Below are positions 1 through 64,000 of a stretch of 64,000 bases of DNA, piece by piece. Numbering within the stretch: position 1 is the first letter of the stretch; every line of letters starts with the position of its first letter. Both the position numbers and the translations under genes were made by a program. This DNA is from Cytophagales bacterium (GTDB lineage: Bacteria; Bacteroidota; Bacteroidia; Cytophagales; Thermoflexibacteraceae), in NCBI GenBank assembly GCA_013299115.1, contig JAAFKA010000006.1, positions 124,001 to 188,000 of the forward strand, given 5' to 3'. The notes beneath the pieces were generated by a model. It was not told where the DNA came from. It saw only the letters and a list, made by a program, of their open reading frames with translations, and did no database searches.

Positions 1-19
1 GTAGTATGGATTAGTTGTG

Positions 20-91
20 TTAAGTTTATTGTTATTTTATTCGATTTATCCTGCACCGCAAAAGTGTCAGATAATTAGGTTTAATTACTTA
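20..91. repeat. Degenerate third copy of the ~107 bp MITE
   Basis: The stretch AAAAGTGTCAGATAATTAGG followed by TTTAATTACTTA matches the right half of the element at 20646-20752 with only a few changes, in the same orientation. The left half is much less conserved. The rest of 1-323 holds no gene that I can support; it contains the hairpin at 230-263 and AT-rich sequence leading to the GSCFA gene. Confidence 0.5.
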
Positions 92-229
92 CTTTAAATC
101 TTACTAGTTTACTAATTGAAAACTCACTAAATTACTACTTGCAACTTTATAGCATTTTTGCCTAAAAGTAATGATTTTTCTTATAAAAATTTTGATAATT
201 CGAATAATTGTGTGAAAATAGGCAATAAA

Positions 230-263
230 AATTACTTACCAAAAATAAATTCGGTAAGTAATT
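230..263. other. Hairpin upstream of the GSCFA gene
   Basis: AATTACTTACC and GGTAAGTAATT form a perfect 11 bp stem with a 12-base loop, about 60 bases before the GSCFA start. It could be a terminator of an upstream transcript or an operator; there is no clear U-tract, so the role is not resolved. Confidence 0.4.
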
Positions 264-323
264 GTTAATCAATAGTTTAAACCTAATAGGTTTAGAATAA
301 TTATTATACTACATTTCCAAAAA

Positions 324-1343
324 ATGATGCCCATCAAACTACAAACTCCTGTCGAATGTAGCCCTTCGCCACACAAAATTGATTGGCAAAGTCCGCTGTT
401 ATTAGTTGGTTCTTGCTTTAGCGATGAAATAGGCAAGTTATTGGATGTCAATCATTTTAAGACCTTAATCAATCCTTTTGGTGTTATTTTTAATCCACTT
501 ACTTTAGTCGATTTATTGCAAACTTGTATCCACAAACAAGTATTGCCTGCTACTACTTTTGACTATCGTGCCGACTTACATTTTAATTATTGGCTACATT
601 CATCTTTTTCCAATCCATCTGCAACAGCTTTGCAACAGCAAATTGCTTTGCAACAACAGAAAATAAGAGAATATTTTTTGGAGACCCATACAACAAATAG
701 TCGTTTTTTGCTTTTAACCATGGGGACAGCTTGGGTTTATGAACTTCAAAATCCACGCCTTTTGGTTGCAAATTGTCATAAAATGCCTGCCAACAGATTC
801 CAAAAGAGGCTGTTGAGTGTAGCAGAAATAGTTGATAGTATCAAAAAATTATATACTTTTTTACCCATAGACACCCAACTGGTGCTAACAGTAAGCCCTA
901 TACGCCACCTAAAAGATACTTTGCCTCTCAATGCAGTAAGCAAAGCTACGCTACGGTTGGCTTGCCATGAGCTGTGCCAAACATTGGATAGGGTGCAGTA
1001 TTTTCCTTCGTATGAATTGATAACAGACGAGTTGCGAGATTACCGTTTCTATGAGGCTGATATGTTGCACCCCACCAAACAAACTGTTCAGTTTATCTTT
1101 GATAAGTTTTGTTCCTGCTTTTTAAGCCCAGCTCACCAGCAAATTTTGGCACAGTGGCAAAAGATTAATACCCGTTTGCAACACCGACCTTTGCACCCCA
1201 ATACAACTAACTATCGTGAGTTTTTGCAAAATTTATTAACAGATTTAGAAAAAATGACTGAAATAAATTTGCAAAAAGAAATAGAGCAAGTACGTTTAGC
1301 TTTAAGTTGTGTAGCAACCATCAAGGAAACTTCGGAAACTTAG
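324..1343 (+). CDS. GSCFA domain-containing protein
   Basis: The protein has 339 residues. Near its N-terminus it carries GSCFSDEIG, the block that names the GSCFA family, and it contains the later family blocks [11 protein letters not shown] and [18 protein letters not shown] proteins are widespread in Bacteroidota and have an SGNH/GDSL-hydrolase-like fold; their substrate is not established. The Ser of GSCFS is the likely nucleophile and HPTKQT near the C-terminus could supply the His (inference). Two ATGs are adjacent (324 and 327) and either could start. The 3' end overlaps the convergent menB gene by 23 bases. There is no signal peptide, so it is probably cytoplasmic. Confidence 0.88.
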
Positions 1344-2142
1344 AAAAATCTGGTTTGCGTTTTTCCAAAAATGCTTTTTTGCCTTCTATTGCTTCTTCTG
1401 ACAAGTAATAAAGCAAAGTGGCGTTGCCAGCCAACTCCTGAATACCTGCTTGTCCGTCGAGTTCGGCATTGAAAGCACATTTGAGCATACGCAATGCCAA
1501 CGGAGATTTTTCGAGTATCTTTTTGCACCATTCTATTGTGGTTGCCTCCAACTGCTCTACGGGTACAACTTTGTTTACCAAGCCCATTTGCAAAGCATCT
1601 TGGGCATCATAGACATCGCAGAGAAACCAGATTTCTCTTGCTTTCTTTTGCCCCACCACACGAGCCAAATAAGAAGCACCAAAACCACCATCGAAACTAC
1701 CTACTTTGGGTCCTGTTTGCCCAAATTTTGCGTTGTCGGCTGCTATGCTAAGGTCGCATATCACGTGCAGCACATGACCTCCGCCAATAGCCCAACCTGC
1801 CACCATTGCAACAACAGGTTTAGGAATAGAACGGATAAGTTTTTGCAAATCCAATACATTCAAACGAGGTACGCCGTCTTTGCCTACATAACCTCCTTTA
1901 CCTCGCACACTTTGGTCGCCACCACTGCAAAAAGCCTCGTGTCCTTCGCCTGTCAAAACGACTACACCAATTCTGTCGTCATAACGGCAGTGGGTCATGG
2001 CATCTATCATTTCCATGACGGTCAATGGAGTAAAGGCGTTGCGTTTGGCGGGTCGGTTGATAGTGATTTTGCCTATGCCTTCAAAATACTCAAATTTGAT
2101 TTCTTCGTAAGTCTTGATTGACTCCCAAGCAACTGTGGACAT
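1321..2142 (-). CDS. menB: 1,4-dihydroxy-2-naphthoyl-CoA synthase
   Basis: This 273-residue crotonase-fold enzyme closes the second ring in menaquinone synthesis, turning o-succinylbenzoyl-CoA into 1,4-dihydroxy-2-naphthoyl-CoA. Diagnostic blocks are [35 protein letters not shown] (oxyanion-hole region) and [19 protein letters not shown]. The last carries Gly where type II enzymes have Asp, so it resembles the bicarbonate-dependent E. coli type. Length is normal for MenB. The other visible menaquinone gene is the isochorismate synthase at 53143-54390; the pathway is therefore scattered. The gene lies downstream of deaD in the same direction, but two long perfect palindromes separate them, so co-transcription is unlikely. 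The stop overlaps the convergent GSCFA gene. Confidence 0.96.
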
Positions 2143-2195
2143 AAATCTTAGTGGTAAATTTTTGGTTGTAAATTGTAAATTTCCTGATTCAAACG

Positions 2196-2230
2196 TAGCT
2201 ATCAGGTGGCTTTAAGCCACCTGATAGCTA
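2196..2230. repeat. Perfect palindrome (17 bp stem)
   Basis: TAGCTATCAGGTGGCTT and its exact complement are separated by a single base. It lies between menB and deaD, 19 bases from the second palindrome. It looks like a mobile hairpin repeat of the REP type rather than a simple terminator, because there is no loop and no T-tract on the strand used by deaD. Confidence 0.7.
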
Positions 2231-2249
2231 TATTTTTACGCTGAATAAA

Positions 2250-2293
2250 CTTTTCCGTAGTGTAGGGGTTGCAACCCCTACACTACGGAAAAG
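2250..2293 (-). terminator. Perfect 44 bp palindrome after deaD, likely transcription stop
   Basis: The sequence from CTTTTCCGTAGTG to its complement is a 22 bp perfect inverted repeat with no loop, beginning about ten bases after the deaD stop. It would form a very stable hairpin in the deaD transcript. Termination is inferred from position; a REP-like origin is equally possible. Confidence 0.5.
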
Positions 2294-2303
2294 AAAAAAT
2301 TGC

Positions 2304-4046
2304 TTAATTTGCCAATTCTACGGTTACTTTTTTACCTTTGATGGCATTTTGGTTCATCACTTTTATCACGTTTTTTACTTCGGTTTCAGGCACTTCTACA
2401 AAAGAGAAATTTTCCATAATTTCGATTTCGCCTATGTCTTTTCCTCTGATTCCTGTTTTGGCAGCAAAAGCACCGACAATATCAGATTTGCCTACATTGT
2501 GTTTTTTGCCTAAACCGACAAACAGACGAGTCATTTTTTGGTTGTTTTCTCCTCTGTTGTAGCTTCCTCTGCTTTCTCTGTTGCCTTCTCTATCTCTGCT
2601 GTTTCTGTCCGAGAAATAGTTACCTGTTTTTTCTCTTTCGAAACCTCTTTCTCTTTCAAAGCCTCTTTTGTTTCCTCTGTCGCCGCTGTCTGTTCTTTCG
2701 TAGCTGCGAGTTTCGGAGAAGTCCATGTCGGCTGCTAAGTTTTGTTGCAAATCTCCCAAATACAACCGCATAAGGGCAGCTATAATTTGTTTTGGGTCTT
2801 GAATTTCGGCTGTTATTTTGGCAACCATTTGGTCGTATTGTTTCAAATTTGCCCCTTCACTGCCATTTACTTCCTCTTTGATTTGTTCAATAAAGTTTTC
2901 TTGGCGTTTTTCCAAAATGCTGGCTACATCAGGCACTTGCACTTTGGTAATTTTGGTTTTCATAAACCTTTCTACCTCTTGCAATTTGAATCTTTCTTTT
3001 TGCGTGAGCAAAGTGAAAGACATACCTTTTTTGCCTGCTCTACCTGTACGCCCTATTCTGTGTACATAATATTCGTAATCTTGGGGAAAATCGTAGTTAA
3101 ATACGGCATCAACGCCTGAAACGTCTATCCCACGTGCAGCCACGTCTGTTGCCACCAAAATATTGACTGTGGTGTTTCTGAAACGTCCCATCACCATATT
3201 GCGTTGGGTTTGTTTCATATCGCCGTGCAAACCTTCGGCATTTAAGCCTCTTTTTTGCATTTCATCTACTAAGGTATCTACTTGCAACTTGGTATTGCAA
3301 AAAACCAACATCAATTTCAGTCCGTAGTATTCTATAAAACGGCACATGGCTTCGGTTTTTTGTTGTTGCTTGATGTTTACATACAACTGCTCTATGTTAG
3401 CTGCTGTAACTTCGCTGCGGGCTACGCGTACTTGTTCGGGCTGCGTTTGGTATTGGCGAGCAATAGACAAAATAGCTGGCGACATGGTAGCCGAAAACAA
3501 CAAAGTTTGTCTTTCATCGGGCATTTGTTGGAGAATATGCTCTATGTCTTCGCGGAAACCCATATTGAGCATTTCGTCTGCTTCGTCAAGGACTATGGTT
3601 TGGAGTTTGTCCACTTTCAAAGTTCCTCTATTGAGGTGGTCTATCACCCGACCTGGTGTGCCTACTACAATGTGAACACCTTTTTTGAGTTGAAAAAACT
3701 GTCTTTCGTAAGAGTCGCCACCGAAAATGGTTGCAATGAACAAATCGGGAATGTATTTGGTGAGTTTTTTAAACTCCCCTGTAATTTGTACCGCCAATTC
3801 TCTGGTTGGGCAAAGCACTAAGGCTTGGGTGTGTTTTTGCAGGGTATCAATTTTTTCAATCAAAGGAATACCGAAGGCTGCCGTTTTGCCTGTTCCTGTT
3901 TGGGCTTGCCCCAAAACATCTTTGCCACTGAGGGCAACAGGAATAGCTTGTGATTGAATAGGAGTGGCTTCTGCAAAGCCCATGTCCGCAACTGCTTTTT
4001 GTATTTCGTCAGACAGTTGCAACTCGTCAAATCTTAAATTTGTCAT
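2304..4046 (-). CDS. deaD: DEAD-box RNA helicase with DbpA-type RNA-binding tail
   Basis: This 580-residue protein is an ATP-dependent RNA helicase of the DeaD/CsdA type, acting on structured RNA in ribosome assembly and cold adaptation. Motifs are in order: Q motif near PIQSQAIP, Walker A AQTGTGKT, DEAD in VLDEADEMLNMG, SAT in LLFSATM, and HRIGRTGRAG. After the helicase core comes a charged, Arg/Gly/Glu-rich linker (about residues 440-500) and then a C-terminal DbpA-type RNA-binding domain beginning RLFVGLGKKHNVGKSD. The TACCTTTG promoter box at 4247-4254 implies a leader of nearly 200 nt, as is common for cold-shock helicases. deaD is the best name, though RhlE/CshA-type alternatives are close. 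Confidence 0.93.
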   Translation of the reverse strand: MTNLRFDELQLSDEIQKAVADMGFAEATPIQSQAIPVALSGKDVLGQAQTGTGKTAAFGIPLIEKIDTLQKHTQALVLCPTRELAVQITGEFKKLTKYIPDLFIATIFGGDSYERQFFQLKKGVHIVVGTPGRVIDHLNRGTLKVDKLQTIVLDEADEMLNMGFREDIEHILQQMPDERQTLLFSATMSPAILSIARQYQTQPEQVRVARSEVTAANIEQLYVNIKQQQKTEAMCRFIEYYGLKLMLVFCNTKLQVDTLVDEMQKRGLNAEGLHGDMKQTQRNMVMGRFRNTTVNILVATDVAARGIDVSGVDAVFNYDFPQDYEYYVHRIGRTGRAGKKGMSFTLLTQKERFKLQEVERFMKTKITKVQVPDVASILEKRQENFIEQIKEEVNGSEGANLKQYDQMVAKITAEIQDPKQIIAALMRLYLGDLQQNLAADMDFSETRSYERTDSGDRGNKRGFERERGFEREKTGNYFSDRNSRDREGNRESRGSYNRGENNQKMTRLFVGLGKKHNVGKSDIVGAFAAKTGIRGKDIGEIEIMENFSFVEVPETEVKNVIKVMNQNAIKGKKVTVELAN

Positions 4047-4061
4047 GTTGTTGGATAAAAA

Positions 4062-4083
4062 TTAACCTTATCAATTCGGTTAA
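4062..4083 (-). promoter_or_regulatory. Hairpin in the deaD leader close to the start codon
   Basis: TTAACC and GGTTAA can pair 16-38 bases before the deaD ATG, in the ribosome-binding region of the transcript. The stem is short (6 bp), so it is only a candidate for a thermosensitive or helicase-dependent translation control element. Confidence 0.25.
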
Positions 4084-4246
4084 CAGAGTTCACAAATTAT
4101 GCAAGACAAGATGACAAATGATTGACAAGTACAGGTGAGCTAACTTTTTAGGCTCATATACTGTTGTGGTAGCACACTTCCGAACTCCGAACTTTATTAT
4201 TTGCAATAAAAACTAATTGACAAGATTAAAGGTCGTAATTTTTTTG

Positions 4247-4254
4247 CAAAGGTA
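4247..4254 (-). promoter_or_regulatory. -7 box of the deaD promoter
   Basis: On the minus strand this reads TACCTTTG, an exact match to the Bacteroidota TAnnTTTG consensus. A start about seven bases downstream would give deaD a leader of about 195 nt. It diverges from the promoter at 4299-4306. Confidence 0.65.
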
Positions 4255-4298
4255 GTGAAAATAAATCAAATGACAAATAAACTACAAATATTATTTTA

Positions 4299-4306
4299 TA
4301 TCTTTG
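4299..4306 (+). promoter_or_regulatory. -7 box of the Rpn-family nuclease promoter
   Basis: TATCTTTG matches TAnnTTTG and lies 22 bases before the ATG at 4328, giving a short leader. The -33 element is not clear. Confidence 0.6.
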
Positions 4307-4327
4307 CAGGAATCACTTTAATCCAAT

Positions 4328-5140
4328 ATGCTTGGTAACTTAGATAACGAAGTAATTTTCAAGAAAGCCTTTACAGACCCCACTGTTTTCAAGGCTTTTG
4401 TGCGTGATATTTTGGGTATTGAAGTGGAAATTGGAAAGATAGAAACCGAAAAGAAGTTTGAACCAAAAATTGGCTATATTGACTTCGAATTGGACATATT
4501 TGCAGAAAGTATAGACAAACGTATTTGTATTGAAATTCAACGCATAGAATACGACAGCCATTTTGACAGGTTTTTGCACTATTTCCTAATGCTTATTGCA
4601 GAACAACAAAAAAGTAGCAAGGAATATAGCATAGAGAAAACTGTTTACGTGATTGTGGTTTTAACAGCACCTTACAAAATTAGCGAAAAAAATGGCAAGC
4701 CTATTCTCGATGAGGTTTTGCTTTTGACACTCAATCCGCAAACTTTACAGGGTAAAATCAGAGATTTGTATGGGCATCAGTTTGTTTGTTTAAATCCAAA
4801 TCACCCCAATTCAGAAACCCCACAACAGATAAGAGATTGGTTAGATTTAATTTACCAATCTATTCACAGCCCTGAAAGACCTGTTTTGAATACAAAAAAC
4901 GAAGGAATTAAGAAGGCGGTGGAGTTAATAAGTTTTGAAAATTTGACACACGCAGAACGGACAAAGGCAAAGAATAAAGAGGCTGCAAAAATTGTTTTGA
5001 CAAAAGAAAGAATGGCAGAAAAAATTGAAATTGCTAAGAGTCTGTTGCAAACTTCTTTGTCAAATCAAGAAATAGCCAAACACACAGGTTTAACAACCGA
5101 ACAAATAGAGGGCTTGCGTAACGAAAAAAAAGACTATTGA
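4328..5140 (+). CDS. Rpn-family PD-(D/E)XK nuclease / transposase-like protein (copy 1)
   Basis: This 270-residue protein begins MLGNLDNEVIFKKAF and shows the Rpn (PDDEXK_2, transposase_31-like) pattern: the acidic pair in FELDIFAES, then CIEIQRIEYDSHFDRFLHYF. Rpn proteins of E. coli are DNA endonucleases that promote RecA-independent recombination; here activity is inferred. The C-terminal LSNQEIAKHTGLTTEQIEGLR segment looks like a helix-turn-helix. A second copy on the opposite strand at 56005-56841 shares the start, core and tail. A TATCTTTG promoter box lies just upstream. The gene is followed by short palindromic repeats, not by a partner gene. Confidence 0.85.
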   Translation: MLGNLDNEVIFKKAFTDPTVFKAFVRDILGIEVEIGKIETEKKFEPKIGYIDFELDIFAESIDKRICIEIQRIEYDSHFDRFLHYFLMLIAEQQKSSKEYSIEKTVYVIVVLTAPYKISEKNGKPILDEVLLLTLNPQTLQGKIRDLYGHQFVCLNPNHPNSETPQQIRDWLDLIYQSIHSPERPVLNTKNEGIKKAVELISFENLTHAERTKAKNKEAAKIVLTKERMAEKIEIAKSLLQTSLSNQEIAKHTGLTTEQIEGLRNEKKDY

Positions 5141-5165
5141 AAGTTCAACAACTGCGAGGTTTGCA

Positions 5166-5370
5166 TTATTTTCCCTACGTTGCACGTAGGGCTATTGGTG
5201 TTCAACCCTTTCAGGGTTGTAAGTTGCATCTTAGCTTGACAGCATTGGACTTAACCCGATTGAATAAAACAAAATCCCAAAACCATTCCCAGCCCAATAT
5301 TCCCAATTCAAACAAGATTACAGGATTAAAAAAATTCAAAATTCAAACAAGATTACAGGATTAACAGGAT
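5166..5370. repeat. Short palindromic and direct repeats between the Rpn gene and the giant T9SS gene
   Basis: CCCTACGTTGCACGTAGGG and CAACCCTTTCAGGGTTG are two adjacent palindromes, about 5174-5221. After them CAAACAAGATTACAGGATTA occurs twice (near 5309 and 5344), the second followed by a further ACAGGATTA. A reading frame of 75 codons crosses them but appears to be repeat-derived, so I do not call a gene here. Confidence 0.65.
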
Positions 5371-5400
5371 TAAAAAAAAAATCATAATTCCTAACTAAAA

Positions 5401-8400
5401 ATGTTTTATCATTACACCCAAACTCGCCGACAAATCTCTGCATTTTCGGCTCTGTTGCTGACCTTGCTGGTGGCTTGGTCGCAGCCTTTGTTTGCTCAAT
5501 TCAATTCTGCAAACTACACCTATAACACACTCACAACAGGCTCGTTGGGGCAAGACAAAGATGCCAATGCCTTGGATATGTCCACAGGCACAACGCAAGC
5601 AGTGGCTGCGGGTTTAGACAATAACAACAGTGGAGGTAGTCCTATCAATATAGGCTTTACTTTTTGGCTGATGGGCAACACCTACACACAATTCTCCACA
5701 AGTGATAATGGAATTGTGCAGTTGGGGAGTACGGTTGTTAGTTCAGCAACCTATAATGTGGGATTAGGCACGGTTGCTTCGCCTCGTATAGGGGCTTTTG
5801 CGGGAGATTTGCGAGTGGGTACAGATGGTAAAGTGCATTACAAATTGTTTGGTACTGCCCCAAACAGGGTATTAGTCATAGAGTATCAAAATATGAGTTT
5901 ACTTTATGTTACCCCTGCTGCTGTGGGCAATGGCACTTTTCAAGTCCGTTTGTATGAAAATGGAAGTATCATAGAATTTGCTTATGGTTCTATGTTTAGA
6001 AATTCGGGAACAAGTGCTGCTAACAGTCAGCAAGTTGGTATTGGTTTTGCTACTAATAGCACTGCGGGAAATTTTGCTTACATTACTTCGGCTACACCTA
6101 CTAACACCACCACAGGCACTTTTACCCAACAACCCTACACCCTTAGCACCAATATTGCGAACTTGCACACCACCACAGAAGGTAGTCGAAGGATTTTTAG
6201 TTATACACCCACTACTTCCGTTGCTGCTCCTTCTGCCTTGACTTTTACACCTTATGGTACGCAAATGCAGGTGAATTGGACACCGCCAACCATTACCAAC
6301 GAAAGAGCATACAAAGTTTATTATTCTTTGGACAATGTTGCGTTTACTTTGGGTGCAACTGTAAACGTAGGCACAAACACCGCCTTAGTTTCAGGCTTAA
6401 CTTTTGATACCAATTATTTTTGGCGTGTTACTTCGGCAACCGAAGGTGGCGAATCTGCCCCTGCCACAGGCACGCAAGCCACATTGAATACACCTATTGC
6501 CTATACTTGGAATGCAACCTCTGGCACTGCTGATTTTCAGGTAGCAAGCAACTGGACACCTAACCGTACTGTAATTGACAACACAGATGTTTTGCGTTTT
6601 GCAAACGGAGGCACACCCACAGCCAATAATATTCCTACACAAAGTTTCAGAAAATTGCGTGTAACAGGAAATACTGCTGTAACACTCTCGCCAACAGCAA
6701 CAAATACACTTACCCTCATTGGCGATGGCACACCCGATGCCGAAATTTCGGTTGATGCAGGTTCTACTATCAATCAATCTACCAATTTGAGCATTAACAC
6801 AAGTGCTGGCGTACCCGACGAACAAGTGAGCATAGCAGGTACTTGGAATGTGGCTGCTTCGGCAACTTTAACCCTCACTAACCTCAATGCAGGTGTTGCC
6901 AATATTACAGGCACTGTCAATAATGCAGGAAGTGTTACCTCAAACACTGCTGCTGCCATTTTTCAAAGTGGCGGTATTTATAACCACACCCAAAATGCTG
7001 GTGCTGTAATGGCTGCTACTTGGAATACAGGCTCGGCTACGAACATGACAGGACTTACAACCACAGCACCATTATTTGGACTAAATCAAACTTTCTACGA
7101 TTTTAATTGGAATTGTGTGGGGCAAACTACCACTATCAATATAAGTAATACAGCAATGACTGTTGCCAATAATTTTACAATTAGCAATACAAATGGTTTT
7201 GCTTTGCGTTTAGCAGGGGCAAGTAATACCAATATTACTGCAAAAAATGTAAGTATTTTAGCTACGGGGATATTAAGTATGAGCAACGGAGGCATAGGCG
7301 TAGGCACACTAAGAGTTTCAGGTACTTTCAACGCTGCCACAGCTATTGCCAACGGAGGAGGTACAAACAAAGGTTTCATAGAATTTAATGGCACAACTGC
7401 CCAAATCCCAAGTTTTGCAGGAGTAAATGGCACAAACTCTGTTTCTTTGCGTATCAACAACCCCGCAGGTGTAGCACTAAGTAGTACGCCAGCTTTTGTT
7501 ATCAATGACGACTCAACGATGGACATGGTGCAAGGAAGTTTTACAGGTACACTTAGTTATGGCACAACAAGTGCTACACTTTCTTACACAGGCTCAGCAG
7601 CCCAAACCATTGGCAATGAATTGCCAACAGTTTTACCACCTGCCATAACAATAATCAATAACTCGGCGGGTGTAACCTTGCCTTTTTCTCGTAGCACAAA
7701 CACCTTAAATTTAATAGCAGGTATTCTTACTGTCAATACAGGCAGCACGATGTCTATTTTAGGCACAATAGGAGGTAGTATTATGGGTGGAGGTGCAACT
7801 AACTATGTGAGAGGGACTTTATCTCGGCGTTTTGGTTTGGGTAGCACGTCTTACTTCTATCCTGTCGGCAAAGCAACTTATAATCCTTTGACTATCAGCA
7901 GTGTTACAACCTCAGCCACTGCCACAGTATCGGGTACAGTAGAAGTTTTTGACGTAAACAGTGGAGGTACGCCAGATTTTACAACAGTTGGCAATTTGCA
8001 AAACCGTTATTGGGCTTTGACTTTGGGCGGAACAGTAGCAAATTTTACTTCTACCTCGCAAATTACTTTGCAAGAAACAGCACCTATTGACAATACCACA
8101 CGCATAGCACGCAGTTTCACGCAAACAGGCACATACACAAGTGTATCTAATGTAGGCACATTGTCAAGCACCATTAGCTCCACCACAGGTATTAGCAATG
8201 CCAACGCAAATTATTTCTTTGCTTTGGGCTTAGACAATGTTTACACAGCTACTGCCCAATCGGGAAATTGGTCTGACGTAAACACATGGGTAGGTGGCGT
8301 AGTACCTAACAGCACAGCCAAAGGTGCAATTATCCGCAACGGACATACTGTTACCCTTGACAATAATTTTACAGCCAATAGTTCCATTATTCAGGTGGGT

Positions 8401-11400
8401 GGTAGCTTAGTTGCCAATGCAAACACCCTAAACATACAACCTGCATCAGGCAACAACGCAACTTTGACAGTAAACGGAGGACTAACCATTGGCGGCGGCA
8501 CTATCAATGTGCTGGGCAATGTAGATATTTCGGGTGCATCAGCTGCATTTACCCAAACTGCGGGCTTGTTGAGCATAGACGGCAATGGTGGTGTGGGAGT
8601 AAGTGTAGCACAAGGCACACATTTGTTTAATATTACCAACTGCACTGCTATCAATGGTTCGGGAGGAACTATTAGAATTATTGACCCTCCCCTCTCTACT
8701 TATACAGCAAGTACAACCAGAGCTGTAAGTATTGGTTTGAACATTGCCCCTACTGCCTTGTTTTTCACAGGCACACATACTTTTGAGTTTGGCGATGGCA
8801 CAAGCACCACCGCAGGCAATACCGATGGTTTTGTGATAGATACCTACGTTGGTAGTATAGGTACAAGAACAGGACTGAACAATGTTACAGTCAATGCAGG
8901 AAATCCCGCAGGAAGATGGGTAACTGGCACTTATTGCACTTCTTGTGCCACTACTATTTTAGGTACTTTGACTATCAATAGTGGTTCAGAATTTAGACAT
9001 ACCCTAAGCACAGCAACGCTAAACGTAGCAGGAAATGTAATGAATAGCGGTACATTTACTTGCGACAAAACAGTAACCTTTGCAGGTGTAAGTCCAACAG
9101 GAGGCACAGCACCCGCAGCCAACGCCCAGACTGTTTCGGGTGGTGGTGTATTCCGCAATTTAGCAGCCTCGCCTACTGCCAATTTTGCAAGTATTGCTTT
9201 CAACAACACCAGCACAGGTGGCGTTACGTTCAATATTGGCAATTTCAATTCTTGGGGAACTATAACTTTCACCGCAGGAAAAGTTAATTTGAGTGGCAAT
9301 ACATTTACTTTGGGTATTAGCACAGTATCAAGAGGTGCATTAACCTACACCGCAGGAGGTTTTGCCAATGGCACTTTCACCCGTTGGGTAAGCACTATCG
9401 AATTACCAACTTCTGCACCCACAACGCCTAATTTTCCCTTTGTGGCTTTGTCTAACGGAGCAGACCGCAGTGTGTTTTTATTCAGGTCGGCAACAGGTAG
9501 TTTAACAAGTGGCACAATCAGTGTAAGCCACACAGACGCAACAGGTTTCACTCCTCGTGCCATATTTGAAACTTGCGACACAGGCAGCAACGGAACTTGG
9601 AATTTCAACAACGGAAACAGTTTAAACCCCACAGGTGGAGCAACTTTTTCGGCTAATATTCGGGCTTATCAAATGGTTTCTATCAATGATGCTGCCTTAT
9701 TGCGTATGCTGGAAAGTACAGGCAGCACTGTAAGAGGTACACACGCAACTTCTTCGGGAACTGTAACAGCACCCATTATTTCACGCACAGGGTTAGTTTT
9801 GGCAGATATTACCAACATCACATATAGCCTAAACACCCAAGCAGCTAACACCAGCAATACCATTGTTTCGGCAACTTCGGGCAACTGGACAACTCCTGCA
9901 ACGTGGGTAGGTGGCGTAGTACCAACCAATGCAGATGAAGTACAAATTTTGGCAGGTCATAATGTAAATGTAGATGCCAACGGACAAGCAGCAGCCTTGA
10001 CTATTCAGGTGGGTGGTACTTTGACGCACACCACCAATGGCGTAGTTTTAGATATTGCCAAAACAGGCAGAAATGACAGCTACTTAGTCAATAAAGGCAC
10101 ATTAACAGTTGGAGGTAATGCAGCCACTACGCTAAACCTAAATGGTTATGTATTGATAGAAAATGGTGCAAACTTTACGCAGTCCAACGGAACTATCAAT
10201 GTGGACGGCAACAGTGGCACAGCAGCCACCAGTGTACCAAATACTAACGATATTTTTGCGTGGGGAATAGGTACAGCAACAGCCACTCGGTACAACACAG
10301 GCACAACCACCCTCACAGGTGGGCAAATCAACATCATAGACCCTCACGCCATTACCACTGCACCCATAGCCTCTGCACAAGGACACAGTTTTGCATACAG
10401 AAGTGATAACAACTTAAACGCCAATCCTGCCCACACCTTGCAGTTTGGCGATGGAACATCTACCCAAGCAGGTGGCAATACAAGTGGCTTTACTTACAGC
10501 TACTTTGCATCAGGTGCAGGTAGATTTGCAAGTGGTAATTTCATTGCCAATGGCACAACCTCAGCAGCAAACAGATTGGTAACAGTTTTGGGTACTACCA
10601 GTTTTGGTATTTTGGGCAATTTCACTACAACTGCTAATAGCACTTTTAACACTGGACTAACTATGAATGTTGGGGGCAATATCAATAATGCTGGTACAAC
10701 CACAATTTCAGGCATAGCAAGTTTGAATATGAGTAATTTGATTAGTGGTGCAAATAGTTCGGTTACTATTCCTCAAACTATTACCAGCACAGGAACTTTG
10801 ACGATTGGTTCAGGTGGTTTGCAGCTTGACAATACAAGTGCAGGTGGCGTAACCTTAAATAACAATATAACCACGCCGAGTTTGACATTGAGCAATGGGA
10901 TTGTCTATACTGGTGCAAATACTTTGACTGTTAATGGTGCTATTTCTGGTGGTACTGCTACTAACTATGTCAATGGAAAATTAGCACGTGTTTTTCCATT
11001 CAGTGGAATAACTTCCCGTGTTTTTCCTGTTGGCAAAGGAACTTACAAACCTGTTGATTTTGAAGTAAATGCTAGTGGACTTGGAAATCCAATAGTGCAA
11101 ATCGAAGTTTTTGATAGCAATGCAGGAGGCACAGCCGATGGCACAGTGGTTGGCAGTTTGGCAACCAATCGTTATTGGAAAGCAGATGTTATAAGTAGTT
11201 TGCTCGATATAAACTCCTACAAAGTTACCTTAGCGGAAACTCTAACAGCACCCGATAACCGAATTAACGTAGCCAGCACAGCAGCAGGTACTTATACCAA
11301 TGTAAATACCACAGGCACAGGGACAGGGAGTTCTATTATAAGCAATGCAGGTTTAGTACCCACAGCCAGCAATTTCTTTGTGATTTCCTCTGTTTCGCCA

Positions 11401-12624
11401 ACCATTACAGGCTTCACCCCAACTTCGGGCGGTGTAGATGTTACTGTAACCATCACAGGCACAAACTTTACAGGGGCAACGGCTGTTACCATTGGCGGTG
11501 TGCCAGCACGCAGCTTTACTGTTGTCAATGCAAACACCATCACTGCGGTTACGAATGACAATTTTACAACAGGTTTAGTAACTGTTACAAACGGCATCAC
11601 TGTCAATTCAAGTGCTTTGGTAACGCCTAATTTCACTCGTTTAAGTTGTGTAAATCCTGTTACTAGCATCACAGGCGTAACCAACGAAGTATTAAATGGT
11701 GTAGCAGGTATTCGGGTCAATTGGAACAACGATGGCAGCAACCCAACAAGCACCATTTTATTGGTTTTCAAACCTGCCAATCTTAGCTATTATACTGCAC
11801 GTTTCTTGCCAGGCACTGCCACTACCTTCCGCATTGGTCAAGTAGAAGGCAATGCCATGAACTATGAAATTTACTTGCAGTCCTATTGTGGAGGCACTAC
11901 GTTGGGCAACCGCATCAGCACCACCTTTACAACTAATACCACAGGTGGCACTATTTGTAGCACACCCACAGGCAATAATGTAACCCTCAATGGGGGCACG
12001 CAAGCAATCTTTACATGGAATCCTGCACCGAATGCAGCGATGTATCAAGTGATGTACCAACTTACCAATGCAGCAGGTACAACAGGCTCTGGTGGTATGC
12101 AAACCTACTTAACTGCCCCTACCACTTCATGGACAGTTTCAGGCTTAACACCTATGCAATACTATCGTTTCCGCGTAAAAAATGTCTGTACTCTTGATAA
12201 TACTGTGAATACACCATTTAATAGTTTTGTGGTGGTGCAAGCCTTGCCAGCAAGTGAGGCAAGCCCCCTAACCCCCAAAGGGGGAATAGCCCCGCAACCC
12301 CCAACAGGGGGAGTTGACGTAATCACGTCAAACTCCCTTCCCTTTGGGGTGGGTTGGGGTGGGGCTGCTCTTTATCCAAATCCTGCACAAGACCAAGTTA
12401 CGATTTCCTTAGTTCCCCTTTCGGAGAGTGGAGGGCTTAGCTCCCCCTTTGGGAGCAGGGGGGCTGTCGTTGTGGTAGATTTACTCGGCAGAACAGTTTT
12501 GCAACCTGTTGAATTTGAAAACCAAACGACTTTGAACGTAAAACACTTGGCTTCGGGCAGTTATGTGGTAAAAATTACAACTGAACAAGGTGAGGTGGTG
12601 AGCAGGAAGTTGGTGGTGGAGTAA
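5401..12624 (+). CDS. Giant secreted adhesin-like protein with T9SS type A sorting domain
   Basis: This 2407-residue protein has an N-terminal signal peptide (hydrophobic LLLTLLVAW, cleavage near LFAQ). Ordered parts: an N-terminal beta-rich domain (about 35-270); a fibronectin-III-like domain (about 272-363); a long Thr/Asn/Gly-rich beta-repeat body with three modules of the SGNW...TWVGGVVP type (starts about 366, 947 and 1483, the first divergent); two copies of a module around NYVRGTLSRRF/PVGKATYNP and NYVNGKLARVF/PVGKGTYKP; an IPT/TIG domain (about 1998-2080); two more FN3-like domains; and a C-terminal sorting domain starting LYPNPAQDQVTISL and ending GSYVVKITTEQGEVVSRKLV. It should be exported by Sec, then by T9SS, and attached to or released from the cell surface; adhesion is inferred. 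Two G/C-rich repeat insertions (12264-12365, 12412-12471) interrupt the C-terminal region in frame. Confidence 0.9.
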   Translation: MFYHYTQTRRQISAFSALLLTLLVAWSQPLFAQFNSANYTYNTLTTGSLGQDKDANALDMSTGTTQAVAAGLDNNNSGGSPINIGFTFWLMGNTYTQFSTSDNGIVQLGSTVVSSATYNVGLGTVASPRIGAFAGDLRVGTDGKVHYKLFGTAPNRVLVIEYQNMSLLYVTPAAVGNGTFQVRLYENGSIIEFAYGSMFRNSGTSAANSQQVGIGFATNSTAGNFAYITSATPTNTTTGTFTQQPYTLSTNIANLHTTTEGSRRIFSYTPTTSVAAPSALTFTPYGTQMQVNWTPPTITNERAYKVYYSLDNVAFTLGATVNVGTNTALVSGLTFDTNYFWRVTSATEGGESAPATGTQATLNTPIAYTWNATSGTADFQVASNWTPNRTVIDNTDVLRFANGGTPTANNIPTQSFRKLRVTGNTAVTLSPTATNTLTLIGDGTPDAEISVDAGSTINQSTNLSINTSAGVPDEQVSIAGTWNVAASATLTLTNLNAGVANITGTVNNAGSVTSNTAAAIFQSGGIYNHTQNAGAVMAATWNTGSATNMTGLTTTAPLFGLNQTFYDFNWNCVGQTTTINISNTAMTVANNFTISNTNGFALRLAGASNTNITAKNVSILATGILSMSNGGIGVGTLRVSGTFNAATAIANGGGTNKGFIEFNGTTAQIPSFAGVNGTNSVSLRINNPAGVALSSTPAFVINDDSTMDMVQGSFTGTLSYGTTSATLSYTGSAAQTIGNELPTVLPPAITIINNSAGVTLPFSRSTNTLNLIAGILTVNTGSTMSILGTIGGSIMGGGATNYVRGTLSRRFGLGSTSYFYPVGKATYNPLTISSVTTSATATVSGTVEVFDVNSGGTPDFTTVGNLQNRYWALTLGGTVANFTSTSQITLQETAPIDNTTRIARSFTQTGTYTSVSNVGTLSSTISSTTGISNANANYFFALGLDNVYTATAQSGNWSDVNTWVGGVVPNSTAKGAIIRNGHTVTLDNNFTANSSIIQVGGSLVANANTLNIQPASGNNATLTVNGGLTIGGGTINVLGNVDISGASAAFTQTAGLLSIDGNGGVGVSVAQGTHLFNITNCTAINGSGGTIRIIDPPLSTYTASTTRAVSIGLNIAPTALFFTGTHTFEFGDGTSTTAGNTDGFVIDTYVGSIGTRTGLNNVTVNAGNPAGRWVTGTYCTSCATTILGTLTINSGSEFRHTLSTATLNVAGNVMNSGTFTCDKTVTFAGVSPTGGTAPAANAQTVSGGGVFRNLAASPTANFASIAFNNTSTGGVTFNIGNFNSWGTITFTAGKVNLSGNTFTLGISTVSRGALTYTAGGFANGTFTRWVSTIELPTSAPTTPNFPFVALSNGADRSVFLFRSATGSLTSGTISVSHTDATGFTPRAIFETCDTGSNGTWNFNNGNSLNPTGGATFSANIRAYQMVSINDAALLRMLESTGSTVRGTHATSSGTVTAPIISRTGLVLADITNITYSLNTQAANTSNTIVSATSGNWTTPATWVGGVVPTNADEVQILAGHNVNVDANGQAAALTIQVGGTLTHTTNGVVLDIAKTGRNDSYLVNKGTLTVGGNAATTLNLNGYVLIENGANFTQSNGTINVDGNSGTAATSVPNTNDIFAWGIGTATATRYNTGTTTLTGGQINIIDPHAITTAPIASAQGHSFAYRSDNNLNANPAHTLQFGDGTSTQAGGNTSGFTYSYFASGAGRFASGNFIANGTTSAANRLVTVLGTTSFGILGNFTTTANSTFNTGLTMNVGGNINNAGTTTISGIASLNMSNLISGANSSVTIPQTITSTGTLTIGSGGLQLDNTSAGGVTLNNNITTPSLTLSNGIVYTGANTLTVNGAISGGTATNYVNGKLARVFPFSGITSRVFPVGKGTYKPVDFEVNASGLGNPIVQIEVFDSNAGGTADGTVVGSLATNRYWKADVISSLLDINSYKVTLAETLTAPDNRINVASTAAGTYTNVNTTGTGTGSSIISNAGLVPTASNFFVISSVSPTITGFTPTSGGVDVTVTITGTNFTGATAVTIGGVPARSFTVVNANTITAVTNDNFTTGLVTVTNGITVNSSALVTPNFTRLSCVNPVTSITGVTNEVLNGVAGIRVNWNNDGSNPTSTILLVFKPANLSYYTARFLPGTATTFRIGQVEGNAMNYEIYLQSYCGGTTLGNRISTTFTTNTTGGTICSTPTGNNVTLNGGTQAIFTWNPAPNAAMYQVMYQLTNAAGTTGSGGMQTYLTAPTTSWTVSGLTPMQYYRFRVKNVCTLDNTVNTPFNSFVVVQALPASEASPLTPKGGIAPQPPTGGVDVITSNSLPFGVGWGGAALYPNPAQDQVTISLVPLSESGGLSSPFGSRGAVVVVDLLGRTVLQPVEFENQTTLNVKHLASGSYVVKITTEQGEVVSRKLVVE
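12264..12365. repeat. G/C-rich palindromic repeat inside the giant protein gene, before the sorting domain
   Basis: The stretch has runs of C then G (CCCCCTAACCCCCAAAGGGG), a central near-palindrome GAGTTGACGTAATCACGTCA, and a right arm CCCTTTGGGGTGGGTTGGGG. The two arms are imperfect inverted repeats. It is far richer in G/C than the flanking gene and encodes about 34 low-complexity residues rich in Pro and Gly (about 2288-2321). This is the look of an intergenic mobile hairpin repeat, here in a reading frame. Confidence 0.75.
12412..12471. repeat. Second G/C-rich repeat, inside the T9SS sorting domain
   Basis: TTCCCCTTTCGGAGAGTGGA, then CTCCCCCTTTGGGAGCAGGG. It encodes about 19 residues (PLSESGGLSSPFGSRG, about 2339-2357) that separate strand DQVTISL from VVVDLLGRTV, which are normally joined by a short turn in T9SS sorting domains. 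The frame is kept open. Confidence 0.65.
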
Positions 12625-12826
12625 ATTATTTATGATTTATGATTTATGATTTTTTTGTTGTCTATACTGCAAACGGGAAGGATTTCGGAAAATGGTTTTT
12701 GGTATAAAACGATGCTAGACAATGGGATATGCCCTATTGCGTATTATTGCAGTTTTTCGTTTTCCGAAATCCTTCCCGTTCATAGTATATATGCAAAAAC
12801 AAATCATAAATCATAAATAGACATGT
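12625..12826. mobile_element. Fold-back / MITE-like element with nested inverted repeats
   Basis: AACGGGAAGGATTTCGGAAA(A) at 12672-12692 has an exact 21-base complement at 12760-12780. Outside it, tandem ATTTATG units on the left (from about 12628) pair with CATAAAT units on the right (to about 12822). There is no reading frame in the element. It starts at the stop codon of the giant gene and ends about 85 bases before a dead transposase. No target-site duplication was identified. Confidence 0.6.
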
Positions 12827-12910
12827 ATAACTTGTAACTATTTGATTATTACATATTTAGTTTCTTTTTTTTTGGTTTTTTCAAATTAATAGCTAATTTA
12901 GCTTTATTAT

Positions 12911-13653
12911 ATGTTTTTCTTAGTATTTTCAACTATGGGTATATTTTTAAATAAAGTTACAGACCAAAGGCAAATGTTGGCTTTAACAGGTCTTTCTACA
13001 GAGGAATTTAAGGAACTTTTAACAAGTTTCACTACAATTTATAAAAAAAGCAGAGAATTAATTCTTCAAGATAGATTGTTACAAACCGACCTTAGTGGTG
13101 GTGGCATTCGCTCTGATGATGGTGACAGGTTGTTCTTTGTGCTATTTTATATGAAAACGTATCCTACTTTTGATGTCTTAAGTTATCAGTTTGGTTGTTG
13201 CCGAGGCACCGCTTGGAATAATGTAACTAAGAAAAACACCATCATAGCAAACGCAGATAAAGAGGTTATTTATTTAGGAAACACTGTTTTTGGAGGTTCT
13301 CATCACGATTTTGGCTTACTAAAGAAAGAGTTTAAAGGAAAAGAAACTTGGTTTGAAAATCAAAATGTGCATATAGATTTGGGCTATCTGGGTTTTGATG
13401 GCGTTTTTAAAACCAAGACTACACATATACCGCATAAAAAAGCAAAAAAAAGTAAAAAAATCCAACACCTACGCTTACAAAAGAACAAAATAAACAAAAA
13501 GCAGTCGAAAGAGTGCCTGTAGAAAATACGATAGCTGGAATAAAAAAGTATACGATTTTACGAAATAAACTAAGAACTCACACACCTACCATAGAAGATA
13601 TGAGTATAGAAATTGCAGCAGGATTATGGAATTTCCAAATTCATAATTACTAA
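12911..13653 (+). pseudogene. Decayed IS5-family transposase (DDE_Tnp_4 type)
   Basis: The first 203 codons give an N-terminal DNA-binding part (LTGLSTEEFKELLTSF, then YPTFDVLSYQFGCCRGTAWN) running straight into ADKEVIYLGNTVFGGSHHDFG. The segment between them, which should carry the first catalytic Asp of the DDE triad, is missing, so there is an internal deletion. Around 13440-13462, in two A-runs, the frame shifts by one base; the other frame then continues the family C-terminus, VPVENTIAGIKKY to WNFQIHNY, ending at 13651-13653. A programmed A-run frameshift could be argued, but the missing catalytic region makes this a dead gene. I cannot identify terminal inverted repeats. Confidence 0.82.
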
Positions 13654-13664
13654 CAGTGTAGTGC

Positions 13665-13686
13665 TTGTGGGTTCTCAAACCCACAA
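13665..13686. repeat. Short hairpin between the dead transposase and the exporter gene
   Basis: TTGTGGGTT and AACCCACAA form a 9 bp stem with a 4-base loop. A second weak pair (AAGCACTTTC / GAAAGCAC) follows. It lies about 50 bases beyond the leftward exporter stop and could end that transcript. Confidence 0.45.
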
Positions 13687-13732
13687 CTTTTGGTTATATC
13701 AATCAAAAGCACTTTCAATGAAAGCACAAAAC

Positions 13733-15847
13733 TTATTTCAAACTTATAATTTTATCTGCATTTGCCACTGTTTGATGTGAAATCACCAGAATTGCCGTAT
13801 CTTTTCTGATTTTTTCTATCAAATTGTTGCAAAATATGGCTAATTGGCTGTCCATTGCATTGGTAAATTCGTCTAATAGCAGCAGTTGTGGTTGGGAAAA
13901 CAATGCCCTTGCCAAAACCACCATTTGTTGTTGCCCACCAGATAAATTGATACCTCCTTCGCCTAACAAAGTGGCGTAACCTTGCCCCAAATTTTCAAAA
14001 TAGGTGTGAAATCCGTATTTTTTGGCAAATTCAACACATTGTATATAACTTTCTTGTGTGTGATTGAGGGTAATGTTAAAAGCTAATGTACCATTAAATA
14101 GCTGTGGAGTTTGAGGGACAACGCCAATATATTTTCGCCAAGAAGCTGCATTGATAGTTGTTAAGTCCTCATATTGAACTAACTCTTTGCCTGAATAAAA
14201 TTGTAAAGCTATTTTTCCTGCTGTTGGGCTATAAAATTGCTGAATGAGTTGTAAAATTGTACTTTTCCCTTGTCCACTTTCGCCAACTAAGGCTACTACT
14301 TCGCCTCGTTGTACCGAAAAATTGAGTTGTTTAAGTAAGGTTTTTTGCCCTGCAAAACGAAAACTAAGGTCTTGCACAAGTAGCTTGTCAAAAACCAAAT
14401 CTGTTGCTAAATTTTTTTGGGTAGCTTTATTTTGTTGTTGAGAACTTAAATTGACAAACTCAAACAACCTATCAAAAGCTACTGCTGCCTCCTGCCAAGT
14501 GATATGTGCTAATAACAACCGATGAATGGCGGGTAAACAAATGCCCACAATAGAAAAAATTGCTATGAAATTGCCAACCAACAACTCTTTTTGCAAGACT
14601 TGATAAGCACCAATAGCCAAAACTGCAACAATCATTAACAAAGTCAAACTTTCTATGAGCCAATTAAAATGAATACGAAATTTGCCCAAAACCACAATTT
14701 GTTGTTGAAAGTTTTGGTAAATTTTCTGCGTTTGCTCACTAAAAAACTGTTCTTTATTGCTTGTTTTTACGGTTGCTATACCTTTTATGGTGTCTATGTA
14801 GTTGCTTTCGCTGTGGGCGTAAGCAGCCAATACATTTTTTTGTTTGGTTATGATTTGAGGAGAAAAATACCAAGCCACCACAACTAACAAAGTCAAGCCG
14901 ACTGCCAAAATGAAGGCAATAGCAACATGATAAAAAGATAAAAAAAGCAAAGCAACGACAACCGAAAGTACATCTATCAATAAGCTATTTACCAAATAAC
15001 TTAGCGAATTTTGAATACGTTGGCTGTCGTTCATGCGGGCTACCAATTCTCCTATTTTTTTGCTGTCAAAAAAAGATTTGGGCAAATAGAGCAAAGACGT
15101 ATAAAAACTATTTGCAATCCGATTATTAAAATCATAGCTTTGTTTCAAAAGAAAATTCCCTCGCAATTTGGTTAGCAAATTTCGGGTAATGAGCAAAATA
15201 CTCAACAATCCTAAACCTGTAAACAGTTTGGAAGTTTGGGCAGTAGGGAGAATTTTGTCTATCAGTTGCTGAAAAAAGACCGCATTGGTCATGCCCAACA
15301 AGGCAATCACCAAACCAATCACTACACTGACTAACAAAATATCTTTATCAGGAGTAATCAATTCTACAAACCATTTGATTTTTTCTTTCCTTATGCTTTC
15401 TGCTTTTACAAAATTGGATGTAGGCACAAGTTTTAGCAATTTTTTGGTTTGCCAAATCTGTTCTAATTCAGTTTCACTAAGTTTTTGTATGCCTTTGGCG
15501 GGGTCGCCAATAATAAACAAGCCATTTTCATAACCATAATATAGTACATAATGGTTTAATCTGTTGTCTATGATGACGTGCAAAATAAAAAGACTTTGTT
15601 TGCTTCTATTGTCTTTCAAAAATTTTATATCTGCCTCCCCGCCTTGTGCTTCAAAACCTATTTGCTGGGCAGCTTGGTATAAACCTAATAAAGTTGTGCC
15701 TTGTGGCGTTGTGCCACTCAATTCTCGCAAGTATTCTAAGTTGTTTTCGCCACCATAATAACGGACAGCAGCCAGCAAACAAGCCACACCGCAGTCTGAA
15801 AAACCTTGTTGCAAAGCAAAAGTTTTGCGAAGATGTTTGAGGTTCAT
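13733..15847 (-). CDS. C39 peptidase-containing ABC exporter (bacteriocin/peptide type)
   Basis: This 704-residue protein has the three-part layout of peptidase-containing ABC transporters, which cut a double-glycine leader and export the peptide. N-terminal C39 peptidase: Cys19 in GFSDCGVACLLAA, His99 in LNHYVLYYG and Asp115 in GDPAKG form the expected triad. Membrane domain about 160-450. ATPase domain: Walker A GESGQGKST (about 522), signature LSGGQQQM, Walker B LLLLDEFTNAMD, His in VISHQT. It is the last gene of a leftward operon with a redoxin, a membrane protein and an exported protein. The catalytic set is complete, so it should be active. No peptide with a double-glycine leader is visible nearby. 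Confidence 0.93.
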   Translation of the reverse strand: MNLKHLRKTFALQQGFSDCGVACLLAAVRYYGGENNLEYLRELSGTTPQGTTLLGLYQAAQQIGFEAQGGEADIKFLKDNRSKQSLFILHVIIDNRLNHYVLYYGYENGLFIIGDPAKGIQKLSETELEQIWQTKKLLKLVPTSNFVKAESIRKEKIKWFVELITPDKDILLVSVVIGLVIALLGMTNAVFFQQLIDKILPTAQTSKLFTGLGLLSILLITRNLLTKLRGNFLLKQSYDFNNRIANSFYTSLLYLPKSFFDSKKIGELVARMNDSQRIQNSLSYLVNSLLIDVLSVVVALLFLSFYHVAIAFILAVGLTLLVVVAWYFSPQIITKQKNVLAAYAHSESNYIDTIKGIATVKTSNKEQFFSEQTQKIYQNFQQQIVVLGKFRIHFNWLIESLTLLMIVAVLAIGAYQVLQKELLVGNFIAIFSIVGICLPAIHRLLLAHITWQEAAVAFDRLFEFVNLSSQQQNKATQKNLATDLVFDKLLVQDLSFRFAGQKTLLKQLNFSVQRGEVVALVGESGQGKSTILQLIQQFYSPTAGKIALQFYSGKELVQYEDLTTINAASWRKYIGVVPQTPQLFNGTLAFNITLNHTQESYIQCVEFAKKYGFHTYFENLGQGYATLLGEGGINLSGGQQQMVVLARALFSQPQLLLLDEFTNAMDSQLAIFCNNLIEKIRKDTAILVISHQTVANADKIISLK

Positions 15848-15858
15848 AATTTTTGTAG

Positions 15859-15966
15859 AACGGACTTCAGTCCGTTTTTATCTTTGTGTGGTTTCGGTTT
15901 CTCAAAACCGAAACGAGGGGTTTCTCTAAACCCAATTACCTAAATTTCGGTTTTGAGAAACCGAAA
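15859..15966. repeat. Hairpin cluster between exporter and redoxin genes
   Basis: AACGGACT-TC-AGTCCGTT (15859-15876) is a compact hairpin. Then TTTCGGTTTCTCAAAACCGA (15892-15913) recurs as its exact complement at 15945-15966; each half is itself nearly palindromic. The cluster fills most of the 125-base gap within the operon and may reduce read-through to the exporter. Confidence 0.65.
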
Positions 15967-15972
15967 TCACTT

Positions 15973-16479
15973 TTATAAATATTTTACAATAGCTTCAATT
16001 TTAGTTTCGCCTTTAAAATGCTTTACCAGTTGTTGATTTTTATCAAAAATCCAGATGCTTGGGGGAGAAACTCCACCAAAATACTTGCTAAGGTCTTGGG
16101 GCAAAACTTTGGCAAATACAACCGAAGGTTGATTAGCTAATTGGTAAGTTGTGGCAAATTGCTTAATTTTTGCTACGTCTTCAATGGAAAACCAAACGAC
16201 AACAACGGATTGGAAACTATCAATTTGTTTGGCTATTTGTGCAGCCTCGTATTGGCAATATTCGCAAGTAGAATTAAAATAAATGAGTACAACAGATTTA
16301 CCTTGCCATGTTTTGCTCGTTTGGGCTATGCTGTCTATGATAGAATAAAACGGAAGGGCAGGAAATTGGCTTAACTGCTGCGTAGGTTGTGCTTTTTTCT
16401 TGATGATTTGCCAAACAAAAAGACCAACCACTAACAATAAACTGCTCAAAAGAAGGTAACGAAAATGCTGTTTATTCAT
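15973..16479 (-). CDS. Membrane-anchored thioredoxin-like protein
   Basis: This 168-residue protein has an N-terminal membrane segment (YLLLSSLLLVVGLFVW) and then a thioredoxin fold with the redox pair in STCEYCQYEA. The cis-Pro region is in SPPSIWIFDKNQQ. It belongs to the TlpA/ResA-like group that handles disulfides in the periplasm. Four bases separate it from the upstream membrane-protein gene, and the C39 exporter follows. That context suggests it keeps the exported peptide or the exporter in a given redox state (inference). Redox direction cannot be told from sequence. Confidence 0.82.
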   Translation of the reverse strand: MNKQHFRYLLLSSLLLVVGLFVWQIIKKKAQPTQQLSQFPALPFYSIIDSIAQTSKTWQGKSVVLIYFNSTCEYCQYEAAQIAKQIDSFQSVVVVWFSIEDVAKIKQFATTYQLANQPSVVFAKVLPQDLSKYFGGVSPPSIWIFDKNQQLVKHFKGETKIEAIVKYL

Positions 16480-16483
16480 CTGC

Positions 16484-17131
16484 TTAAAACAAACTAACGA
16501 TAAGAAAAGCTATAAAAACCACCCAAACAAACAAGCCAACGCCATAAGATTGTAAGACCAAACGAAGAGCATAAAAATAACTTTGGTTGCTAACTTGTTG
16601 TAAACCAGCACTTAAAAGAAAGAAATAAAGTAACTCTACCAAATTGCTGACTTGCAATAGATAAGCCACTACCTTGTCCGTTTCTCTATCTACACCCAAC
16701 CAAAAAGACAAAGCCCAAGGTGCAAAATAAACAACTTCTTGCAGGGTATATTGCAAATTAAAGAACGAAAAATAACAAACCTTGATGAAAGTAGGCAGGA
16801 GAAACACCAACTCAGCGACCACTGCCACACCAAAGAGTTTTTTGAAGGGCAGCACCAAATTGTGTAGGTACGTGCCTATGTATAAGGAAGTAGCTACCAA
16901 CAAAAATTTGATAGCAAACAGCAAAGGCATCAGCACATAGCCTACCCAAGCCCATTCTTTGCGTTTTTGGTATTTTTCTTCGGCTCTCTCCCATGTAAGC
17001 TGCTCACTAAAAGCATCATAATAAACCTCAAACGTTACTACCAACTCCCGCATGGCAAAAGAAAGTATGATGCTAACCACACAAAGAAAACCAAAAACCA
17101 CCCATTTGTTCAGAGAAAATAAAGCCTGCAT
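16484..17131 (-). CDS. Polytopic membrane protein of the exporter operon, function unknown
   Basis: This 215-residue protein has about five hydrophobic segments: WVVFGFLCVVSIILSF, YVLMPLLFAIKFLLVA, LFGVAVVAELVFLLP, VELLYFFLLSAGL and LFVWVVFIAFLIVSLF. I do not recognise a catalytic motif. It lies between an exported protein gene (one base gap) and the redoxin gene (four bases), so it is almost surely co-translated with them. Membrane proteins of this kind accompany C39 exporters in other Bacteroidota (recalled, not checked); a role in anchoring or immunity is a guess. Confidence 0.75.
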   Translation of the reverse strand: MQALFSLNKWVVFGFLCVVSIILSFAMRELVVTFEVYYDAFSEQLTWERAEEKYQKRKEWAWVGYVLMPLLFAIKFLLVATSLYIGTYLHNLVLPFKKLFGVAVVAELVFLLPTFIKVCYFSFFNLQYTLQEVVYFAPWALSFWLGVDRETDKVVAYLLQVSNLVELLYFFLLSAGLQQVSNQSYFYALRLVLQSYGVGLFVWVVFIAFLIVSLF

Positions 17132-17132
17132 C

Positions 17133-17915
17133 TTAATCTTTCTTTATTTCCTCTATTTTCTCACTCAAAGGCACACACTCAAACAAACGTGGGTCTATGG
17201 GAATGTTGGTCACGATGCTTTCGAATTCGTTTATGGAAGTAAATTGCTTACCTATAAAACTTTTTACTTTAAAAGCCATAAGCAATTCGCCTATTTTCTT
17301 ATAATCCTCATAGATTTCTGTTCTGATTGTGTCAGATAGGGAACTTTCTGCCTCCGTCATTAGTAAGTAAAATGTTTTACTGTCTATATAATAGATATTT
17401 TTAGTAAATTCATCTATATTTACTTGTATCACAAAACATTCCTTCCCTAACTTAATCATTCTCCCTAAATATTTGATAGAATGTTTGTAAGTATTACATT
17501 CTATTAAAGAATTAAAAAAGTAAGGTTTATCTAAGTTTTTCTTATATTTTGAGGGTTTACCTGTTACTTTTTCTGTAGCCTGCCAAGTATGAACTGGTTT
17601 TTCTCCAAGACTCTTATCCCATATCAACATGGAATCTGGATACAAACAAGTAATAACCCAACTACTTGAACTTTCTCTATAAATTTCAGTTCTTATTATA
17701 TTAGGTTTTAAATGATAAATGGTTGATTTCGTTTTCATTCCATTAAAATTGTTTTTGCTCTCATACCGAATAGAGTTAATTTTATTCAGATTTTCTTGTC
17801 CACCAATGGCACTCATGTAGTTGGTATAAACAAATTGAGCCGAATCTATTTGTCCATACACTTGACAAGCAGAAATAACCAAAAAAAGAATGCCTCTAAA
17901 TATGATTTTTAACAT
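17133..17915 (-). CDS. Exported LolA-like / outer-membrane-sorting-like protein
   Basis: This 260-residue protein has a signal peptide (IIFRGILFLVISACQVYG). The mature start, YTNYMSAIGGQENLNKINSIR, is the same module as in the 226-residue protein at 48946-49626 (YIQAIGGQEQLKKVKSLQ), and the module is also seen at the C-terminus of some M16 peptidases. The fold is LolA/LppX-like, so lipid or lipoprotein handling is possible but unproven. It is the first gene of a leftward operon with a membrane protein, a redoxin and a C39 exporter; the following gene begins one base later. ISAC resembles a weak lipobox, so it may be a lipoprotein. Confidence 0.72.
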   Translation of the reverse strand: MLKIIFRGILFLVISACQVYGQIDSAQFVYTNYMSAIGGQENLNKINSIRYESKNNFNGMKTKSTIYHLKPNIIRTEIYRESSSSWVITCLYPDSMLIWDKSLGEKPVHTWQATEKVTGKPSKYKKNLDKPYFFNSLIECNTYKHSIKYLGRMIKLGKECFVIQVNIDEFTKNIYYIDSKTFYLLMTEAESSLSDTIRTEIYEDYKKIGELLMAFKVKSFIGKQFTSINEFESIVTNIPIDPRLFECVPLSEKIEEIKKD

Positions 17916-17947
17916 AGCTGTTTAAATAAAAAAAAATTGATGAATTA

Positions 17948-17981
17948 AGAAGTTTATGGGCGTTATTTCCCATAAACTTCT
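17948..17981. terminator. Hairpin upstream of the exporter operon
   Basis: AGAAGTTTATGGG and CCCATAAACTTCT form a perfect 13 bp stem with an 8-base loop. On the plus strand it is followed by ATTTTTGATT. It lies just upstream of the leftward operon and might end a transcript arriving from either side, or act as a leader structure. Confidence 0.45.
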
Positions 17982-18136
17982 ATTTTTGATTCTATTCATT
18001 TGGACACCAACCTGCCTACTGCTAAAATAGAAGGGGGAGGTTTTTTTGCGTAAGTGCTGTATAGTAATTGATTAAGTGCATAGTTTGACTTTTCGGACAG
18101 CCTCTAATTAATTTTCAGCATTATTTGTGCTTGCCT

Positions 18137-19381
18137 CTACTTTCCAAAAAAATATAGCAACCAATCATCTACCAACCCTTTCCAATTTCCCCAAGAATGA
18201 CCTTGATTAATTTCTTGATAGCGGAAATTGTAGCCCTTGTCGGTCAGAATTTGCTTAAAGAGTTGGGTATCTTTTTCGCCATCAAATTGCAAACCAGAGG
18301 AAAGATACAATTTTTGGAAAGGGATTTTGGTTGTTTTAAAGTTGTCGAGTATAGACAACGACACCCAATAGGCAGGCGAATTGACTACAAACAACTGAAA
18401 AGAGTCGTTGGCTTTCCACGCAAAGTAAGTGGCACACAGCCCACCTAACGAAGTGCCTACCAAAGCCCTTTGTGCAGCCGAAGGATTGGTTTTGTAAGTT
18501 TTATCTATCGTGGGTATCAATTCTTTGGTAACAAACCCCAAAAACTTATCACTGTTGATATACTCCGTCATTCTTCGGTTTTCGTTCAGGTTGTTGGGCT
18601 GGCGAGGGTCTATGAAAACAGCTATGACAGGATTTATTTTTTGGGCAGCTATCAAATTGTCTAACGTAACCACCGCAGCCCCCATGCGAGGGTCGGCATA
18701 TTCTTGTCCGTCTGTAAAATAAACCACAGGCAAGTCTTTGAGTTGGTCGTAATTGGCAGGCACATACACCTTGTACTGTACCGCATAACCCAAAGCAGTG
18801 CTGTTTATCAACAAGTTAGCAGATAAATTGCCTTTGGGTTGCTTAGAATTTTGCGTTGGCATAGCCCAAGTTTCGGGTTTCCATTCGGGCATACGCAGTT
18901 CGGAATTTGGGGCACCACCGCCTATGCCAGCCCACTGTTGGTGCGGATTACCTTCGTCAAGTTGCCAATCTTTGCCGTTTAACACAATTTTGTAATCAAT
19001 TCTTGCATCTTTTGGCAACGACAATTTGCAATACCAGACTCTACTTTTGCCTATTTGCGTGCCTCGCAAAGAAGGTCGCCAGCCTGTAAAGTCGCCCGCC
19101 CACTCCACTTGCGTAGGGTTTTGGTTGGCGGGTGCTTTGTAAAACAAAACCACAGAGTCTGCCACGCAATACGGAATTTGTTGGTTCTTTTTGCGTTTTG
19201 CCCACCATTTTTCTACGGCTTTGGGCTTTGCCTCTTGCAAAGTTTGCTGCCAAGACAAAAAGTTTTTTGTAAACTCTTGATAATCATTGGCTTGATTTTG
19301 TGCTTGCATAACAAAAGGTAAGCAAGCAAGGAAGCAAAATAAAGTTCGCCTATATGCCAATACACAATTTGATTTGAACAT
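18137..19381 (-). CDS. Secreted Fes-like esterase (alpha/beta hydrolase)
   Basis: The protein has a signal peptide (FCFLACLPFVMQAQ), an N-terminal immunoglobulin-like early-set domain (about residues 60-150, with VEWAGDFTGWRP), then an esterase domain of the enterochelin-esterase/Esterase D type. Nucleophile motif GTSLGGLCA is followed by an Asp/His-containing end, with INQGHSWGNWK supplying the likely His. Such proteins hydrolyse ester bonds of siderophores or carbohydrate esters; the substrate is not clear here. I start at 19381 (MFKSN) rather than the ATG at 19417, because the extra 12 codons fall in a palindrome (AGTTGCC/GGCAACT) and precede a normal signal peptide. About 414 residues. 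Confidence 0.86.
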   Translation of the reverse strand: MFKSNCVLAYRRTLFCFLACLPFVMQAQNQANDYQEFTKNFLSWQQTLQEAKPKAVEKWWAKRKKNQQIPYCVADSVVLFYKAPANQNPTQVEWAGDFTGWRPSLRGTQIGKSRVWYCKLSLPKDARIDYKIVLNGKDWQLDEGNPHQQWAGIGGGAPNSELRMPEWKPETWAMPTQNSKQPKGNLSANLLINSTALGYAVQYKVYVPANYDQLKDLPVVYFTDGQEYADPRMGAAVVTLDNLIAAQKINPVIAVFIDPRQPNNLNENRRMTEYINSDKFLGFVTKELIPTIDKTYKTNPSAAQRALVGTSLGGLCATYFAWKANDSFQLFVVNSPAYWVSLSILDNFKTTKIPFQKLYLSSGLQFDGEKDTQLFKQILTDKGYNFRYQEINQGHSWGNWKGLVDDWLLYFFGK

Positions 19382-19589
19382 GGTTTTGAATAGTTTAGGA
19401 TAGTTGCCTGTAGGCAACTAATTTTATGATTTTTTTGATACCAAATTTAATAAAATTTTAGACAGCATACTAAACAGCAAAATAATTTAGTTGCCTTTTA
19501 CGGTTGTTTGTGTTCTTACTTACGGTAGATATCTCCGCAAACAATAGCATGAGATTTGTCCGACACTTTGAGGTATTGAACAAATATAC

Positions 19590-19597
19590 TATCTTTG
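19590..19597 (+). promoter_or_regulatory. -7 box of the PorD-like gene
   Basis: TATCTTTG is an exact TAnnTTTG match, 54 bases before the ATG at 19651. It sits inside the longer open frame that begins at 19504, which argues against that upstream start. Confidence 0.65.
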
Positions 19598-19650
19598 CAG
19601 TCAATAAAAATGCTAACGACTACCTACTAAATTCTAACCACTATTTAGCA

Positions 19651-20622
19651 ATGAAAAATATAAATTTTTGTTTTTTGTACGGTTGTCAAGGTCTGCGACC
19701 CTTGCCAACGTACTTCTGCTGTTTTTTACTTGCAATTTTTTTATTGCCAACGCCTCATTTTGCCCAAGAATTTCGCTGCACTGTTTTGGTAAATGCCCAA
19801 CAAGTGCAAACCCAAGAAAAGGCAATCATCGATGGGTTGCAGCAAAATATCCAAAAGTTTATGAACGAAACCAGATGGACAAACGAAGACGTAAAGCCCG
19901 AAGAAAGGTTGAAATGCACCATTTCACTTACCTTGCTCACTACGGAAGACCCCAGCAGGTCGACCAATGTGGCACAGGGCAGCTACTTAGGCACAGTACA
20001 GGTACAGTACACCCGACCTGTTTACGGCAGTACGTATGATACGCAAGTTTTTGACTTTTTAGACCAAAACTTCAATTTTTCGTATCAGCCTAACCAACCT
20101 TTGATTTTTGCAGAAAACGCCAATGCAAACAATCTAACAGCTATGTTGGCTTACTACGCCTACACCATGTTAGCCTTAGATTTCGATACGTTTGCCGAAA
20201 AAGGAGGGTCGCCATTCATAGAGAAAATGCTAAACATAGCTAACAATTCGCAACAGGCAGGCAACGGCTGGGACAACCGCAACAACCGCAACCGTTATTG
20301 GTTGTCTGAAAACATGAACAGCCCCCAATTTTTGTTGTTCAGAGAGGCACTTTACCAATACCACCGCCAAGGTTTAGATTTGTTTTATAAAGATGCTGAA
20401 GAAGGTCGCAAAAAAATAGCAGAAGCCATAGCCAAAATACGTGCAGTCAATAAATTGCGTCCTGCCGATGCTTTGCTCATCGATATATTTGTGAGGGCAA
20501 AACGCAACGAAATTTTGCAAATTTTTTCGCAAGGAAAACCTGAATTGGCAAAACAAGTAGGCGACAACATGGCACTGATAGACCCCCAAAACTCAAATTT
20601 ATATCAGGTGTTGGTAAGGTAA
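19651..20622 (+). CDS. porD: DUF4835 / PorD-like T9SS protein
   Basis: The sequence after the signal peptide, beginning AQEFRCTVLVNAQQVQ, with WTNEDVKPEERLKC and PVYGSTYDTQVF blocks and LRPADALLIDIFVRAKRNE near the end, fits the DUF4835 family, which is named PorD and linked to type IX secretion; its exact role is not settled. The mature protein should be periplasmic or outer-membrane associated. I start at 19651, because the promoter box at 19590-19597 lies inside the longer frame. That gives 323 residues. The signal peptide is odd: its N-region (YGCQGLRPLPTYF) is encoded by a REP hairpin. Its usual genomic neighbours are not present here. Confidence 0.78.
   Translation: MKNINFCFLYGCQGLRPLPTYFCCFLLAIFLLPTPHFAQEFRCTVLVNAQQVQTQEKAIIDGLQQNIQKFMNETRWTNEDVKPEERLKCTISLTLLTTEDPSRSTNVAQGSYLGTVQVQYTRPVYGSTYDTQVFDFLDQNFNFSYQPNQPLIFAENANANNLTAMLAYYAYTMLALDFDTFAEKGGSPFIEKMLNIANNSQQAGNGWDNRNNRNRYWLSENMNSPQFLLFREALYQYHRQGLDLFYKDAEEGRKKIAEAIAKIRAVNKLRPADALLIDIFVRAKRNEILQIFSQGKPELAKQVGDNMALIDPQNSNLYQVLVR
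19677..19713. repeat. REP hairpin inside the PorD-like signal peptide
   Basis: GTACGGTTGTCAAGGT and ACCCTTGCCAACGTAC are imperfect inverted arms around a short loop. The same arms (TACGATTGTCAAGGT / CATTGCCAACGTA) occur in intergenic copies at 40229, 49634 and 52001-52180. Confidence 0.75.
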
Positions 20623-20645
20623 ACAAAAAAAGTGGTAAATGTAGT

Positions 20646-20752
20646 ATAAGTAGTTAGACTTAAATAATCGATAATATTTCAAGTGCTAAGTATCTGATTA
20701 TCAGAATTATCCGACACCTCAAAGGTGTCGGATAATTAGGTTCAACTACTTA
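20646..20752 (+). mobile_element. MITE-like element, copy A (~107 bp)
   Basis: The element begins TAAGTAGTTAGACTTAAATA and ends AGGTTCAACTACTTA, so its ends are inverted (TAAGTAGTT / AACTACTTA). The centre is a strong palindrome, ATTATCCGACACCTC paired with GGTGTCGGATAAT. A nearly identical copy lies inverted at 25961-26066, and a degenerate one at 20-91. No coding capacity. It lies between the convergent PorD-like and GWxTD genes. Confidence 0.78.
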
Positions 20753-20790
20753 GGATTTAGCCCAATTTGTTTCCCTACGTTGTTTGGCAA

Positions 20791-21954
20791 CTATCTTGTA
20801 ACAAATCCCATTCTCCATCTTTCCACCATACTATACCACGTATCTTTGTAATTTTCATTTCTTACCAATTCGTAGTGTTGGGTAGTAAATTGATTGTTTC
20901 TTCGCATAAAAGTAAACTTAATTTCCTGCCCATAACTTCTGTAAATCCACTGCTCTTGTCCCTGTAGTTTTTGGGTAAGGTCGGGCTTGCCAAAAATAAT
21001 GTAAATCATTCCTTTGTCTGTTTTCCAACCTTCTTTGTAGGTCGTGAAAGCCTGATTAGCTTCTGCAATTCGTTGGTAATAAGCCCGAATCATCTTTTTT
21101 GCTTTAGCCTCGTCTTTTGCAAGTGCCAACCAATAACGGTCTAAGGCACGTTTTTTTTCTACGGCATCATCTTGGCGTATGGAGTTGATAGGAGAAATTT
21201 CACTGTATTCGGAGATGTAAAGCAAAGGCTCGATGAGCTGGTAAACAGTTCGATATTTTGGAAATTGTTTTTCCATGACTCTAAACCCAGTGCCATTTAC
21301 ACTGTTGGTGTCTAATTGGGCAAAGTACAAGCCTTTGGTGTGTAGGCAAAAATTTGTATTGGTTTTCACTACAAAAATAGAGTCGGCTTTCAGTTCGGGG
21401 TTTGCGTTTAGCCCTTCGGTTTGCATGGGAGCAAAAGCAGCCTGAAAATTTTGGGGCAGCCTATATACATATACGTTTTGGTTTTCTGCACCCAAAAAAA
21501 ACAAAGAATCTCCTTCTTTGGCATATTCACCTATGATATTGGTTTTTTGATTGACTATTCCCGCAAACGTATTGCCTGCACCTAACAAAAAATCTTCTTG
21601 GGCATCTTGGCGAAGTTGCGTATCTGTAACTTTAATAAACAAAATGGCAGTGCGTACCCCTGTTGCAAGTACGTCGAAACTAAAAGCCAACGAGCCACCA
21701 TTGAGCAGGTAGTTTGTTAAACTCACTGTATCTTGTCGCAAAATTTCGTTGCTGGTGGCAGAGGCTTTTACAAAATAAGATATTTTGAGGTCTGTTACCT
21801 TCGTATCACGTGCCAAACGAGGGACATACACATCGGCAAAGATGCGGTGTGTAGTACCAAAATCTACTATGCTTGCCCTTATCACAATAGGCGAAGCAGA
21901 GAGAACTACGGTGCTGATAAGCAGCAGGATAAGGGAAAGAAAATATTTTTTCAT
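20791..21954 (-). CDS. GWxTD domain-containing exported protein
   Basis: This 387-residue protein has a signal peptide (YFLSLILLLISTVVLSAS) and ends with the GWxTD domain, seen in KEGWKTDKGMIYIIFGKPD, followed by WIYRSYGQEIKFTF. The domain is found in Bacteroidota and Acidobacteriota exported proteins and has no proven function. The first two thirds are beta-rich and without other recognised motifs. It converges on the PorD-like gene with a MITE copy between them. Confidence 0.86.
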   Translation of the reverse strand: MKKYFLSLILLLISTVVLSASPIVIRASIVDFGTTHRIFADVYVPRLARDTKVTDLKISYFVKASATSNEILRQDTVSLTNYLLNGGSLAFSFDVLATGVRTAILFIKVTDTQLRQDAQEDFLLGAGNTFAGIVNQKTNIIGEYAKEGDSLFFLGAENQNVYVYRLPQNFQAAFAPMQTEGLNANPELKADSIFVVKTNTNFCLHTKGLYFAQLDTNSVNGTGFRVMEKQFPKYRTVYQLIEPLLYISEYSEISPINSIRQDDAVEKKRALDRYWLALAKDEAKAKKMIRAYYQRIAEANQAFTTYKEGWKTDKGMIYIIFGKPDLTQKLQGQEQWIYRSYGQEIKFTFMRRNNQFTTQHYELVRNENYKDTWYSMVERWRMGFVTR

Positions 21955-22020
21955 GTAAAATTTTTATCTTAATTCAAATTTTTGATTAGCAAAAATTTGG
22001 AAAATATCATCAGAAACATC

Positions 22021-22136
22021 AGAGGTTATTACGATTTGTACCGTACCCTTTGGCGGGGGTTGCCTCTAACTACAAAGTCAATTAATTGAAAATCAACAAG
22101 TTAGTGTTCTATACAAAAATTATCGTAATAACCTCT
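22021..22136. mobile_element. MITE-like fold-back element (116 bp)
   Basis: AGAGGTTATTACGAT and ATCGTAATAACCTCT are perfect 15 bp terminal inverted repeats, and similarity extends inward (TTTGTA on both sides). The interior has no gene. It lies between the divergent-facing 5' end of the GWxTD gene and the 3' end of the M28 peptidase gene. I found no second copy in the window. Confidence 0.6.
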
Positions 22137-22197
22137 ATCATACGAATTGCTTACTGCATATTCTTTGCTTTTTTTGGTTTCCCGCCGACAAAGTAAC

Positions 22198-23820
22198 TTA
22201 CTCCTTTGGTGCTTTGTCCACCACAGGTCTTTTTTCTCCATTGGCAAGCTGCCAAGCTGTACTAAAAATGAGTCGACCAATTTTTTCCATTTTATCAAAA
22301 TTGATTTTTTCTACGTCGTCAGTCGGTTGGTGATAATCGTCATGCACGCCATTGAAGTAAAAAATAATTGGAATATTTTTTACTGCAAAGTTATAATGGT
22401 CTGAACGGTAATAAAAACGGTTGGGGTCGTTGTCGTCATTGTACGTATAATCAAACTCCACCTCCGCAGCATAGTTTTTGCGTGTGTCCTCACTTAAATT
22501 ATGCAAATCTGTCGACAATTTATCAGACCCAATGACGTAAATGTAATTTGGGTTGGCTTTGTGTTTTTCATCTACCCTGCCCACCATGTCTATATTGAGG
22601 TCGGCAATGGTGTTTTTTAGCGGAAAAATGGGGTGGTTGGTGTAATATTCAGAACCTAACAAGCCTTTTTCTTCGCCCGTAACCAACATAAATAAAATGC
22701 TGCGGCGCGGGGCAAAACCTGCTGCCTTTGCTTGGGCAAAAGCCTCCGCCAACTCCAATACGCTGCAAGTGCCTGACCCATCGTCATCAGCTCCGTTGTT
22801 TATCTTGCCATCGACTATGCCTATGTGGTCGTAATGTGCCGTAATTATCAAAACTTCGTCTTTTTTGTCTGTCCCTTCCAAAAATCCTAACACATTTTCG
22901 GTCATTATCCGTTTTGCCATTCGCGTAGATTTTACGAGGGCAGTGCCTACGGCTTTTCCTGCTGTGCTTTGCTTATTTTCTATGATAGGTTTCAGCAATT
23001 TATCGAATTTTTTTGGTTTCAACTTCAAAATCTTATGAGCAATTTCAGGTTTTGCATAGATAGTAACAAAATTGTTTTGCTCTGTACTTTCAAAATCGAG
23101 AGCAGGAGAACTCAACCAACTTTTGTATAAAGACAAGGTTTTATTAAACTCAAAATCAGTAGGATAGACCAACAAGATACCCGCAGCCCCTTTGTCTTTG
23201 GCAAGTTTTGCTTTGTAGCCATTTTTGGAATAATCAGCCATTGTTTTGCTTGCCGAAAAAATGAAATTGCCGTCTTTGTCTTTGGGTTCTTCCACCATCA
23301 CCACCGCAATTTTGCCTTTGACACTCAGACCCATTTTTTCCAATTCTTTGTAATCCGAATAGCTGCCTGTTTCTACGCCGTAACCTGCAAAAACAAAGTC
23401 CATTTCTTTTTCTGCCACCGTATAATCTCCCGCCACAAAAAAGTCTTCGAACAACGCATATTTTTTATTGCCTTTCTTGATGTAAGTTTCCTCCCAAGTT
23501 TTGCGAGCAAGAGGGAAAGGTTGGTAATAAGGATTGTCTGGATTCGACTTGACAGGTGCAGCCAATTTCAGATTTTCAAAATGCTTTTTGATGTAATCGG
23601 CAGCCATTTTTTGCCCTTTTTCTCCTGTTTCTCTCCCTTCATATTCGTCAGAAGCCAAAATACTCAAATGTTTTTTGAGGTCAGCAGCCTGAATAGTTTG
23701 CGAAAAACGGATAAGATTTTCGTCTTTGGGTTGAGTGGCGGCGGCAGTGCTGGTTTGTCCGTAGCTGGTAGCCCAAGTTCCACAAGCAAGCAAAGAGGTA
23801 AATAAAAGTAGTTTTTTCAT
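22198..23820 (-). CDS. Secreted M28-family zinc peptidase with PA domain
   Basis: This 540-residue protein has a signal peptide (LLLFTSLLACGTWATSYG), a protease-associated insert (about residues 120-250) and a C-terminal M28 peptidase domain. The two-zinc site is complete: His in ITAHYDHIG, Asp in NGADDDGSGT, the Glu pair in TGEEKGLLGSEYY, Asp in LNIDMVGRVD and His in DDYHQPTDD. It should act as an aminopeptidase in the periplasm or outside the cell. A TAACTTTG promoter box precedes it (23842-23849). There is no sorting domain at the C-terminus, so T9SS export is not indicated. Confidence 0.93.
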   Translation of the reverse strand: MKKLLLFTSLLACGTWATSYGQTSTAAATQPKDENLIRFSQTIQAADLKKHLSILASDEYEGRETGEKGQKMAADYIKKHFENLKLAAPVKSNPDNPYYQPFPLARKTWEETYIKKGNKKYALFEDFFVAGDYTVAEKEMDFVFAGYGVETGSYSDYKELEKMGLSVKGKIAVVMVEEPKDKDGNFIFSASKTMADYSKNGYKAKLAKDKGAAGILLVYPTDFEFNKTLSLYKSWLSSPALDFESTEQNNFVTIYAKPEIAHKILKLKPKKFDKLLKPIIENKQSTAGKAVGTALVKSTRMAKRIMTENVLGFLEGTDKKDEVLIITAHYDHIGIVDGKINNGADDDGSGTCSVLELAEAFAQAKAAGFAPRRSILFMLVTGEEKGLLGSEYYTNHPIFPLKNTIADLNIDMVGRVDEKHKANPNYIYVIGSDKLSTDLHNLSEDTRKNYAAEVEFDYTYNDDNDPNRFYYRSDHYNFAVKNIPIIFYFNGVHDDYHQPTDDVEKINFDKMEKIGRLIFSTAWQLANGEKRPVVDKAPKE

Positions 23821-23841
23821 GTTTTTTTGAAATTATCGCAA

Positions 23842-23849
23842 CAAAGTTA
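23842..23849 (-). promoter_or_regulatory. -7 box of the M28 peptidase gene
   Basis: The minus strand reads TAACTTTG, matching TAnnTTTG, 22-29 bases before the ATG. Confidence 0.55.
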
Positions 23850-23973
23850 TAAATTTTGGGCAAAATTTGCAGCAAACTGTAATTTATTTTGTACATGGGT
23901 TGTAATTGTTCCAAAATTCGTTGCACCTTGTTTCCTATTATATTTTTAGTTGCTTTTATCTTACTTTTGCACT

Positions 23974-24777
23974 CTATAAATCCAGATTGTTTGATTGAAG
24001 CCACTGTTGGGTCAGTTCAATAAAAACTTGCACACTCAACTGCTCGGCTCGTTTGTCCAATATTGAATTGGTGAGCAGAGCAGGCGGGATACCAAGAGGT
24101 TTGAGGGCATTGCGTAAAGTTTTGCGGCGTTGGTTGAAACCTGTTTTCACTATGTTGAAAAATAATTTTTCATCACAAGGCAAGGTTACTATGGAGTTTC
24201 TGCGAAGTGAGATGACCCCTGATTTTACCTTTGGTGGCGGATTAAATACGTTTTCATCAACCGTAAAATGATATTGCACCTCATAAAAGGCTTGCAATAG
24301 CACACTCAAAATACCGTAAGTTTTGCTCCCGTGCTTTGCTGCCAATCTTTCGGCTACTTCTTTTTGCAACATTCCTACTACTTCCTGCACTTGATTGCGG
24401 TGGTTGAGTACCTTGAAAAAAATTTGCGAGGAAATATTATAAGGAAAATTGCCAATGATACCAATTGGCGAAGGAAAAAGTTTTGCTAAATCTAATTGCA
24501 AAAAATCACTTGCAATAATCTTGTCGGCAGGAAAAAGCAAAACTTCTTTCAAATAAACCACCGACTCTTGGTCTATTTCTACCAAAAATAAGTCTACATC
24601 AGTTTTTTTGCGTAACCATTCGGTCAAAACTCCTGTGCCAGCTCCTATTTCGAGCAATGTAGCATAGTTGTTGTGATGTTGCAAACAATTTACAATATTG
24701 GCTGCTATACTTTTGTCTTTCAAAAAGTGCTGCCCTAAATATTTTTTTGGGGTTACGTATTTAGTTGGAGTTGCCAT
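23974..24777 (-). CDS. rsmA: 16S rRNA dimethyladenosine transferase
   Basis: This 267-residue enzyme dimethylates two adjacent adenosines near the 3' end of 16S rRNA, using S-adenosylmethionine, late in 30S assembly. It opens with KKYLGQHFLKDKSIAANIV, then has the SAM site LEIGAGTGVLTEWL, the acidic loop VEIDQES and the catalytic NFPYNISSQIFFK (the NLPY-type motif with Phe in place of Leu). The C-terminal domain keeps FNPPPKVKSGVI and the GFNQRRKTLRNAL block. The full family length is present. A TACATTTG box lies upstream at 24824-24831. Confidence 0.97.
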   Translation of the reverse strand: MATPTKYVTPKKYLGQHFLKDKSIAANIVNCLQHHNNYATLLEIGAGTGVLTEWLRKKTDVDLFLVEIDQESVVYLKEVLLFPADKIIASDFLQLDLAKLFPSPIGIIGNFPYNISSQIFFKVLNHRNQVQEVVGMLQKEVAERLAAKHGSKTYGILSVLLQAFYEVQYHFTVDENVFNPPPKVKSGVISLRRNSIVTLPCDEKLFFNIVKTGFNQRRKTLRNALKPLGIPPALLTNSILDKRAEQLSVQVFIELTQQWLQSNNLDL

Positions 24778-24836
24778 GAATTAGATTAGACCTCTTGCAA
24801 AAGTGATTTTATTTTTATATTGGCAAATGTACATTA

Positions 24837-24925
24837 GAGTTTATGAATAATTACCCAAAGATGTCATTTTTTTGAAAAATGACATCTTTTGCCAAGCCTC
24901 TTAACAAAAAATTATTCATAAACTC
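24837..24925. repeat. Nested inverted repeat overlapping the radical SAM gene end
   Basis: GAGTTTATGAATAATT (24837-24852) is the exact complement of 24910-24925, and inside it AAAGATGTCATTTT pairs with AAAATGACATCTTT (24857-24870 with 24876-24889). The outer right arm contains the last codons and stop of the radical SAM gene. The inner hairpin could terminate that gene. Confidence 0.65.
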
Positions 24926-25914
24926 CATTTTTTACCAAACACCAACTTTTTCCACGTACTTTTTTCCCAATTGTATTTCAGGGTGCTGGGCAAGGCTGCA
25001 AACCAATATTTGTTTAGCTCTACGGCAAAAGAGGGCTGCATATAACAATTAATTACGCAACCTTGACAAGCTGCATAACGACCTTCCATTTTCACTAATT
25101 GCTGCACTTTTTCGGAGTGGTAAAGTGCAAAAAGTTGGTTGTCGATAGGCATTTGTTCTATACCCAAATGGTAGCAAGGCAACACTAATTGGTTGTCGGG
25201 CGAAATGACAATGGTGCTACTTCCTGCCCTGCACACAGGTTGGTTTATTTGGTTGCCACCTTGCTCTCTCAACAACAAAAAGGCTTCGTTTAAATATACC
25301 AAAGGCTTTTTTGCCCACTGTTTGAGAATTTTTAGAGAATTAGCAGACAAACCATTGTGTGTATTGATTTGATTGTAGGCAAAAACAGGATTTAAGATAA
25401 GTAGTAAGTTATTGGGTTTGCAAATATTTTCCCAAACAGCCTCTATTTGGTGCATATTAGTTTCAAAAACAGTAAACAAAATATCAGGTCTTTCGCCTAT
25501 GGCTTTGGCTTTTTCTATGGATTGCATCACAAAATCAAAAGCAGCCACTTTGCGAGAGGCATCATGCTCGGCTTTGTTGGGAGAGTCTAACGAAAAATGC
25601 AGCATATCTATCAAGCCATTGAGTTGGTCAGCTTTTTTGGGGTAGAGCAGGCAATTTGTGGTCAGCGTAGTAAGAAAGCCCATTTGCTTTGCCAAATGAA
25701 GTAGGTTTGCAATTTCTTTGTGCAGCAGTGGCTCTCCACCTGTAAAATCTATCACTTTCACACCCAACTTTTTGAGGTCTTTGAAGTTTTGCGTAGCCTG
25801 TTCTAAGGTAATATAAGGCGAGGGTTTCTCCCAAATATCGCAAAAATCGCAGGCAGCATTGCAACGATAGGTTACATAGTAATTACACAAAATGGGGTGT
25901 GAAATAAGTCGCAT
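24916..25914 (-). CDS. Radical SAM protein with SPASM-like C-terminal Cys cluster
   Basis: This 332-residue protein has the 4Fe-4S/SAM motif CNAACDFC (Cys18, Cys22, Cys25) and the radical SAM core blocks DFTGGEPLLHKE and LHFSLDSPNKAEHD. The C-terminal part carries more Cys (CRAGSST, LPCYHLG, ACQGCVINCY), as in SPASM/twitch domains that bind extra clusters. Members modify peptides or small molecules; the substrate cannot be told. No precursor peptide gene lies next to it. The stop codon is inside an inverted repeat. Confidence 0.87.
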   Translation of the reverse strand: MRLISHPILCNYYVTYRCNAACDFCDIWEKPSPYITLEQATQNFKDLKKLGVKVIDFTGGEPLLHKEIANLLHLAKQMGFLTTLTTNCLLYPKKADQLNGLIDMLHFSLDSPNKAEHDASRKVAAFDFVMQSIEKAKAIGERPDILFTVFETNMHQIEAVWENICKPNNLLLILNPVFAYNQINTHNGLSANSLKILKQWAKKPLVYLNEAFLLLREQGGNQINQPVCRAGSSTIVISPDNQLVLPCYHLGIEQMPIDNQLFALYHSEKVQQLVKMEGRYAACQGCVINCYMQPSFAVELNKYWFAALPSTLKYNWEKSTWKKLVFGKKWSL

Positions 25915-25960
25915 AAATTTTTATTAAACTCTTGCCTACCAAGAAAGTCAAAAAACTAAG

Positions 25961-26066
25961 TAAGTAGTTGAATCTAATTATCCGACACCTTTGAGGTGTC
26001 GGATAATTCTGATAATCAGATACTTAGTACTTGAAATATTATTGATTATTTAAGTCTAACTACTTA
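25961..26066 (-). mobile_element. MITE-like element, copy B (inverted)
   Basis: This is the reverse-complement counterpart of 20646-20752, differing at few positions: TAAGTAGTTGAATCTAATTA then the CCGACACC...GGTGTCGG core, ending AAGTCTAACTACTTA. The ~5.3 kb between the two inverted copies contains the GWxTD, M28, rsmA and radical SAM genes, so recombination between them would flip that block. Confidence 0.78.
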
Positions 26067-26106
26067 AAAGTAAAATAAAATGCAGCATTTTGATAAACCT
26101 TCAAAA

Positions 26107-27063
26107 TTATCTTTTCCCCAACTGCTGTACTACCCAAGATTTTCCCCATTCCTCTTTTTCTTGTTCAGTCCACAATTCGGGGTAAAAAATTTGTTTTTGG
26201 TAACGCGGAGGCAGGTATTTTTGCCAATTTGTGCCACCTGTAGCCGAAATATCGGCAGGGCTGCGTTGCAAATAACGCACAGCCGAACTGTAATGTGCCA
26301 AGCCCCAATCTACGTTCATCAAAGCATCGAACTCACGCAAGAGGGCAGGAATAGCTTGCGAGTCTTTGAGATGGTATTTATAAATTCGCCACAAGTTGGT
26401 TTCTTTACATTCCTTTGCCAAATTGAGCAAAGTTTGGCTGTATTTGGTTTCAAATTGACGTAAGGTCAAAGTTTTTTTGCTTGTTGCCAATTCGGTTGCC
26501 CCTTTTTTCCAATACAAATTTTCGTATAGTTCCTCTACTGTTGTGTGCGTGTCTATCTGTGGGCGAAAATCGTGGGCAGTGAGCAACCTAAAATCCGTAG
26601 CCCTAACCTCTATCATTCTAAACTGAATAGACTGAAAACCACTGGCAGGCAATAAAGACATACGAAATTTGAGAAACTGCTCGGTTTCCATGCCCTCAAC
26701 CATAATATTGAAAGAACTTATGAGGTGGCGTAAATAGTTGTTTATCCGTTTCAATCTTGCCACAAAAAAAACCTCGTCTATCTGCGGTTGGTTGCTAATT
26801 TGCTGCATTTCAGAGAGTATCAACTTAAAATACAACTCTGTAATTTGGTGATAGGCAATAAAAATTTGCTCATCTGGAAAATCTGTTTTCGGATTTTGCA
26901 AACTCAATAAAGTATCTAAATGAATATAATCCCAATAGGTAAGGTAATTGGCATACAATAAACCGTCTAAATAAGACGATAAATCTTGCCCCATACTCTC
27001 ATATTTTTGCTCCAATTTGTCTAACAAAGCAAGGACATTTTCAGGAATGGCAGGTGTTTGCAT
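26107..27063 (-). CDS. kynA: Tryptophan 2,3-dioxygenase family protein
   Basis: This 318-residue heme dioxygenase should open the indole ring of L-tryptophan to N-formylkynurenine, the first step of the kynurenine route. Blocks are LTYWDYIHLDTLLSLQ, DEQIFIAYHQITELYFKLI (with the distal His region), SGFQSIQFRMIEVR and the C-terminal SATGGTNWQKYLPP. Length fits the bacterial family. No other kynurenine-pathway gene is near. It diverges from argS; each has its own promoter box (27081-27088 and 27135-27142). Confidence 0.9.
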   Translation of the reverse strand: MQTPAIPENVLALLDKLEQKYESMGQDLSSYLDGLLYANYLTYWDYIHLDTLLSLQNPKTDFPDEQIFIAYHQITELYFKLILSEMQQISNQPQIDEVFFVARLKRINNYLRHLISSFNIMVEGMETEQFLKFRMSLLPASGFQSIQFRMIEVRATDFRLLTAHDFRPQIDTHTTVEELYENLYWKKGATELATSKKTLTLRQFETKYSQTLLNLAKECKETNLWRIYKYHLKDSQAIPALLREFDALMNVDWGLAHYSSAVRYLQRSPADISATGGTNWQKYLPPRYQKQIFYPELWTEQEKEEWGKSWVVQQLGKR

Positions 27064-27080
27064 AAAATAATTTTTTCCAA

Positions 27081-27088
27081 CAAAGGTA
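27081..27088 (-). promoter_or_regulatory. -7 box of the tryptophan dioxygenase gene
   Basis: The minus strand reads TACCTTTG, 18-25 bases before the ATG; an exact TAnnTTTG match. Confidence 0.6.
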
Positions 27089-27134
27089 TCGAAAATAAAT
27101 GTTTGTCAAGCAAGGCAAGTAAATTTTTTTGTTG

Positions 27135-27142
27135 TAACTTTG
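27135..27142 (+). promoter_or_regulatory. -7 box of argS
   Basis: TAACTTTG, matching TAnnTTTG, lies 19 bases before the argS ATG. It gives a very short leader. Confidence 0.6.
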
Positions 27143-27160
27143 TTTCCTTAATTTGCAACG

Positions 27161-28990
27161 ATGAATATAGAAAATTTATTGGCAACCCAAATAGCCAAAG
27201 CCTTGACTGCGGTGTTTACACATTCAGTTGATAGTCAAGCTGTTGCCTTGCAGCCTACCAAAAAAGAATTTGAAGGAGATATTACATTGGTGGTGTTTCC
27301 TTACCTAAAAGCCAGCAAAAAAAGCCCCGAAGAAACTGCTCGTTTGTTGGGAGAATATCTGCTAACCGAAGCAACTCTTGTGGCAAAATACAACGTAGTC
27401 AAAGGTTTTTTGAACCTCACTATTCAGCCTTCGGCTTGGATTCAGGCGTTGAAAGGTTTGCAACAAGACCCAACTTTTGGACAACTTCCAAACAATGGCA
27501 AGGCTGTAATGGTCGAATATTCTTCGCCCAATACCAACAAACCTCTGCACTTAGGGCATTTGCGAAACAACTTTTTAGGATTTTCTGTTTCCCAAATTTT
27601 GGGGGCAAACGGCTGTAAAGTGTTGAAAGCCAATTTGGTAAATGACAGAGGTATTCATATTTGCAAGTCTATGTTGGCTTACCAAAAATTTGGCAAAGGC
27701 GAAACTCCAAAAGAGGCAGGCGTAAAAGGCGACAAATTGGTGGGCAATTATTATGTAAGATTTGAGCAAGAAAATAAAAAACAAGCTGCCGAAATTTTTG
27801 CTACTTACCAAGCACAAGGCTTGATAACAGACGAAAGAACAGAGGAACAGCAAAAAGAAAAAGCAAAAATGGCAACTGCCCTCATGCAAGAGGCACAGGT
27901 CATGCTCAAAAAATGGGAGGAAAACGACCAACCAACGGTGGATTTGTGGAAAAAAATGAATGGTTGGGTCTATGAAGGTTTTGAAGCTACTTATCAAACC
28001 ATTGGCGTTGCTTTCGATAAATTTTACTACGAATCAAACACCTATTTGTTGGGCAAAGATGTAGTAGAAGAAGGACTAGCAAAGGGAGTTTTCTTTAAAA
28101 AAGACAACGGTTCTGTTTGGATTGACCTCAAAGCCGAAGGTTTAGATGAAAAATTGGTGCTGCGTGCCGATGGAACTTCGGTTTACATTACGCAGGACAT
28201 AGGCACTGCCGACCTGAAATTCAAAGATTTTCCTATGCAGCAGTCCCTCTATGTCATTGGCAATGAGCAAGAATATCACATGAAGGTCTTGAAAATTATT
28301 ATGCAAAAACTCGGCAGACCTTATGCTGATGGTATGTTTCACCTTTCTTATGGTATGGTGGAGTTGCCAAGTGGCAAAATGAAGTCCCGCGAAGGAACAG
28401 TAGTCGATGCAGACGATTTGATTGCCGAATTGATAGAATTGGCAAAGCAAACCACCAAAGAGTTGGGCAAAGTGCAAGAAATGCCCGATGCCGAAAAAGA
28501 GGAATTGTATAAAATGCTCGGTTTGGGTGCTTTAAAATACTTTTTACTCAAGGTCGACCCTCGCAGGACTATGCTGTTTAACCCCGAAGAGTCGTTGGCT
28601 TTGACAGGAGATACGGCTACTTACATTCAATACACTCACGCAAGGATAGCCTCCATTTTGCGGACTGCCGACACTTCGGGCTACAATTATCAGCCTGAAA
28701 GTTACCAAAATTTGGCAACTTTATTGCCCATAGAGCAAGAAATGATACAGGTTTTGGGGCAATATACTGCCAAACTAAAAGATGCAGCGGAGGAGTTAGC
28801 CCCTTCTGTGCTGGCAACTTATGGCTATGAATTAGCCAAATTGTACGGCAAATTTTTTCACGACTGCCCCATTTTCAAGGCAGAAACAGACGAAATTCGC
28901 AGTTTCCGCATTGCTTTGTCTGCTCAAACAGGCAAAACAATTAAAGAAGTGATGAAGTTGCTGGGAATTGCTGTGCCAAATAGAATGTAA
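27161..28990 (+). CDS. argS: Arginine-tRNA ligase
   Basis: This 609-residue class I synthetase charges tRNA-Arg using ATP. The N-terminal additional domain is followed by the HIGH-type signature in NKPLHLGHLRNN and the KMSKS-type loop in KMKSREGT. The C-terminal anticodon-binding domain includes YIQYTHARIASILR and ends near the last residues with TIKEVMKLLGI. Size and order are those of the bacterial enzyme. A strong hairpin with a T-run follows the stop. Confidence 0.97.
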   Translation: MNIENLLATQIAKALTAVFTHSVDSQAVALQPTKKEFEGDITLVVFPYLKASKKSPEETARLLGEYLLTEATLVAKYNVVKGFLNLTIQPSAWIQALKGLQQDPTFGQLPNNGKAVMVEYSSPNTNKPLHLGHLRNNFLGFSVSQILGANGCKVLKANLVNDRGIHICKSMLAYQKFGKGETPKEAGVKGDKLVGNYYVRFEQENKKQAAEIFATYQAQGLITDERTEEQQKEKAKMATALMQEAQVMLKKWEENDQPTVDLWKKMNGWVYEGFEATYQTIGVAFDKFYYESNTYLLGKDVVEEGLAKGVFFKKDNGSVWIDLKAEGLDEKLVLRADGTSVYITQDIGTADLKFKDFPMQQSLYVIGNEQEYHMKVLKIIMQKLGRPYADGMFHLSYGMVELPSGKMKSREGTVVDADDLIAELIELAKQTTKELGKVQEMPDAEKEELYKMLGLGALKYFLLKVDPRRTMLFNPEESLALTGDTATYIQYTHARIASILRTADTSGYNYQPESYQNLATLLPIEQEMIQVLGQYTAKLKDAAEELAPSVLATYGYELAKLYGKFFHDCPIFKAETDEIRSFRIALSAQTGKTIKEVMKLLGIAVPNRM

Positions 28991-29002
28991 AATTTAATTT
29001 TT

Positions 29003-29046
29003 AATTTTGTCATTCTGAGCATAGCGAAGAATGACAAAATTTTTTC
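29003..29046 (+). terminator. Terminator after argS
   Basis: AATTTTGTCATTCT and AGAATGACAAAATT form a perfect 14 bp stem with an 11-base loop, followed by a T-tract. The loop core resembles a repeat common in this type of genome, so it may be both a terminator and a mobile hairpin. Confidence 0.7.
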
Positions 29047-29145
29047 AAAGAAATGTTAGTTCTAAGCATTATAGCTGTGGCACTACCAGTTTTTTTAATA
29101 GCTGTTTTATTTAGTTAATTTTTTCTCTAATTCCAATAAAATTTG

Positions 29146-29153
29146 TACCTTTG
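29146..29153 (+). promoter_or_regulatory. -7 box of the first PD-(D/E)XK-like gene
   Basis: TACCTTTG, 24 bases before the ATG at 29177. The block upstream (AATTCCAATAAAAT) is repeated before the genes at 29867 and 34078. Confidence 0.65.
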
Positions 29154-29176
29154 AGAAACTAAAAAAACATAACAAG

Positions 29177-29782
29177 ATGTCTTATAAAGATTTTAATATT
29201 AAAACTTTGTATGAAAAACTGTCAATAGAACAGAAAAAATCACATAGGCTTTTTTCTGATACCATTACACCTATCCAACCAAGTACACGTTTGGCGGCTA
29301 TGTTAGCAGCAGCCCAAGAAATGGTTATTACCTCCGAAAAAGCTGTTTGTGAGTATATTATCTCACCAATTTTAATGGATATTAAGTTCAACAACAAAGA
29401 CAAAATAGAGATGTATTCGGGTGAGTTTTTAAATGTAGATAAAAGCAAAGGCTTGACAGGCGAAGTTGATTTTATTTTTGCACAATCTCCACAATCTTAT
29501 GCCATCAAAGCACCTGTTTTTTGTATTACAGAAGCTAAAATTGGTCGTTTAGACAGGGCTTTGCCCCAAGCCATAGCCCAAATGTGCGGTGCAAGGCTGT
29601 TTAATGAACTTGAAAATAAGCAATTACCGATAATTTATGGGGCTGTAACAGACGGAAAAACGTGGCAGTTTATTCGTTTGGAAGGGCAAACTGCCTATGT
29701 TGATGAACAAACTTACTATTTAGATAATTTGCCAAAACTTTTAGGAACTTTGCAGTGGGTGGTAGATTTTTACTTTTTATAA
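29177..29782 (+). CDS. PD-(D/E)XK nuclease-like protein, paralog 1
   Basis: This 201-residue protein is not one I can name. Its conserved residues fit a PD-(D/E)XK nuclease fold: Glu in SEKAVCEYIISPIL, Asp in TGEVDFIFAQ, Glu-x-Lys in CITEAKIG, then Gln in QAIAQMCGARLFNE. Activity is inferred only. It is closest to the next gene (same GEVDF, TEAK and C-terminal LLGTLQWVVDFYFL blocks), and a more distant pair lies at 30486 and 34078. It has its own promoter. No signal peptide, so cytoplasmic. Confidence 0.72.
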   Translation: MSYKDFNIKTLYEKLSIEQKKSHRLFSDTITPIQPSTRLAAMLAAAQEMVITSEKAVCEYIISPILMDIKFNNKDKIEMYSGEFLNVDKSKGLTGEVDFIFAQSPQSYAIKAPVFCITEAKIGRLDRALPQAIAQMCGARLFNELENKQLPIIYGAVTDGKTWQFIRLEGQTAYVDEQTYYLDNLPKLLGTLQWVVDFYFL

Positions 29783-29837
29783 TAAAATCTTACATTATTA
29801 ATTTTATTAAAATTTTCTCCAATTCCAATAAAATACG

Positions 29838-29845
29838 TATTTTTG
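29838..29845 (+). promoter_or_regulatory. -7 box of paralog 2
   Basis: TATTTTTG, matching TAnnTTTG, 22 bases before the ATG at 29867, in the same upstream context as the box at 29146. Confidence 0.6.
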
Positions 29846-29866
29846 GGAAACAAAAAACATATAACT

Positions 29867-30472
29867 ATGGCATATAAAGATTTTAACATTAATAGTTTAG
29901 CGGATAAACTATTGATAGAACAGAAAACATCAGATGCTATTTTCCCAAAAAATATACCAGTTGTCCAGCCAAGTCAAAGATTAGAACTAAGTTTACTTGC
30001 TGCTCAAGATATGCTTATTACAACAGAAAAAGCCGTTTGTGAGTATATCATTTCTCCTATTTTGATAGATATAAAACTTGCAAATAAAGAAAAAATAGAA
30101 TTATATTCTGGTGAGTCTTTAAATGTAGATAAAAATAAAGGGTTAAATGGAGAAGTTGATTTTATTTTCGCCCAGTCCCCTCAATCTTATGCCATTAAAG
30201 CACCCGTTTTTTGTATTACAGAGGCAAAAATTGGTCGTTTAGATAAGGCTTTGCCTCAAGCCATAGCCCAAATGTGTGGGGCAAGGTTATTTAATGAACT
30301 CGCCAATAAACCTTTACCCATTATTTATGGAAGTGTTACCGATGGCAATACTTGGCGTTTTATCCGTTTGGAAGGTCAAATTGCTTATGTAGATACCCAA
30401 ATCTACTATTTAGACAATTTGCCAAAACTTTTAGGAACTTTGCAGTGGGTGGTAGATTTTTACTTTTTATAA
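29867..30472 (+). CDS. PD-(D/E)XK nuclease-like protein, paralog 2
   Basis: This 201-residue protein begins MAYKDFNINSL and is a close relative of paralog 1. The catalytic-type residues are kept (Glu in TEKAVCEYIISPIL, Asp in GEVDF, TEAK, Gln in AIAQMCGARL). An earlier in-frame start at 29843 overlaps the promoter box, so I use 29867. The N-terminal third has diverged most from paralog 1 while the last 110 residues are nearly the same. The next paralog follows after 13 bases and probably shares its transcript. Confidence 0.72.
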   Translation: MAYKDFNINSLADKLLIEQKTSDAIFPKNIPVVQPSQRLELSLLAAQDMLITTEKAVCEYIISPILIDIKLANKEKIELYSGESLNVDKNKGLNGEVDFIFAQSPQSYAIKAPVFCITEAKIGRLDKALPQAIAQMCGARLFNELANKPLPIIYGSVTDGNTWRFIRLEGQIAYVDTQIYYLDNLPKLLGTLQWVVDFYFL

Positions 30473-30485
30473 TACATCAAATATC

Positions 30486-31085
30486 ATGGGATACAGCAAT
30501 TTTAAAAACCTAAGACAAGCCTTAGAAAGATTAGACATAGAGGAAATAGATGTTAATTTGTTTCCTGCCATAGAACCTGTGCCTGGCTCTGCTTGGTTAC
30601 TCCAAACCTTAGCTTTAGCAGACCAAATGCCACTAACCAATGAAAAAAGTAAGTCCGAAAGATTGATTTCACCTATTTTATTAGAAGTAGCCCTTAGTTT
30701 CAAGGCTTCCATTACCTTGTATTCGGGTGAGGATTTATACATAGACGAGAAAAGGGACTTGTCGGGTGCTTGCGATTTTTTCTTAGCAAAACACCCAAAA
30801 AAACAAGTCATGCAAGCCCCTATCATTACCTTAGCAGAAGCAAAAGATGAAGTGCTTGACTATGGACAAGGACAGTGTGCTGCACAAATGTATGCAGCAC
30901 AAGTTTTTAATGAGCAAAAAGGAAAACCACAACCTTTTATTTACGGTTGTGCCGTTACAGGTGGTGATTGGAAATTTATGAAATTGGCAGGTAGGCAACT
31001 ATTTTTAGATAGCAAAACTTATTATATTTCAGAATTACCCACAATTTTGGGAATATTTCACCAAATTATTAAGTTGTATTTGTAG
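30486..31085 (+). CDS. PD-(D/E)XK nuclease-like protein, paralog 3
   Basis: This 199-residue protein belongs to the second branch of the family. Matching positions are Glu in NEKSKSERLISPIL, Asp in LSGACDFFLAKHP, the Glu-x-Lys of LAEAKDE, and Gln in QCAAQMYAAQVFNE. It is almost the same as the protein at 34078-34680, differing mainly in a short N-terminal part. It has no promoter of its own, starting 13 bases after paralog 2, and the LytTR gene begins four bases after its stop, so paralogs 2 and 3 and the regulator may form one transcript. Confidence 0.72.
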   Translation: MGYSNFKNLRQALERLDIEEIDVNLFPAIEPVPGSAWLLQTLALADQMPLTNEKSKSERLISPILLEVALSFKASITLYSGEDLYIDEKRDLSGACDFFLAKHPKKQVMQAPIITLAEAKDEVLDYGQGQCAAQMYAAQVFNEQKGKPQPFIYGCAVTGGDWKFMKLAGRQLFLDSKTYYISELPTILGIFHQIIKLYL

Positions 31086-31089
31086 AAAA

Positions 31090-31962
31090 ATGCCTTTATT
31101 CCAAAACCACACCTACAAAGATAAATGGTTTATTATCTTGCTTGTGCCTTTTGCCAACACCATAAATTATTTGCTTACCTATAGTTTTCCTAAACCAATT
31201 CTGCGTTTTTTGCTTACTTATAGCATAGACACCGTGCAGGGCTATATTGCGGTTTTGATTATTCGTTATATTATACTTTTGTTAGATAAAAAAATTGGGT
31301 ACTTTCAAAATATTGGCTACCGATTAACTATTCAAATACTGCTGACCTCAACAGCAGGATTACTTTCTATTGCCTTAGCCACCGAATTAGTCAATTTTAT
31401 TGCTACCAATAAGCCCTTGCCTATCAGTTTTTATACGCACAATATGCCCATATTTTTTATCTGGATGTTGGTTATCAATGGTTTATATGTTGGACTATAT
31501 TTTTATCACCACTTGTTGGGTTATCAACAGAAGATTAGGGAATTGGAACAAGTGCAAATTATTAAGAATGATATTGCAGCTATTCCTGCGAATATTCCAC
31601 CACAAGAAAACCCCAAACCAGCTAATATGATTGTAAATCTTGGTCAGCAACAAGTCATTTTATCTTGGAAAGAAATTGCCTGTTTTTATGTAGAAGATGA
31701 ACTTTCGTTAGTGCTTACTGTGGAAGGCAAAAAATATATTGTCAATCATAGTTTAGAAAAGATTGAAAATTTGCTCGACACGCATTTATTTTTTAGGGCA
31801 AATAGGCAGATAATTATTCATAGGCAAGTTATTCAACAAATTAACAAAGAAGAAAATCGCAAACTCTCTGTATTTCTAAAACCTATTAAAGATATTCCTA
31901 CACCACTCACAATTAGCCGTATCAAAGCTCCAGATTTTAAAAAATGGGTGGAGCAAGTCTAA
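31090..31962 (+). CDS. Membrane-anchored LytTR transcriptional regulator
   Basis: This 290-residue protein has four membrane segments in the first 150 residues (WFIILLVPFANTINYLL, YIAVLIIRYIILLL, ILLTSTAGLLSIAL, IFFIWMLVINGLYVGL) and a C-terminal LytTR DNA-binding domain starting near residue 180 (SWKEIACFYVEDELSLVL, HLFFRANRQIIIHRQVI). Such membrane-bound regulators, without a receiver domain, are common in Bacteroidota and usually act with small signals or a partner membrane protein. It begins four bases after paralog 3, so the nuclease-like genes could be its operon partners; targets are not known. Confidence 0.86.
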   Translation: MPLFQNHTYKDKWFIILLVPFANTINYLLTYSFPKPILRFLLTYSIDTVQGYIAVLIIRYIILLLDKKIGYFQNIGYRLTIQILLTSTAGLLSIALATELVNFIATNKPLPISFYTHNMPIFFIWMLVINGLYVGLYFYHHLLGYQQKIRELEQVQIIKNDIAAIPANIPPQENPKPANMIVNLGQQQVILSWKEIACFYVEDELSLVLTVEGKKYIVNHSLEKIENLLDTHLFFRANRQIIIHRQVIQQINKEENRKLSVFLKPIKDIPTPLTISRIKAPDFKKWVEQV

Positions 31963-32086
31963 ATTAGACTAAGTATGGCTGTTTCAACTCAAAAAATGGC
32001 ACACTTCGCCTAATTGCCACCCAAAAGATATGTTTTTTATTTAAAAATCGTACAATTTTGTTTTGTAGAATGAAACAAAAAACAAA

Positions 32087-32695
32087 ATGAAAAACAAAAT
32101 CATATTTTTTATGCTTATCGGAATTACAGTAATGCTTTACTTCTTTCCTCTTGCCACAAATGCACAAAACAACGAGGCAATTTACCGCAATTTTCCTATT
32201 GTGATAAGTATTCAGTTTCACAACTTGGCAATGCCTTTCAAGGATTTGAAAAGCAATTTTCGAAATATTGGCATTGGCGTTGGAACAGAAATTAGCTTAA
32301 ACGGAAGGCAGGATTTGGTGCAACAGTTTCAAATAGGATTTTGTAGAAATAAAAATATTGGCAATAATTTTTGGATTTATACACAAACGGCTTACAGACC
32401 AACAGTTGTTGGAAATTTTTATGGCGAAATTAAAGGAGGTCTTGGTTGGCAACGCAACTTCCACCCTGTAGCAAGTTACAAATTTGCAAATGGTGCTTGG
32501 GTATCAAGTCATGCTGGGAAATCGCAAATTATTGTGCCTTTTGGTATTTCTGCGGGTTATTATCAAGCACAAAACAGCACTTTTATTGCACCTTTTGCTA
32601 CCTATCAGGTTATTCCTGCCTTGTTTTATAATAGGTCAATTCCCCTAAACTTTTATTCTGCTTTTCAAATGGGAACAAATATCTATGTAAAATAG
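32087..32695 (+). CDS. Small exported beta-rich protein, unknown function
   Basis: This 202-residue protein has a signal peptide (IIFFMLIGITVMLYFF, cleavage near TNAQ). The mature part alternates hydrophobic and polar residues with several Tyr/Phe/Gly-rich strands ending in Phe or Tyr, which suggests a small outer-membrane barrel; I recognise no family. The stop codon lies inside a 25 bp inverted repeat (32685-32746). It sits between a LytTR regulator and a serine hydrolase. Confidence 0.68.
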   Translation: MKNKIIFFMLIGITVMLYFFPLATNAQNNEAIYRNFPIVISIQFHNLAMPFKDLKSNFRNIGIGVGTEISLNGRQDLVQQFQIGFCRNKNIGNNFWIYTQTAYRPTVVGNFYGEIKGGLGWQRNFHPVASYKFANGAWVSSHAGKSQIIVPFGISAGYYQAQNSTFIAPFATYQVIPALFYNRSIPLNFYSAFQMGTNIYVK

Positions 32696-32746
32696 ACTTT
32701 AGTCTGTTTTCATCACATAATAAACAGACTAAAGTCTATTTTACAT
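32685..32746. repeat. 25 bp perfect inverted repeat over the gene end
   Basis: ATGTAAAATAGACTTTAGTC plus TGTTT at 32685-32709 pairs exactly with 32722-32746. The left arm holds the last codons and the TAG stop of the upstream gene. A stem this long without a typical U-tract looks like a mobile hairpin that may also terminate transcription. Confidence 0.7.
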
Positions 32747-32771
32747 AAATTCACAAAAAACAAAACGATTT

Positions 32772-33968
32772 ATGAAAACTTTGAAATTCATTTTCACAAT
32801 TAGCATCATTGCTTTGCTATTTTTGTCTTGCAGTCGTCAAAATTGGACAACACCAATGGCTGCAACAAATGCAGAAACCATACTTGCTACGCAGGAACCC
32901 CAAAATACTGCACACCCAAAAGGGATAGAATTGCAAGCTATTATGGACGGTTACACAAAAAAAGGTTTATCGGGCATTGCGATTGCCATTTATTCTGAGC
33001 AAGGTTATTGGGCTGGTGCTTCGGGTTTTGCCAAGATAGAAGACCAGACCAAGATGTTGCCATCACACTTGCAATATTCGCAAAGTGTGGCAAAAACCTA
33101 TATGGCAGTGGCTATTTTGAAACTTTGTGAGCAGGGAAAATTAAATTTAGACGAAAAAATAACAAGTTATTTGCCCAAAGAAATAGCTGCAAAAATTACT
33201 AATGCCGATAAAATTACGGTTAGAATGTTGCTCAACCACACTTCGGGCATTGCAGAATATAACAGTGTGGCAAGTTATGTAAGCTATTTGTTGCAACACC
33301 CTTTACACCAATTTGCTGCCACAGATTATGTAAACTATATAGCTAATAAGCCTTTAGATTTTGCCCCTGCGAGCAAACATAGCTACCGAAATACAAATTA
33401 TTTGCTATTGGCTTTGATAGCAGATTTTGTTACAGGTAATCACACAAAATTTATGTATGACGAAATTTTTAAGCCTTTAAATTTGCAACAAACTTTCTAT
33501 CACGAGGAAAATTTCTTGAACAATACTAATTTAGTTAATTCTTATTGGGACAGGTATAGCAATGGTGTGCTTGAAAATTGTTCGCAGATGCAACAAACCA
33601 ATGTGGCTTCGCTGATAGGTGATGACGGTATTATTGCCACGCCAATAGACTACGTTAGATTTATGAAAGCCTTGTTTGATGGCAAAATTATTTCGGCAAA
33701 TAGCCTAAAAGAAATGCTAACTTTTGTTGGCACAAATACAAAAAATGATTATGGTTATGGATTAGGAATAAGCAAAAATACGTATAAACAGCAACTATAC
33801 TATAGACATAGTGGCGGTGGTATTGGTGCGGGGTGTCAATTAGTGTATTTTCCTAAGCAAAAAATCTACTTTTTTGTAGCCATAAATATGGGTACAATTA
33901 TAGATAGTCCCATTTTTGACGATTTTCAGGCTATACAAGATTCTATGTATGACGTTTTAGTCAAATAA
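32772..33968 (+). CDS. Serine hydrolase lipoprotein (beta-lactamase / class C-like)
   Basis: This 398-residue protein has a lipoprotein signal peptide with LLFLSC (Cys20). The penicillin-binding fold has SxxK at Ser105-Val-Ala-Lys108 and a Tyr-x-Asn element in SYRNTNYLLL; the third motif is probably HSGGG near the C-terminus (HSGGGIGAGC). Such proteins act as D-alanyl-D-alanine carboxypeptidases, peptidases or esterases; a true beta-lactamase role is not indicated. The C-terminus is complete. Confidence 0.88.
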   Translation: MKTLKFIFTISIIALLFLSCSRQNWTTPMAATNAETILATQEPQNTAHPKGIELQAIMDGYTKKGLSGIAIAIYSEQGYWAGASGFAKIEDQTKMLPSHLQYSQSVAKTYMAVAILKLCEQGKLNLDEKITSYLPKEIAAKITNADKITVRMLLNHTSGIAEYNSVASYVSYLLQHPLHQFAATDYVNYIANKPLDFAPASKHSYRNTNYLLLALIADFVTGNHTKFMYDEIFKPLNLQQTFYHEENFLNNTNLVNSYWDRYSNGVLENCSQMQQTNVASLIGDDGIIATPIDYVRFMKALFDGKIISANSLKEMLTFVGTNTKNDYGYGLGISKNTYKQQLYYRHSGGGIGAGCQLVYFPKQKIYFFVAINMGTIIDSPIFDDFQAIQDSMYDVLVK

Positions 33969-34054
33969 TAATGTCTTCAACTTGCTCGTTAGCAAAAGTT
34001 TTTTTAATAGCTGTCTTATTTTCCTAATTTTTTCTCCAATTCCAATAAAATTTG

Positions 34055-34062
34055 TACTTTTG
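34055..34062 (+). promoter_or_regulatory. -7 box of paralog 4
   Basis: TACTTTTG, 16 bases before the ATG at 34078. The preceding sequence (TCCAATTCCAATAAAATTTG) is nearly the same as that before paralog 1. Confidence 0.65.
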
Positions 34063-34077
34063 AGAAACTTATAAATC

Positions 34078-34680
34078 ATGGGATACAGCAATTTTAAAAA
34101 CCTAAGACAAGCCTTAGAAAGATTAGACATAGAGGAAATAGACCTTAATCTGTTTCCTGTCATAGAACCTGTGCCAGCCTCCGACTTGTTGCTAAAAGTT
34201 TTGGAAATAGCCAAAATGATGCCTCTAACTAACGAAAAAAGCAAATCGGAAAGATTGATTTCGCCTATTTTAATGGAAGTAGCCCTTAGTTTCAGGGCTT
34301 CTATTACCTTGTATTCGGGTGAGGATTTATACATAGACGAAAAAAGAGATTTGTCGGGTGCTTGCGATTTTTTCTTGGCAAAACACCCACGCAAAGAAGT
34401 AATGCAAGCCCCAATTATTACCTTAGCAGAAGCTAAAGACCAAGATATGGATTATGGTAGAGGGCAATGTTTGGCACAAATGTATGCAGCACAAGTTTTT
34501 AACGAGCAAAAAGGCAAACCACAACCCTTTGTTTATGGTTGTGCGGTTACAGGTGGTGATTGGAAATTTATGAAATTGGCAGGTAGGCAAGTTTTTGTGG
34601 ACGAGGAAACGTATTATTTGTCTGATTTACCTACAATTTTGGGAATATTTCACCAAATAATTAAGTTGTATTTGCAATAA
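34078..34680 (+). CDS. PD-(D/E)XK nuclease-like protein, paralog 4
   Basis: This 200-residue protein is the twin of paralog 3, starting with the same MGYSNFKNLRQALERLDIEE and keeping the Glu (KSERLISPIL), Asp (SGACDF), AEAK and Gln (QCLAQMYAAQVF) positions. It differs in an N-terminal stretch and in the residues after AEAK. Its promoter region, in contrast, matches that of paralog 1, so it combines a branch-1 promoter with a branch-2 coding region. The DUF255 gene begins nine bases after its stop and may be read from the same promoter. Confidence 0.72.
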   Translation: MGYSNFKNLRQALERLDIEEIDLNLFPVIEPVPASDLLLKVLEIAKMMPLTNEKSKSERLISPILMEVALSFRASITLYSGEDLYIDEKRDLSGACDFFLAKHPRKEVMQAPIITLAEAKDQDMDYGRGQCLAQMYAAQVFNEQKGKPQPFVYGCAVTGGDWKFMKLAGRQVFVDEETYYLSDLPTILGIFHQIIKLYLQ

Positions 34681-34689
34681 ACCACCAAC

Positions 34690-36744
34690 ATGAACCAACT
34701 TATTCACGAAACCAGTCCTTATTTGCTCCAACACGCACACAACCCTGTGAACTGGTATGCGTGGGGCGAAGTAGCCCTTGCAAAAGCAAAGCAAGAAAAC
34801 AAATTAATTTTAGTAAGCATAGGCTATGCCACCTGCCATTGGTGTCATGTGATGGAAAGGGAAAGTTTTGAAAATGAGGAAGTTGCAGCCCTGATGAACC
34901 AGCATTTTGTCTGTATCAAAATAGATAGAGAAGAAAGACCCGACATCGATGCCGTTTATATGGAGGCGGTGCAGGCTTTGGGTGCAAATGGGGGCTGGCC
35001 TCTCAATGTTTTTTTGCTACCAAACACCAAACCTTTTTATGGTGGCACGTATTATCCTCCGCAACATTGGACACATTTATTGACCCAAATTGCAAATGCT
35101 TTTGTGCAGCAACCCGAAAAATTGGCTGATTCTGCCGAGCATATTACCGAGTTGCTCAACCGCAGTGAAGTGGAAAAATACGGCTTGTCTTTTGTGCAAC
35201 GCAGCCTAAGTGCCGACCTCATCAAGGTGATTGCCAATAACTTAGCCAAACATTACGACACGCAGTCAGGAGGTTTGGGCGTGGCACCAAAATTTCCTAT
35301 GCCTTCAATTTATTTGTTTTTGCTCCGCTATATTGCTTTTTCCAAAGACGAAAAGGCTTTTCACCAAACCATTTTGACCTTAGTGAGCATGGCGTATGGC
35401 GGAATTTACGACCAAATTGGCGGAGGTTTTTCGAGATACGCCACCGATGCGAATTGGAATATTCCACACTTCGAAAAAATGTTGTATGACAATGGGCAGT
35501 TGGTTAGTTTGTATGCAGAGGCGTATAGTTTGCTCGATAATTTGGCTACGGACAACCCCGCCTACACGCAAGAACTAAAAACTCTGTTTCGCCAAGTGGT
35601 GCATGAAACCATTTTGTTTGTCAAGAGAGAATTGCGGGGGCAAGAGGGCAATTTTTATTGTGCCTTAGATGCAGACAGCGAAGGTATTGAAGGTAAATTT
35701 TATATCTGGACTCTCGAACAGTTGGAAGACTCTGGGCTGGTAGATTTGGAGTTGTTAAAAAAATATTATTGCGTGTCCCCAACAGCCGAAGGAAATTGGG
35801 AGCATGGTTACAACATTTTGTTCAGAAACCAAAGCAACACGACCTTTGCCAAAGAACAAGGGCTGACCATAGTCGAAGTAGAGCAAAAAGTGGCTACGTG
35901 GAAAAAAATATTGTTGGCACAAAGAGCCGAAAGAATACGCCCAATCTGTGATGACAAAACTTTGACGGCATGGAACTCCCTCATGCTCAAAGGGTTATGT
36001 GATGCCTACCAAGTATTTGGCGAAACCGAATATTACGAATTGGCAAAGGCAAACGCCGAATTTTTGTTTGGAACTATGGTAACAGACCAACAAATTTGGC
36101 ATAGTTACAAAAACGGCAAAACGTCCTTGAAAGGTTATGCAGACGACTATGCCCTTGTGATTCAGGCTTTTGTGGCTTTTTACCAAATTTCGTTTGAAGA
36201 AAAATACTTGTTCAAAGCAAAGGAATTAATGGACTATGCGTTGGCAAATTTCTTTGATACCAAAGAGAACTTTTTTTTCTACACCGACCAAACAGCCGAA
36301 CAGCTAATAGCACGCAAGAAAGAACTGTTCGACAATGTAATTCCTGCCTCCAACTCCATCATGACGCACAATTTACACCTGTTGAGCCTGTATTTTGAAA
36401 ACGCAACTTACCGCCAACTTGCCGACAATTTGTTGGCTGCTCTTTTGCCTTTGGTAGAAAAAGAAGTCCGTTATTTGTCTAATTGGGCTATTTTGTGTAT
36501 CAATTACCTCACGCCAACCATAGAATTTGCGGTAAGTGGAGCAAATTACCAATCGTTGGTAACGGAACTAAACAAAAAGTATTTTCCTAACAAAATTTTG
36601 GCTGCTACTGCCACGCAAAGCACCCTACCTTTGTTGGCACAACGCCCTGCCTTGTCCGACAAAACTTTGATTTATGTCTGCCAAAACCAAACTTGTCTGC
36701 TGCCTGTGGAAACGGTGCAGGAGGCGTGGAAACAGGTAGGGTAA
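34690..36744 (+). CDS. DUF255 thioredoxin-domain protein (YyaL / SPATA20 family)
   Basis: This 684-residue protein has an N-terminal thioredoxin-like domain with CHWC (Cys49-His-Trp-Cys52) in [15 protein letters not shown], then an alpha/alpha-barrel like N-acylglucosamine 2-epimerase. Family blocks include [35 protein letters not shown]-type strands and [12 protein letters not shown]. The family is found from bacteria to animals, with no settled biochemical role. Length is typical. The start follows nine bases after paralog 4. Confidence 0.92.
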
Positions 36745-36797
36745 TTTTGAATGTTGAATGTTGAAGTGGAGTTGTTGGTGTGTGTACAAAAAACAAG

Positions 36798-38045
36798 CTA
36801 CCTTTTCAACTCCACAAAATCATAAAACTCCTCTATCAGTCGGTTGATTTCGTGCAGCAGAGTTTCTGATAACACCTCATATTGTTTGGTATCTGCTACC
36901 AAGCCGAACAACCTTTTGAGTTTGTTGTGGTCGTAGCCCGACTTATTTGCCAAGTTTTGCACAAATTCATCGTTTAACTCACTGGTATTCAGGTAGAAAT
37001 GCTTGCGAATAAACTCTAAAAAATAGGTAACTTTTTTGCGTGCAAGGTCGGCGTCATCTCTGCGTTGAAAATAAAGCATACCCACAGTTTCAGTAAAAGC
37101 CAATGTGGTATTTTGGGGTGCTTTCAAAATAGGTATGATGCGTTGGGTACGTTTGCTGCGAAAAGCAATAAACAGTGCCACCGTCACCAGCAAAGTCCAC
37201 CAAGCATATTTCAGGCTTTCGTTTTGCAACACAAATCGCATAGGGCTGTCGGATTGTTTGCGACCTGTTTTATAATATTCGTCCCAGATAATTTGGCGTT
37301 GGTTTAGGTAGGACAAGGCGTGAGCAACATATTGATAGTTTTCTTTCTCCAATAAATTGTAGTTTGTAAATACCAAAGGCGTGGAATGAAGGTAGAAACC
37401 ACCTTCGCCAAAGGGGAAATAGATAAAATTGGTGTAGCCTAAGCCATTAGTGCCTAAGATTTTGATTTTTTTCTCGTCAAGGTAGGGATTTTCGTTTGGA
37501 AAATTTACTTGCTTGAAAAAAGAAGAGGATACGGCATTGCGTTTGTAATAGTAAGTTGAGTTGATTTGTGGATTCATGAGTCGCAAAGGAACAAAGTCAT
37601 TTTCTGCCTTGTCGTTGCCCACTAGTTTGACCTGCCAAGGCGAAAAATTACTGTCCATTTCCAAATGCAAAGTGTCTGCAAATGAGCCACTTACCTCATC
37701 GGAGGCAATGAAAAAAGTAGCCCCTTGTTTTGCCATCTCAAATAAGGTATTGGTTTCTTGTTCAGAAGGCGTAAAACTTTCATTGATAAACAAGTAAGCA
37801 CACTCTTTATAATCACTTTTTGGCTCGTCTAACAATTCGTACAAAGTCTTGTTATTGGCGGTTAAAGTTGCGTTTTGGAAAATTTGGGGCAATATTTCGT
37901 ATAAAATATAGCTTCCATAGGGTATTTTGTCGTCTTTGGAATAGGTTACAGTCCAATTCAAAGGTCGAGGCGTAACATAGTCGAGCCAAGCAACAAAGGC
38001 AAAGCAAGCTACCAAGATGGAAATATATAAGGCTTTATTTTTCAT
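36798..38045 (-). CDS. DUF4350 domain-containing membrane protein
   Basis: The protein has an N-terminal membrane segment (ALYISILVACFAFVAWL), then a DUF4350 domain (IPYGSYILYEILPQIF, AYLFINESFTPSEQE) and a second membrane segment (WWTLLVTVALFIAF) before a cytoplasmic tail. Members usually sit beside MoxR ATPase and DUF4129 genes; those are not here. I start at 38045 (MKNKAL) because the extra 19 codons to 38102 precede a normal membrane start. It diverges from the PAP2-like gene. About 415 residues. Confidence 0.82.
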   Translation of the reverse strand: MKNKALYISILVACFAFVAWLDYVTPRPLNWTVTYSKDDKIPYGSYILYEILPQIFQNATLTANNKTLYELLDEPKSDYKECAYLFINESFTPSEQETNTLFEMAKQGATFFIASDEVSGSFADTLHLEMDSNFSPWQVKLVGNDKAENDFVPLRLMNPQINSTYYYKRNAVSSSFFKQVNFPNENPYLDEKKIKILGTNGLGYTNFIYFPFGEGGFYLHSTPLVFTNYNLLEKENYQYVAHALSYLNQRQIIWDEYYKTGRKQSDSPMRFVLQNESLKYAWWTLLVTVALFIAFRSKRTQRIIPILKAPQNTTLAFTETVGMLYFQRRDDADLARKKVTYFLEFIRKHFYLNTSELNDEFVQNLANKSGYDHNKLKRLFGLVADTKQYEVLSETLLHEINRLIEEFYDFVELKR

Positions 38046-38207
38046 TTTTTGTACCCAAAGGGTTTTATGCCCACAAAAACGAGTAAAAGTAAGAGAAATC
38101 AAGAGAAGTGCAAAGTCTTATCAAGAAATTATCTGGTTAATGAAAGAAACAAAAGCTATATAACAATTTTTAGCCTAAAAATTCATAATTTGGCAAAAAA
38201 TTGTTTC

Positions 38208-38828
38208 ATGCCCACAACTTTCTTGCGGTTTTTGTCTTATCTGCTGCACCCTATTTTCATGCCTACCTACTTATTTGGAGGTTTGTTTTTCTTTACCAAT
38301 GCTTTTATAGAATACGCCGCCACTATTCGATGGTCGTTGTGGGGCTTTCTGTTTTTAGGCACTTGTGGTTTTCCTGTTCTTACTATTTTTGCTTTGTTAA
38401 AAAGTAAGGCAATTAGTAGTTTAGAAATGACCCAACACAAAGAAAGGAGATTGCCTTTTATTTTGGTTGCAATTTTTTATACAGCCGTTACGTTTTTGGT
38501 AGCAAGAGGCGTATTTGCAGAAACATTGTTGGCTTATTTGCTCATTGCCATTACACAAACAGTGTGTGTGGCAGCTATTATCAATATTTTTTATAAATTA
38601 AGTATGCACAGCGTAGGCGTGGCGGGGGCTTTGGGTATTTTGTTTGCCCTCCAACTTTGCGACTCTCGATATGATTTATTTTTTCCTATTTTACTTTGTG
38701 TTTTGTTAGTTGGTGTAGTTTTGTCCACAAGGTTGGCGTTGCAAGCACACAGCAGCGAGGAGGTGCTGGTCGGTGCAACAACAGGTTTGTCGGTAGGTTT
38801 TGGTGGAATTTGGTGGTTGCTGGGTTAG
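38208..38828 (+). CDS. PAP2-like membrane protein with altered catalytic motifs
   Basis: This roughly 206-residue protein has about six membrane segments and fits the PAP2 (lipid phosphate phosphatase-like) superfamily. Motif 3 survives as TRLALQAHSSEE, matching SRX5HX3D with Thr for Ser and Glu for Asp; motif 2 is MHSVGVAG instead of PSGH; motif 1 is near HKERRLPF. With those changes, activity is uncertain. I start at 38208 (MPTTFL), because the earlier frame from 38049 is charged and crosses the divergent gene start. Localisation would be the inner membrane. Confidence 0.68.
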   Translation: MPTTFLRFLSYLLHPIFMPTYLFGGLFFFTNAFIEYAATIRWSLWGFLFLGTCGFPVLTIFALLKSKAISSLEMTQHKERRLPFILVAIFYTAVTFLVARGVFAETLLAYLLIAITQTVCVAAIINIFYKLSMHSVGVAGALGILFALQLCDSRYDLFFPILLCVLLVGVVLSTRLALQAHSSEEVLVGATTGLSVGFGGIWWLLG

Positions 38829-38883
38829 CCTGCTTATTAAGTACTTAATTTAAAAAACTAAAAATCTATTATACAAATTTTGG

Positions 38884-38928
38884 TAGCTAACGTATGTTAC
38901 ATTCACACTATGCAACTTACGTTAGCTA
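38884..38928. terminator. Hairpin between convergent PAP2-like and DUF4856 genes
   Basis: TAGCTAACGTA and TACGTTAGCTA form an 11 bp stem with a 23-base loop, between two genes that converge. It could end either transcript. Confidence 0.45.
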
Positions 38929-38940
38929 ATTTAAAAATAA

Positions 38941-40047
38941 TTATCTACCTTCGACAGTTACCCAATTTTGCTTAAAATCCTCCATTTCTGCGTTGGTAAA
39001 GCCATAAATAGCCTGTAAATCTCTGCGAACTTGCACTAATTTGGCAATTTCTGTAGGGCTACCCACAATGCGGAAAGGTGTGGTGGAGTTCATTTTAAGC
39101 AAAGCATCGTCTATTTGGGCATCAGTAATTTTTTTCTTTGCAATTCCTTTAAAGCCTAATAAAAAACCTACACATTCGCCGTAAGAGTGCATAGCCGAAG
39201 CCCGCAATTTGTCGTCTATGGCTGCACTGCTTAGTTTGGTTTCCACGTCAAACAAATAGTTGATAACTGTGGCTGCGTTGGCTTTTTCCCACGTTAAAAA
39301 GATGTCTGCAAAAGCCTCGTCCCTGTCTTTGTTGTACTTGTCGCCTGCTGCCATGGCTGCTTGTGCCTTGATAAAAGCATTGCGTAGCTGCACATACAAA
39401 CCTTGCGTGTCGTTGCCTTTGGTGCGGCGGGCAGCATAGTTTGCCATAAAAAAGTCGGGTTGCGGCGTTTTGGTAGCTGTTGGCGTATTCGGAAACGTAG
39501 GATTACTACCATACAAAGCCAATATTTTGTCTAAGTTGGCTGCTGTTGGGTTAGCTGCCAATAGCGCAGCTTGGTTGTAAAATGCAGCCCCAAAAGAACC
39601 TTTGTCTAATATTTGCTCCAATTCCAGCCCTGTTTCATCGAACAAATAGCCGTTGTTTGTACCGCCATTGCCGTTTTCGGCAGCACTTTTACCAAATTGG
39701 TACATACTACCTTTGCTTGCTTTGTCTATTTCGGCAAACAAGCTGTTCATGGTGGCTCTGGTAGGTGCTAAGGTAATGCTGCTGATGCTGGGGTTGTCTT
39801 TTTCATACAAAGTCCGCAACGCATTGCCATCGAGGGCTACGCCTGCCACCCGACCTTTTTGGAGTTCGGAAACAAAAGTCCTGAAATTATTGCGTAACGT
39901 ATATTCAGCTACGGTGTTGGTTTGGAAATTGGCAGCATTGTAAGTAGCTGGAAGGGTCAATGGGGCTACTTTTTCGTCTGAACTACAAGAGGTTATAAAA
40001 ACTGTGGCAGAAAATACCAAACCTGCTAAAACTGAAATTTTATTCAT
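38941..40047 (-). CDS. DUF4856 lipoprotein
   Basis: This 368-residue protein has a lipoprotein signal (VFSATVFITSC, Cys21) and the DUF4856 blocks LPATYNAANF, YLFDETGLELEQILDKG and YGECVGFLLGFKGI. In Bacteroidota such proteins usually lie beside imelysin-type and TonB-dependent genes in iron acquisition loci; neither is present in this window. An iron role is therefore only inferred from the family. It is probably periplasmic or outer-membrane attached. Confidence 0.85.
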   Translation of the reverse strand: MNKISVLAGLVFSATVFITSCSSDEKVAPLTLPATYNAANFQTNTVAEYTLRNNFRTFVSELQKGRVAGVALDGNALRTLYEKDNPSISSITLAPTRATMNSLFAEIDKASKGSMYQFGKSAAENGNGGTNNGYLFDETGLELEQILDKGSFGAAFYNQAALLAANPTAANLDKILALYGSNPTFPNTPTATKTPQPDFFMANYAARRTKGNDTQGLYVQLRNAFIKAQAAMAAGDKYNKDRDEAFADIFLTWEKANAATVINYLFDVETKLSSAAIDDKLRASAMHSYGECVGFLLGFKGIAKKKITDAQIDDALLKMNSTTPFRIVGSPTEIAKLVQVRRDLQAIYGFTNAEMEDFKQNWVTVEGR

Positions 40048-40166
40048 TCTTAGTTTGTATTAAGTAAGTGGATAATAAATTTAACGGCACAAAATTATTT
40101 TAATTTAGACTAATTCCAAATAATAAACAAAAAATAATTTCATTATTCTACTTAAGAAAAATTTGC

Positions 40167-40186
40167 TACTTTTGTTTGTATCTTTG
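40167..40186 (+). promoter_or_regulatory. Orphan plus-strand promoter boxes
   Basis: TACTTTTG (40167-40174) and TATCTTTG (40179-40186) are both good -7 boxes, but no rightward gene follows before the REP hairpin and the leftward transposase. The stretch 40048-40298 otherwise holds only AT-rich DNA, TTTTTTTACG-type repeats and the REP hairpin. The downstream gene may have been lost, or the transcript is non-coding. Confidence 0.4.
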
Positions 40187-40228
40187 GTTTTGGGTTAGTA
40201 TTTTTTTACGTTTTTTTTACGTTTTTTT

Positions 40229-40279
40229 ACGTTGGCAATGGCTTAGGCAGCCCCGTGTTTTCGCACCTTGACAATCGTA
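40229..40279. repeat. REP hairpin next to the REP-associated transposase
   Basis: ACGTTGGCAATGGCTTAGGC then ACCTTGACAATCGTA. It has the same ends as the copies at 49634-49681 and 52023-52070. It begins 20 bases beyond the 3' end of the transposase gene, in a run of TTTTTTACG repeats. Confidence 0.75.
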
Positions 40280-40298
40280 AAAAAAACGTAAAAAAGCC

Positions 40299-40790
40299 TT
40301 ACTCCACTTCAATTATCCAATCCTGAATAGCCTTCAAATCCTGTTCTTGATGATGAAATGCTTTGTAACTTTGACTATCACCAAACCAATCTATTACGGC
40401 TTCTCTTTGCAATTTAGTTGCCCTGTTGCTCAAATGACTGTGGTAAGACGAATGAGGATATTCTCGAAAATCTGCAATTAAACCGTGCTTTTGTGAGTTA
40501 TGGTGAATATAATAAATCAACTGGCTAAAATAAGCCTCGTCTTGCACTTCTATTCGCCTAAAAGGGTAATCAAATAACTTGCCTGTACGGTCTGTTTGCA
40601 AATTAAAAATTTGGGCATAGCCGTTGAAAAAGTGAGCAAATTGATAACCCAGCATCTTTGAAAAATCTTTGTGTGCCAAGTGAGGTAAACTTCTAAAAAT
40701 ACTTTCTACTGACTTAATACGCACTAAAAAATGAAAATGATTGCCTAACAAACAATAAGCATAAGTTTCTACGAGCAATAGTCCGTACAT
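40299..40790 (-). pseudogene. REP-associated tyrosine (Y1/HUH) transposase, N-terminus lost
   Basis: The remaining 163 residues belong to the IS200-like / REP-associated transposase family: the HUH motif is NHFHFLVRI, followed by LFDYPFRRIEVQDEAYF and the Tyr-containing YYIHHNSQKHG, then SSYHSHLSN and DWFG. Full proteins of this Bacteroidota family start about 60 residues earlier. Here the ATG and the first five codons (MYGLL) come from the inverted end of the neighbouring IS (40776-40794), so the true N-terminus has been cut off. The Tyr and HUH residues remain. The adjacent REP hairpin and its relatives are its likely substrate family (inference). Confidence 0.8.
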
Positions 40791-42073
40791 TTTTTGTAAC
40801 TTCTAGTCAAATAAAAAAGTATCCCTTACTTTGTCATTGCAAGACCAAGGGGATACTTTTATGAAAACAAAAATAATTTTCAATGCAATAGTAGGCAAAA
40901 TGACTTTACCAAATAAAAGTTTGGTGAAATTTTTATCTCATTTAGTTTTTGTGATTTTGTCAGCTCGTGGTCGCAAAAACTTTACGAATATGGCTCGTTG
41001 GAGTAGCTACAATTGGGCTTTAACCAAAAACTCATTACCCACTATTGTGACAAAAAGGAGGTGCTGTTGGCTTGTCTTGACGCAAGTTTTATTCCTAAAA
41101 GTGGTCATCATACGGCTCATTTGGGGAGTTTTTGGAATGGTTGCCTGCAAAAAAGTATGAAAGGGCTGGAATTAAGTTTGCTTGCTATTGTGTCTGCAAC
41201 AGATAAAACAGGCTTTGCCTTGGACAGTAAACAAACCCCCAATACCTTGCCCGATAAGGAGAGTAGATTAGATTTTTATTTGCAACAGGTGGAGGCGAGC
41301 AAAGATTTTTTTGTTGAAAACAACGTAAAGTATTTGGTTTGTGATGGTTTTTATGCCAAAGAAAAGACTTGGGACAAAGCAGCCAGTGCTGGTTTGTCGG
41401 TTCTTACCAAGCTTCGTTGTGATGCCAATATGAAGTGGTTGTATGCTGGGGAGCAAAAAGCAAAGGGCAGGAAACGCAAATATGGCAGCAAGATTAATTG
41501 GAAGGCAACTGATTTGCTCGATAAAATGGACTTGGCACCTAGCTATGCAACGACGGAAAAAGAATACCCTCAACTTGCAGGGGCTACACTTTATAGCAAA
41601 GTGGTGTATTCGGTCAAATGGAACGAAAACTAAAAATAGTTTTGATAGTAAAAACCGAAAAGGGCAAACAAACAATGGCAATACTAGCTTGTTCTGATTT
41701 AGAAGTGGCTGCCCATTTAGTTGCACAATATTACAGTTTGAGATTTCAGACGGTCTCCGTTGCGATAGAGTTTATTTTTCGTGTTCTAAAACAGCATTTG
41801 GGCTTAACAGAGTCACAAACACGAAAAGAACAACGTATAGATTTTCATCTGAATGCAGTTGCAATGACTTACAACTTGGCACGTATGGAAAATAAATTGG
41901 CAGGGAACAAAAAATTTTCTCTCTATGACATCAAAAGTGAATAGACCAATCAAAACTATTTAGAAACCATTATGACAAACTTAGACTTGGATGTAGAAGT
42001 GATGAAAATGCACCCAAACTATGAAAATCTAGTCAAATTGGGCAAAGTTAACTGAAAAATGTACGGACTATTG
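40776..42073 (+). mobile_element. Decayed 1.3 kb insertion sequence with 19 bp inverted ends
   Basis: CAATAGTCCGTACATTTTT at 40776-40794 is exactly inverted at 42055-42073. Between them lies a transposase gene broken by several lesions. I see no target-site duplication outside the ends: the left flank ends ...TACGAG and the right begins AGAAAC. The left end fuses to a truncated REP transposase gene and the right end to another truncated gene. Inside the left part, AAAAGTATCCC and GGGATACTTTT form a hairpin just before the transposase start. Confidence 0.82.
40861..42055 (+). pseudogene. Broken IS4-superfamily DDE transposase
   Basis: The gene can be read only in pieces. Piece 1 from 40861 (MKTKIIFNAIVGKMTL to ARWSSYN), piece 2 from about 41014 (DASFIPKSGHHTAHLGSFW, VCDGFYAKEKTWDKA, KLRCDANMKWLY), piece 3 from about 41620 (AHLVAQYYSLRFQ, then IEFIFRVLKQHLGL), and the tail to 42055 after an in-frame TAG at 41942. 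Lesions: a small deletion and frameshift near 41010, a frameshift near 41620, an extra stretch of about five codons (TVSVA) before IEF, and the internal stop. DDE residues are probably the Asp of LDASF and CDGFY and the Glu of IEF. It is not functional. Confidence 0.85.
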
Positions 42074-42074
42074 A

Positions 42075-43403
42075 GAAACAGAGTTTAAAGATTTAAAAAC
42101 CTTAGAACAGTTTGCTTTTGTACTTTTTTTCTCAAAATATAGTAATAAAAATTTCTTTAATAATTTTACACACTCGCAATTATCAAATAATGATAAATTG
42201 CAATATTGTTTTAAAGAAAATTTTGCAGAACTGAATGATTACATTGATTTAGGTCTAAAAGATAAAATATATCCTTTAGAGTTTGCCTTAGAAAATGAAA
42301 AATTACCTTCTTGGGTTTTAACTTGGCTTGAAACATCTGATAAACAAGAAAAGTTAAACTATCTTACTTTATTGGGTGTGCATACGGAAACTAAAAATAT
42401 TGTTTTATTACGTAAATTCTTTGTAACAGAGCAAGGCACAGAGATACAAGCAAATATTTTAAGTTTTCCACAAAATTCAATTTTCTTAATCAATACTTTA
42501 AAATGGTTACAAAATACAAGTTTTAGTAGTAATCAAAATGCTAAACTTGAAAATTTAAAACATCTTTATAGCAAAATAAATTTTGCTATTGATACACCTT
42601 TGTTATATGTTAAACAAATTGAAGCAAATGAAATTACTTACATTTTAGAAGTTAGTAATGCAACTAAGTATTATTTTGAAAACCCAAATAAAGAATTAGA
42701 AAAGAAAATTTTTGATATTCTACAAAATAAAGCCTTCAAATTACTTGCATTAGAATATTTTAAAAATTGGCAAGCCAATATTAACCCTGCAAAAATTGAC
42801 ATAAAAAGGCAATTAGACACTGTAATTTTGGCAAATAACAGTCAAGAATGGCAAGATAAGGCTTATCAACAATGGAAAACTACACAAACTCAACAGGTTT
42901 TTATTTACAATGGTGAAAAATTACCATACAAAACTACTTTTTTAGAACAAGAAATACATACAGATACAGAAGGATTAAAAATAAAAGAAGGAAGCAAAAT
43001 TTACGTTTGCCAAAGCCAATTATACGACATAAAAAATCATCTGAAAGAATATATAAGTGCTGATGAACTCATAAAACTTTATCAAATTGATAATGATGGT
43101 TCTTTGCTTGTGCAAACTTTACAAAGTAAAATTTCACAACTTGAAGAATTTATAAGTAACTTGCTTTCAGGAACTAACAATAATAGCAAATGGGTGGTAT
43201 TGGATTGCTACCAAACAGTAAAAATGCTAATAGACAAAACAAATACCTCAACAGGACTAAGCGTAGTGTGTAGAATAGTCAAAAAAGAATACCCGATTGG
43301 AGAGAAAACTGATAAAAAAGACTTGGAAAACTATAGAATTCAACCTAATCTGATAGTGCCTGATTTATCGTACCAAATCAAACCAAAAGAGCAACTTATT
43401 TAA
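42075..43403 (+). pseudogene. 5'-truncated gene of unknown family, cut at the IS end
   Basis: The frame is open from the base after the inverted IS end (the first in-frame stop lies inside the IS end) and runs about 442 codons. No plausible ATG start precedes it; a TTG at 42198 is only a chance start. The protein is AT-rich in codon use, Asn/Lys-rich and helical, with repeated LEKKIF/LENLKHLYSK-type heptads and a C-terminal domain (SKWVVLDCYQTVKMLID, LIVPDLSYQIKPKEQLI). I do not recognise the family. The base composition is lower in G/C than neighbours, which may point to transfer. Confidence 0.62.
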
Positions 43404-43536
43404 TCTCTGTTCCTAAGAATAGGTTTAAATACAATAATTTTGTAATTTAGCACCAGCTTATTAAATTTATAAGCAAGAATTACCTATTTTTAGCATTACA
43501 TCTGTGGCACTACCCAAAAACTAATAACTATTTACA

Positions 43537-43716
43537 ATGAAAAAATTTATTTACTTTCTTGTTCTTACCTTGCTTTTTAGCACAATGGGTATAATGGCTA
43601 TAAGTTGCAAGCACCAAAAATGCCCCGCCTATATGACCAAAGAGGAGATAGATGCTGCTCATAAAGCAAGTGCAAAGAAATTTAAAAAGAAAGCAAAGAA
43701 AAAAGATTTGTTTTGA
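43537..43716 (+). CDS. Small lipoprotein (59 residues), unknown function
   Basis: The product starts MKKFIYFLVLTLLFSTMG and has a lipobox at MAISC, leaving a mature peptide of about 36 residues. It has one more Cys (QKCPAYMT), an acidic patch (TKEEIDAAHKA) and a Lys-rich end (KKFKKKAKKKDLF). Signal peptide, lipobox and a basic tail support a real gene rather than chance. It lies between the truncated gene and an endonuclease-like membrane protein gene; the 133 bases before it hold no other gene. Confidence 0.62.
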   Translation: MKKFIYFLVLTLLFSTMGIMAISCKHQKCPAYMTKEEIDAAHKASAKKFKKKAKKKDLF

Positions 43717-43804
43717 GTTAATTATGCCTTCTTTGGCTTCTCTCACTTATCAAATTAGGTTTTAATTGGAAAGCAAGTATCAAAAAAAAATTACCTCATC
43801 ACCC

Positions 43805-44320
43805 ATGACTGAATGGATTTTTATTGTGATTTTGTTAGTAATTATCGTCATTTTGCTGTTTAAAGACAGAAAAAGGCACGAGGAAATTACGCAGTTGGCA
43901 GAGGAGTTGGCTGCTGTGCAGGTGCAAGACCAGATTCAACAAGCCCGAAAAGATGCCATAGACAAAAGTAACCAAATAGTGAAGGGCAAAGTTCTAGAGC
44001 ATTTTTCGCCTTACTTCCCCACTTTCCCTTACAACCCCCAAGATGCACGTTTTTTGGGTTCTCCCATCGATTTTATTGTCTTCGATGGATTGTCGGAGGG
44101 AGAATTACGTCAAATCATATTTGTGGAGGTAAAAACAGGCACACAAGACCGCAAATTGCCCAAAAGGGAGCAACAAGTGAAAGAATGTATTATACAAGGC
44201 AAGGTGCAATGGGTTTTTGTGCAGCACCCTGTTTTGCCCACACCTACCACACCCGACTTGCCTACGTTGCCTTCACCTACCAAATGGTGGGCGAAAATGC
44301 TTGGGTTTTTGAGAAAATAG
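43805..44320 (+). CDS. Membrane-anchored endonuclease related to archaeal Holliday junction resolvases
   Basis: This roughly 171-residue protein has one N-terminal membrane segment (WIFIVILLVIIVILLF), a coiled-coil stretch (EEITQLAEELAAVQVQDQI) and a PD-(D/E)XK-type domain: SPIDFIVFDGLSEGE supplies the Asp, IIFVEVKTG the Glu-x-Lys. This arrangement fits the Endonuc_Holl family (predicted secreted or membrane endonuclease). I start at 43805 because the longer frame begins with a TTG and adds a charged stretch before the membrane segment. Substrate unknown. Confidence 0.82.
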   Translation: MTEWIFIVILLVIIVILLFKDRKRHEEITQLAEELAAVQVQDQIQQARKDAIDKSNQIVKGKVLEHFSPYFPTFPYNPQDARFLGSPIDFIVFDGLSEGELRQIIFVEVKTGTQDRKLPKREQQVKECIIQGKVQWVFVQHPVLPTPTTPDLPTLPSPTKWWAKMLGFLRK

Positions 44321-44335
44321 AATATTCCATTTCTT

Positions 44336-45676
44336 TCACACCATTTTCCCTTCTTTTCTCAGTTCCCTTTTGATACCTGCAAGCAAATCTTCGGCTGTGA
44401 TTTGGTTGGAGTTGTTTTGCAAGGCTTTTAGTGAGCAATATTGCACCACATTGATAATAGAACCACCCGCCAATTCGTATTGTTGAGCTATTTGTTGGAG
44501 GTTGATAGTTGGCTCAAAAACAGTGGCGGGGGAAAAAGTATTTTGCCACAAAATAAGGCGTTGAGCAGCCGAAGGCATGGGGAAGTGAATCATGGCTTGA
44601 AAACGGCGAGCAAAAGCCTCATCTATGTTGCCTTTGAGGTTGGTAGCTAAAATGACTAAGCCGTTAAAGTCTTCTATCCGTTGGAGTAAATAGGCTACTT
44701 CCTGATTGGCGTGCCTGTCGTTTGAGGAGTTGGTTTGGGTTCTTTTGCCAAACAAAGCATCGGCTTCGTCAAAAAATAGCACCCAATTTTTGTTTTCGGC
44801 TTGCTCAAAGACAAAAGCTAAGTTTTTTTCGGTTTCGCCTATGTATTTGGAAACCAACATAGACAAATCCACTCTGTAAACAGGCAAATTTGCTGTTTTT
44901 CCAATCAAAGAGGCGGTGAGGGTCTTGCCCGTACCCGACACACCATAAAACAAACACCGAAAGCCTGCCTTCAAAATTCGTTTCATGCCCCAAGTTTCCA
45001 TCAGCGTATGCGAATGGGTGAGCCAAGTTCTGATGTAGTCTATTTGCTCCCTCACCTCGTCGTCCAATACCAAGTCGTCCCACGTGAGAGCAGTATGTAG
45101 TTTTTGGGCAGGAAATTGTGGGCTGTACGTAGGTTCGTAGGCTTTGCCTGTGAGCAGCAGCGCCAAATATTCTTTGGAAATGGTCAGTTTTCCACTTAAA
45201 AAAGGTTCGGAGTCGTTGTCTGTGGTTTGCACCCGCAATAAATTTGCCTTATAAAAATAATGGTCAGGCGTAAACAAGTCCAGCACTTTGGCTCGCAGGG
45301 CAAGGTCGTTGCCCGCCACCAAAAAAGCAGCCGTTTCTCCTGTGGGCAAAAAACCTGTGTGTTGGTTGCCTTTTACGCCTCCAAATTCGGAATAAGGTCT
45401 GTCGGTGGTTGGGTTTTTGACGAAAAACCAATCTAAAATCTCTGGTCGCAAGTGGGGCAAGAGGGTAAGCAGTAAGACCAATCTTTCTATCCAAGTCATT
45501 TGATATTGGGCTATGGTGGCTGCATAGTTGGAATTGGCTACACCTGCCACAGACGGCGGCATAGCCACTCGCAACGGCAAGGTGGAGCTGGTCTTGCTCA
45601 ACTGGTGTTCCAAACGGGCTTGCAAAAATTGGCTAAACCATTGGATTTCGGATTCGAGAAATGAAAAGTTCTGCAA
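44336..45676 (-). CDS. AAA+ ATPase of the type linked to contractile injection systems
   Basis: This 446-residue protein has a long N-terminal domain and then a AAA+ module: Walker A YGVSGTGKTL (about residue 248), Walker B NWVLFFDEADALFGKR (about 300), sensor 1 VILATNLKGN, and an arginine-finger region AFARRFQ. ATPases of this subtype occur in extracellular contractile injection (PVC/Afp-like) gene sets, but no sheath, tube or baseplate gene is in the window; general AAA proteases/chaperones are the alternative. No ATG start fits; TTG at 45676 gives the complete N-terminus, and a TACTTTTA box precedes it. Convergent with the endonuclease gene. Confidence 0.78.
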   Translation of the reverse strand: MQNFSFLESEIQWFSQFLQARLEHQLSKTSSTLPLRVAMPPSVAGVANSNYAATIAQYQMTWIERLVLLLTLLPHLRPEILDWFFVKNPTTDRPYSEFGGVKGNQHTGFLPTGETAAFLVAGNDLALRAKVLDLFTPDHYFYKANLLRVQTTDNDSEPFLSGKLTISKEYLALLLTGKAYEPTYSPQFPAQKLHTALTWDDLVLDDEVREQIDYIRTWLTHSHTLMETWGMKRILKAGFRCLFYGVSGTGKTLTASLIGKTANLPVYRVDLSMLVSKYIGETEKNLAFVFEQAENKNWVLFFDEADALFGKRTQTNSSNDRHANQEVAYLLQRIEDFNGLVILATNLKGNIDEAFARRFQAMIHFPMPSAAQRLILWQNTFSPATVFEPTINLQQIAQQYELAGGSIINVVQYCSLKALQNNSNQITAEDLLAGIKRELRKEGKMV

Positions 45677-45754
45677 AGTACAGTTTAGCTGTAAAATATA
45701 AAAGTAGAATCTGCGTAATTTTTTTAGTCCTAATTTGCAATTTGCTCATTATCA

Positions 45755-45787
45755 AGAACTAACATTTTTCAAAAAAATGTTAGTTCT
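45755..45787. terminator. 15 bp perfect hairpin between AAA+ and TPR genes
   Basis: AGAACTAACATTTTT and AAAAATGTTAGTTCT with a 3-base loop. The right arm (AAATGTTAGTTCT) also occurs near 29050, so it belongs to a small repeat family. It sits between divergent genes and can hardly be a terminator of either, so its role is open. Confidence 0.4.
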
Positions 45788-45835
45788 GAAAATGGTTTGC
45801 AAAAAATTACTACTTTTACAAAGTTATAAAAAAAT

Positions 45836-48796
45836 ATGATAACTATGTCAATCTTTCGGTTTGCCTCTTGCTATTTTTTGTCTTGCTGTTTTTGGTTGAG
45901 CAGTTTTTTTGCCCTTGCCCAGCACACCCAAACCTACCAACAGGCTGATTTGGCTTTTCGCAACGGCATACAACTCTTTGAAAAACAGCTATTTAGTGCT
46001 GCCAAACAGCAATTTGCTACTTATCTCCAACAGGCTGAAAACACCCACGCCTTGCAAGCCGAATATTACCAACTTTTGTGTGCTTTGCAGCTAAAAGAAC
46101 CCGAAATGGAGGGAAAAATCAAAGATTTTGCTGCTCGTTATGCAGGAAGTTTGCAAGTCATTTTGTTGTATAGGCAAACAGCCAATTATTTTTTCGAGCA
46201 ACAAGATTACGACAACACCATAGCCTATTATACGCCTGTGGCTGCAAATAAACTGCAAACCCCAGAAGATTTTCAGGCTGCTTTTCAGTTGGGTTATGCC
46301 TATTTTGAAAAGAAAAAATATGACGAGGCTCTCGAAAAATTTGCTGCTGTTAAGCAAAACGAAAATACTTATACTTCGGCTGCTTGCTACTATTCGGGTG
46401 CTATTTATTTTTTGCAAAAAATTGACAATGAGGCTATTAGCAATTTGGAAAAAGCCCAAACCTCTGCCCAGTATCAGGCTGCTGCCGAAGGAATTTTGCC
46501 TTTGATTTATTACAGGCAAGGAAGGTACAATGAGGTCATAGAGTTTGTGAAACGAATAGAAAACAGAGGAGAACAACCCAACGAAAAGTTGTTGTTGGTA
46601 GCTGCCAATAGTTGCTACGAAAAGCAAGATTTTCAGCAAGCCACCAATTATTTTGAAAGTTACGCCCAAACAGCCAAAAATTTGGAAAAAAGTACCAAAT
46701 ATCGTTTTGCTTTTTCCTCTGCCGAAGTGGGCAAAAACAACCAAGCTATTGATTTTTTTTCGCAAGTAGCAGAAGGACAAGATAGTTTGGCACAAAATGC
46801 AGCCTATAATTTGGGTATTTTGTACTTAGACACCCAAAATAAACCCTTAGCAATCAATGCTTTTGATAAAGTCCGCAAAATGACTTTTGACATCAAATTG
46901 GAGGAGCAAAGTGCGTGGAACTATGCCAAATTGAGTTTCGAACTCAAAGATTTTTCGAATACCATACGTGCTTGCGAATTTTTTTTGCAAAAATACCCAA
47001 ACAGTCCCCACGAAGACGACATCAGCCATTTGCTTACGGAAAGTTATCTTTTTGCGGGCAATTATACAGAGGCGTTGAGTTATTTGGACAAAGTAGCCAC
47101 CAAAAGCAAAAAAATGCAAGCTGCTTACCAACGCCTTGCCTATAACCAAGCCGTAGAATTGTTTAATGCCGACAACTATGCAAAAGCCGAAGATTTATTG
47201 CGAAAATCCCTAAAATTTCAGTCCAATAAAGACCTTGCCAACTCCGCCTACTATTGGTTGGGCGAAATGTATAGCTACCAAGAAAAATACGACTCAGCTT
47301 TGGTTTATTACAACCGACTCAACAGCAGTTCTGCCGTTTACCAAGAGGCTTTTTACGGCAAAGGTTACGCTGCCTACAACCTGAAAGACTACGAAACCGC
47401 CAAACGAAATTTCGAGCAGTACCTCGCCGTTGGTACGCAACCCCAAAACAAAGCTGATGCAAAATTGCGTTTGGCAGATTGCTATTTTGTGGCAAAAGAC
47501 TACGAAGCAGCCCTCGACAACTACGCAGAAGCCGAACAAAAACAAGGGGCTGATTTGGAATATTTGTACTACCAAAAAGCTACTGTGTTGGCAAATCAAG
47601 AAAAACCAGATGAGGCTTTGCGTTATTTAGACAAGTTATTGGTGCAATATCCAAACTCAAAATACTATGAATTGGCACTGTTTCGCAAAGGTTTGGTGCA
47701 TTTTGACCACAACAGCAAAGGGGCTGCCCTTGCCGTTTTTTCTGACCTCATCACCCAAAAACCGCAAAGCAGTTTAGTGCCTGATGCCTTGCTGAAACGT
47801 GCTATTTGCTACCAACTGCAAAACGAACAGGAAAAAGCCATAACAGATTACACCCAACTCTTGAAACAGCACTCCGCCCACGCCACTGCCGAAGAAGCCA
47901 TACAAGCCCTGCAAGACTTGAACGAAAAAGGTTATCATATACCTGATTATGAGGAACTTAGCAACAATTTTAGCAATGCAAACCCCAACAGCAAAGCTGC
48001 CGTAGCTGGCGAATACAATACGGCAAAGGCAAACTATGACAATGGCAACTATGCAAGGGCTATTAATGCCTTGCAAAATTTTACAAAAAAATATCCTGAT
48101 AGTGAATTTACGCCTGATGCTTTTTACTTTTTGGGCATGAGTTACGACCAAAGTCAAGCCTACGACAATGCTTTGTTTGCTTTTTCCAAAGTTCGAGGAA
48201 GTTACGAAATCAGGGCGTTGCAACGAGCAGCCGAAATAGAGTACCTTCGCAACAATTATCTCAACGCCCAAGTGAAGTATGAGGCGATGCTCAAAAATCC
48301 AACTATCAACAAAAGGTACGAAGGCAACGCCTTAGCGGGGCTGTTGCAATGCAATTTTCAGCAAAAAAATTACGACAAGGTAAAGGATTTGGCAAACCAA
48401 CTTTACAATAAAAACCACACGAAGGCTTGGTCTATGGCTGACCTTTATCTGGCAAAAATTATGATAGAAAAAGGTGAAACTGCCCCTGCCTTGTTGCAAC
48501 TGCAAAAAACCGTACAAACTGCCCAAGACCAATATGGTGCAGAGGCTCAATACCTCATGGGCGTATTGCTCAGGCAACAAAAAAAATACGAGGAGTCGAC
48601 TAAGGCTTTAATTGAGGTTCGCAACAAATATGTCAATTATACGGCGTGGTTGTACGAAGCCTTTTTGCTCATTGCCGACAATTATGTGTCTTTAAACAAC
48701 AAATTTCAGGCAAAAGCTACTTTGCAATCTGTAATAGATGCCGCAGCAGATGAAAAAATAAAGGAAAAAGCAAGGCAGAAGCTGGCGGGGCTGTGA
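45836..48796 (+). CDS. Large exported TPR-repeat protein
   Basis: This 986-residue protein has a signal peptide (FLSCCFWLSSFFALAQ) and then tetratricopeptide repeats along nearly its full length, e.g. AFQLGYAYFEKKKYDEALEK, DSALVYYNRLNSSSAVYQEA and YFLGMSYDQSQAYDNALFAF. No enzymatic domain. Such proteins are periplasmic scaffolds for protein complexes in Bacteroidota, but the partners here are not indicated. The start is ATG at 45836 or 45845. It has a TACTTTTA promoter-like box just upstream. Confidence 0.87.
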   Translation: MITMSIFRFASCYFLSCCFWLSSFFALAQHTQTYQQADLAFRNGIQLFEKQLFSAAKQQFATYLQQAENTHALQAEYYQLLCALQLKEPEMEGKIKDFAARYAGSLQVILLYRQTANYFFEQQDYDNTIAYYTPVAANKLQTPEDFQAAFQLGYAYFEKKKYDEALEKFAAVKQNENTYTSAACYYSGAIYFLQKIDNEAISNLEKAQTSAQYQAAAEGILPLIYYRQGRYNEVIEFVKRIENRGEQPNEKLLLVAANSCYEKQDFQQATNYFESYAQTAKNLEKSTKYRFAFSSAEVGKNNQAIDFFSQVAEGQDSLAQNAAYNLGILYLDTQNKPLAINAFDKVRKMTFDIKLEEQSAWNYAKLSFELKDFSNTIRACEFFLQKYPNSPHEDDISHLLTESYLFAGNYTEALSYLDKVATKSKKMQAAYQRLAYNQAVELFNADNYAKAEDLLRKSLKFQSNKDLANSAYYWLGEMYSYQEKYDSALVYYNRLNSSSAVYQEAFYGKGYAAYNLKDYETAKRNFEQYLAVGTQPQNKADAKLRLADCYFVAKDYEAALDNYAEAEQKQGADLEYLYYQKATVLANQEKPDEALRYLDKLLVQYPNSKYYELALFRKGLVHFDHNSKGAALAVFSDLITQKPQSSLVPDALLKRAICYQLQNEQEKAITDYTQLLKQHSAHATAEEAIQALQDLNEKGYHIPDYEELSNNFSNANPNSKAAVAGEYNTAKANYDNGNYARAINALQNFTKKYPDSEFTPDAFYFLGMSYDQSQAYDNALFAFSKVRGSYEIRALQRAAEIEYLRNNYLNAQVKYEAMLKNPTINKRYEGNALAGLLQCNFQQKNYDKVKDLANQLYNKNHTKAWSMADLYLAKIMIEKGETAPALLQLQKTVQTAQDQYGAEAQYLMGVLLRQQKKYEESTKALIEVRNKYVNYTAWLYEAFLLIADNYVSLNNKFQAKATLQSVIDAAADEKIKEKARQKLAGL

Positions 48797-48945
48797 TGAG
48801 AATTATTAGTAAGGTTTATGAATATTTTTTTATTATCTTAGCAAAATTTTGTTTCTTTTTCTACCTTTATTTTGTTGAATTACTTCTATTCAACTCTACT
48901 ATACAATTTCATATTTTTTATTTGCAATTAACTTAAAAAACTCAA

Positions 48946-49626
48946 ATGAAAAAACAAATTTTTTGGCTCTTTGCTGGGCTACTTTTGGTCTGCCAAAGTG
49001 CAGCCCTAAAGCCTGACCCCACAGGAAAAGACGTTTTGAACAAGTATATTCAAGCCATTGGCGGACAGGAGCAACTGAAAAAAGTGAAATCCTTGCAAAT
49101 CAATTCGTCTGCCGAAGTGATGGGCATGGTCATCACAGGGACTACCTACAAAAAAGCACCCAACAAATTTGCTAACCTTATGCTTACGCCTATGGGTGAG
49201 TTTAAGCAAATTTATGATGGCAAAAAAGCCCTTGCTACGGGCATGATGCAAACCGAAGTGGTGGAGGGGGCAGGTATGGAAAATATCAAAATGATAGCAA
49301 GTCCTTTTCCTGAATTAGACTTTTTGGGCAAAGATTTTACAGTGGAGTTGAAGGGCAAAGCCACCATAGGTACAAAGGAAACCTACCAAGTGGAAATTAC
49401 CTCCACAAAAGGTGCGAAAGTGATGCAATGGTATGCCACCGACACAGGGCTAAAAGTGCAGGAGCAAGTGGGCAAAACCATCACCCAATATGAGGAGTAC
49501 AAGGCAGTAGAGGGCATTAAGTTTCCGCATACTTTGCTTATCGATATGCAAATGCCTGTTAATCTGAAAGTTAGCAAAATTGCAATCAACATAACTTTGG
49601 CAGATTCTTTGTTCGAGCAGCCGTAA
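48946..49626 (+). CDS. Exported LolA-like protein (paralog of the exporter-operon protein)
   Basis: This 226-residue protein has a signal peptide (FWLFAGLLLVCQSAALK) and the module YIQAIGGQEQLKKVKSLQIN, shared with 17133-17915. The rest is beta-rich with a lipoprotein-sorting-like fold (FANLMLTPMGEFKQIYDGK, KGAKVMQWYATDTGLKV, YEEYKAVEGIKFPH). A role in carrying a hydrophobic ligand or in lipoprotein handling is inferred. It lies alone between the TPR protein and gldF. Confidence 0.74.
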   Translation: MKKQIFWLFAGLLLVCQSAALKPDPTGKDVLNKYIQAIGGQEQLKKVKSLQINSSAEVMGMVITGTTYKKAPNKFANLMLTPMGEFKQIYDGKKALATGMMQTEVVEGAGMENIKMIASPFPELDFLGKDFTVELKGKATIGTKETYQVEITSTKGAKVMQWYATDTGLKVQEQVGKTITQYEEYKAVEGIKFPHTLLIDMQMPVNLKVSKIAINITLADSLFEQP

Positions 49627-49633
49627 CAAACTC

Positions 49634-49681
49634 TACGTTGGCAATGACTTAGGCAGTCTCGTCAAGACCTTGACAATCGTA
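49634..49681. repeat. REP hairpin
   Basis: TACGTTGGCAATGACTTAGG then CAAGACCTTGACAATCGTA; same family as 40229 and 52023. It directly follows the LolA-like gene stop. Confidence 0.75.
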
Positions 49682-49689
49682 TAACCAAA

Positions 49690-49746
49690 TTCACACGCTA
49701 AAGCGTATGTTACATTGTTCACACGCTAAAGCGTATGTTACATTCA
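49690..49746. repeat. 28 bp tandem duplication
   Basis: TTCACACGCTAAAGCGTATG plus TTACATTG is repeated in tandem with a 28-base period, differing in the last base. Each unit holds the palindrome ACGCTAAAGCGT. It lies upstream of gldF. Confidence 0.7.
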
Positions 49747-49769
49747 CTCTACAATTTGCCTAATTTCTT

Positions 49770-50498
49770 ATGTTTGTCATTTTCAGAAAAGAAATCAACA
49801 GTTTTTTTAACTCCTTAGTGGGTTATTTGGTTATCTGCATCTTTTTGCTTGCTGTAGGGCTGTTAATTTGGGTTTTTCCTGAATACAGTCTGTTGAACTA
49901 CGGCTATGCAGGATTAGAGTCTTTCTTTGCAATTACGCCTTTCTTGTATCTTTTTTTGATACCTGCCGTAACGATGCGGACTTTTGCCGAAGAAAAAAGA
50001 ATGGGAACTATGGAGTTGTTGCTCACCCGACCTTTGCAAGACCTCGATATCATCATAGGCAAATATTTGGCAAGTTGCTTGTTGGTACTTTTTTCTCTCT
50101 TGCCCACTTTGCTTTATTACTTCACTATTTATGAGTTGGGTTCTCCCAAAGGCAATATAGACAGTGCAGCGGTGGTGGGGTCTTACATTGGTTTGTTCTT
50201 GTTGGGGGCTGTTTTTTGTGCCATTGGCGTTTTTGCTTCTGCCCTTACAGATAATCAAATTATAGCTTTTATTGTAGCTGTATTTTTTTGTTTTATTCTT
50301 TATACAGGCTTTTCTCAATTAGCTGTCATCAATATTTGGTCGGCTTACTCCTTCACTATCAGCCAATTAAGTTTAGATTTTCATTACCAATCTATCAGTA
50401 AAGGTTTAATAGATACACGCAATTTGTTGTACTTTTTTAGCATCATTGCTTTGTTTTTGTATGCTACCAAATTGCTGTTGGGAAGTAGGAAGTGGTAG
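49770..50498 (+). CDS. gldF: Gliding-associated ABC transporter permease
   Basis: This 242-residue protein has six membrane segments and the GldF pattern FRKEINSFFNSLVGYLV, then MRTFAEEKRMGTMELLLTRPLQDLDIIIGKY and LFLLGAVFCAIGVFASALTDN. GldF, GldG and GldA form an ABC transporter required for gliding in Flavobacterium. Here gldG does not follow; the next gene, 140 bases on, encodes a TrpF-like protein. gldA is also absent from the window. REP and tandem repeats lie upstream, so the locus may have been rearranged. Confidence 0.9.
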   Translation: MFVIFRKEINSFFNSLVGYLVICIFLLAVGLLIWVFPEYSLLNYGYAGLESFFAITPFLYLFLIPAVTMRTFAEEKRMGTMELLLTRPLQDLDIIIGKYLASCLLVLFSLLPTLLYYFTIYELGSPKGNIDSAAVVGSYIGLFLLGAVFCAIGVFASALTDNQIIAFIVAVFFCFILYTGFSQLAVINIWSAYSFTISQLSLDFHYQSISKGLIDTRNLLYFFSIIALFLYATKLLLGSRKW

Positions 50499-50637
50499 CT
50501 TAGTTCTGAGTTTTTTAATTTCTACTGCAAAGACAAAGACTGCAAAAAACTGTGGACATAAAACAATTTTTTGCGAAACTATAAATTTTTAGGCTAAAAA
50601 ATACTTACTTGCACAAAAAATAGATATAAAAAACACT

Positions 50638-51300
50638 ATGGCTTTACAAACCAAAGTCAAAATAGCAGGTATAAACAACCTGACTGATGCCCGTTATTGT
50701 GCAGGTATGGGCGTGGAGTGGTTGGGATTTTGTATAGACGAAGACCAAACGGACTTTATTGGCTACCAAAAAATAGAAAACATCATAGAGTGGATTAGTG
50801 GTGTGCAAATGGTGGGCGAAATTTATAGCAACCAACAAACCCTGCCCGAACAAGTTCTAGATTTTGGTTTCGATGCGTTGGAAATCAATGAATTGCAGTT
50901 TCACTACCTACAAAATGCTTTGCAAGCCAACCATAAGCTGGCTACTTTGCCTTTATTTTTGCATTGGGCTGTCCGTCCTGATACAAATTTTGAGGAGTTG
51001 GCAACTATTTGGAGAAAAAAATATACTGCTGTCAATCATTTTATACTCAATTTGCCTTTGTCCACCGCTATTTTAGCACCAGAACAAGCCAATTTTCGCC
51101 AAGCCTTCACGCAGCTTTGCAAAGAATTTCCTGTTTTATTAGGTGCAAACTTTGGCATAAAGGCTGATAATATTTTAGAATTATTGGCAATATTCCAACC
51201 AAAAGGCATTGTTTTGGCTGGTGGCAACGAAATAAGAGCAGGACTAAAAGACATGGACGAATTGGCAACTATTTTAGAAAAATTGGAAATAGAAGACTAA
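50638..51300 (+). CDS. TrpF-like beta/alpha-barrel protein lacking catalytic residues
   Basis: This 220-residue protein follows phosphoribosylanthranilate isomerase (TrpF) in layout: VKIAGINNLTDARYCAG at the start and VLAGGNEIRAG near the end. In active TrpF the first motif is KxCGI with a catalytic Cys and a later LLD supplies the acid; here the Cys is Ala (VKIAGI) and the Asp is Asn (FILNLP), and the usual GGTG loop is missing. It is therefore probably not a tryptophan-pathway enzyme. Phosphate-site remnants may still bind a ligand. Neighbours give no clue (gldF before, SUFU-domain gene after). Confidence 0.78.
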   Translation: MALQTKVKIAGINNLTDARYCAGMGVEWLGFCIDEDQTDFIGYQKIENIIEWISGVQMVGEIYSNQQTLPEQVLDFGFDALEINELQFHYLQNALQANHKLATLPLFLHWAVRPDTNFEELATIWRKKYTAVNHFILNLPLSTAILAPEQANFRQAFTQLCKEFPVLLGANFGIKADNILELLAIFQPKGIVLAGGNEIRAGLKDMDELATILEKLEIED

Positions 51301-51324
51301 AAAAAGCTGTTTGTATTGATAAAT

Positions 51325-51353
51325 TTCTCGGACACTTTTAAAGTGTCCGAGAA
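51325..51353. terminator. Hairpin after the TrpF-like gene
   Basis: TTCTCGGACACTTT and AAAGTGTCCGAGAA, one base apart, 14 bp stem. It ends the TrpF-like transcript by position but lacks a clear U-tract on the plus strand. Confidence 0.5.
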
Positions 51354-51380
51354 GTGGTTTCCTTAAAAAAACAAAAACCT

Positions 51381-51992
51381 ATGAATCCAGAAAACGGAAA
51401 AGCAGCTTTGGTGGCTCACTTCCAAAAATTTTATAAATCTCACGAAGGTTTTACCATAGAGGAGGTAAAAGCCCCTGCAAAAGAACCTTATTTGGAGGAA
51501 GTAATTGCTTATAAAAACACGCAATTCATTCGTCCTTATTGGCATTATGTAGGCTTAGGATTGAGTGAATTGTATGACAAAGAGTCAGATTTTGAAGACG
51601 TGAGTGGTTTTGGAATAGAACTGACCTTTAAACTCTGGTGTGGCGAGGAAAAAACACCGCCTGTTTGGGTCAAACATTTTTTGGAAAATTTGGCAAAATA
51701 TGTCTTCGAAAGTGGCGAAAGTTTCAATGAATTTGATTGCTTAGACGCAGGCGGAGTCATCTGCCAAGACGTGCCAACAGCTTTAACGGCTGTGGCTTTT
51801 TTGCAAGACCAAAAACTAAACAAGAAAGCACAAACACCCAACGGCATGGTTTGTTTTTTACAAGTCATAGGCTTGACTGTCAATGAGTTGCAAGTTTTTT
51901 CAGGAGAAAATTACCAACAGTGGCTACACAACTATTTGACTCTCCAACCCGAAGGGATTACAGATTTGGGGCGGAAGGAAGTGAAGTTGTAA
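51381..51992 (+). CDS. Suppressor-of-fused (SUFU) domain protein
   Basis: The 203 residues match the bacterial SUFU-domain family: a hydrophobic strand set with RPYWHYVGLGLSELYD, SGFGIELTFKLWC, DCLDAGGVICQDVPTA and MVCFLQVIGLTVNELQVF. The domain was named after the animal Hedgehog-pathway protein; bacterial members are often immunity or stress proteins, here not testable. I start at 51381 (MNPENG) because the longer frame from 51354 crosses the edge of the preceding palindrome. Cytoplasmic. Confidence 0.87.
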   Translation: MNPENGKAALVAHFQKFYKSHEGFTIEEVKAPAKEPYLEEVIAYKNTQFIRPYWHYVGLGLSELYDKESDFEDVSGFGIELTFKLWCGEEKTPPVWVKHFLENLAKYVFESGESFNEFDCLDAGGVICQDVPTALTAVAFLQDQKLNKKAQTPNGMVCFLQVIGLTVNELQVFSGENYQQWLHNYLTLQPEGITDLGRKEVKL

Positions 51993-52000
51993 GTATTTTT

Positions 52001-52180
52001 GTACGATTGTCAAGGTACTTTATACGTTGGCAATGACTTAGGCAGTCCCGTCAAGACCTTGACAATCGTATAAAGTACCTTGACAATGACTTAGGCAGTC
52101 CCGTCAAGACCTTGACAATCGTATAAAAAAAATGAAGCTGGTACGATTGTCAAGGTGCAAAAGCACCATTGCCAACGTAC
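52001..52180. repeat. Cluster of REP hairpins upstream of pyrF
   Basis: At least three units: GTACGATTGTCAAGGTACTT opening the cluster; TACGTTGGCAATGACTTAGG to TTGACAATCGTA (52023-52070); a partial copy ending near 52122; and GTACGATTGTCAAGGTGC paired with CATTGCCAACGTAC (52141-52180). Units occur in both orientations. An apparent upstream start for pyrF at 52169 falls in the last hairpin. Confidence 0.8.
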
Positions 52181-52210
52181 CTAAAATGTTATAAAAAAAT
52201 AATTGAGTTT

Positions 52211-53017
52211 ATGCAAAAAAGTGAATTGGCCCAGCAAATCAAACGCAAAAAATCTTACCTGTGCGTGGGATTAGATACAGATAGTAGCAAAATTCCTTCG
52301 CACTTGCGAGGAGAAAAATATCCTTTGTTTGAGTTTAACCGCCAAATCATAGATGCTGTTGCAGACTCTTGTGTGGCTTTTAAGCCCAATACAGCTTTTT
52401 ATGAAAGTTTGGGTAGCAAAGGCTGGGAAAATTTGGAAAAGACAATGGAGTATATTCCCAAAGACTTTTTTACCATTGCCGATGCCAAACGTGGCGACAT
52501 TGGCAATACCTCTACCTTGTATGCCCAAGCATTTTTTGAGCAGATGAACTTCGATGCCATTACAGTAGCCCCGTATATGGGTGCAGATTCGGTGCAGCCT
52601 TTCTTAGCGTACAAAGATAAATGGGTTATCTTGTTGGCTCTCACTTCCAATGCGGGCAGTGCAGACTTTCAACAACTAACAGACCAAAACAACCAAAAGT
52701 TATACGAAACTGTGCTACAAAAGTCGCAGCAGTGGGGCAATGCAGAGAATATGATGTATGTAGTAGGTGCAACACAAGCCTCTCATTTTCAACAGATTAG
52801 GCAGCTTGTACCCGAACATTTTTTGTTAGTACCTGGCTATGGCACGCAAGGCGGCGATTTGCAAGCCGTATCAAAATATGGTTTAAATTCGGCAGGAGGT
52901 TTGTTAGTCAATTCGTCGAGGGCTATTATTTTTGCCGACCAAACCAAAGATTTTGCAAAAACAGCAGGCAAATTGGCAGCTTCGGTAGCAGCAGAAATGG
53001 CGGAGTATCTAAAGTAA
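52211..53017 (+). CDS. pyrF: Orotidine 5'-phosphate decarboxylase (type 2)
   Basis: The enzyme makes UMP from orotidine 5'-phosphate, the last step of pyrimidine synthesis. The 268 residues contain the substrate-site block [21 protein letters not shown] and the catalytic [11 protein letters not shown]. The C-terminal [12 protein letters not shown] and the phosphate-binding [11 protein letters not shown] follow. This is the longer family-2 form found in Bacteroidota. The ATG at 52211 is used because an earlier in-frame TTG (52169) lies in a REP hairpin. Confidence 0.95.
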
Positions 53018-53142
53018 GTAATCATAAAAAATTTAATCTTGTCTGGCGCACTTACACAAGATAATACAAAAGCCAAAAACTCTGCTTACTAATTGTTAGT
53101 GGTGCTAAAAATGACATGATATTCACAATTATTGAGCTAAAA

Positions 53143-54390
53143 TTACTCTTTCAGTCCTTTACTTACAGTTTTGCATTTCAATTCAGTTTCGTTCCATTCT
53201 CTTTCAGGTATAGAATCTTTGGTTAAGCCTGCCCCTGCATAGAGAAAGGCATGTTTCTTTAAAATTTCCATGCACCGCAAATTGACAAATAAATGTGTTT
53301 CTTGGTTGATATTGACTTGCCCCAAATAACCTGCATAAAGTTTTCGGTCGTGTTTCTCGTGTTTAATAATAAAATCCATAGCTTCTGGTTTAGGCATACC
53401 ACACACCGCAGAGGTTGGGTGCAGAAGTTGGAGCATCACCGTCCCTAATTGTGGGAAATTTACTGCCTCCATATCTACCTCAAAGTCTGTGCGAAGGTGC
53501 ATGAGATTGCCTGCCACTACAGTTTTTGGTCCTTCTTCCTCAAATTCTCTCAAACGTATTTTCTTAAAACAGTTGATAATATACCTGCTTACCAAAGCCT
53601 GTTCTTCTATTTCTTTTTGTCGCCACAAAGCCTCTTGTAGATTGGTAATAGCTCCTTTTGGTTGGGTAGCTGCTAAAGCCACAGTGCGAAAAATTCGTTT
53701 TTTATCTATACTTATCAACAATTCAGGTGAAGCCCCTACCCACGTACCCAATTCGGGCGATGTTACCAGAGAAATAAAAGCCGTAGGATAAGCTTCACAA
53801 AGATTGAGAAAAACTTGAGCAAGGTCTATTTGAGAAGGCAAAGACACCAATTTATTGCGAGAAAGCACCACTTTTTGGAATTTTCCTTTTTCCATAGCAG
53901 CTACGGCTGTTTTTACTTGTTGTTCGTAGTCGGCTTGAGTCGTTTGTTTCAAGGAGTCTGGATAGGAGTAAAAAGTAGGAAAAGCAAAGTCGGTAGGAGA
54001 TTGTTGCAAGTAAGTTTGCAATAGGTCTGCAAATTTTTCTTTGACCTCGAAATTGTCTTTAATAGTATCAAAACAAGAAGTAAAAAGCTGATTATCAAGG
54101 CTTTGGAAATGAAAATCTGCCTGAATAAAATAAACTTTTCCATCGGGTTGCACAAATGGACTAACCATAAATCCCGCAGGTAGAGTTTCCAAATCTGCAC
54201 CCACCCACTTTGACTTGCCCGAAAAATCTACAGCTATGTGGCAATTTCCGTTTTCAGTCTGCACAGGTAGTCGCCAGATAGCAAGTGGCAACTGCAAAGT
54301 AGTTGCTGTTTGCAAAGTAGCACACAAAATACTGGGCAAGGTCGCAGTTATATTAGGCAAAGTAGCAACTGAATATATTTTTGGTTTCAA
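53143..54390 (-). CDS. menF: Isochorismate synthase
   Basis: This 415-residue chorismate-binding enzyme should convert chorismate to isochorismate, opening menaquinone synthesis. Blocks: KVVLSRNKLVSLPS, TWVGASPELLISID, TVALAATQPKG, then HPTSAVCGMPK, the GYLGQVN strand and LYAGAGLTKDSIPEREWNETE. The last block is close to MenF/EntC enzymes; Ala-Gly in AGAGL matches the family. menB lies about 50 kb away on the same strand. No TrpE-type glutamine amidotransferase partner is next to it. Confidence 0.92.
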   Translation of the reverse strand: MKPKIYSVATLPNITATLPSILCATLQTATTLQLPLAIWRLPVQTENGNCHIAVDFSGKSKWVGADLETLPAGFMVSPFVQPDGKVYFIQADFHFQSLDNQLFTSCFDTIKDNFEVKEKFADLLQTYLQQSPTDFAFPTFYSYPDSLKQTTQADYEQQVKTAVAAMEKGKFQKVVLSRNKLVSLPSQIDLAQVFLNLCEAYPTAFISLVTSPELGTWVGASPELLISIDKKRIFRTVALAATQPKGAITNLQEALWRQKEIEEQALVSRYIINCFKKIRLREFEEEGPKTVVAGNLMHLRTDFEVDMEAVNFPQLGTVMLQLLHPTSAVCGMPKPEAMDFIIKHEKHDRKLYAGYLGQVNINQETHLFVNLRCMEILKKHAFLYAGAGLTKDSIPEREWNETELKCKTVSKGLKE

Positions 54391-54468
54391 TTCTTTTTGA
54401 AAAATTTGAATATACGGACTAATGTAGTTTTATAAAGATTACAAAGCAATATTTGGTGTATAATTGTT

Positions 54469-55101
54469 TCACAATCTTTTGCAAATATACCCCTCTCTTG
54501 CCAAAAATTCCAAATAACGGGGCAGCACAAAATACAAGTTAGGGGCAGCTTTTACACTATCGTGAAAGACCACAATAGCCCCGTTTTCTGTGTATTCCAT
54601 CGTCTTTTCTAAACATTTTTGAGGGTCAAGCAAAGTGTCAAAATCTCCGCTTAATATAGTCCACATCACAATTTCGTAATCAGTTAGTAGTTGGTCGGCT
54701 TGTTTGGTGGTTAATTTGCCGTAAGGAGGGCGGAAAAGTTTTTTGTGGTGAGGTGGCAAAAAATTGTCCATTGCTGTTTGGCATTGGGCTATGTTTTCTA
54801 AAAACAAAGCATCTTCGTTTTTCCAGCCGTTGAGGTGGTTTTGGGTGTGATTGCCTACCTGATGCCCCGCAGCCAAGATTTTCTGAAAAATGGTGGGGTA
54901 TTTGTTTATGTTGTCGCCTACGCAAAAGAAGGTTGCCTCCGCCTGATACTGTGCTAATTGTGCCAATACAAAATCTGTAACTTGGGGTACAGGTCCATCA
55001 TCGAAGGTTAAATAAACTACTTTTTCTGTTGTTTCTTTTCGCCAAGTGAAACGTGGGAAAAATGATGTAACCCATTTGCCTGCATAATGTGTGTAAAACA
55101 T
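54469..55101 (-). CDS. Polysaccharide deacetylase (CE4-like)
   Basis: The 210-residue protein has the NodB-homology motifs VYLTFDDGPVP (Asp-Asp metal site), VGNHTQNH (His-x4-His) and FRPPYGKLT. It should remove acetyl groups from peptidoglycan or a surface polysaccharide. The end includes ILSGDFDTL and FHDSVKAAPN, both family blocks. I start at 55101 (MFYTHYAG); the longer frame starts with TTG at 55128. No signal peptide is evident, but the N-terminal aromatic stretch may associate with the membrane. Confidence 0.92.
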   Translation of the reverse strand: MFYTHYAGKWVTSFFPRFTWRKETTEKVVYLTFDDGPVPQVTDFVLAQLAQYQAEATFFCVGDNINKYPTIFQKILAAGHQVGNHTQNHLNGWKNEDALFLENIAQCQTAMDNFLPPHHKKLFRPPYGKLTTKQADQLLTDYEIVMWTILSGDFDTLLDPQKCLEKTMEYTENGAIVVFHDSVKAAPNLYFVLPRYLEFLAREGYICKRL

Positions 55102-55233
55102 AAAACAAATTTCTGTTTGGATTGACAAATATAAAAAAGGTTTAAAGTTTTATTTGAAAATTTAGCACAAAATCCTCAATTCTTTTCATACTTTTGAATA
55201 TTGCAATTTTCGTTCTCTAAATAAATTTTGATT

Positions 55234-55866
55234 ATGTTTTTTCGTTATTTCCTCTTTTTGAGTTGTTTGGTTTTCAATTTGGCTTGTTTCCAATCTGACA
55301 AACTGCCCATAACCAAACGCCATTTGCCCAACAAATGTTCACGAGAACGGAGCAAGGCTGATGACCTTACGCATATCATGTTGCACTTTTGCAGTTATGC
55401 CAATGAATCTCCCGAAAATCCGCACCAATTAGACAAAGTTTTGCAAATTTTCGAGCAAATTGGTGTTTCTGCACACTATATCATAGACAGAGAAGGCAAA
55501 ATTTATGAGTTAGTCCCCGAAAATAGGGTGGCGTATCATGCGGGCAAAGGCAAATTTGCTACTGAACCTTCCTATGAAAACAGCCTCAACGGACACAGCA
55601 TAGGAATAGAAATGTTGGCAATAGGCACTGAAAAAGAAATGACTATGTTTTTTCCTAAAACAACTTATCAAAAAATTAATTCGCAAGCTATTGGCTTTAC
55701 AGAAGCCCAATACACCTCCTTGAAATTGCTAATTGACGACTTGGCTAAAAGGTATCCTGCTATCAAAAAAGATAGGAAACATATTGTCGGGCATGACGAA
55801 TATGCACCGACTCGCCGAACAGACCCTGGTAGTTTGTTTGATTGGGGGAAAATAGGGTTAAAATAA
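55234..55866 (+). CDS. N-acetylmuramoyl-L-alanine amidase lipoprotein (amidase_2)
   Basis: This roughly 210-residue protein has a lipoprotein signal (LVFNLACFQ, Cys near residue 20) and an amidase_2 domain: first zinc His in HIMLHFCSY, then VSAHYIIDREGKIYELVPEN, HSIGIEMLAIG and the second His in KHIVGHDEYAPTRRTDPG. It should cut the amide bond between muramic acid and the peptide in cell-wall fragments. I start at 55234 since the longer frame uses TTG at 55228. It diverges from the deacetylase gene, both cell-wall active. Confidence 0.92.
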   Translation: MFFRYFLFLSCLVFNLACFQSDKLPITKRHLPNKCSRERSKADDLTHIMLHFCSYANESPENPHQLDKVLQIFEQIGVSAHYIIDREGKIYELVPENRVAYHAGKGKFATEPSYENSLNGHSIGIEMLAIGTEKEMTMFFPKTTYQKINSQAIGFTEAQYTSLKLLIDDLAKRYPAIKKDRKHIVGHDEYAPTRRTDPGSLFDWGKIGLK

Positions 55867-56004
55867 TTTTGAATTTTAACCGCAGAGTACGCTAAGTTTA
55901 CGCTGAGTACACAAAGAAAAAATAATCTTGAAAAATATTCTTTGCGTACTTTGCGTTTTAGGTGTGTGCATTATTTGGATTTACTGTTTAGTTGTTGTTA
56001 GCAT

Positions 56005-56841
56005 TTATTGGTCTAATTCGGCTCTTAACTCTTGGATTTGTTCGAGTGTTAAGCCTGTATATTTTGCTATTTTTTCGTTAGATTCTTTTTCTGCTAACAT
56101 ATTTTTGGCAATTTCAATATTCCTTTCCCTTTGTGCTGCCCACTTATAGGCATCTTTTGCACTTTCTGCTGCATTGCTGTTTTTGTTTTCTGTCAGTTCT
56201 TCAGGGCTAAGTTTTTCATAGTCAATCAATTCTGCTACTTTTTTTATACCATGATTTTTAAGATTGATGCTTGGATTTTCAGGGTTTTTGATTGACTCTT
56301 TTACCAAACTTAACCAATCTCTGTAACCTTCTGGCGTGGTGTCTTTGATGTAATGATGGTTTAAGAAAATGAGTTTATGCCCAAAGACATCAAACTCTTT
56401 GCCTTCCAAGTCAAATAAATTACTGTGGTGGAACAAAATATCTCTTTCCACTAACTTACCATTTCTTTCTGTGCCTATGTATTTGCCTGTAAAAACGGCA
56501 ATCGTATAGACAACTTTGTCGGTTTTGTATTCCTTCGAACTGCGTTGCATTTCGGCTATTGCCATGTTGTGGTATAGCAAAAACCTATCAAAATTATAGT
56601 CATAGTCCACTTTCTGGATTTCTACAATAATTCGTTGGTCGTGACTTTGGGCGAAGATGTCGTATCGGCAGTCGTTACTGTTGAAATCTATATGGGCTAT
56701 CTTAGGCTCGAATCTTTTTTCGGTTTCTACGGTTTCAGGCACAAAATCTACGTTAAACAAATCTCTTACCAAACATTGCAAGACGAATTTGTCTGTAAAA
56801 GCCTTTTTGAAGATTACTTCGTTTGCTAAATTTCCAAGCAT
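56005..56841 (-). CDS. Rpn-family PD-(D/E)XK nuclease / transposase-like protein (copy 2)
   Basis: This 278-residue protein shares the start MLGNLANEVIFKKAFTDK, the core (CRYDIFAQS, VEIQKVDYDYNFDRFLLYHN) and the C-terminal helix-turn-helix-like tail (NEKIAKYTGLTLEQIQELR) with 4328-5140. Sequence divergence suggests an old duplication or separate arrival, not a recent copy. A TACCTTTA box lies upstream at 56866-56873. The gene is alone, with the amidase convergent on it. Confidence 0.85.
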   Translation of the reverse strand: MLGNLANEVIFKKAFTDKFVLQCLVRDLFNVDFVPETVETEKRFEPKIAHIDFNSNDCRYDIFAQSHDQRIIVEIQKVDYDYNFDRFLLYHNMAIAEMQRSSKEYKTDKVVYTIAVFTGKYIGTERNGKLVERDILFHHSNLFDLEGKEFDVFGHKLIFLNHHYIKDTTPEGYRDWLSLVKESIKNPENPSINLKNHGIKKVAELIDYEKLSPEELTENKNSNAAESAKDAYKWAAQRERNIEIAKNMLAEKESNEKIAKYTGLTLEQIQELRAELDQ

Positions 56842-56941
56842 ACTACTATTGATTTAGTTTCTATGTAAAGGTAGAAAAAATATATCAAACTATAAAATAA
56901 CTTGTGGTTAAATTCATTTTGCATTGGAAAACCTCATACAA

Positions 56942-56979
56942 AAAACTCCGCAAAAGAGTTGAAATCTTTGCGGAGTTTT
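56942..56979 (-). terminator. Rho-independent terminator of the leftward gene at 57001
   Basis: AAAACTCCGCAAA and TTTGCGGAGTTTT form a 13 bp stem with a 12-base loop, followed on the minus strand by TTG and T-rich sequence. It begins 22 bases after the stop of the 143-residue exported protein. Confidence 0.72.
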
Positions 56980-57000
56980 ATACAATTTGCTTGGGTATTT

Positions 57001-57432
57001 TTACCTTCTAAAACCTAAAACGGCAGCACCGCAATAGCTTTGCGAGTCTTTGAAAGTAAAGCTGAGATAATAAATACCAGTAGCTTTGCATTTGTAAGTC
57101 CAGCCGGGGAAAAATTTGTTGTTTACGTGGCTGGTTGCTAATTCGTTGCGTTGCGAATCGTAGAGTGTAACAATCATACCTTGCGCACCGCCATCTTTCC
57201 CACTCATACGAATCATGTAGTTCGTATCTTTGCTGAATACACAAGTGTATTCTATTTGCTTGCGAATACCGTTTTTGCCATCTACTTTGTAGCTTTTCAC
57301 AAAAGTAAAGCCGGGTGCCAATGCTTTAAGACTTTTTGCACTATACACTTCTGCATCACACTGAGCAAAAGCCGAAGTAGCTACAAACAAGGTAGCAAAC
57401 AGTATGGCAAAGGTTAAAAGTAATTTCTTCAT
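57001..57432 (-). CDS. Small exported Cys-containing protein, unknown function
   Basis: The 143 residues have a signal peptide (LLLTFAILFATLFVATSAFA, cleavage before QCDAEV). The mature part has four Cys (QCDAE, YTCVFS, YKCKATG, SYCGAA) that could form two disulfides, and a beta-rich end. I do not recognise a family. It is separated from the upstream lipoprotein gene by 37 bases and ends in a good terminator, so the two form a likely operon. Confidence 0.72.
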   Translation of the reverse strand: MKKLLLTFAILFATLFVATSAFAQCDAEVYSAKSLKALAPGFTFVKSYKVDGKNGIRKQIEYTCVFSKDTNYMIRMSGKDGGAQGMIVTLYDSQRNELATSHVNNKFFPGWTYKCKATGIYYLSFTFKDSQSYCGAAVLGFRR

Positions 57433-57469
57433 AATACAGCAATTTTATAATCGTTGTTTTAAGTGTTAC

Positions 57470-58423
57470 TTATTTGATGATTTTATTTCTGATAGACTGC
57501 ACAAGGCTCGATATTGCTTCTAAGTCTTGGTCAGAAATGTTTACTTTACTTTCGGTTACGTCTTGTACTATCAATTCGTCGCCTTGTTGAATCAATTTTG
57601 GAGGTAATTGTTTGGTAACAATTTCTACTCTTGCATAGATTTTTTGCAGTTCTTTCAAATCTGTAATCAAACCACCGAAGTTAGGTTTGGTTTTGAAGAT
57701 GTCTAAAACTAACAAAATTTGTTCGAGAGTAAGTTTTTGCTCACCTATTTTCTCTTTCAATTTATTCAATTTTTCTTGAGCTTTGGCTGCATTGGGGCCA
57801 CCTTTGGCTAATTGTTCTCTGGTTTGTTTGTGTACCAAGGTAGTCAAATAAACAGCTTCTACCCAACCACCCGACAAGATAAGAATACTTTGGTATTCTC
57901 TTTTTTCTTCTCTGAGGTGAGTGTTTATCCGTTCAAAATTTTTCTGAGTCATGTTTAGCAAAGAGTCGATATTATCTTTGCTGTTAGCAAGACGTTTGAT
58001 AGTTTCGTAGTCGAAGTACTGACCTATACCCAAATCGTTTGCCAATTTTTTCACAGAGTTCAAATAATTTAAAATATCTTGATTTTTATTGTAAAGATTA
58101 CAATAACCCAAGTCTGTACTATACACACCCAAGTTGAGAGCCTGACGATAACTGGTGTTGTAATTGTTTACGCTGGTGTGTTCATTGAGATTAGCAACAT
58201 TGTACTCTGTGCTGACTTCTTTGATAAGTTGCGAAATCTCCAATGGCGAAGGTATAGACTGCAAAATATCTGCAATAATGTCGCCAGTCATTTTGTTGGT
58301 TGTTACCTCCTCGTCTGTTGTTTCTTCGGTTTTTTCTCCTGTATCTCCTGTCGATGCGTTGTTGTCGCTGCACCCTAACAAAAAGATAAGAGCCAAAGCA
58401 AAAATCCAATGTGGTCTTTTCAT
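57470..58423 (-). CDS. Lipoprotein of unknown function
   Basis: The 317 residues have a lipobox (FALALIFLLGCSDNN) and then an acidic Thr/Glu-rich stretch (TGDTGEKTEETTDEEVTTN). The rest is mostly helical, with a long charged region (QEKLNKLKEKIGEQKLTLEQ) and a Tyr/Leu-rich first half (LNLGVYSTDLGYCNLYNKNQ). No family is recognised. It precedes the small exported protein in the same direction. Confidence 0.72.
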   Translation of the reverse strand: MKRPHWIFALALIFLLGCSDNNASTGDTGEKTEETTDEEVTTNKMTGDIIADILQSIPSPLEISQLIKEVSTEYNVANLNEHTSVNNYNTSYRQALNLGVYSTDLGYCNLYNKNQDILNYLNSVKKLANDLGIGQYFDYETIKRLANSKDNIDSLLNMTQKNFERINTHLREEKREYQSILILSGGWVEAVYLTTLVHKQTREQLAKGGPNAAKAQEKLNKLKEKIGEQKLTLEQILLVLDIFKTKPNFGGLITDLKELQKIYARVEIVTKQLPPKLIQQGDELIVQDVTESKVNISDQDLEAISSLVQSIRNKIIK

Positions 58424-58526
58424 AATCGGTAAATAATTGTTAGATTTTTTTTGGTTGCAAGATTTTAGAATTAAAATTATGAAAAAGGTAGAATATAACT
58501 AAACTTTTTCTGTTTTTTTTTTGAAC

Positions 58527-60083
58527 TTAGTTTCTGTCAAACTCCTCTGACCTTCCTTTTCTGCCGTAGGCAAAATAAATGATTAGCCCGATAGACATCC
58601 AAACGACAAATGAAATTTGGGTTTCTGTGTTAAGGAAAACCATTTGAATAACAGCAGTGGCTGCACCCAAGATTGGCACAAGAGGCACTAATGGCGTTTT
58701 GAAAGGTCTTGGCATATCGGGGCGAAGTTTTCGCAAAACAATGATACCAATACAAACAATGGCAAAAGCAAGCAAAGTTCCCATAGATACCAATTCACCA
58801 AGAATACCAATAGGCAACAAACCGCCAATTACCGCAGCTACTACGCCACTCAAAATGGTAGCTTTGGCTGGGGTGTTAAAAACGGGGTGAATATCAGACA
58901 AAACTTTTGGCAATAATTGGTCGTTTGACATGGAGAAGAAAATCCTCGACTGTCCCATGAGCATAACCAACACAACGGAAGTTAAACCTGCAATAGCACC
59001 TAATTTGATGATTGGACGCAACCAAAACATTTTTTCTCCCATTGCATTTACACCTACCGCAATAGGGTCTGGCACGTTGAGGGCTGTGTAACTCACAATA
59101 CCTGTAAGCACTAAGGCTACCAAAATATACAAAACAGTTGAAACCAACAAAGAAGCAATAATACCAATCGGCATATCTCGTTGAGGATTTTTGGTTTCTT
59201 GGGCTGCCGTAGAAACTGCATCGAAACCAATGTAGGCAAAGAAAATTACGCCTGCCCCACGCAAAATACCTGTCCAACCATAATGCCCAAAACCACCCGC
59301 AGCAGGATTGTTTTTGTCAAAACTACCAAATTCGTTAGGATTTTCAGGAATAAAAGGTATCCAATTTTCTGGAACTAAGTAAAAGAAACCAACCAAAATG
59401 AACAACACAATGACTGTAACTTTTACATAAACAATAATGTTATTTAATTTTGCCGATTCTTGTATGCCTCTTGTGAGCAAATAAGTCATTACGCCTACAA
59501 TAAACATAGCGGGCAAGTTAATAATACCTTTGGTTTGGCTAAAAGACGCTGCATTGATATTTTGCTCGCCAAGGGCTTTTGCCAATCCATCTGTAAAGTT
59601 TTGCCAACCCGCCTTGATGTTCAGTTTAGCTGCCACATCAACAGGCACGTCTATCAATGGCGTTTGAAAAGCATTGCAATATTCGGGTGGCACGACCACG
59701 CCCAAATCTTTGAGGAAACTGACTACATAGCCCGACCAGCCCACGCTAACCGTAGCTGCACCAAAAAGGTACTCTAAAACCAAGCCCCAGCCAATAATCC
59801 AAGCTGTGGTTCTGCCCATAGTCGCATACGAATAGACGTAGGCACTACCTGCAACAGGAATCATGGAGGCAAATTCAGCATAGCATAAGGCTGCAAAAGT
59901 ACAGGCTATGCCCGAAAAAATGAAGGACAAAACAATGGCAGGACCTGAATATTGGGCGGCGGCTGTACCTGTGAGTACAAAAATTCCTGTGCCAATAATA
60001 GCCCCGATGCCGAGTAAAGTAAGTTGGGTGGCGGTGAGGGTACGTTTGAGTTCTCCTTCGCCTTGCGGTCTGTGTGATGACAT
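58527..60083 (-). CDS. APC-family amino-acid permease (cationic transporter type)
   Basis: This 518-residue protein has about 12-14 membrane segments and opens with the APC signature TLLGIGAIIGTGIFVLTGTA, then GPAIVLSFIFSGIACTFAAL. The IGFDAVSTAAQETKNPQRDMP segment is a strong match to the CAT subfamily (cationic amino acids), which takes up arginine, lysine or other amino acids; the substrate is not resolved. An insert at about residues 150-190 carries Asn/Gln-rich residues. Gene is single, with AT-rich DNA upstream. Confidence 0.9.
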   Translation of the reverse strand: MSSHRPQGEGELKRTLTATQLTLLGIGAIIGTGIFVLTGTAAAQYSGPAIVLSFIFSGIACTFAALCYAEFASMIPVAGSAYVYSYATMGRTTAWIIGWGLVLEYLFGAATVSVGWSGYVVSFLKDLGVVVPPEYCNAFQTPLIDVPVDVAAKLNIKAGWQNFTDGLAKALGEQNINAASFSQTKGIINLPAMFIVGVMTYLLTRGIQESAKLNNIIVYVKVTVIVLFILVGFFYLVPENWIPFIPENPNEFGSFDKNNPAAGGFGHYGWTGILRGAGVIFFAYIGFDAVSTAAQETKNPQRDMPIGIIASLLVSTVLYILVALVLTGIVSYTALNVPDPIAVGVNAMGEKMFWLRPIIKLGAIAGLTSVVLVMLMGQSRIFFSMSNDQLLPKVLSDIHPVFNTPAKATILSGVVAAVIGGLLPIGILGELVSMGTLLAFAIVCIGIIVLRKLRPDMPRPFKTPLVPLVPILGAATAVIQMVFLNTETQISFVVWMSIGLIIYFAYGRKGRSEEFDRN

Positions 60084-60281
60084 TTTGTATTTGGTAGATT
60101 AAAGTAAAACAGTTTATCTTTTGTGTATTGGCAGCAAGAAAGTGCCAATTATTTTACAAAGTTCAGTAAAATATAGGAAACAAAAGACAATAATACATTT
60201 TTTTATTTAAAATCAAATGAAATTGAAAAAAATTGCAATTTATACTTTATTTTTGAGATAGTTTTTCAACAATAGAATAGT

Positions 60282-60398
60282 ATGAACAATATCTTAGTTA
60301 AGTTTTTTGGTTATTATGCCTTGCTAATTCATGGCAGCCCAATGTTTATAGACAGATGGTTGTGGCTTACTGCGCGTCTTCCAAAAAGTTTGAAATGA
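60282..60398 (+). pseudogene. Remnant of a methyltransferase N-terminus (38 codons)
   Basis: The short frame reads from an ATG through FFGYYALLIHGSPMFIDRWL to a TGA. This resembles the start of some class I SAM methyltransferases (a ...HGDP..DRW.WL pattern recalled from that family), which should continue for some 200 residues to a SAM site. Here it stops at once, so it would be a fragment. Similarity is from memory and could be chance. The rest of 60084-60573 (490 bases) has no gene that I can support. Confidence 0.3.
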
Positions 60399-60527
60399 CC
60401 AAGATATTAAAAACTCAGAAAAGTAATACAGAGCTAAAAAATCTGTAGAGTTTTCAGAAAATAACTGCCAAAATAAGTTTTTCATTTTCAGAAGTTTTTG
60501 TATTTCCTGAACTTTATTAGGTAGCTT

Positions 60528-60535
60528 TATGTTTG
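60528..60535 (+). promoter_or_regulatory. -7 box of the ABC exporter gene
   Basis: TATGTTTG matches TAnnTTTG and lies 39 bases before the ATG at 60574. The ATG at 60529 is part of this box, which argues for the later start. Confidence 0.5.
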
Positions 60536-60573
60536 CAATAGGTAACAACTTTTTTAGTTTTCCAACCCCAAAA

Positions 60574-62358
60574 ATGGCACAAAAAGAAACCGCAAGTGGA
60601 AATATATTTGATAGCAAAATATTATTGCGAATCTACCAATTTGTAAAACCTTATCAATCAGTTTTTTATCTCCTCATTTTCCTCATCTTGCTCGGAGGTG
60701 TGCTTACGCCTACCCGACCTTATTTGATAGAATATACCATAGACCACCACATAGCCAACGGCAACTTGAAAGGGCTATACCAAATGATAGGCTTGATGTT
60801 GGCTTTGGCTTTGGTGCAGGCAGGCATACAGTTTGTGCAGGCTTATTTTTCTGATTGGCTGGGGCAAAATGTGATTAGAGATATACGAGTCAAGTTGTTT
60901 CGCCATATTTTGGGTATGCGGTTGCAATTTTATGACAAAACTCCTGTTGGCAGACTGATAACTCGCACCGTATCTGATGTGGAAACCTTAGCCAGCGTAT
61001 TTTCAGAAGGTTTGGCAGCTATTGTGGGTGATGTGTTGCAAATTATTTTCATCGTCGCCCTGATGTTTTATACAGATTGGCGGTTGAGTTTAATTAGTTT
61101 AGCCACATTGCCTTTGTTGCTCGGCTCTACTTATGTTTTCAAAGAAAAAGTAAAAGTGGCTTTCAACGAAGTGCGTACTGCCGTTTCTAACCTCAATTCT
61201 TTTTTGCAAGAACACATTACAGGCATGAACATAGTCCAGATTTTTGGGGCAGAGGCAAAAGAAAATACCAAATTCCAAGAAATTAATCGGGAACACCGCA
61301 AAGCACATATCAAATCGGTGTTTTACTATTCGGTTTACTTCCCTGTTGCCGAAGTCATTGGGGCTATGGGAACAGGCTTGTTGGTTTGGTATGGGGCAAG
61401 AGGTGTAATCCATGACGACATGACGTTGGGAACTTTAATTGCTTTTATCCTTTATATTGCCATGTTTTTCCGCCCTGTCCGAATGATTGCAGATAGGTTT
61501 AACACTTTGCAAATGGGTATTGTAAGTTCAGACCGTATTCTTAGTTTGTTAGACAGCCAAGAATTTGTTCAACAATCTGGTGCGTATATTCCCGAAAACA
61601 TACATGGCGATGTGGTGTTTGAAAATGTTTGGTTTGCTTATAATGACGAAAATTATGTACTGAAAAATATAAACTTCGAGGCTCATCGCGGACAAATGAT
61701 AGCCTTTGTAGGAGCTACAGGTGCTGGCAAGTCGTCTATTATCAATTTATTAAGTCGTTTTTATGAAATTAATCAGGGCAATATCAAACTCGATGGCAAA
61801 GACATTAGAGAATACAATTTGGCTGCTTTGAGAGAAAATATAGGTGTGGTCTTGCAAGATGTCTTTTTGTTTTCGGCAAGCATCATGGAAAATATTACCT
61901 TAGGCAATCCCAATATTTCGCGTGAAACTGTCATTGCAGCAGCAGACTTGGTAGGGGCAAGAGAATTTATAGAAAAACTGCCCAATGGTTTCGACTACAA
62001 CGTGATGGAAAGAGGAGCAACGCTGTCTGTTGGGCAACGCCAATTAATTTCTTTCATTCGCACTTTGGTTTACAATCCTGCCATTATCATTTTGGACGAG
62101 GCTACTTCCTCTGTGGACACCGAAACCGAAGAGCTGATACAAAATGCTATTGCCAAAATGATGAAAGGGAGAACTGCCATAGTCATAGCCCACCGTTTGG
62201 CAACCATTCAACACGCAGACAAGATTTTTGTGTTAGACAAGGGAGAAATCAAAGAAACAGGCACACACGAACAGTTATTGGCTGCCAAAGGTGCGTATGC
62301 CCACCTCCACCAAATGCAATACAAAACGTCGCATTTGCCTGTGGGAGAAAGAGGGTAA
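60574..62358 (+). CDS. MsbA-type ABC exporter (ATPase plus membrane domain)
   Basis: This 594-residue half-transporter has a membrane domain of six segments (residues about 20-310) and an ATPase domain: Walker A GATGAGKSS, Q-loop NIGVVLQDVFLF, signature LSVGQRQL (Val for the second Gly), Walker B IIILDEATSSVD and His in IAHRLAT. Such proteins export lipids, peptides or drugs; it probably works as a homodimer. I start at 60574 (MAQKETA), because a promoter box overlaps the ATG at 60529. Substrate not resolved. Confidence 0.92.
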   Translation: MAQKETASGNIFDSKILLRIYQFVKPYQSVFYLLIFLILLGGVLTPTRPYLIEYTIDHHIANGNLKGLYQMIGLMLALALVQAGIQFVQAYFSDWLGQNVIRDIRVKLFRHILGMRLQFYDKTPVGRLITRTVSDVETLASVFSEGLAAIVGDVLQIIFIVALMFYTDWRLSLISLATLPLLLGSTYVFKEKVKVAFNEVRTAVSNLNSFLQEHITGMNIVQIFGAEAKENTKFQEINREHRKAHIKSVFYYSVYFPVAEVIGAMGTGLLVWYGARGVIHDDMTLGTLIAFILYIAMFFRPVRMIADRFNTLQMGIVSSDRILSLLDSQEFVQQSGAYIPENIHGDVVFENVWFAYNDENYVLKNINFEAHRGQMIAFVGATGAGKSSIINLLSRFYEINQGNIKLDGKDIREYNLAALRENIGVVLQDVFLFSASIMENITLGNPNISRETVIAAADLVGAREFIEKLPNGFDYNVMERGATLSVGQRQLISFIRTLVYNPAIIILDEATSSVDTETEELIQNAIAKMMKGRTAIVIAHRLATIQHADKIFVLDKGEIKETGTHEQLLAAKGAYAHLHQMQYKTSHLPVGERG

Positions 62359-62370
62359 TTTTTAGTTGTT

Positions 62371-62411
62371 AGTTTTTAGTTTTTAGTTTTTAGTTTTTAG
62401 TTTTTAGTTTT
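62371..62411. repeat. Heptanucleotide tandem repeat (AGTTTTT)
   Basis: Five to six perfect copies of AGTTTTT follow the exporter stop. Seven-base units can change copy number by slippage. It is outside any gene. Confidence 0.8.
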
Positions 62412-62557
62412 GTAAGTAGCATTGCTTGTAGAATAGGCTTTATCGCAATGCTATTAAGCTAAGAAATGTGTTTTTAGTGCTATAGGCACGAAATATTTAT
62501 AGTAAACCTGTGTTCCTCCATTCCAAAGTGCCGTATAAAATGACAAGTTTATGTTGT

Positions 62558-62580
62558 AAATATTTGATAATCAAATATTT
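62558..62580. other. AT-rich palindrome upstream of an exported protein gene
   Basis: AAATATTTGAT and ATCAAATATTT around a single base, 45-67 bases before the ATG at 62625. Its symmetry is that of an operator for a dimeric regulator; no regulator is nearby. Confidence 0.4.
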
Positions 62581-62624
62581 ATATAATTTACAATTAACAA
62601 TTAAAAATTTAGAACTACTTACGT

Positions 62625-63500
62625 ATGAGAAAAAATCTTATTTCTCGTGTTTGTTTGGTTATAGTTGCTCTTATAACCTTCTCTACTCTTTCTTATGCTC
62701 AAACTGTAAAATTGGGAAAAGAAGTAAAAATGGATGCAGATAAAAGCTCTGCAAGTAGTATTGTGGAAACCTCAAAGGGTATTTTTTGTGTTTATACCCC
62801 AACATTTACAGGATTTTTTAAGATGGTACCCCTACGCGTACAACGCTATAATTTTGTAAAAATAGATACAGAAAAAGGCAGTATCGCATTGCAAAAACAA
62901 GAACGACTGAAAGCCAGCGTGGTAGAAAAATTGGAGGGTGAAAGGGCAGTCCAAAAAGATAAAGGCATTGCTGGGCAGTTTAAAATTCAGACCATTATCA
63001 GGAAAGATGATGGCGGTTTGGTCTTACTGTTAGAACGTAAAGGCTCGCAAGAAGTAGCTAATAACATAAAGTATCTAACAAGAAAAGAGGTACTTACAAT
63101 TAACATGAGTCCAAATGGTACAATAGAATGGACTAATATTTTGGATAAAGACCAAAGAATACAGGACGGAGCAAAAAATAGCATTTCTTTTGGCACTGCC
63201 GTTGTGAAAGATAAAATATTCTTATTTTTTCATATCAACGACAAAGTATTACTTAACAAAAATCCTTTTGCCTATATTGGTCCAGGTAGAGCATTTGGGA
63301 TGGAAAGTTTTTTAATAGCTTACCAAATTCAGGCAAATGGAAAATCAACGCATAAAATTGTATTTAGAGATAAAAAAGATGATGATTCTGTTACAGAACC
63401 CACAAAAATATTTCAAATGCCTGATACTTATGATGTGTATGTACTGGTTTACGAAAGAAAATCAGACACGCAAAGATTGGCAAAAATTATTTTTGAATAA
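62625..63500 (+). CDS. Exported protein of unknown function
   Basis: This 291-residue protein has a signal peptide (VCLVIVALITFSTLSYAQ) and a beta-rich mature part with Lys-rich loops (LEGERAVQKDKG, RKDDGGLVLLLER). Repeats of a hydrophobic strand followed by Gly-Thr suggest a propeller-like or WD-type fold. I do not recognise it. A similar context, another exported protein start, follows at 63643. Confidence 0.65.
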   Translation: MRKNLISRVCLVIVALITFSTLSYAQTVKLGKEVKMDADKSSASSIVETSKGIFCVYTPTFTGFFKMVPLRVQRYNFVKIDTEKGSIALQKQERLKASVVEKLEGERAVQKDKGIAGQFKIQTIIRKDDGGLVLLLERKGSQEVANNIKYLTRKEVLTINMSPNGTIEWTNILDKDQRIQDGAKNSISFGTAVVKDKIFLFFHINDKVLLNKNPFAYIGPGRAFGMESFLIAYQIQANGKSTHKIVFRDKKDDDSVTEPTKIFQMPDTYDVYVLVYERKSDTQRLAKIIFE

Positions 63501-63642
63501 AAGGTTTTTGTAACCAAGTTTGAAAGTTGTTAATTGAAATTTTTTTATTTACCACATAGTAACATAGAACACATAGAAAAGCTGTTTTATGTTTGTCATT
63601 CAAAACTAAAAATTCAAAATTAAAAAATTCAAAATTAACACC

Positions 63643-64000
63643 ATGAATTGGATAAAATTTATTTTTGCTTGCTGTTTACTGAATAGTTTAGGCTGGTCGG
63701 CACAAGCCCAATGGGCGCCGAATGTAAACGTGATTGTAACCGAAACCAATGTAAAAACCAGCGTAGATGGCAAACTCGAAGACGGCAAAGTGGTAGATTT
63801 GTCTTGGGGACATCACTCGGCAAACAACTGTTTTCCTGCCTCTGCCAAAGAAAATTTTAGGGGCAAGCACGTGATTTATACCACCCAACTGCCCGCCAGA
63901 GGTACTGTTACGCTGACTCTCAAACCAACTTCGGATACAACCAAAATAAGTTTGTATGCGTATTTGGTAGGGGTCAATAATTTTACTTCGGTAGTTCCCA
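63643..64000 (+). CDS. Exported protein, cut by the window edge
   Basis: The frame starts at ATG 63643 with a signal peptide (FIFACCLLNSLGWSAQAQ) and stays open to the end (119 codons seen). The mature start (NVNVIVTETNVKTSVDGKLE) is Thr/Asn/Lys-rich and beta-like. The family is not recognisable from this part. The DNA before it holds A/T-rich direct repeats (AAAATTCAAAATTA twice). Confidence 0.65.
   Translation, partial: MNWIKFIFACCLLNSLGWSAQAQWAPNVNVIVTETNVKTSVDGKLEDGKVVDLSWGHHSANNCFPASAKENFRGKHVIYTTQLPARGTVTLTLKPTSDTTKISLYAYLVGVNNFTSVVP

Follow-up and report, generated by a model that had tools for sequence, protein, structure and literature searches.

Results

The host gene and its two palindromic blocks

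The features described here belong to one large gene in the window, by which we mean the whole 64-kb stretch of DNA that was analysed (Table 1). On profile and fold matches, the C-terminal end of the predicted protein is a T9SS type A sorting domain: residues 2324–2406 exceed the curated cut-offs of TIGR04183 (43.2 bits vs 23) and PF18962 (49 vs 27), and the top PDB fold match of the modelled domain is the mirolase T9SS C-terminal domain. The first-pass annotation had described two G/C-rich palindromic blocks at this end of the gene, with the reading frame open through both. The two blocks were seen where they had been placed, and the ORF contains no stop across either. The blocks are GC-rich and the host genes of the repeat are AT-rich.

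Table 1. Positions of the host gene, its sorting domain and the repeat units within the window
Feature	Position	Strand	Description
Host ORF, 2407 aa	5401..12624	+	Large predicted secreted protein; fn3 and G8 domains, C-terminal T9SS type A sorting domain
T9SS type A sorting domain	12370..12621	+	TIGR04183 / PF18962 match; AlphaFold2 model; fold match
Block 1, composite palindromic element	12262..12366	+	105 nt / 35 codons; residues 2288–2322 = SPLTPKGGIAPQPPTGGVDVITSNSLPFGVGWGGA; directly before LYPNPAQ
Block 1, forward repeat unit	12262..12285	+	AGCCCCCTAACCCCCAAAGGGGGA, exact consensus
Block 1, second forward unit	12288..12311	+	Diverged, 5 mismatches
Block 1, central small palindrome	12313..12333	.	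GTTGACGTAATCACGTCAAAC
Block 1, second repeat type, reverse orientation	12333..12366	-	Terminates in GGGTTGGGGTGGGGCT
Block 2	12412..12465	-	54 nt / 18 codons; two reverse-orientation units, the first degenerate; residues 2338–2355 = VPLSESGGLSSPFGSRGA

Block 1 is preceded by a terminal A at position 12261. Central palindromes resembling its own separate the two units in many short elements of the genome, and the sequence in which its reverse-oriented part terminates has 22 genomic copies at no more than one mismatch. The predicted RNA fold of block 1 is stronger than that of shuffled sequences (−63 vs −48 kcal/mol, z −3.9), and a search of block 1 and the adjacent sequence for RNA families returned only matches far under the gathering scores. 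Block 2 folds no better than shuffles of its own composition (z 0.2), and a hairpin defined on its own thermodynamics was rejected. The status of block 2 as a repeat therefore rests on homology, since the C64 paralogue has intact repeat units where the window gene has block 2.

Both blocks are in frame and would encode Pro/Gly-rich linkers, in agreement with the earlier proposal that repeats are being turned into protein linkers. Block 2 falls between strands one and two of the sorting domain (9–13 and 31–37 of the AlphaFold2 model), where it forms a low-confidence loop with pLDDT <50 at 18–26. An alignment of 25 sorting domains of the genome also places extra residues between the first two strands; the loop suggested previously is thus present, with a length of 18 residues rather than about 19.

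Other repeats were noted in the window. An imperfect inverted repeat with 30-nt arms (12663–12692 / 12760–12789, 90% complementary) lies just downstream of the host gene, is flanked by ATTTATGATTT repeats and represents a separate repeat family. Inverted copies of 106 nt (20647–20752 / 25961–26066, 97% complementary) stand 5.2 kb apart and include the palindrome AATTATCCGACACCTCAAAGGTGTCGGATAATT. The dispersed repeat TACGTTGGCAATGACTTAGGCAGTCCCGTCAAGACCTTGACAATCGTA occurs in several copies, at 40224, 49630, 52019 and 52072.

Copies, architecture and location of the repeat family

Allowing one mismatch at most, the 5.50-Mb genome holds 131 copies of the 16-nt core AACCCCCAAAGGGGGA, against none for the reversed control, and this abundance is therefore not due to chance. 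Only a single copy lies in the window. The view of the blocks as copies of a dispersed repeat was thereby upheld. The repeat was censused in 1.16 Mb of sequence fetched around repeat matches, with ORFs used instead of a gene caller, and 212 units in 121 clusters were found. Inverted pairs ('+-') were the commonest arrangement (47 clusters), and no cluster consisted of '-+' alone. The canonical short element, as summarised from the copies listed, measures about 72 nt and reads A-AGCCCCCTAACCCCCGAAGGGGGAACTGACGTAATTACGTCAAAAACTCCCCCTTCGGGGGTTAGGGGGCT-T, in which a pair of inverted 24-nt units flanks a small central palindrome.

Most of the examined copies are intragenic: 94 of the 121 clusters lie inside ORFs of at least 200 aa, as do 42 of the 47 '+-' pairs, with up to seven clusters per gene. 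The description of the blocks as intergenic repeats was rejected on this census. A preference for coding locations is not claimed, because random windows already fall within such ORFs 71–79% of the time. Unlike REPs, the repeat does not avoid genes, even though no more than about 31% of simulated in-gene insertions, approximately one third, stay open. The lengths of the paired elements in genes fell into the three classes modulo 3 in the ratio 29:10:3 (29 of 42, binomial p = 3e-6 vs one third). The encoded peptides are mostly SPLTPEGG...PPSGVGGL, and the dominant phases are the two that run without a stop through the consensus pair. The open frames and the conservation of phase suggest that the repeats are translated. 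With regard to target-site duplication, matching flanks were not in excess over shuffled pairing at 4–9 nt, and a small excess appeared at 2–3 nt only.

The hosts of the repeat number in the dozens, are recognisable as conserved proteins and include products of housekeeping genes. Among them are LeuRS, MetH, AcrB, pyruvate carboxylase, methylmalonyl-CoA mutase, an FAD oxidase, Eco57I-type methylases, a C39 ABC transporter and a sortilin-like protein that holds seven clusters. One continuous Pfam match spans the insert in the AcrB-type pump. The closest relative, of the same genus, has few copies, and there, too, most of the copies read lie in long ORFs. Ten other genomes with DUF559 contain repeats of a related terminal motif, CTCACCCCNNNCCCCTCTCC, with 17 of the 29 copies read in open frames of at least 200 codons.

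DUF559 endonuclease inserts

The MetH ORF on contig C11 carries the single DUF559 gene of the genome. The DUF559 segment (residues 282–390) is in frame, interrupts the methyltransferase domain, has repeat units on both sides and is bracketed by the inverted-repeat arms AGCCCCC(C/A)AACCCCCAAAGGGGG. In a survey of Bacteroidia, DUF559 was detected in 157 of 395 genomes, and 81 of the 150 matches listed were in frames of at least 300 aa. We examined 80 DUF559 loci in public genomes of Bacteroidota, several of which belong to named, cultured strains, for example Marivirga aurantiaca and Flavobacterium cucumis. Fifty-four are embedded in frame in larger genes, and flanking inverted repeats scoring at least 13 occur at 38 of the 80 loci, compared with 0 of 80 shuffles. 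The insertion sites recur, with 18 loci in one MetH linker, 13 at LeuRS site 1, six at a second MetH site and five in RecG, and the same sites are empty in relatives, as seen in orthologues of LeuRS and MetH. In the present genome, short elements sit in the MetH linker and at both LeuRS sites, all of which bear DUF559 in other species. LeuRS and MetH each gave one match in this genome at the threshold used, and the genome thus seems to depend on these interrupted genes.

The DUF559 profile matches the homing endonuclease I-Bth0305I by sequence (1e-6) and by predicted fold (2.4e-4), and the E, D and H positions conserved in EDxHD-type nucleases are invariant in the DUF559 alignment A2. A DUF559 gene of a cyanobacterium has been placed in the EDxHD homing family (PMC9403480). 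No intein domain (Pfam) or intron match was found in the genome's own MetH and LeuRS proteins, and none of the Rfam introns matched at 11 loci. Some repeat-bearing genomes, such as G021, have no DUF559 at the threshold used.

Two further observations concern these loci. SAM riboswitches precede MetH genes that contain the DUF559 insert at two loci (L326, 579–698; L356, 378–484). In the LeuRS gene of G031 (L246), site 1 is taken by a short repeat like that of the window, and site 2 holds a DUF559 insert whose terminal palindrome is a different one.

Paralogues and local history of the window gene

Occupied, half-occupied and empty versions of the C-terminal segment exist in the same genome, and the block ends are in register. 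Both blocks are present in the C64 and C35 paralogues, block 1 alone in C26, a one-unit block 2 (NTPFGGRGA) in C24 and C39, and neither block in C14, C73 and C23. The first-pass annotation had held that the same residues in homologous sorting domains would count against an insertion. They were found in C64 and C35, and partly in C26, C24 and C39; the other paralogues and the other aligned sorting domains lack them, and the insertion reading stands for that reason.

The blocks common to several paralogues indicate that the window gene may have inherited them by duplication or gene conversion of its C-terminal end rather than by two fresh insertions, and both probably spread among paralogous T9SS cargo genes in this manner. 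In its strict form, this account has about an even chance of being correct: the window gene itself would have undergone no insertion event but would have acquired, by copying from a paralogue, a C-terminal cassette that already held both blocks, and selection may now act on the linker and loop. The distribution of the blocks among C64, C35, C26, C24 and C39 speaks for it, as does the downstream segment, which is more similar among paralogues than is the upstream protein. Cassette copying leaves the repeats elsewhere in the genome unexplained; it concerns the local origin only and is compatible with a mobile element. Between paralogues, synonymous changes predominate among the codons 3′ of block 2 (15 vs 11; 15 vs 6), which suggests that the sorting domain is still under constraint.

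Four sorting-domain matches of equal score and span are located at contig ends (G000 C15:87316–87489, C74:190470–190643, C10:11–184 and C42:11–184), which suggests that the assembly breaks at repeated sorting-domain coding sequence; this sequence may also undergo gene conversion. A series of similar genes (L152, C41:5000–24242) has the same single unit before LLFNGKELQTYADL, and the copies at 19307 and 22196 have other, repeat-like residues (SPQPQRGV) at that point.

Discussion

A translated mobile element as the preferred explanation

The comparison of genomes shows a dispersed palindromic repeat that lies in frame in many genes, is absent from the same sites in relatives, and shares both its ends and its sites with a DUF559 insert. 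We therefore consider it likely that the two blocks are short copies, not autonomous themselves, of a palindromic mobile element that lies in frame and is translated rather than spliced, and that DUF559 probably mobilises it; movement, homing and the mobilisation of the short forms by DUF559 are inferred. The element resides in protein-coding genes, leaves their frames open and is probably translated along with its hosts. In its long form, a gene for a DUF559 (EDxHD/Vsr-like) endonuclease lies in frame between the same terminal repeats; the endonuclease would cut conserved host genes, and the element would be copied into the break. The short forms would be internally deleted, non-autonomous relatives mobilised in trans, and the copies now seen are those which kept the reading frame. 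For the window gene, the outcome would be 35 extra residues as a linker ahead of the sorting domain and 18 as a loop within it, with both blocks most likely tolerated passengers.

Several observations count against this explanation, namely the lack of a target-site duplication, the few copies in the same-genus relative, the absence of DUF559, at the threshold used, from some repeat-bearing genomes such as G021 and the degenerate state of block 2. The recurrent sites, moreover, could simply be insert-tolerant loops, which would weaken the argument for homing.

The alternative that survives best, although we regard it as rather unlikely, is that the short repeats spread without DUF559, through recombination, replication errors or another enzyme, and that DUF559 elements merely borrow the same palindromes. 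More than 100 short copies face one DUF559 gene, target duplications were not found, and the repeat is present in some genomes without a listed DUF559 match, all of which would be expected if the spread were independent. Against such independence, units of the short-repeat family flank the DUF559 insert of this genome, palindromic inverted repeats flank such inserts in other genomes, and short and long forms have exact host sites in common. That the blocks are conventional REP/REPIN elements mobilised by a RAYT (Y1 transposase) is very improbable: the inverted pairs of palindromic units look REPIN-like and the genome has three PF01797 genes, but no unit lies within 1.5 kb of any of the three, the copies are intragenic rather than extragenic, and the consensus unit has no GTAG tag. 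A RAYT origin was rejected on the lack of units near these Y1 genes. Slightly less credible still is that the inserts never appear in protein, being removed at the RNA level as introns or skipped by the ribosome like the bypassing elements of yeast mitochondria; strong GC-rich hairpins in AT-rich genes would suit it, but the frames are open and the lengths keep phase, which skipping would not need, and neither an intron match in Rfam nor an intein domain in Pfam was found.

Implications of the proposed DUF559 link

Returning to the DUF559-mobilised element, the chances appear balanced that it represents a class of splicing-free homing elements across Bacteroidota. In such a class, a DUF559 gene bounded by coding palindromes would sit in frame in core proteins (MetH, LeuRS, IleRS, RecG), be translated with the host, and mobilise short palindromic derivatives that become linkers, including the sorting-domain loop described here. 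In-frame palindromes are already known from the RPEs of Rickettsia; in the open-access literature, no report was found that connects DUF559 with such in-frame elements. No dedicated enzyme for in-frame palindromic repeats is named in the sections of the RPE and REP reviews used here (PMC10969869, PMC3733652). If true, a connection to a homing-type endonuclease through the shared termini would provide a mechanism that is testable in cultured Flavobacterium species, and a mobile element would be seen to persist by being tolerated as protein in core enzymes. It would also show how repeats can give rise to new linkers and loops, in this instance within a secretion signal, and annotation pipelines and structure predictors should then treat such inserts as foreign segments.

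Comparison with known systems

The closest precedent for in-frame palindromes, on the review excerpts available, is the RPEs, which are short palindromic repeats found in frame in protein genes unrelated to one another, where translation is expected (PMC10969869, PMC3733652). The present repeat is likewise a multi-copy palindrome that lies in frame in unrelated genes and has empty sites in relatives. It differs in phylum and, as judged by inspection alone, in sequence; it numbers 94 intragenic clusters counted in part of one genome; and its terminal repeats are shared with a DUF559 gene, whereas the same excerpts mention no endonuclease-bearing relative of RPEs (PMC10969869, PMC3733652). REPs and REPINs resemble it as short palindromes, often in inverted pairs. 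REPs, however, are mainly extragenic and their GTAG families are tied to RAYTs, neither of which is true of the repeat here; according to the part of the REP review consulted, some REPs are intragenic and CGTC REPs apparently have no transposase (PMC3733652).

As regards EDxHD homing endonucleases and Vsr, DUF559 matches I-Bth0305I in sequence and predicted fold, and the DUF559 inserts reuse identical sites in conserved genes. Unlike I-Bth0305I, which is named in the PDB as a mobile intron protein, they stay in frame, and no intron or intein was found. The short elements are like MITEs in being small and non-autonomous, with terminal inverted repeats and a longer gene-bearing relative that shares the termini; they differ in that no target duplication and no transposase were found and the longer form encodes an endonuclease.

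Compared with other T9SS type A sorting domains, that of the window gene has an 18-residue loop, encoded by the repeat, between its first two strands. In RgpB, a longer linker before the sorting domain is reported to yield a soluble, non-glycosylated protein (PMC4804311). By analogy with this result, linker length could influence the release of the cargo, and block 1 may affect surface attachment.
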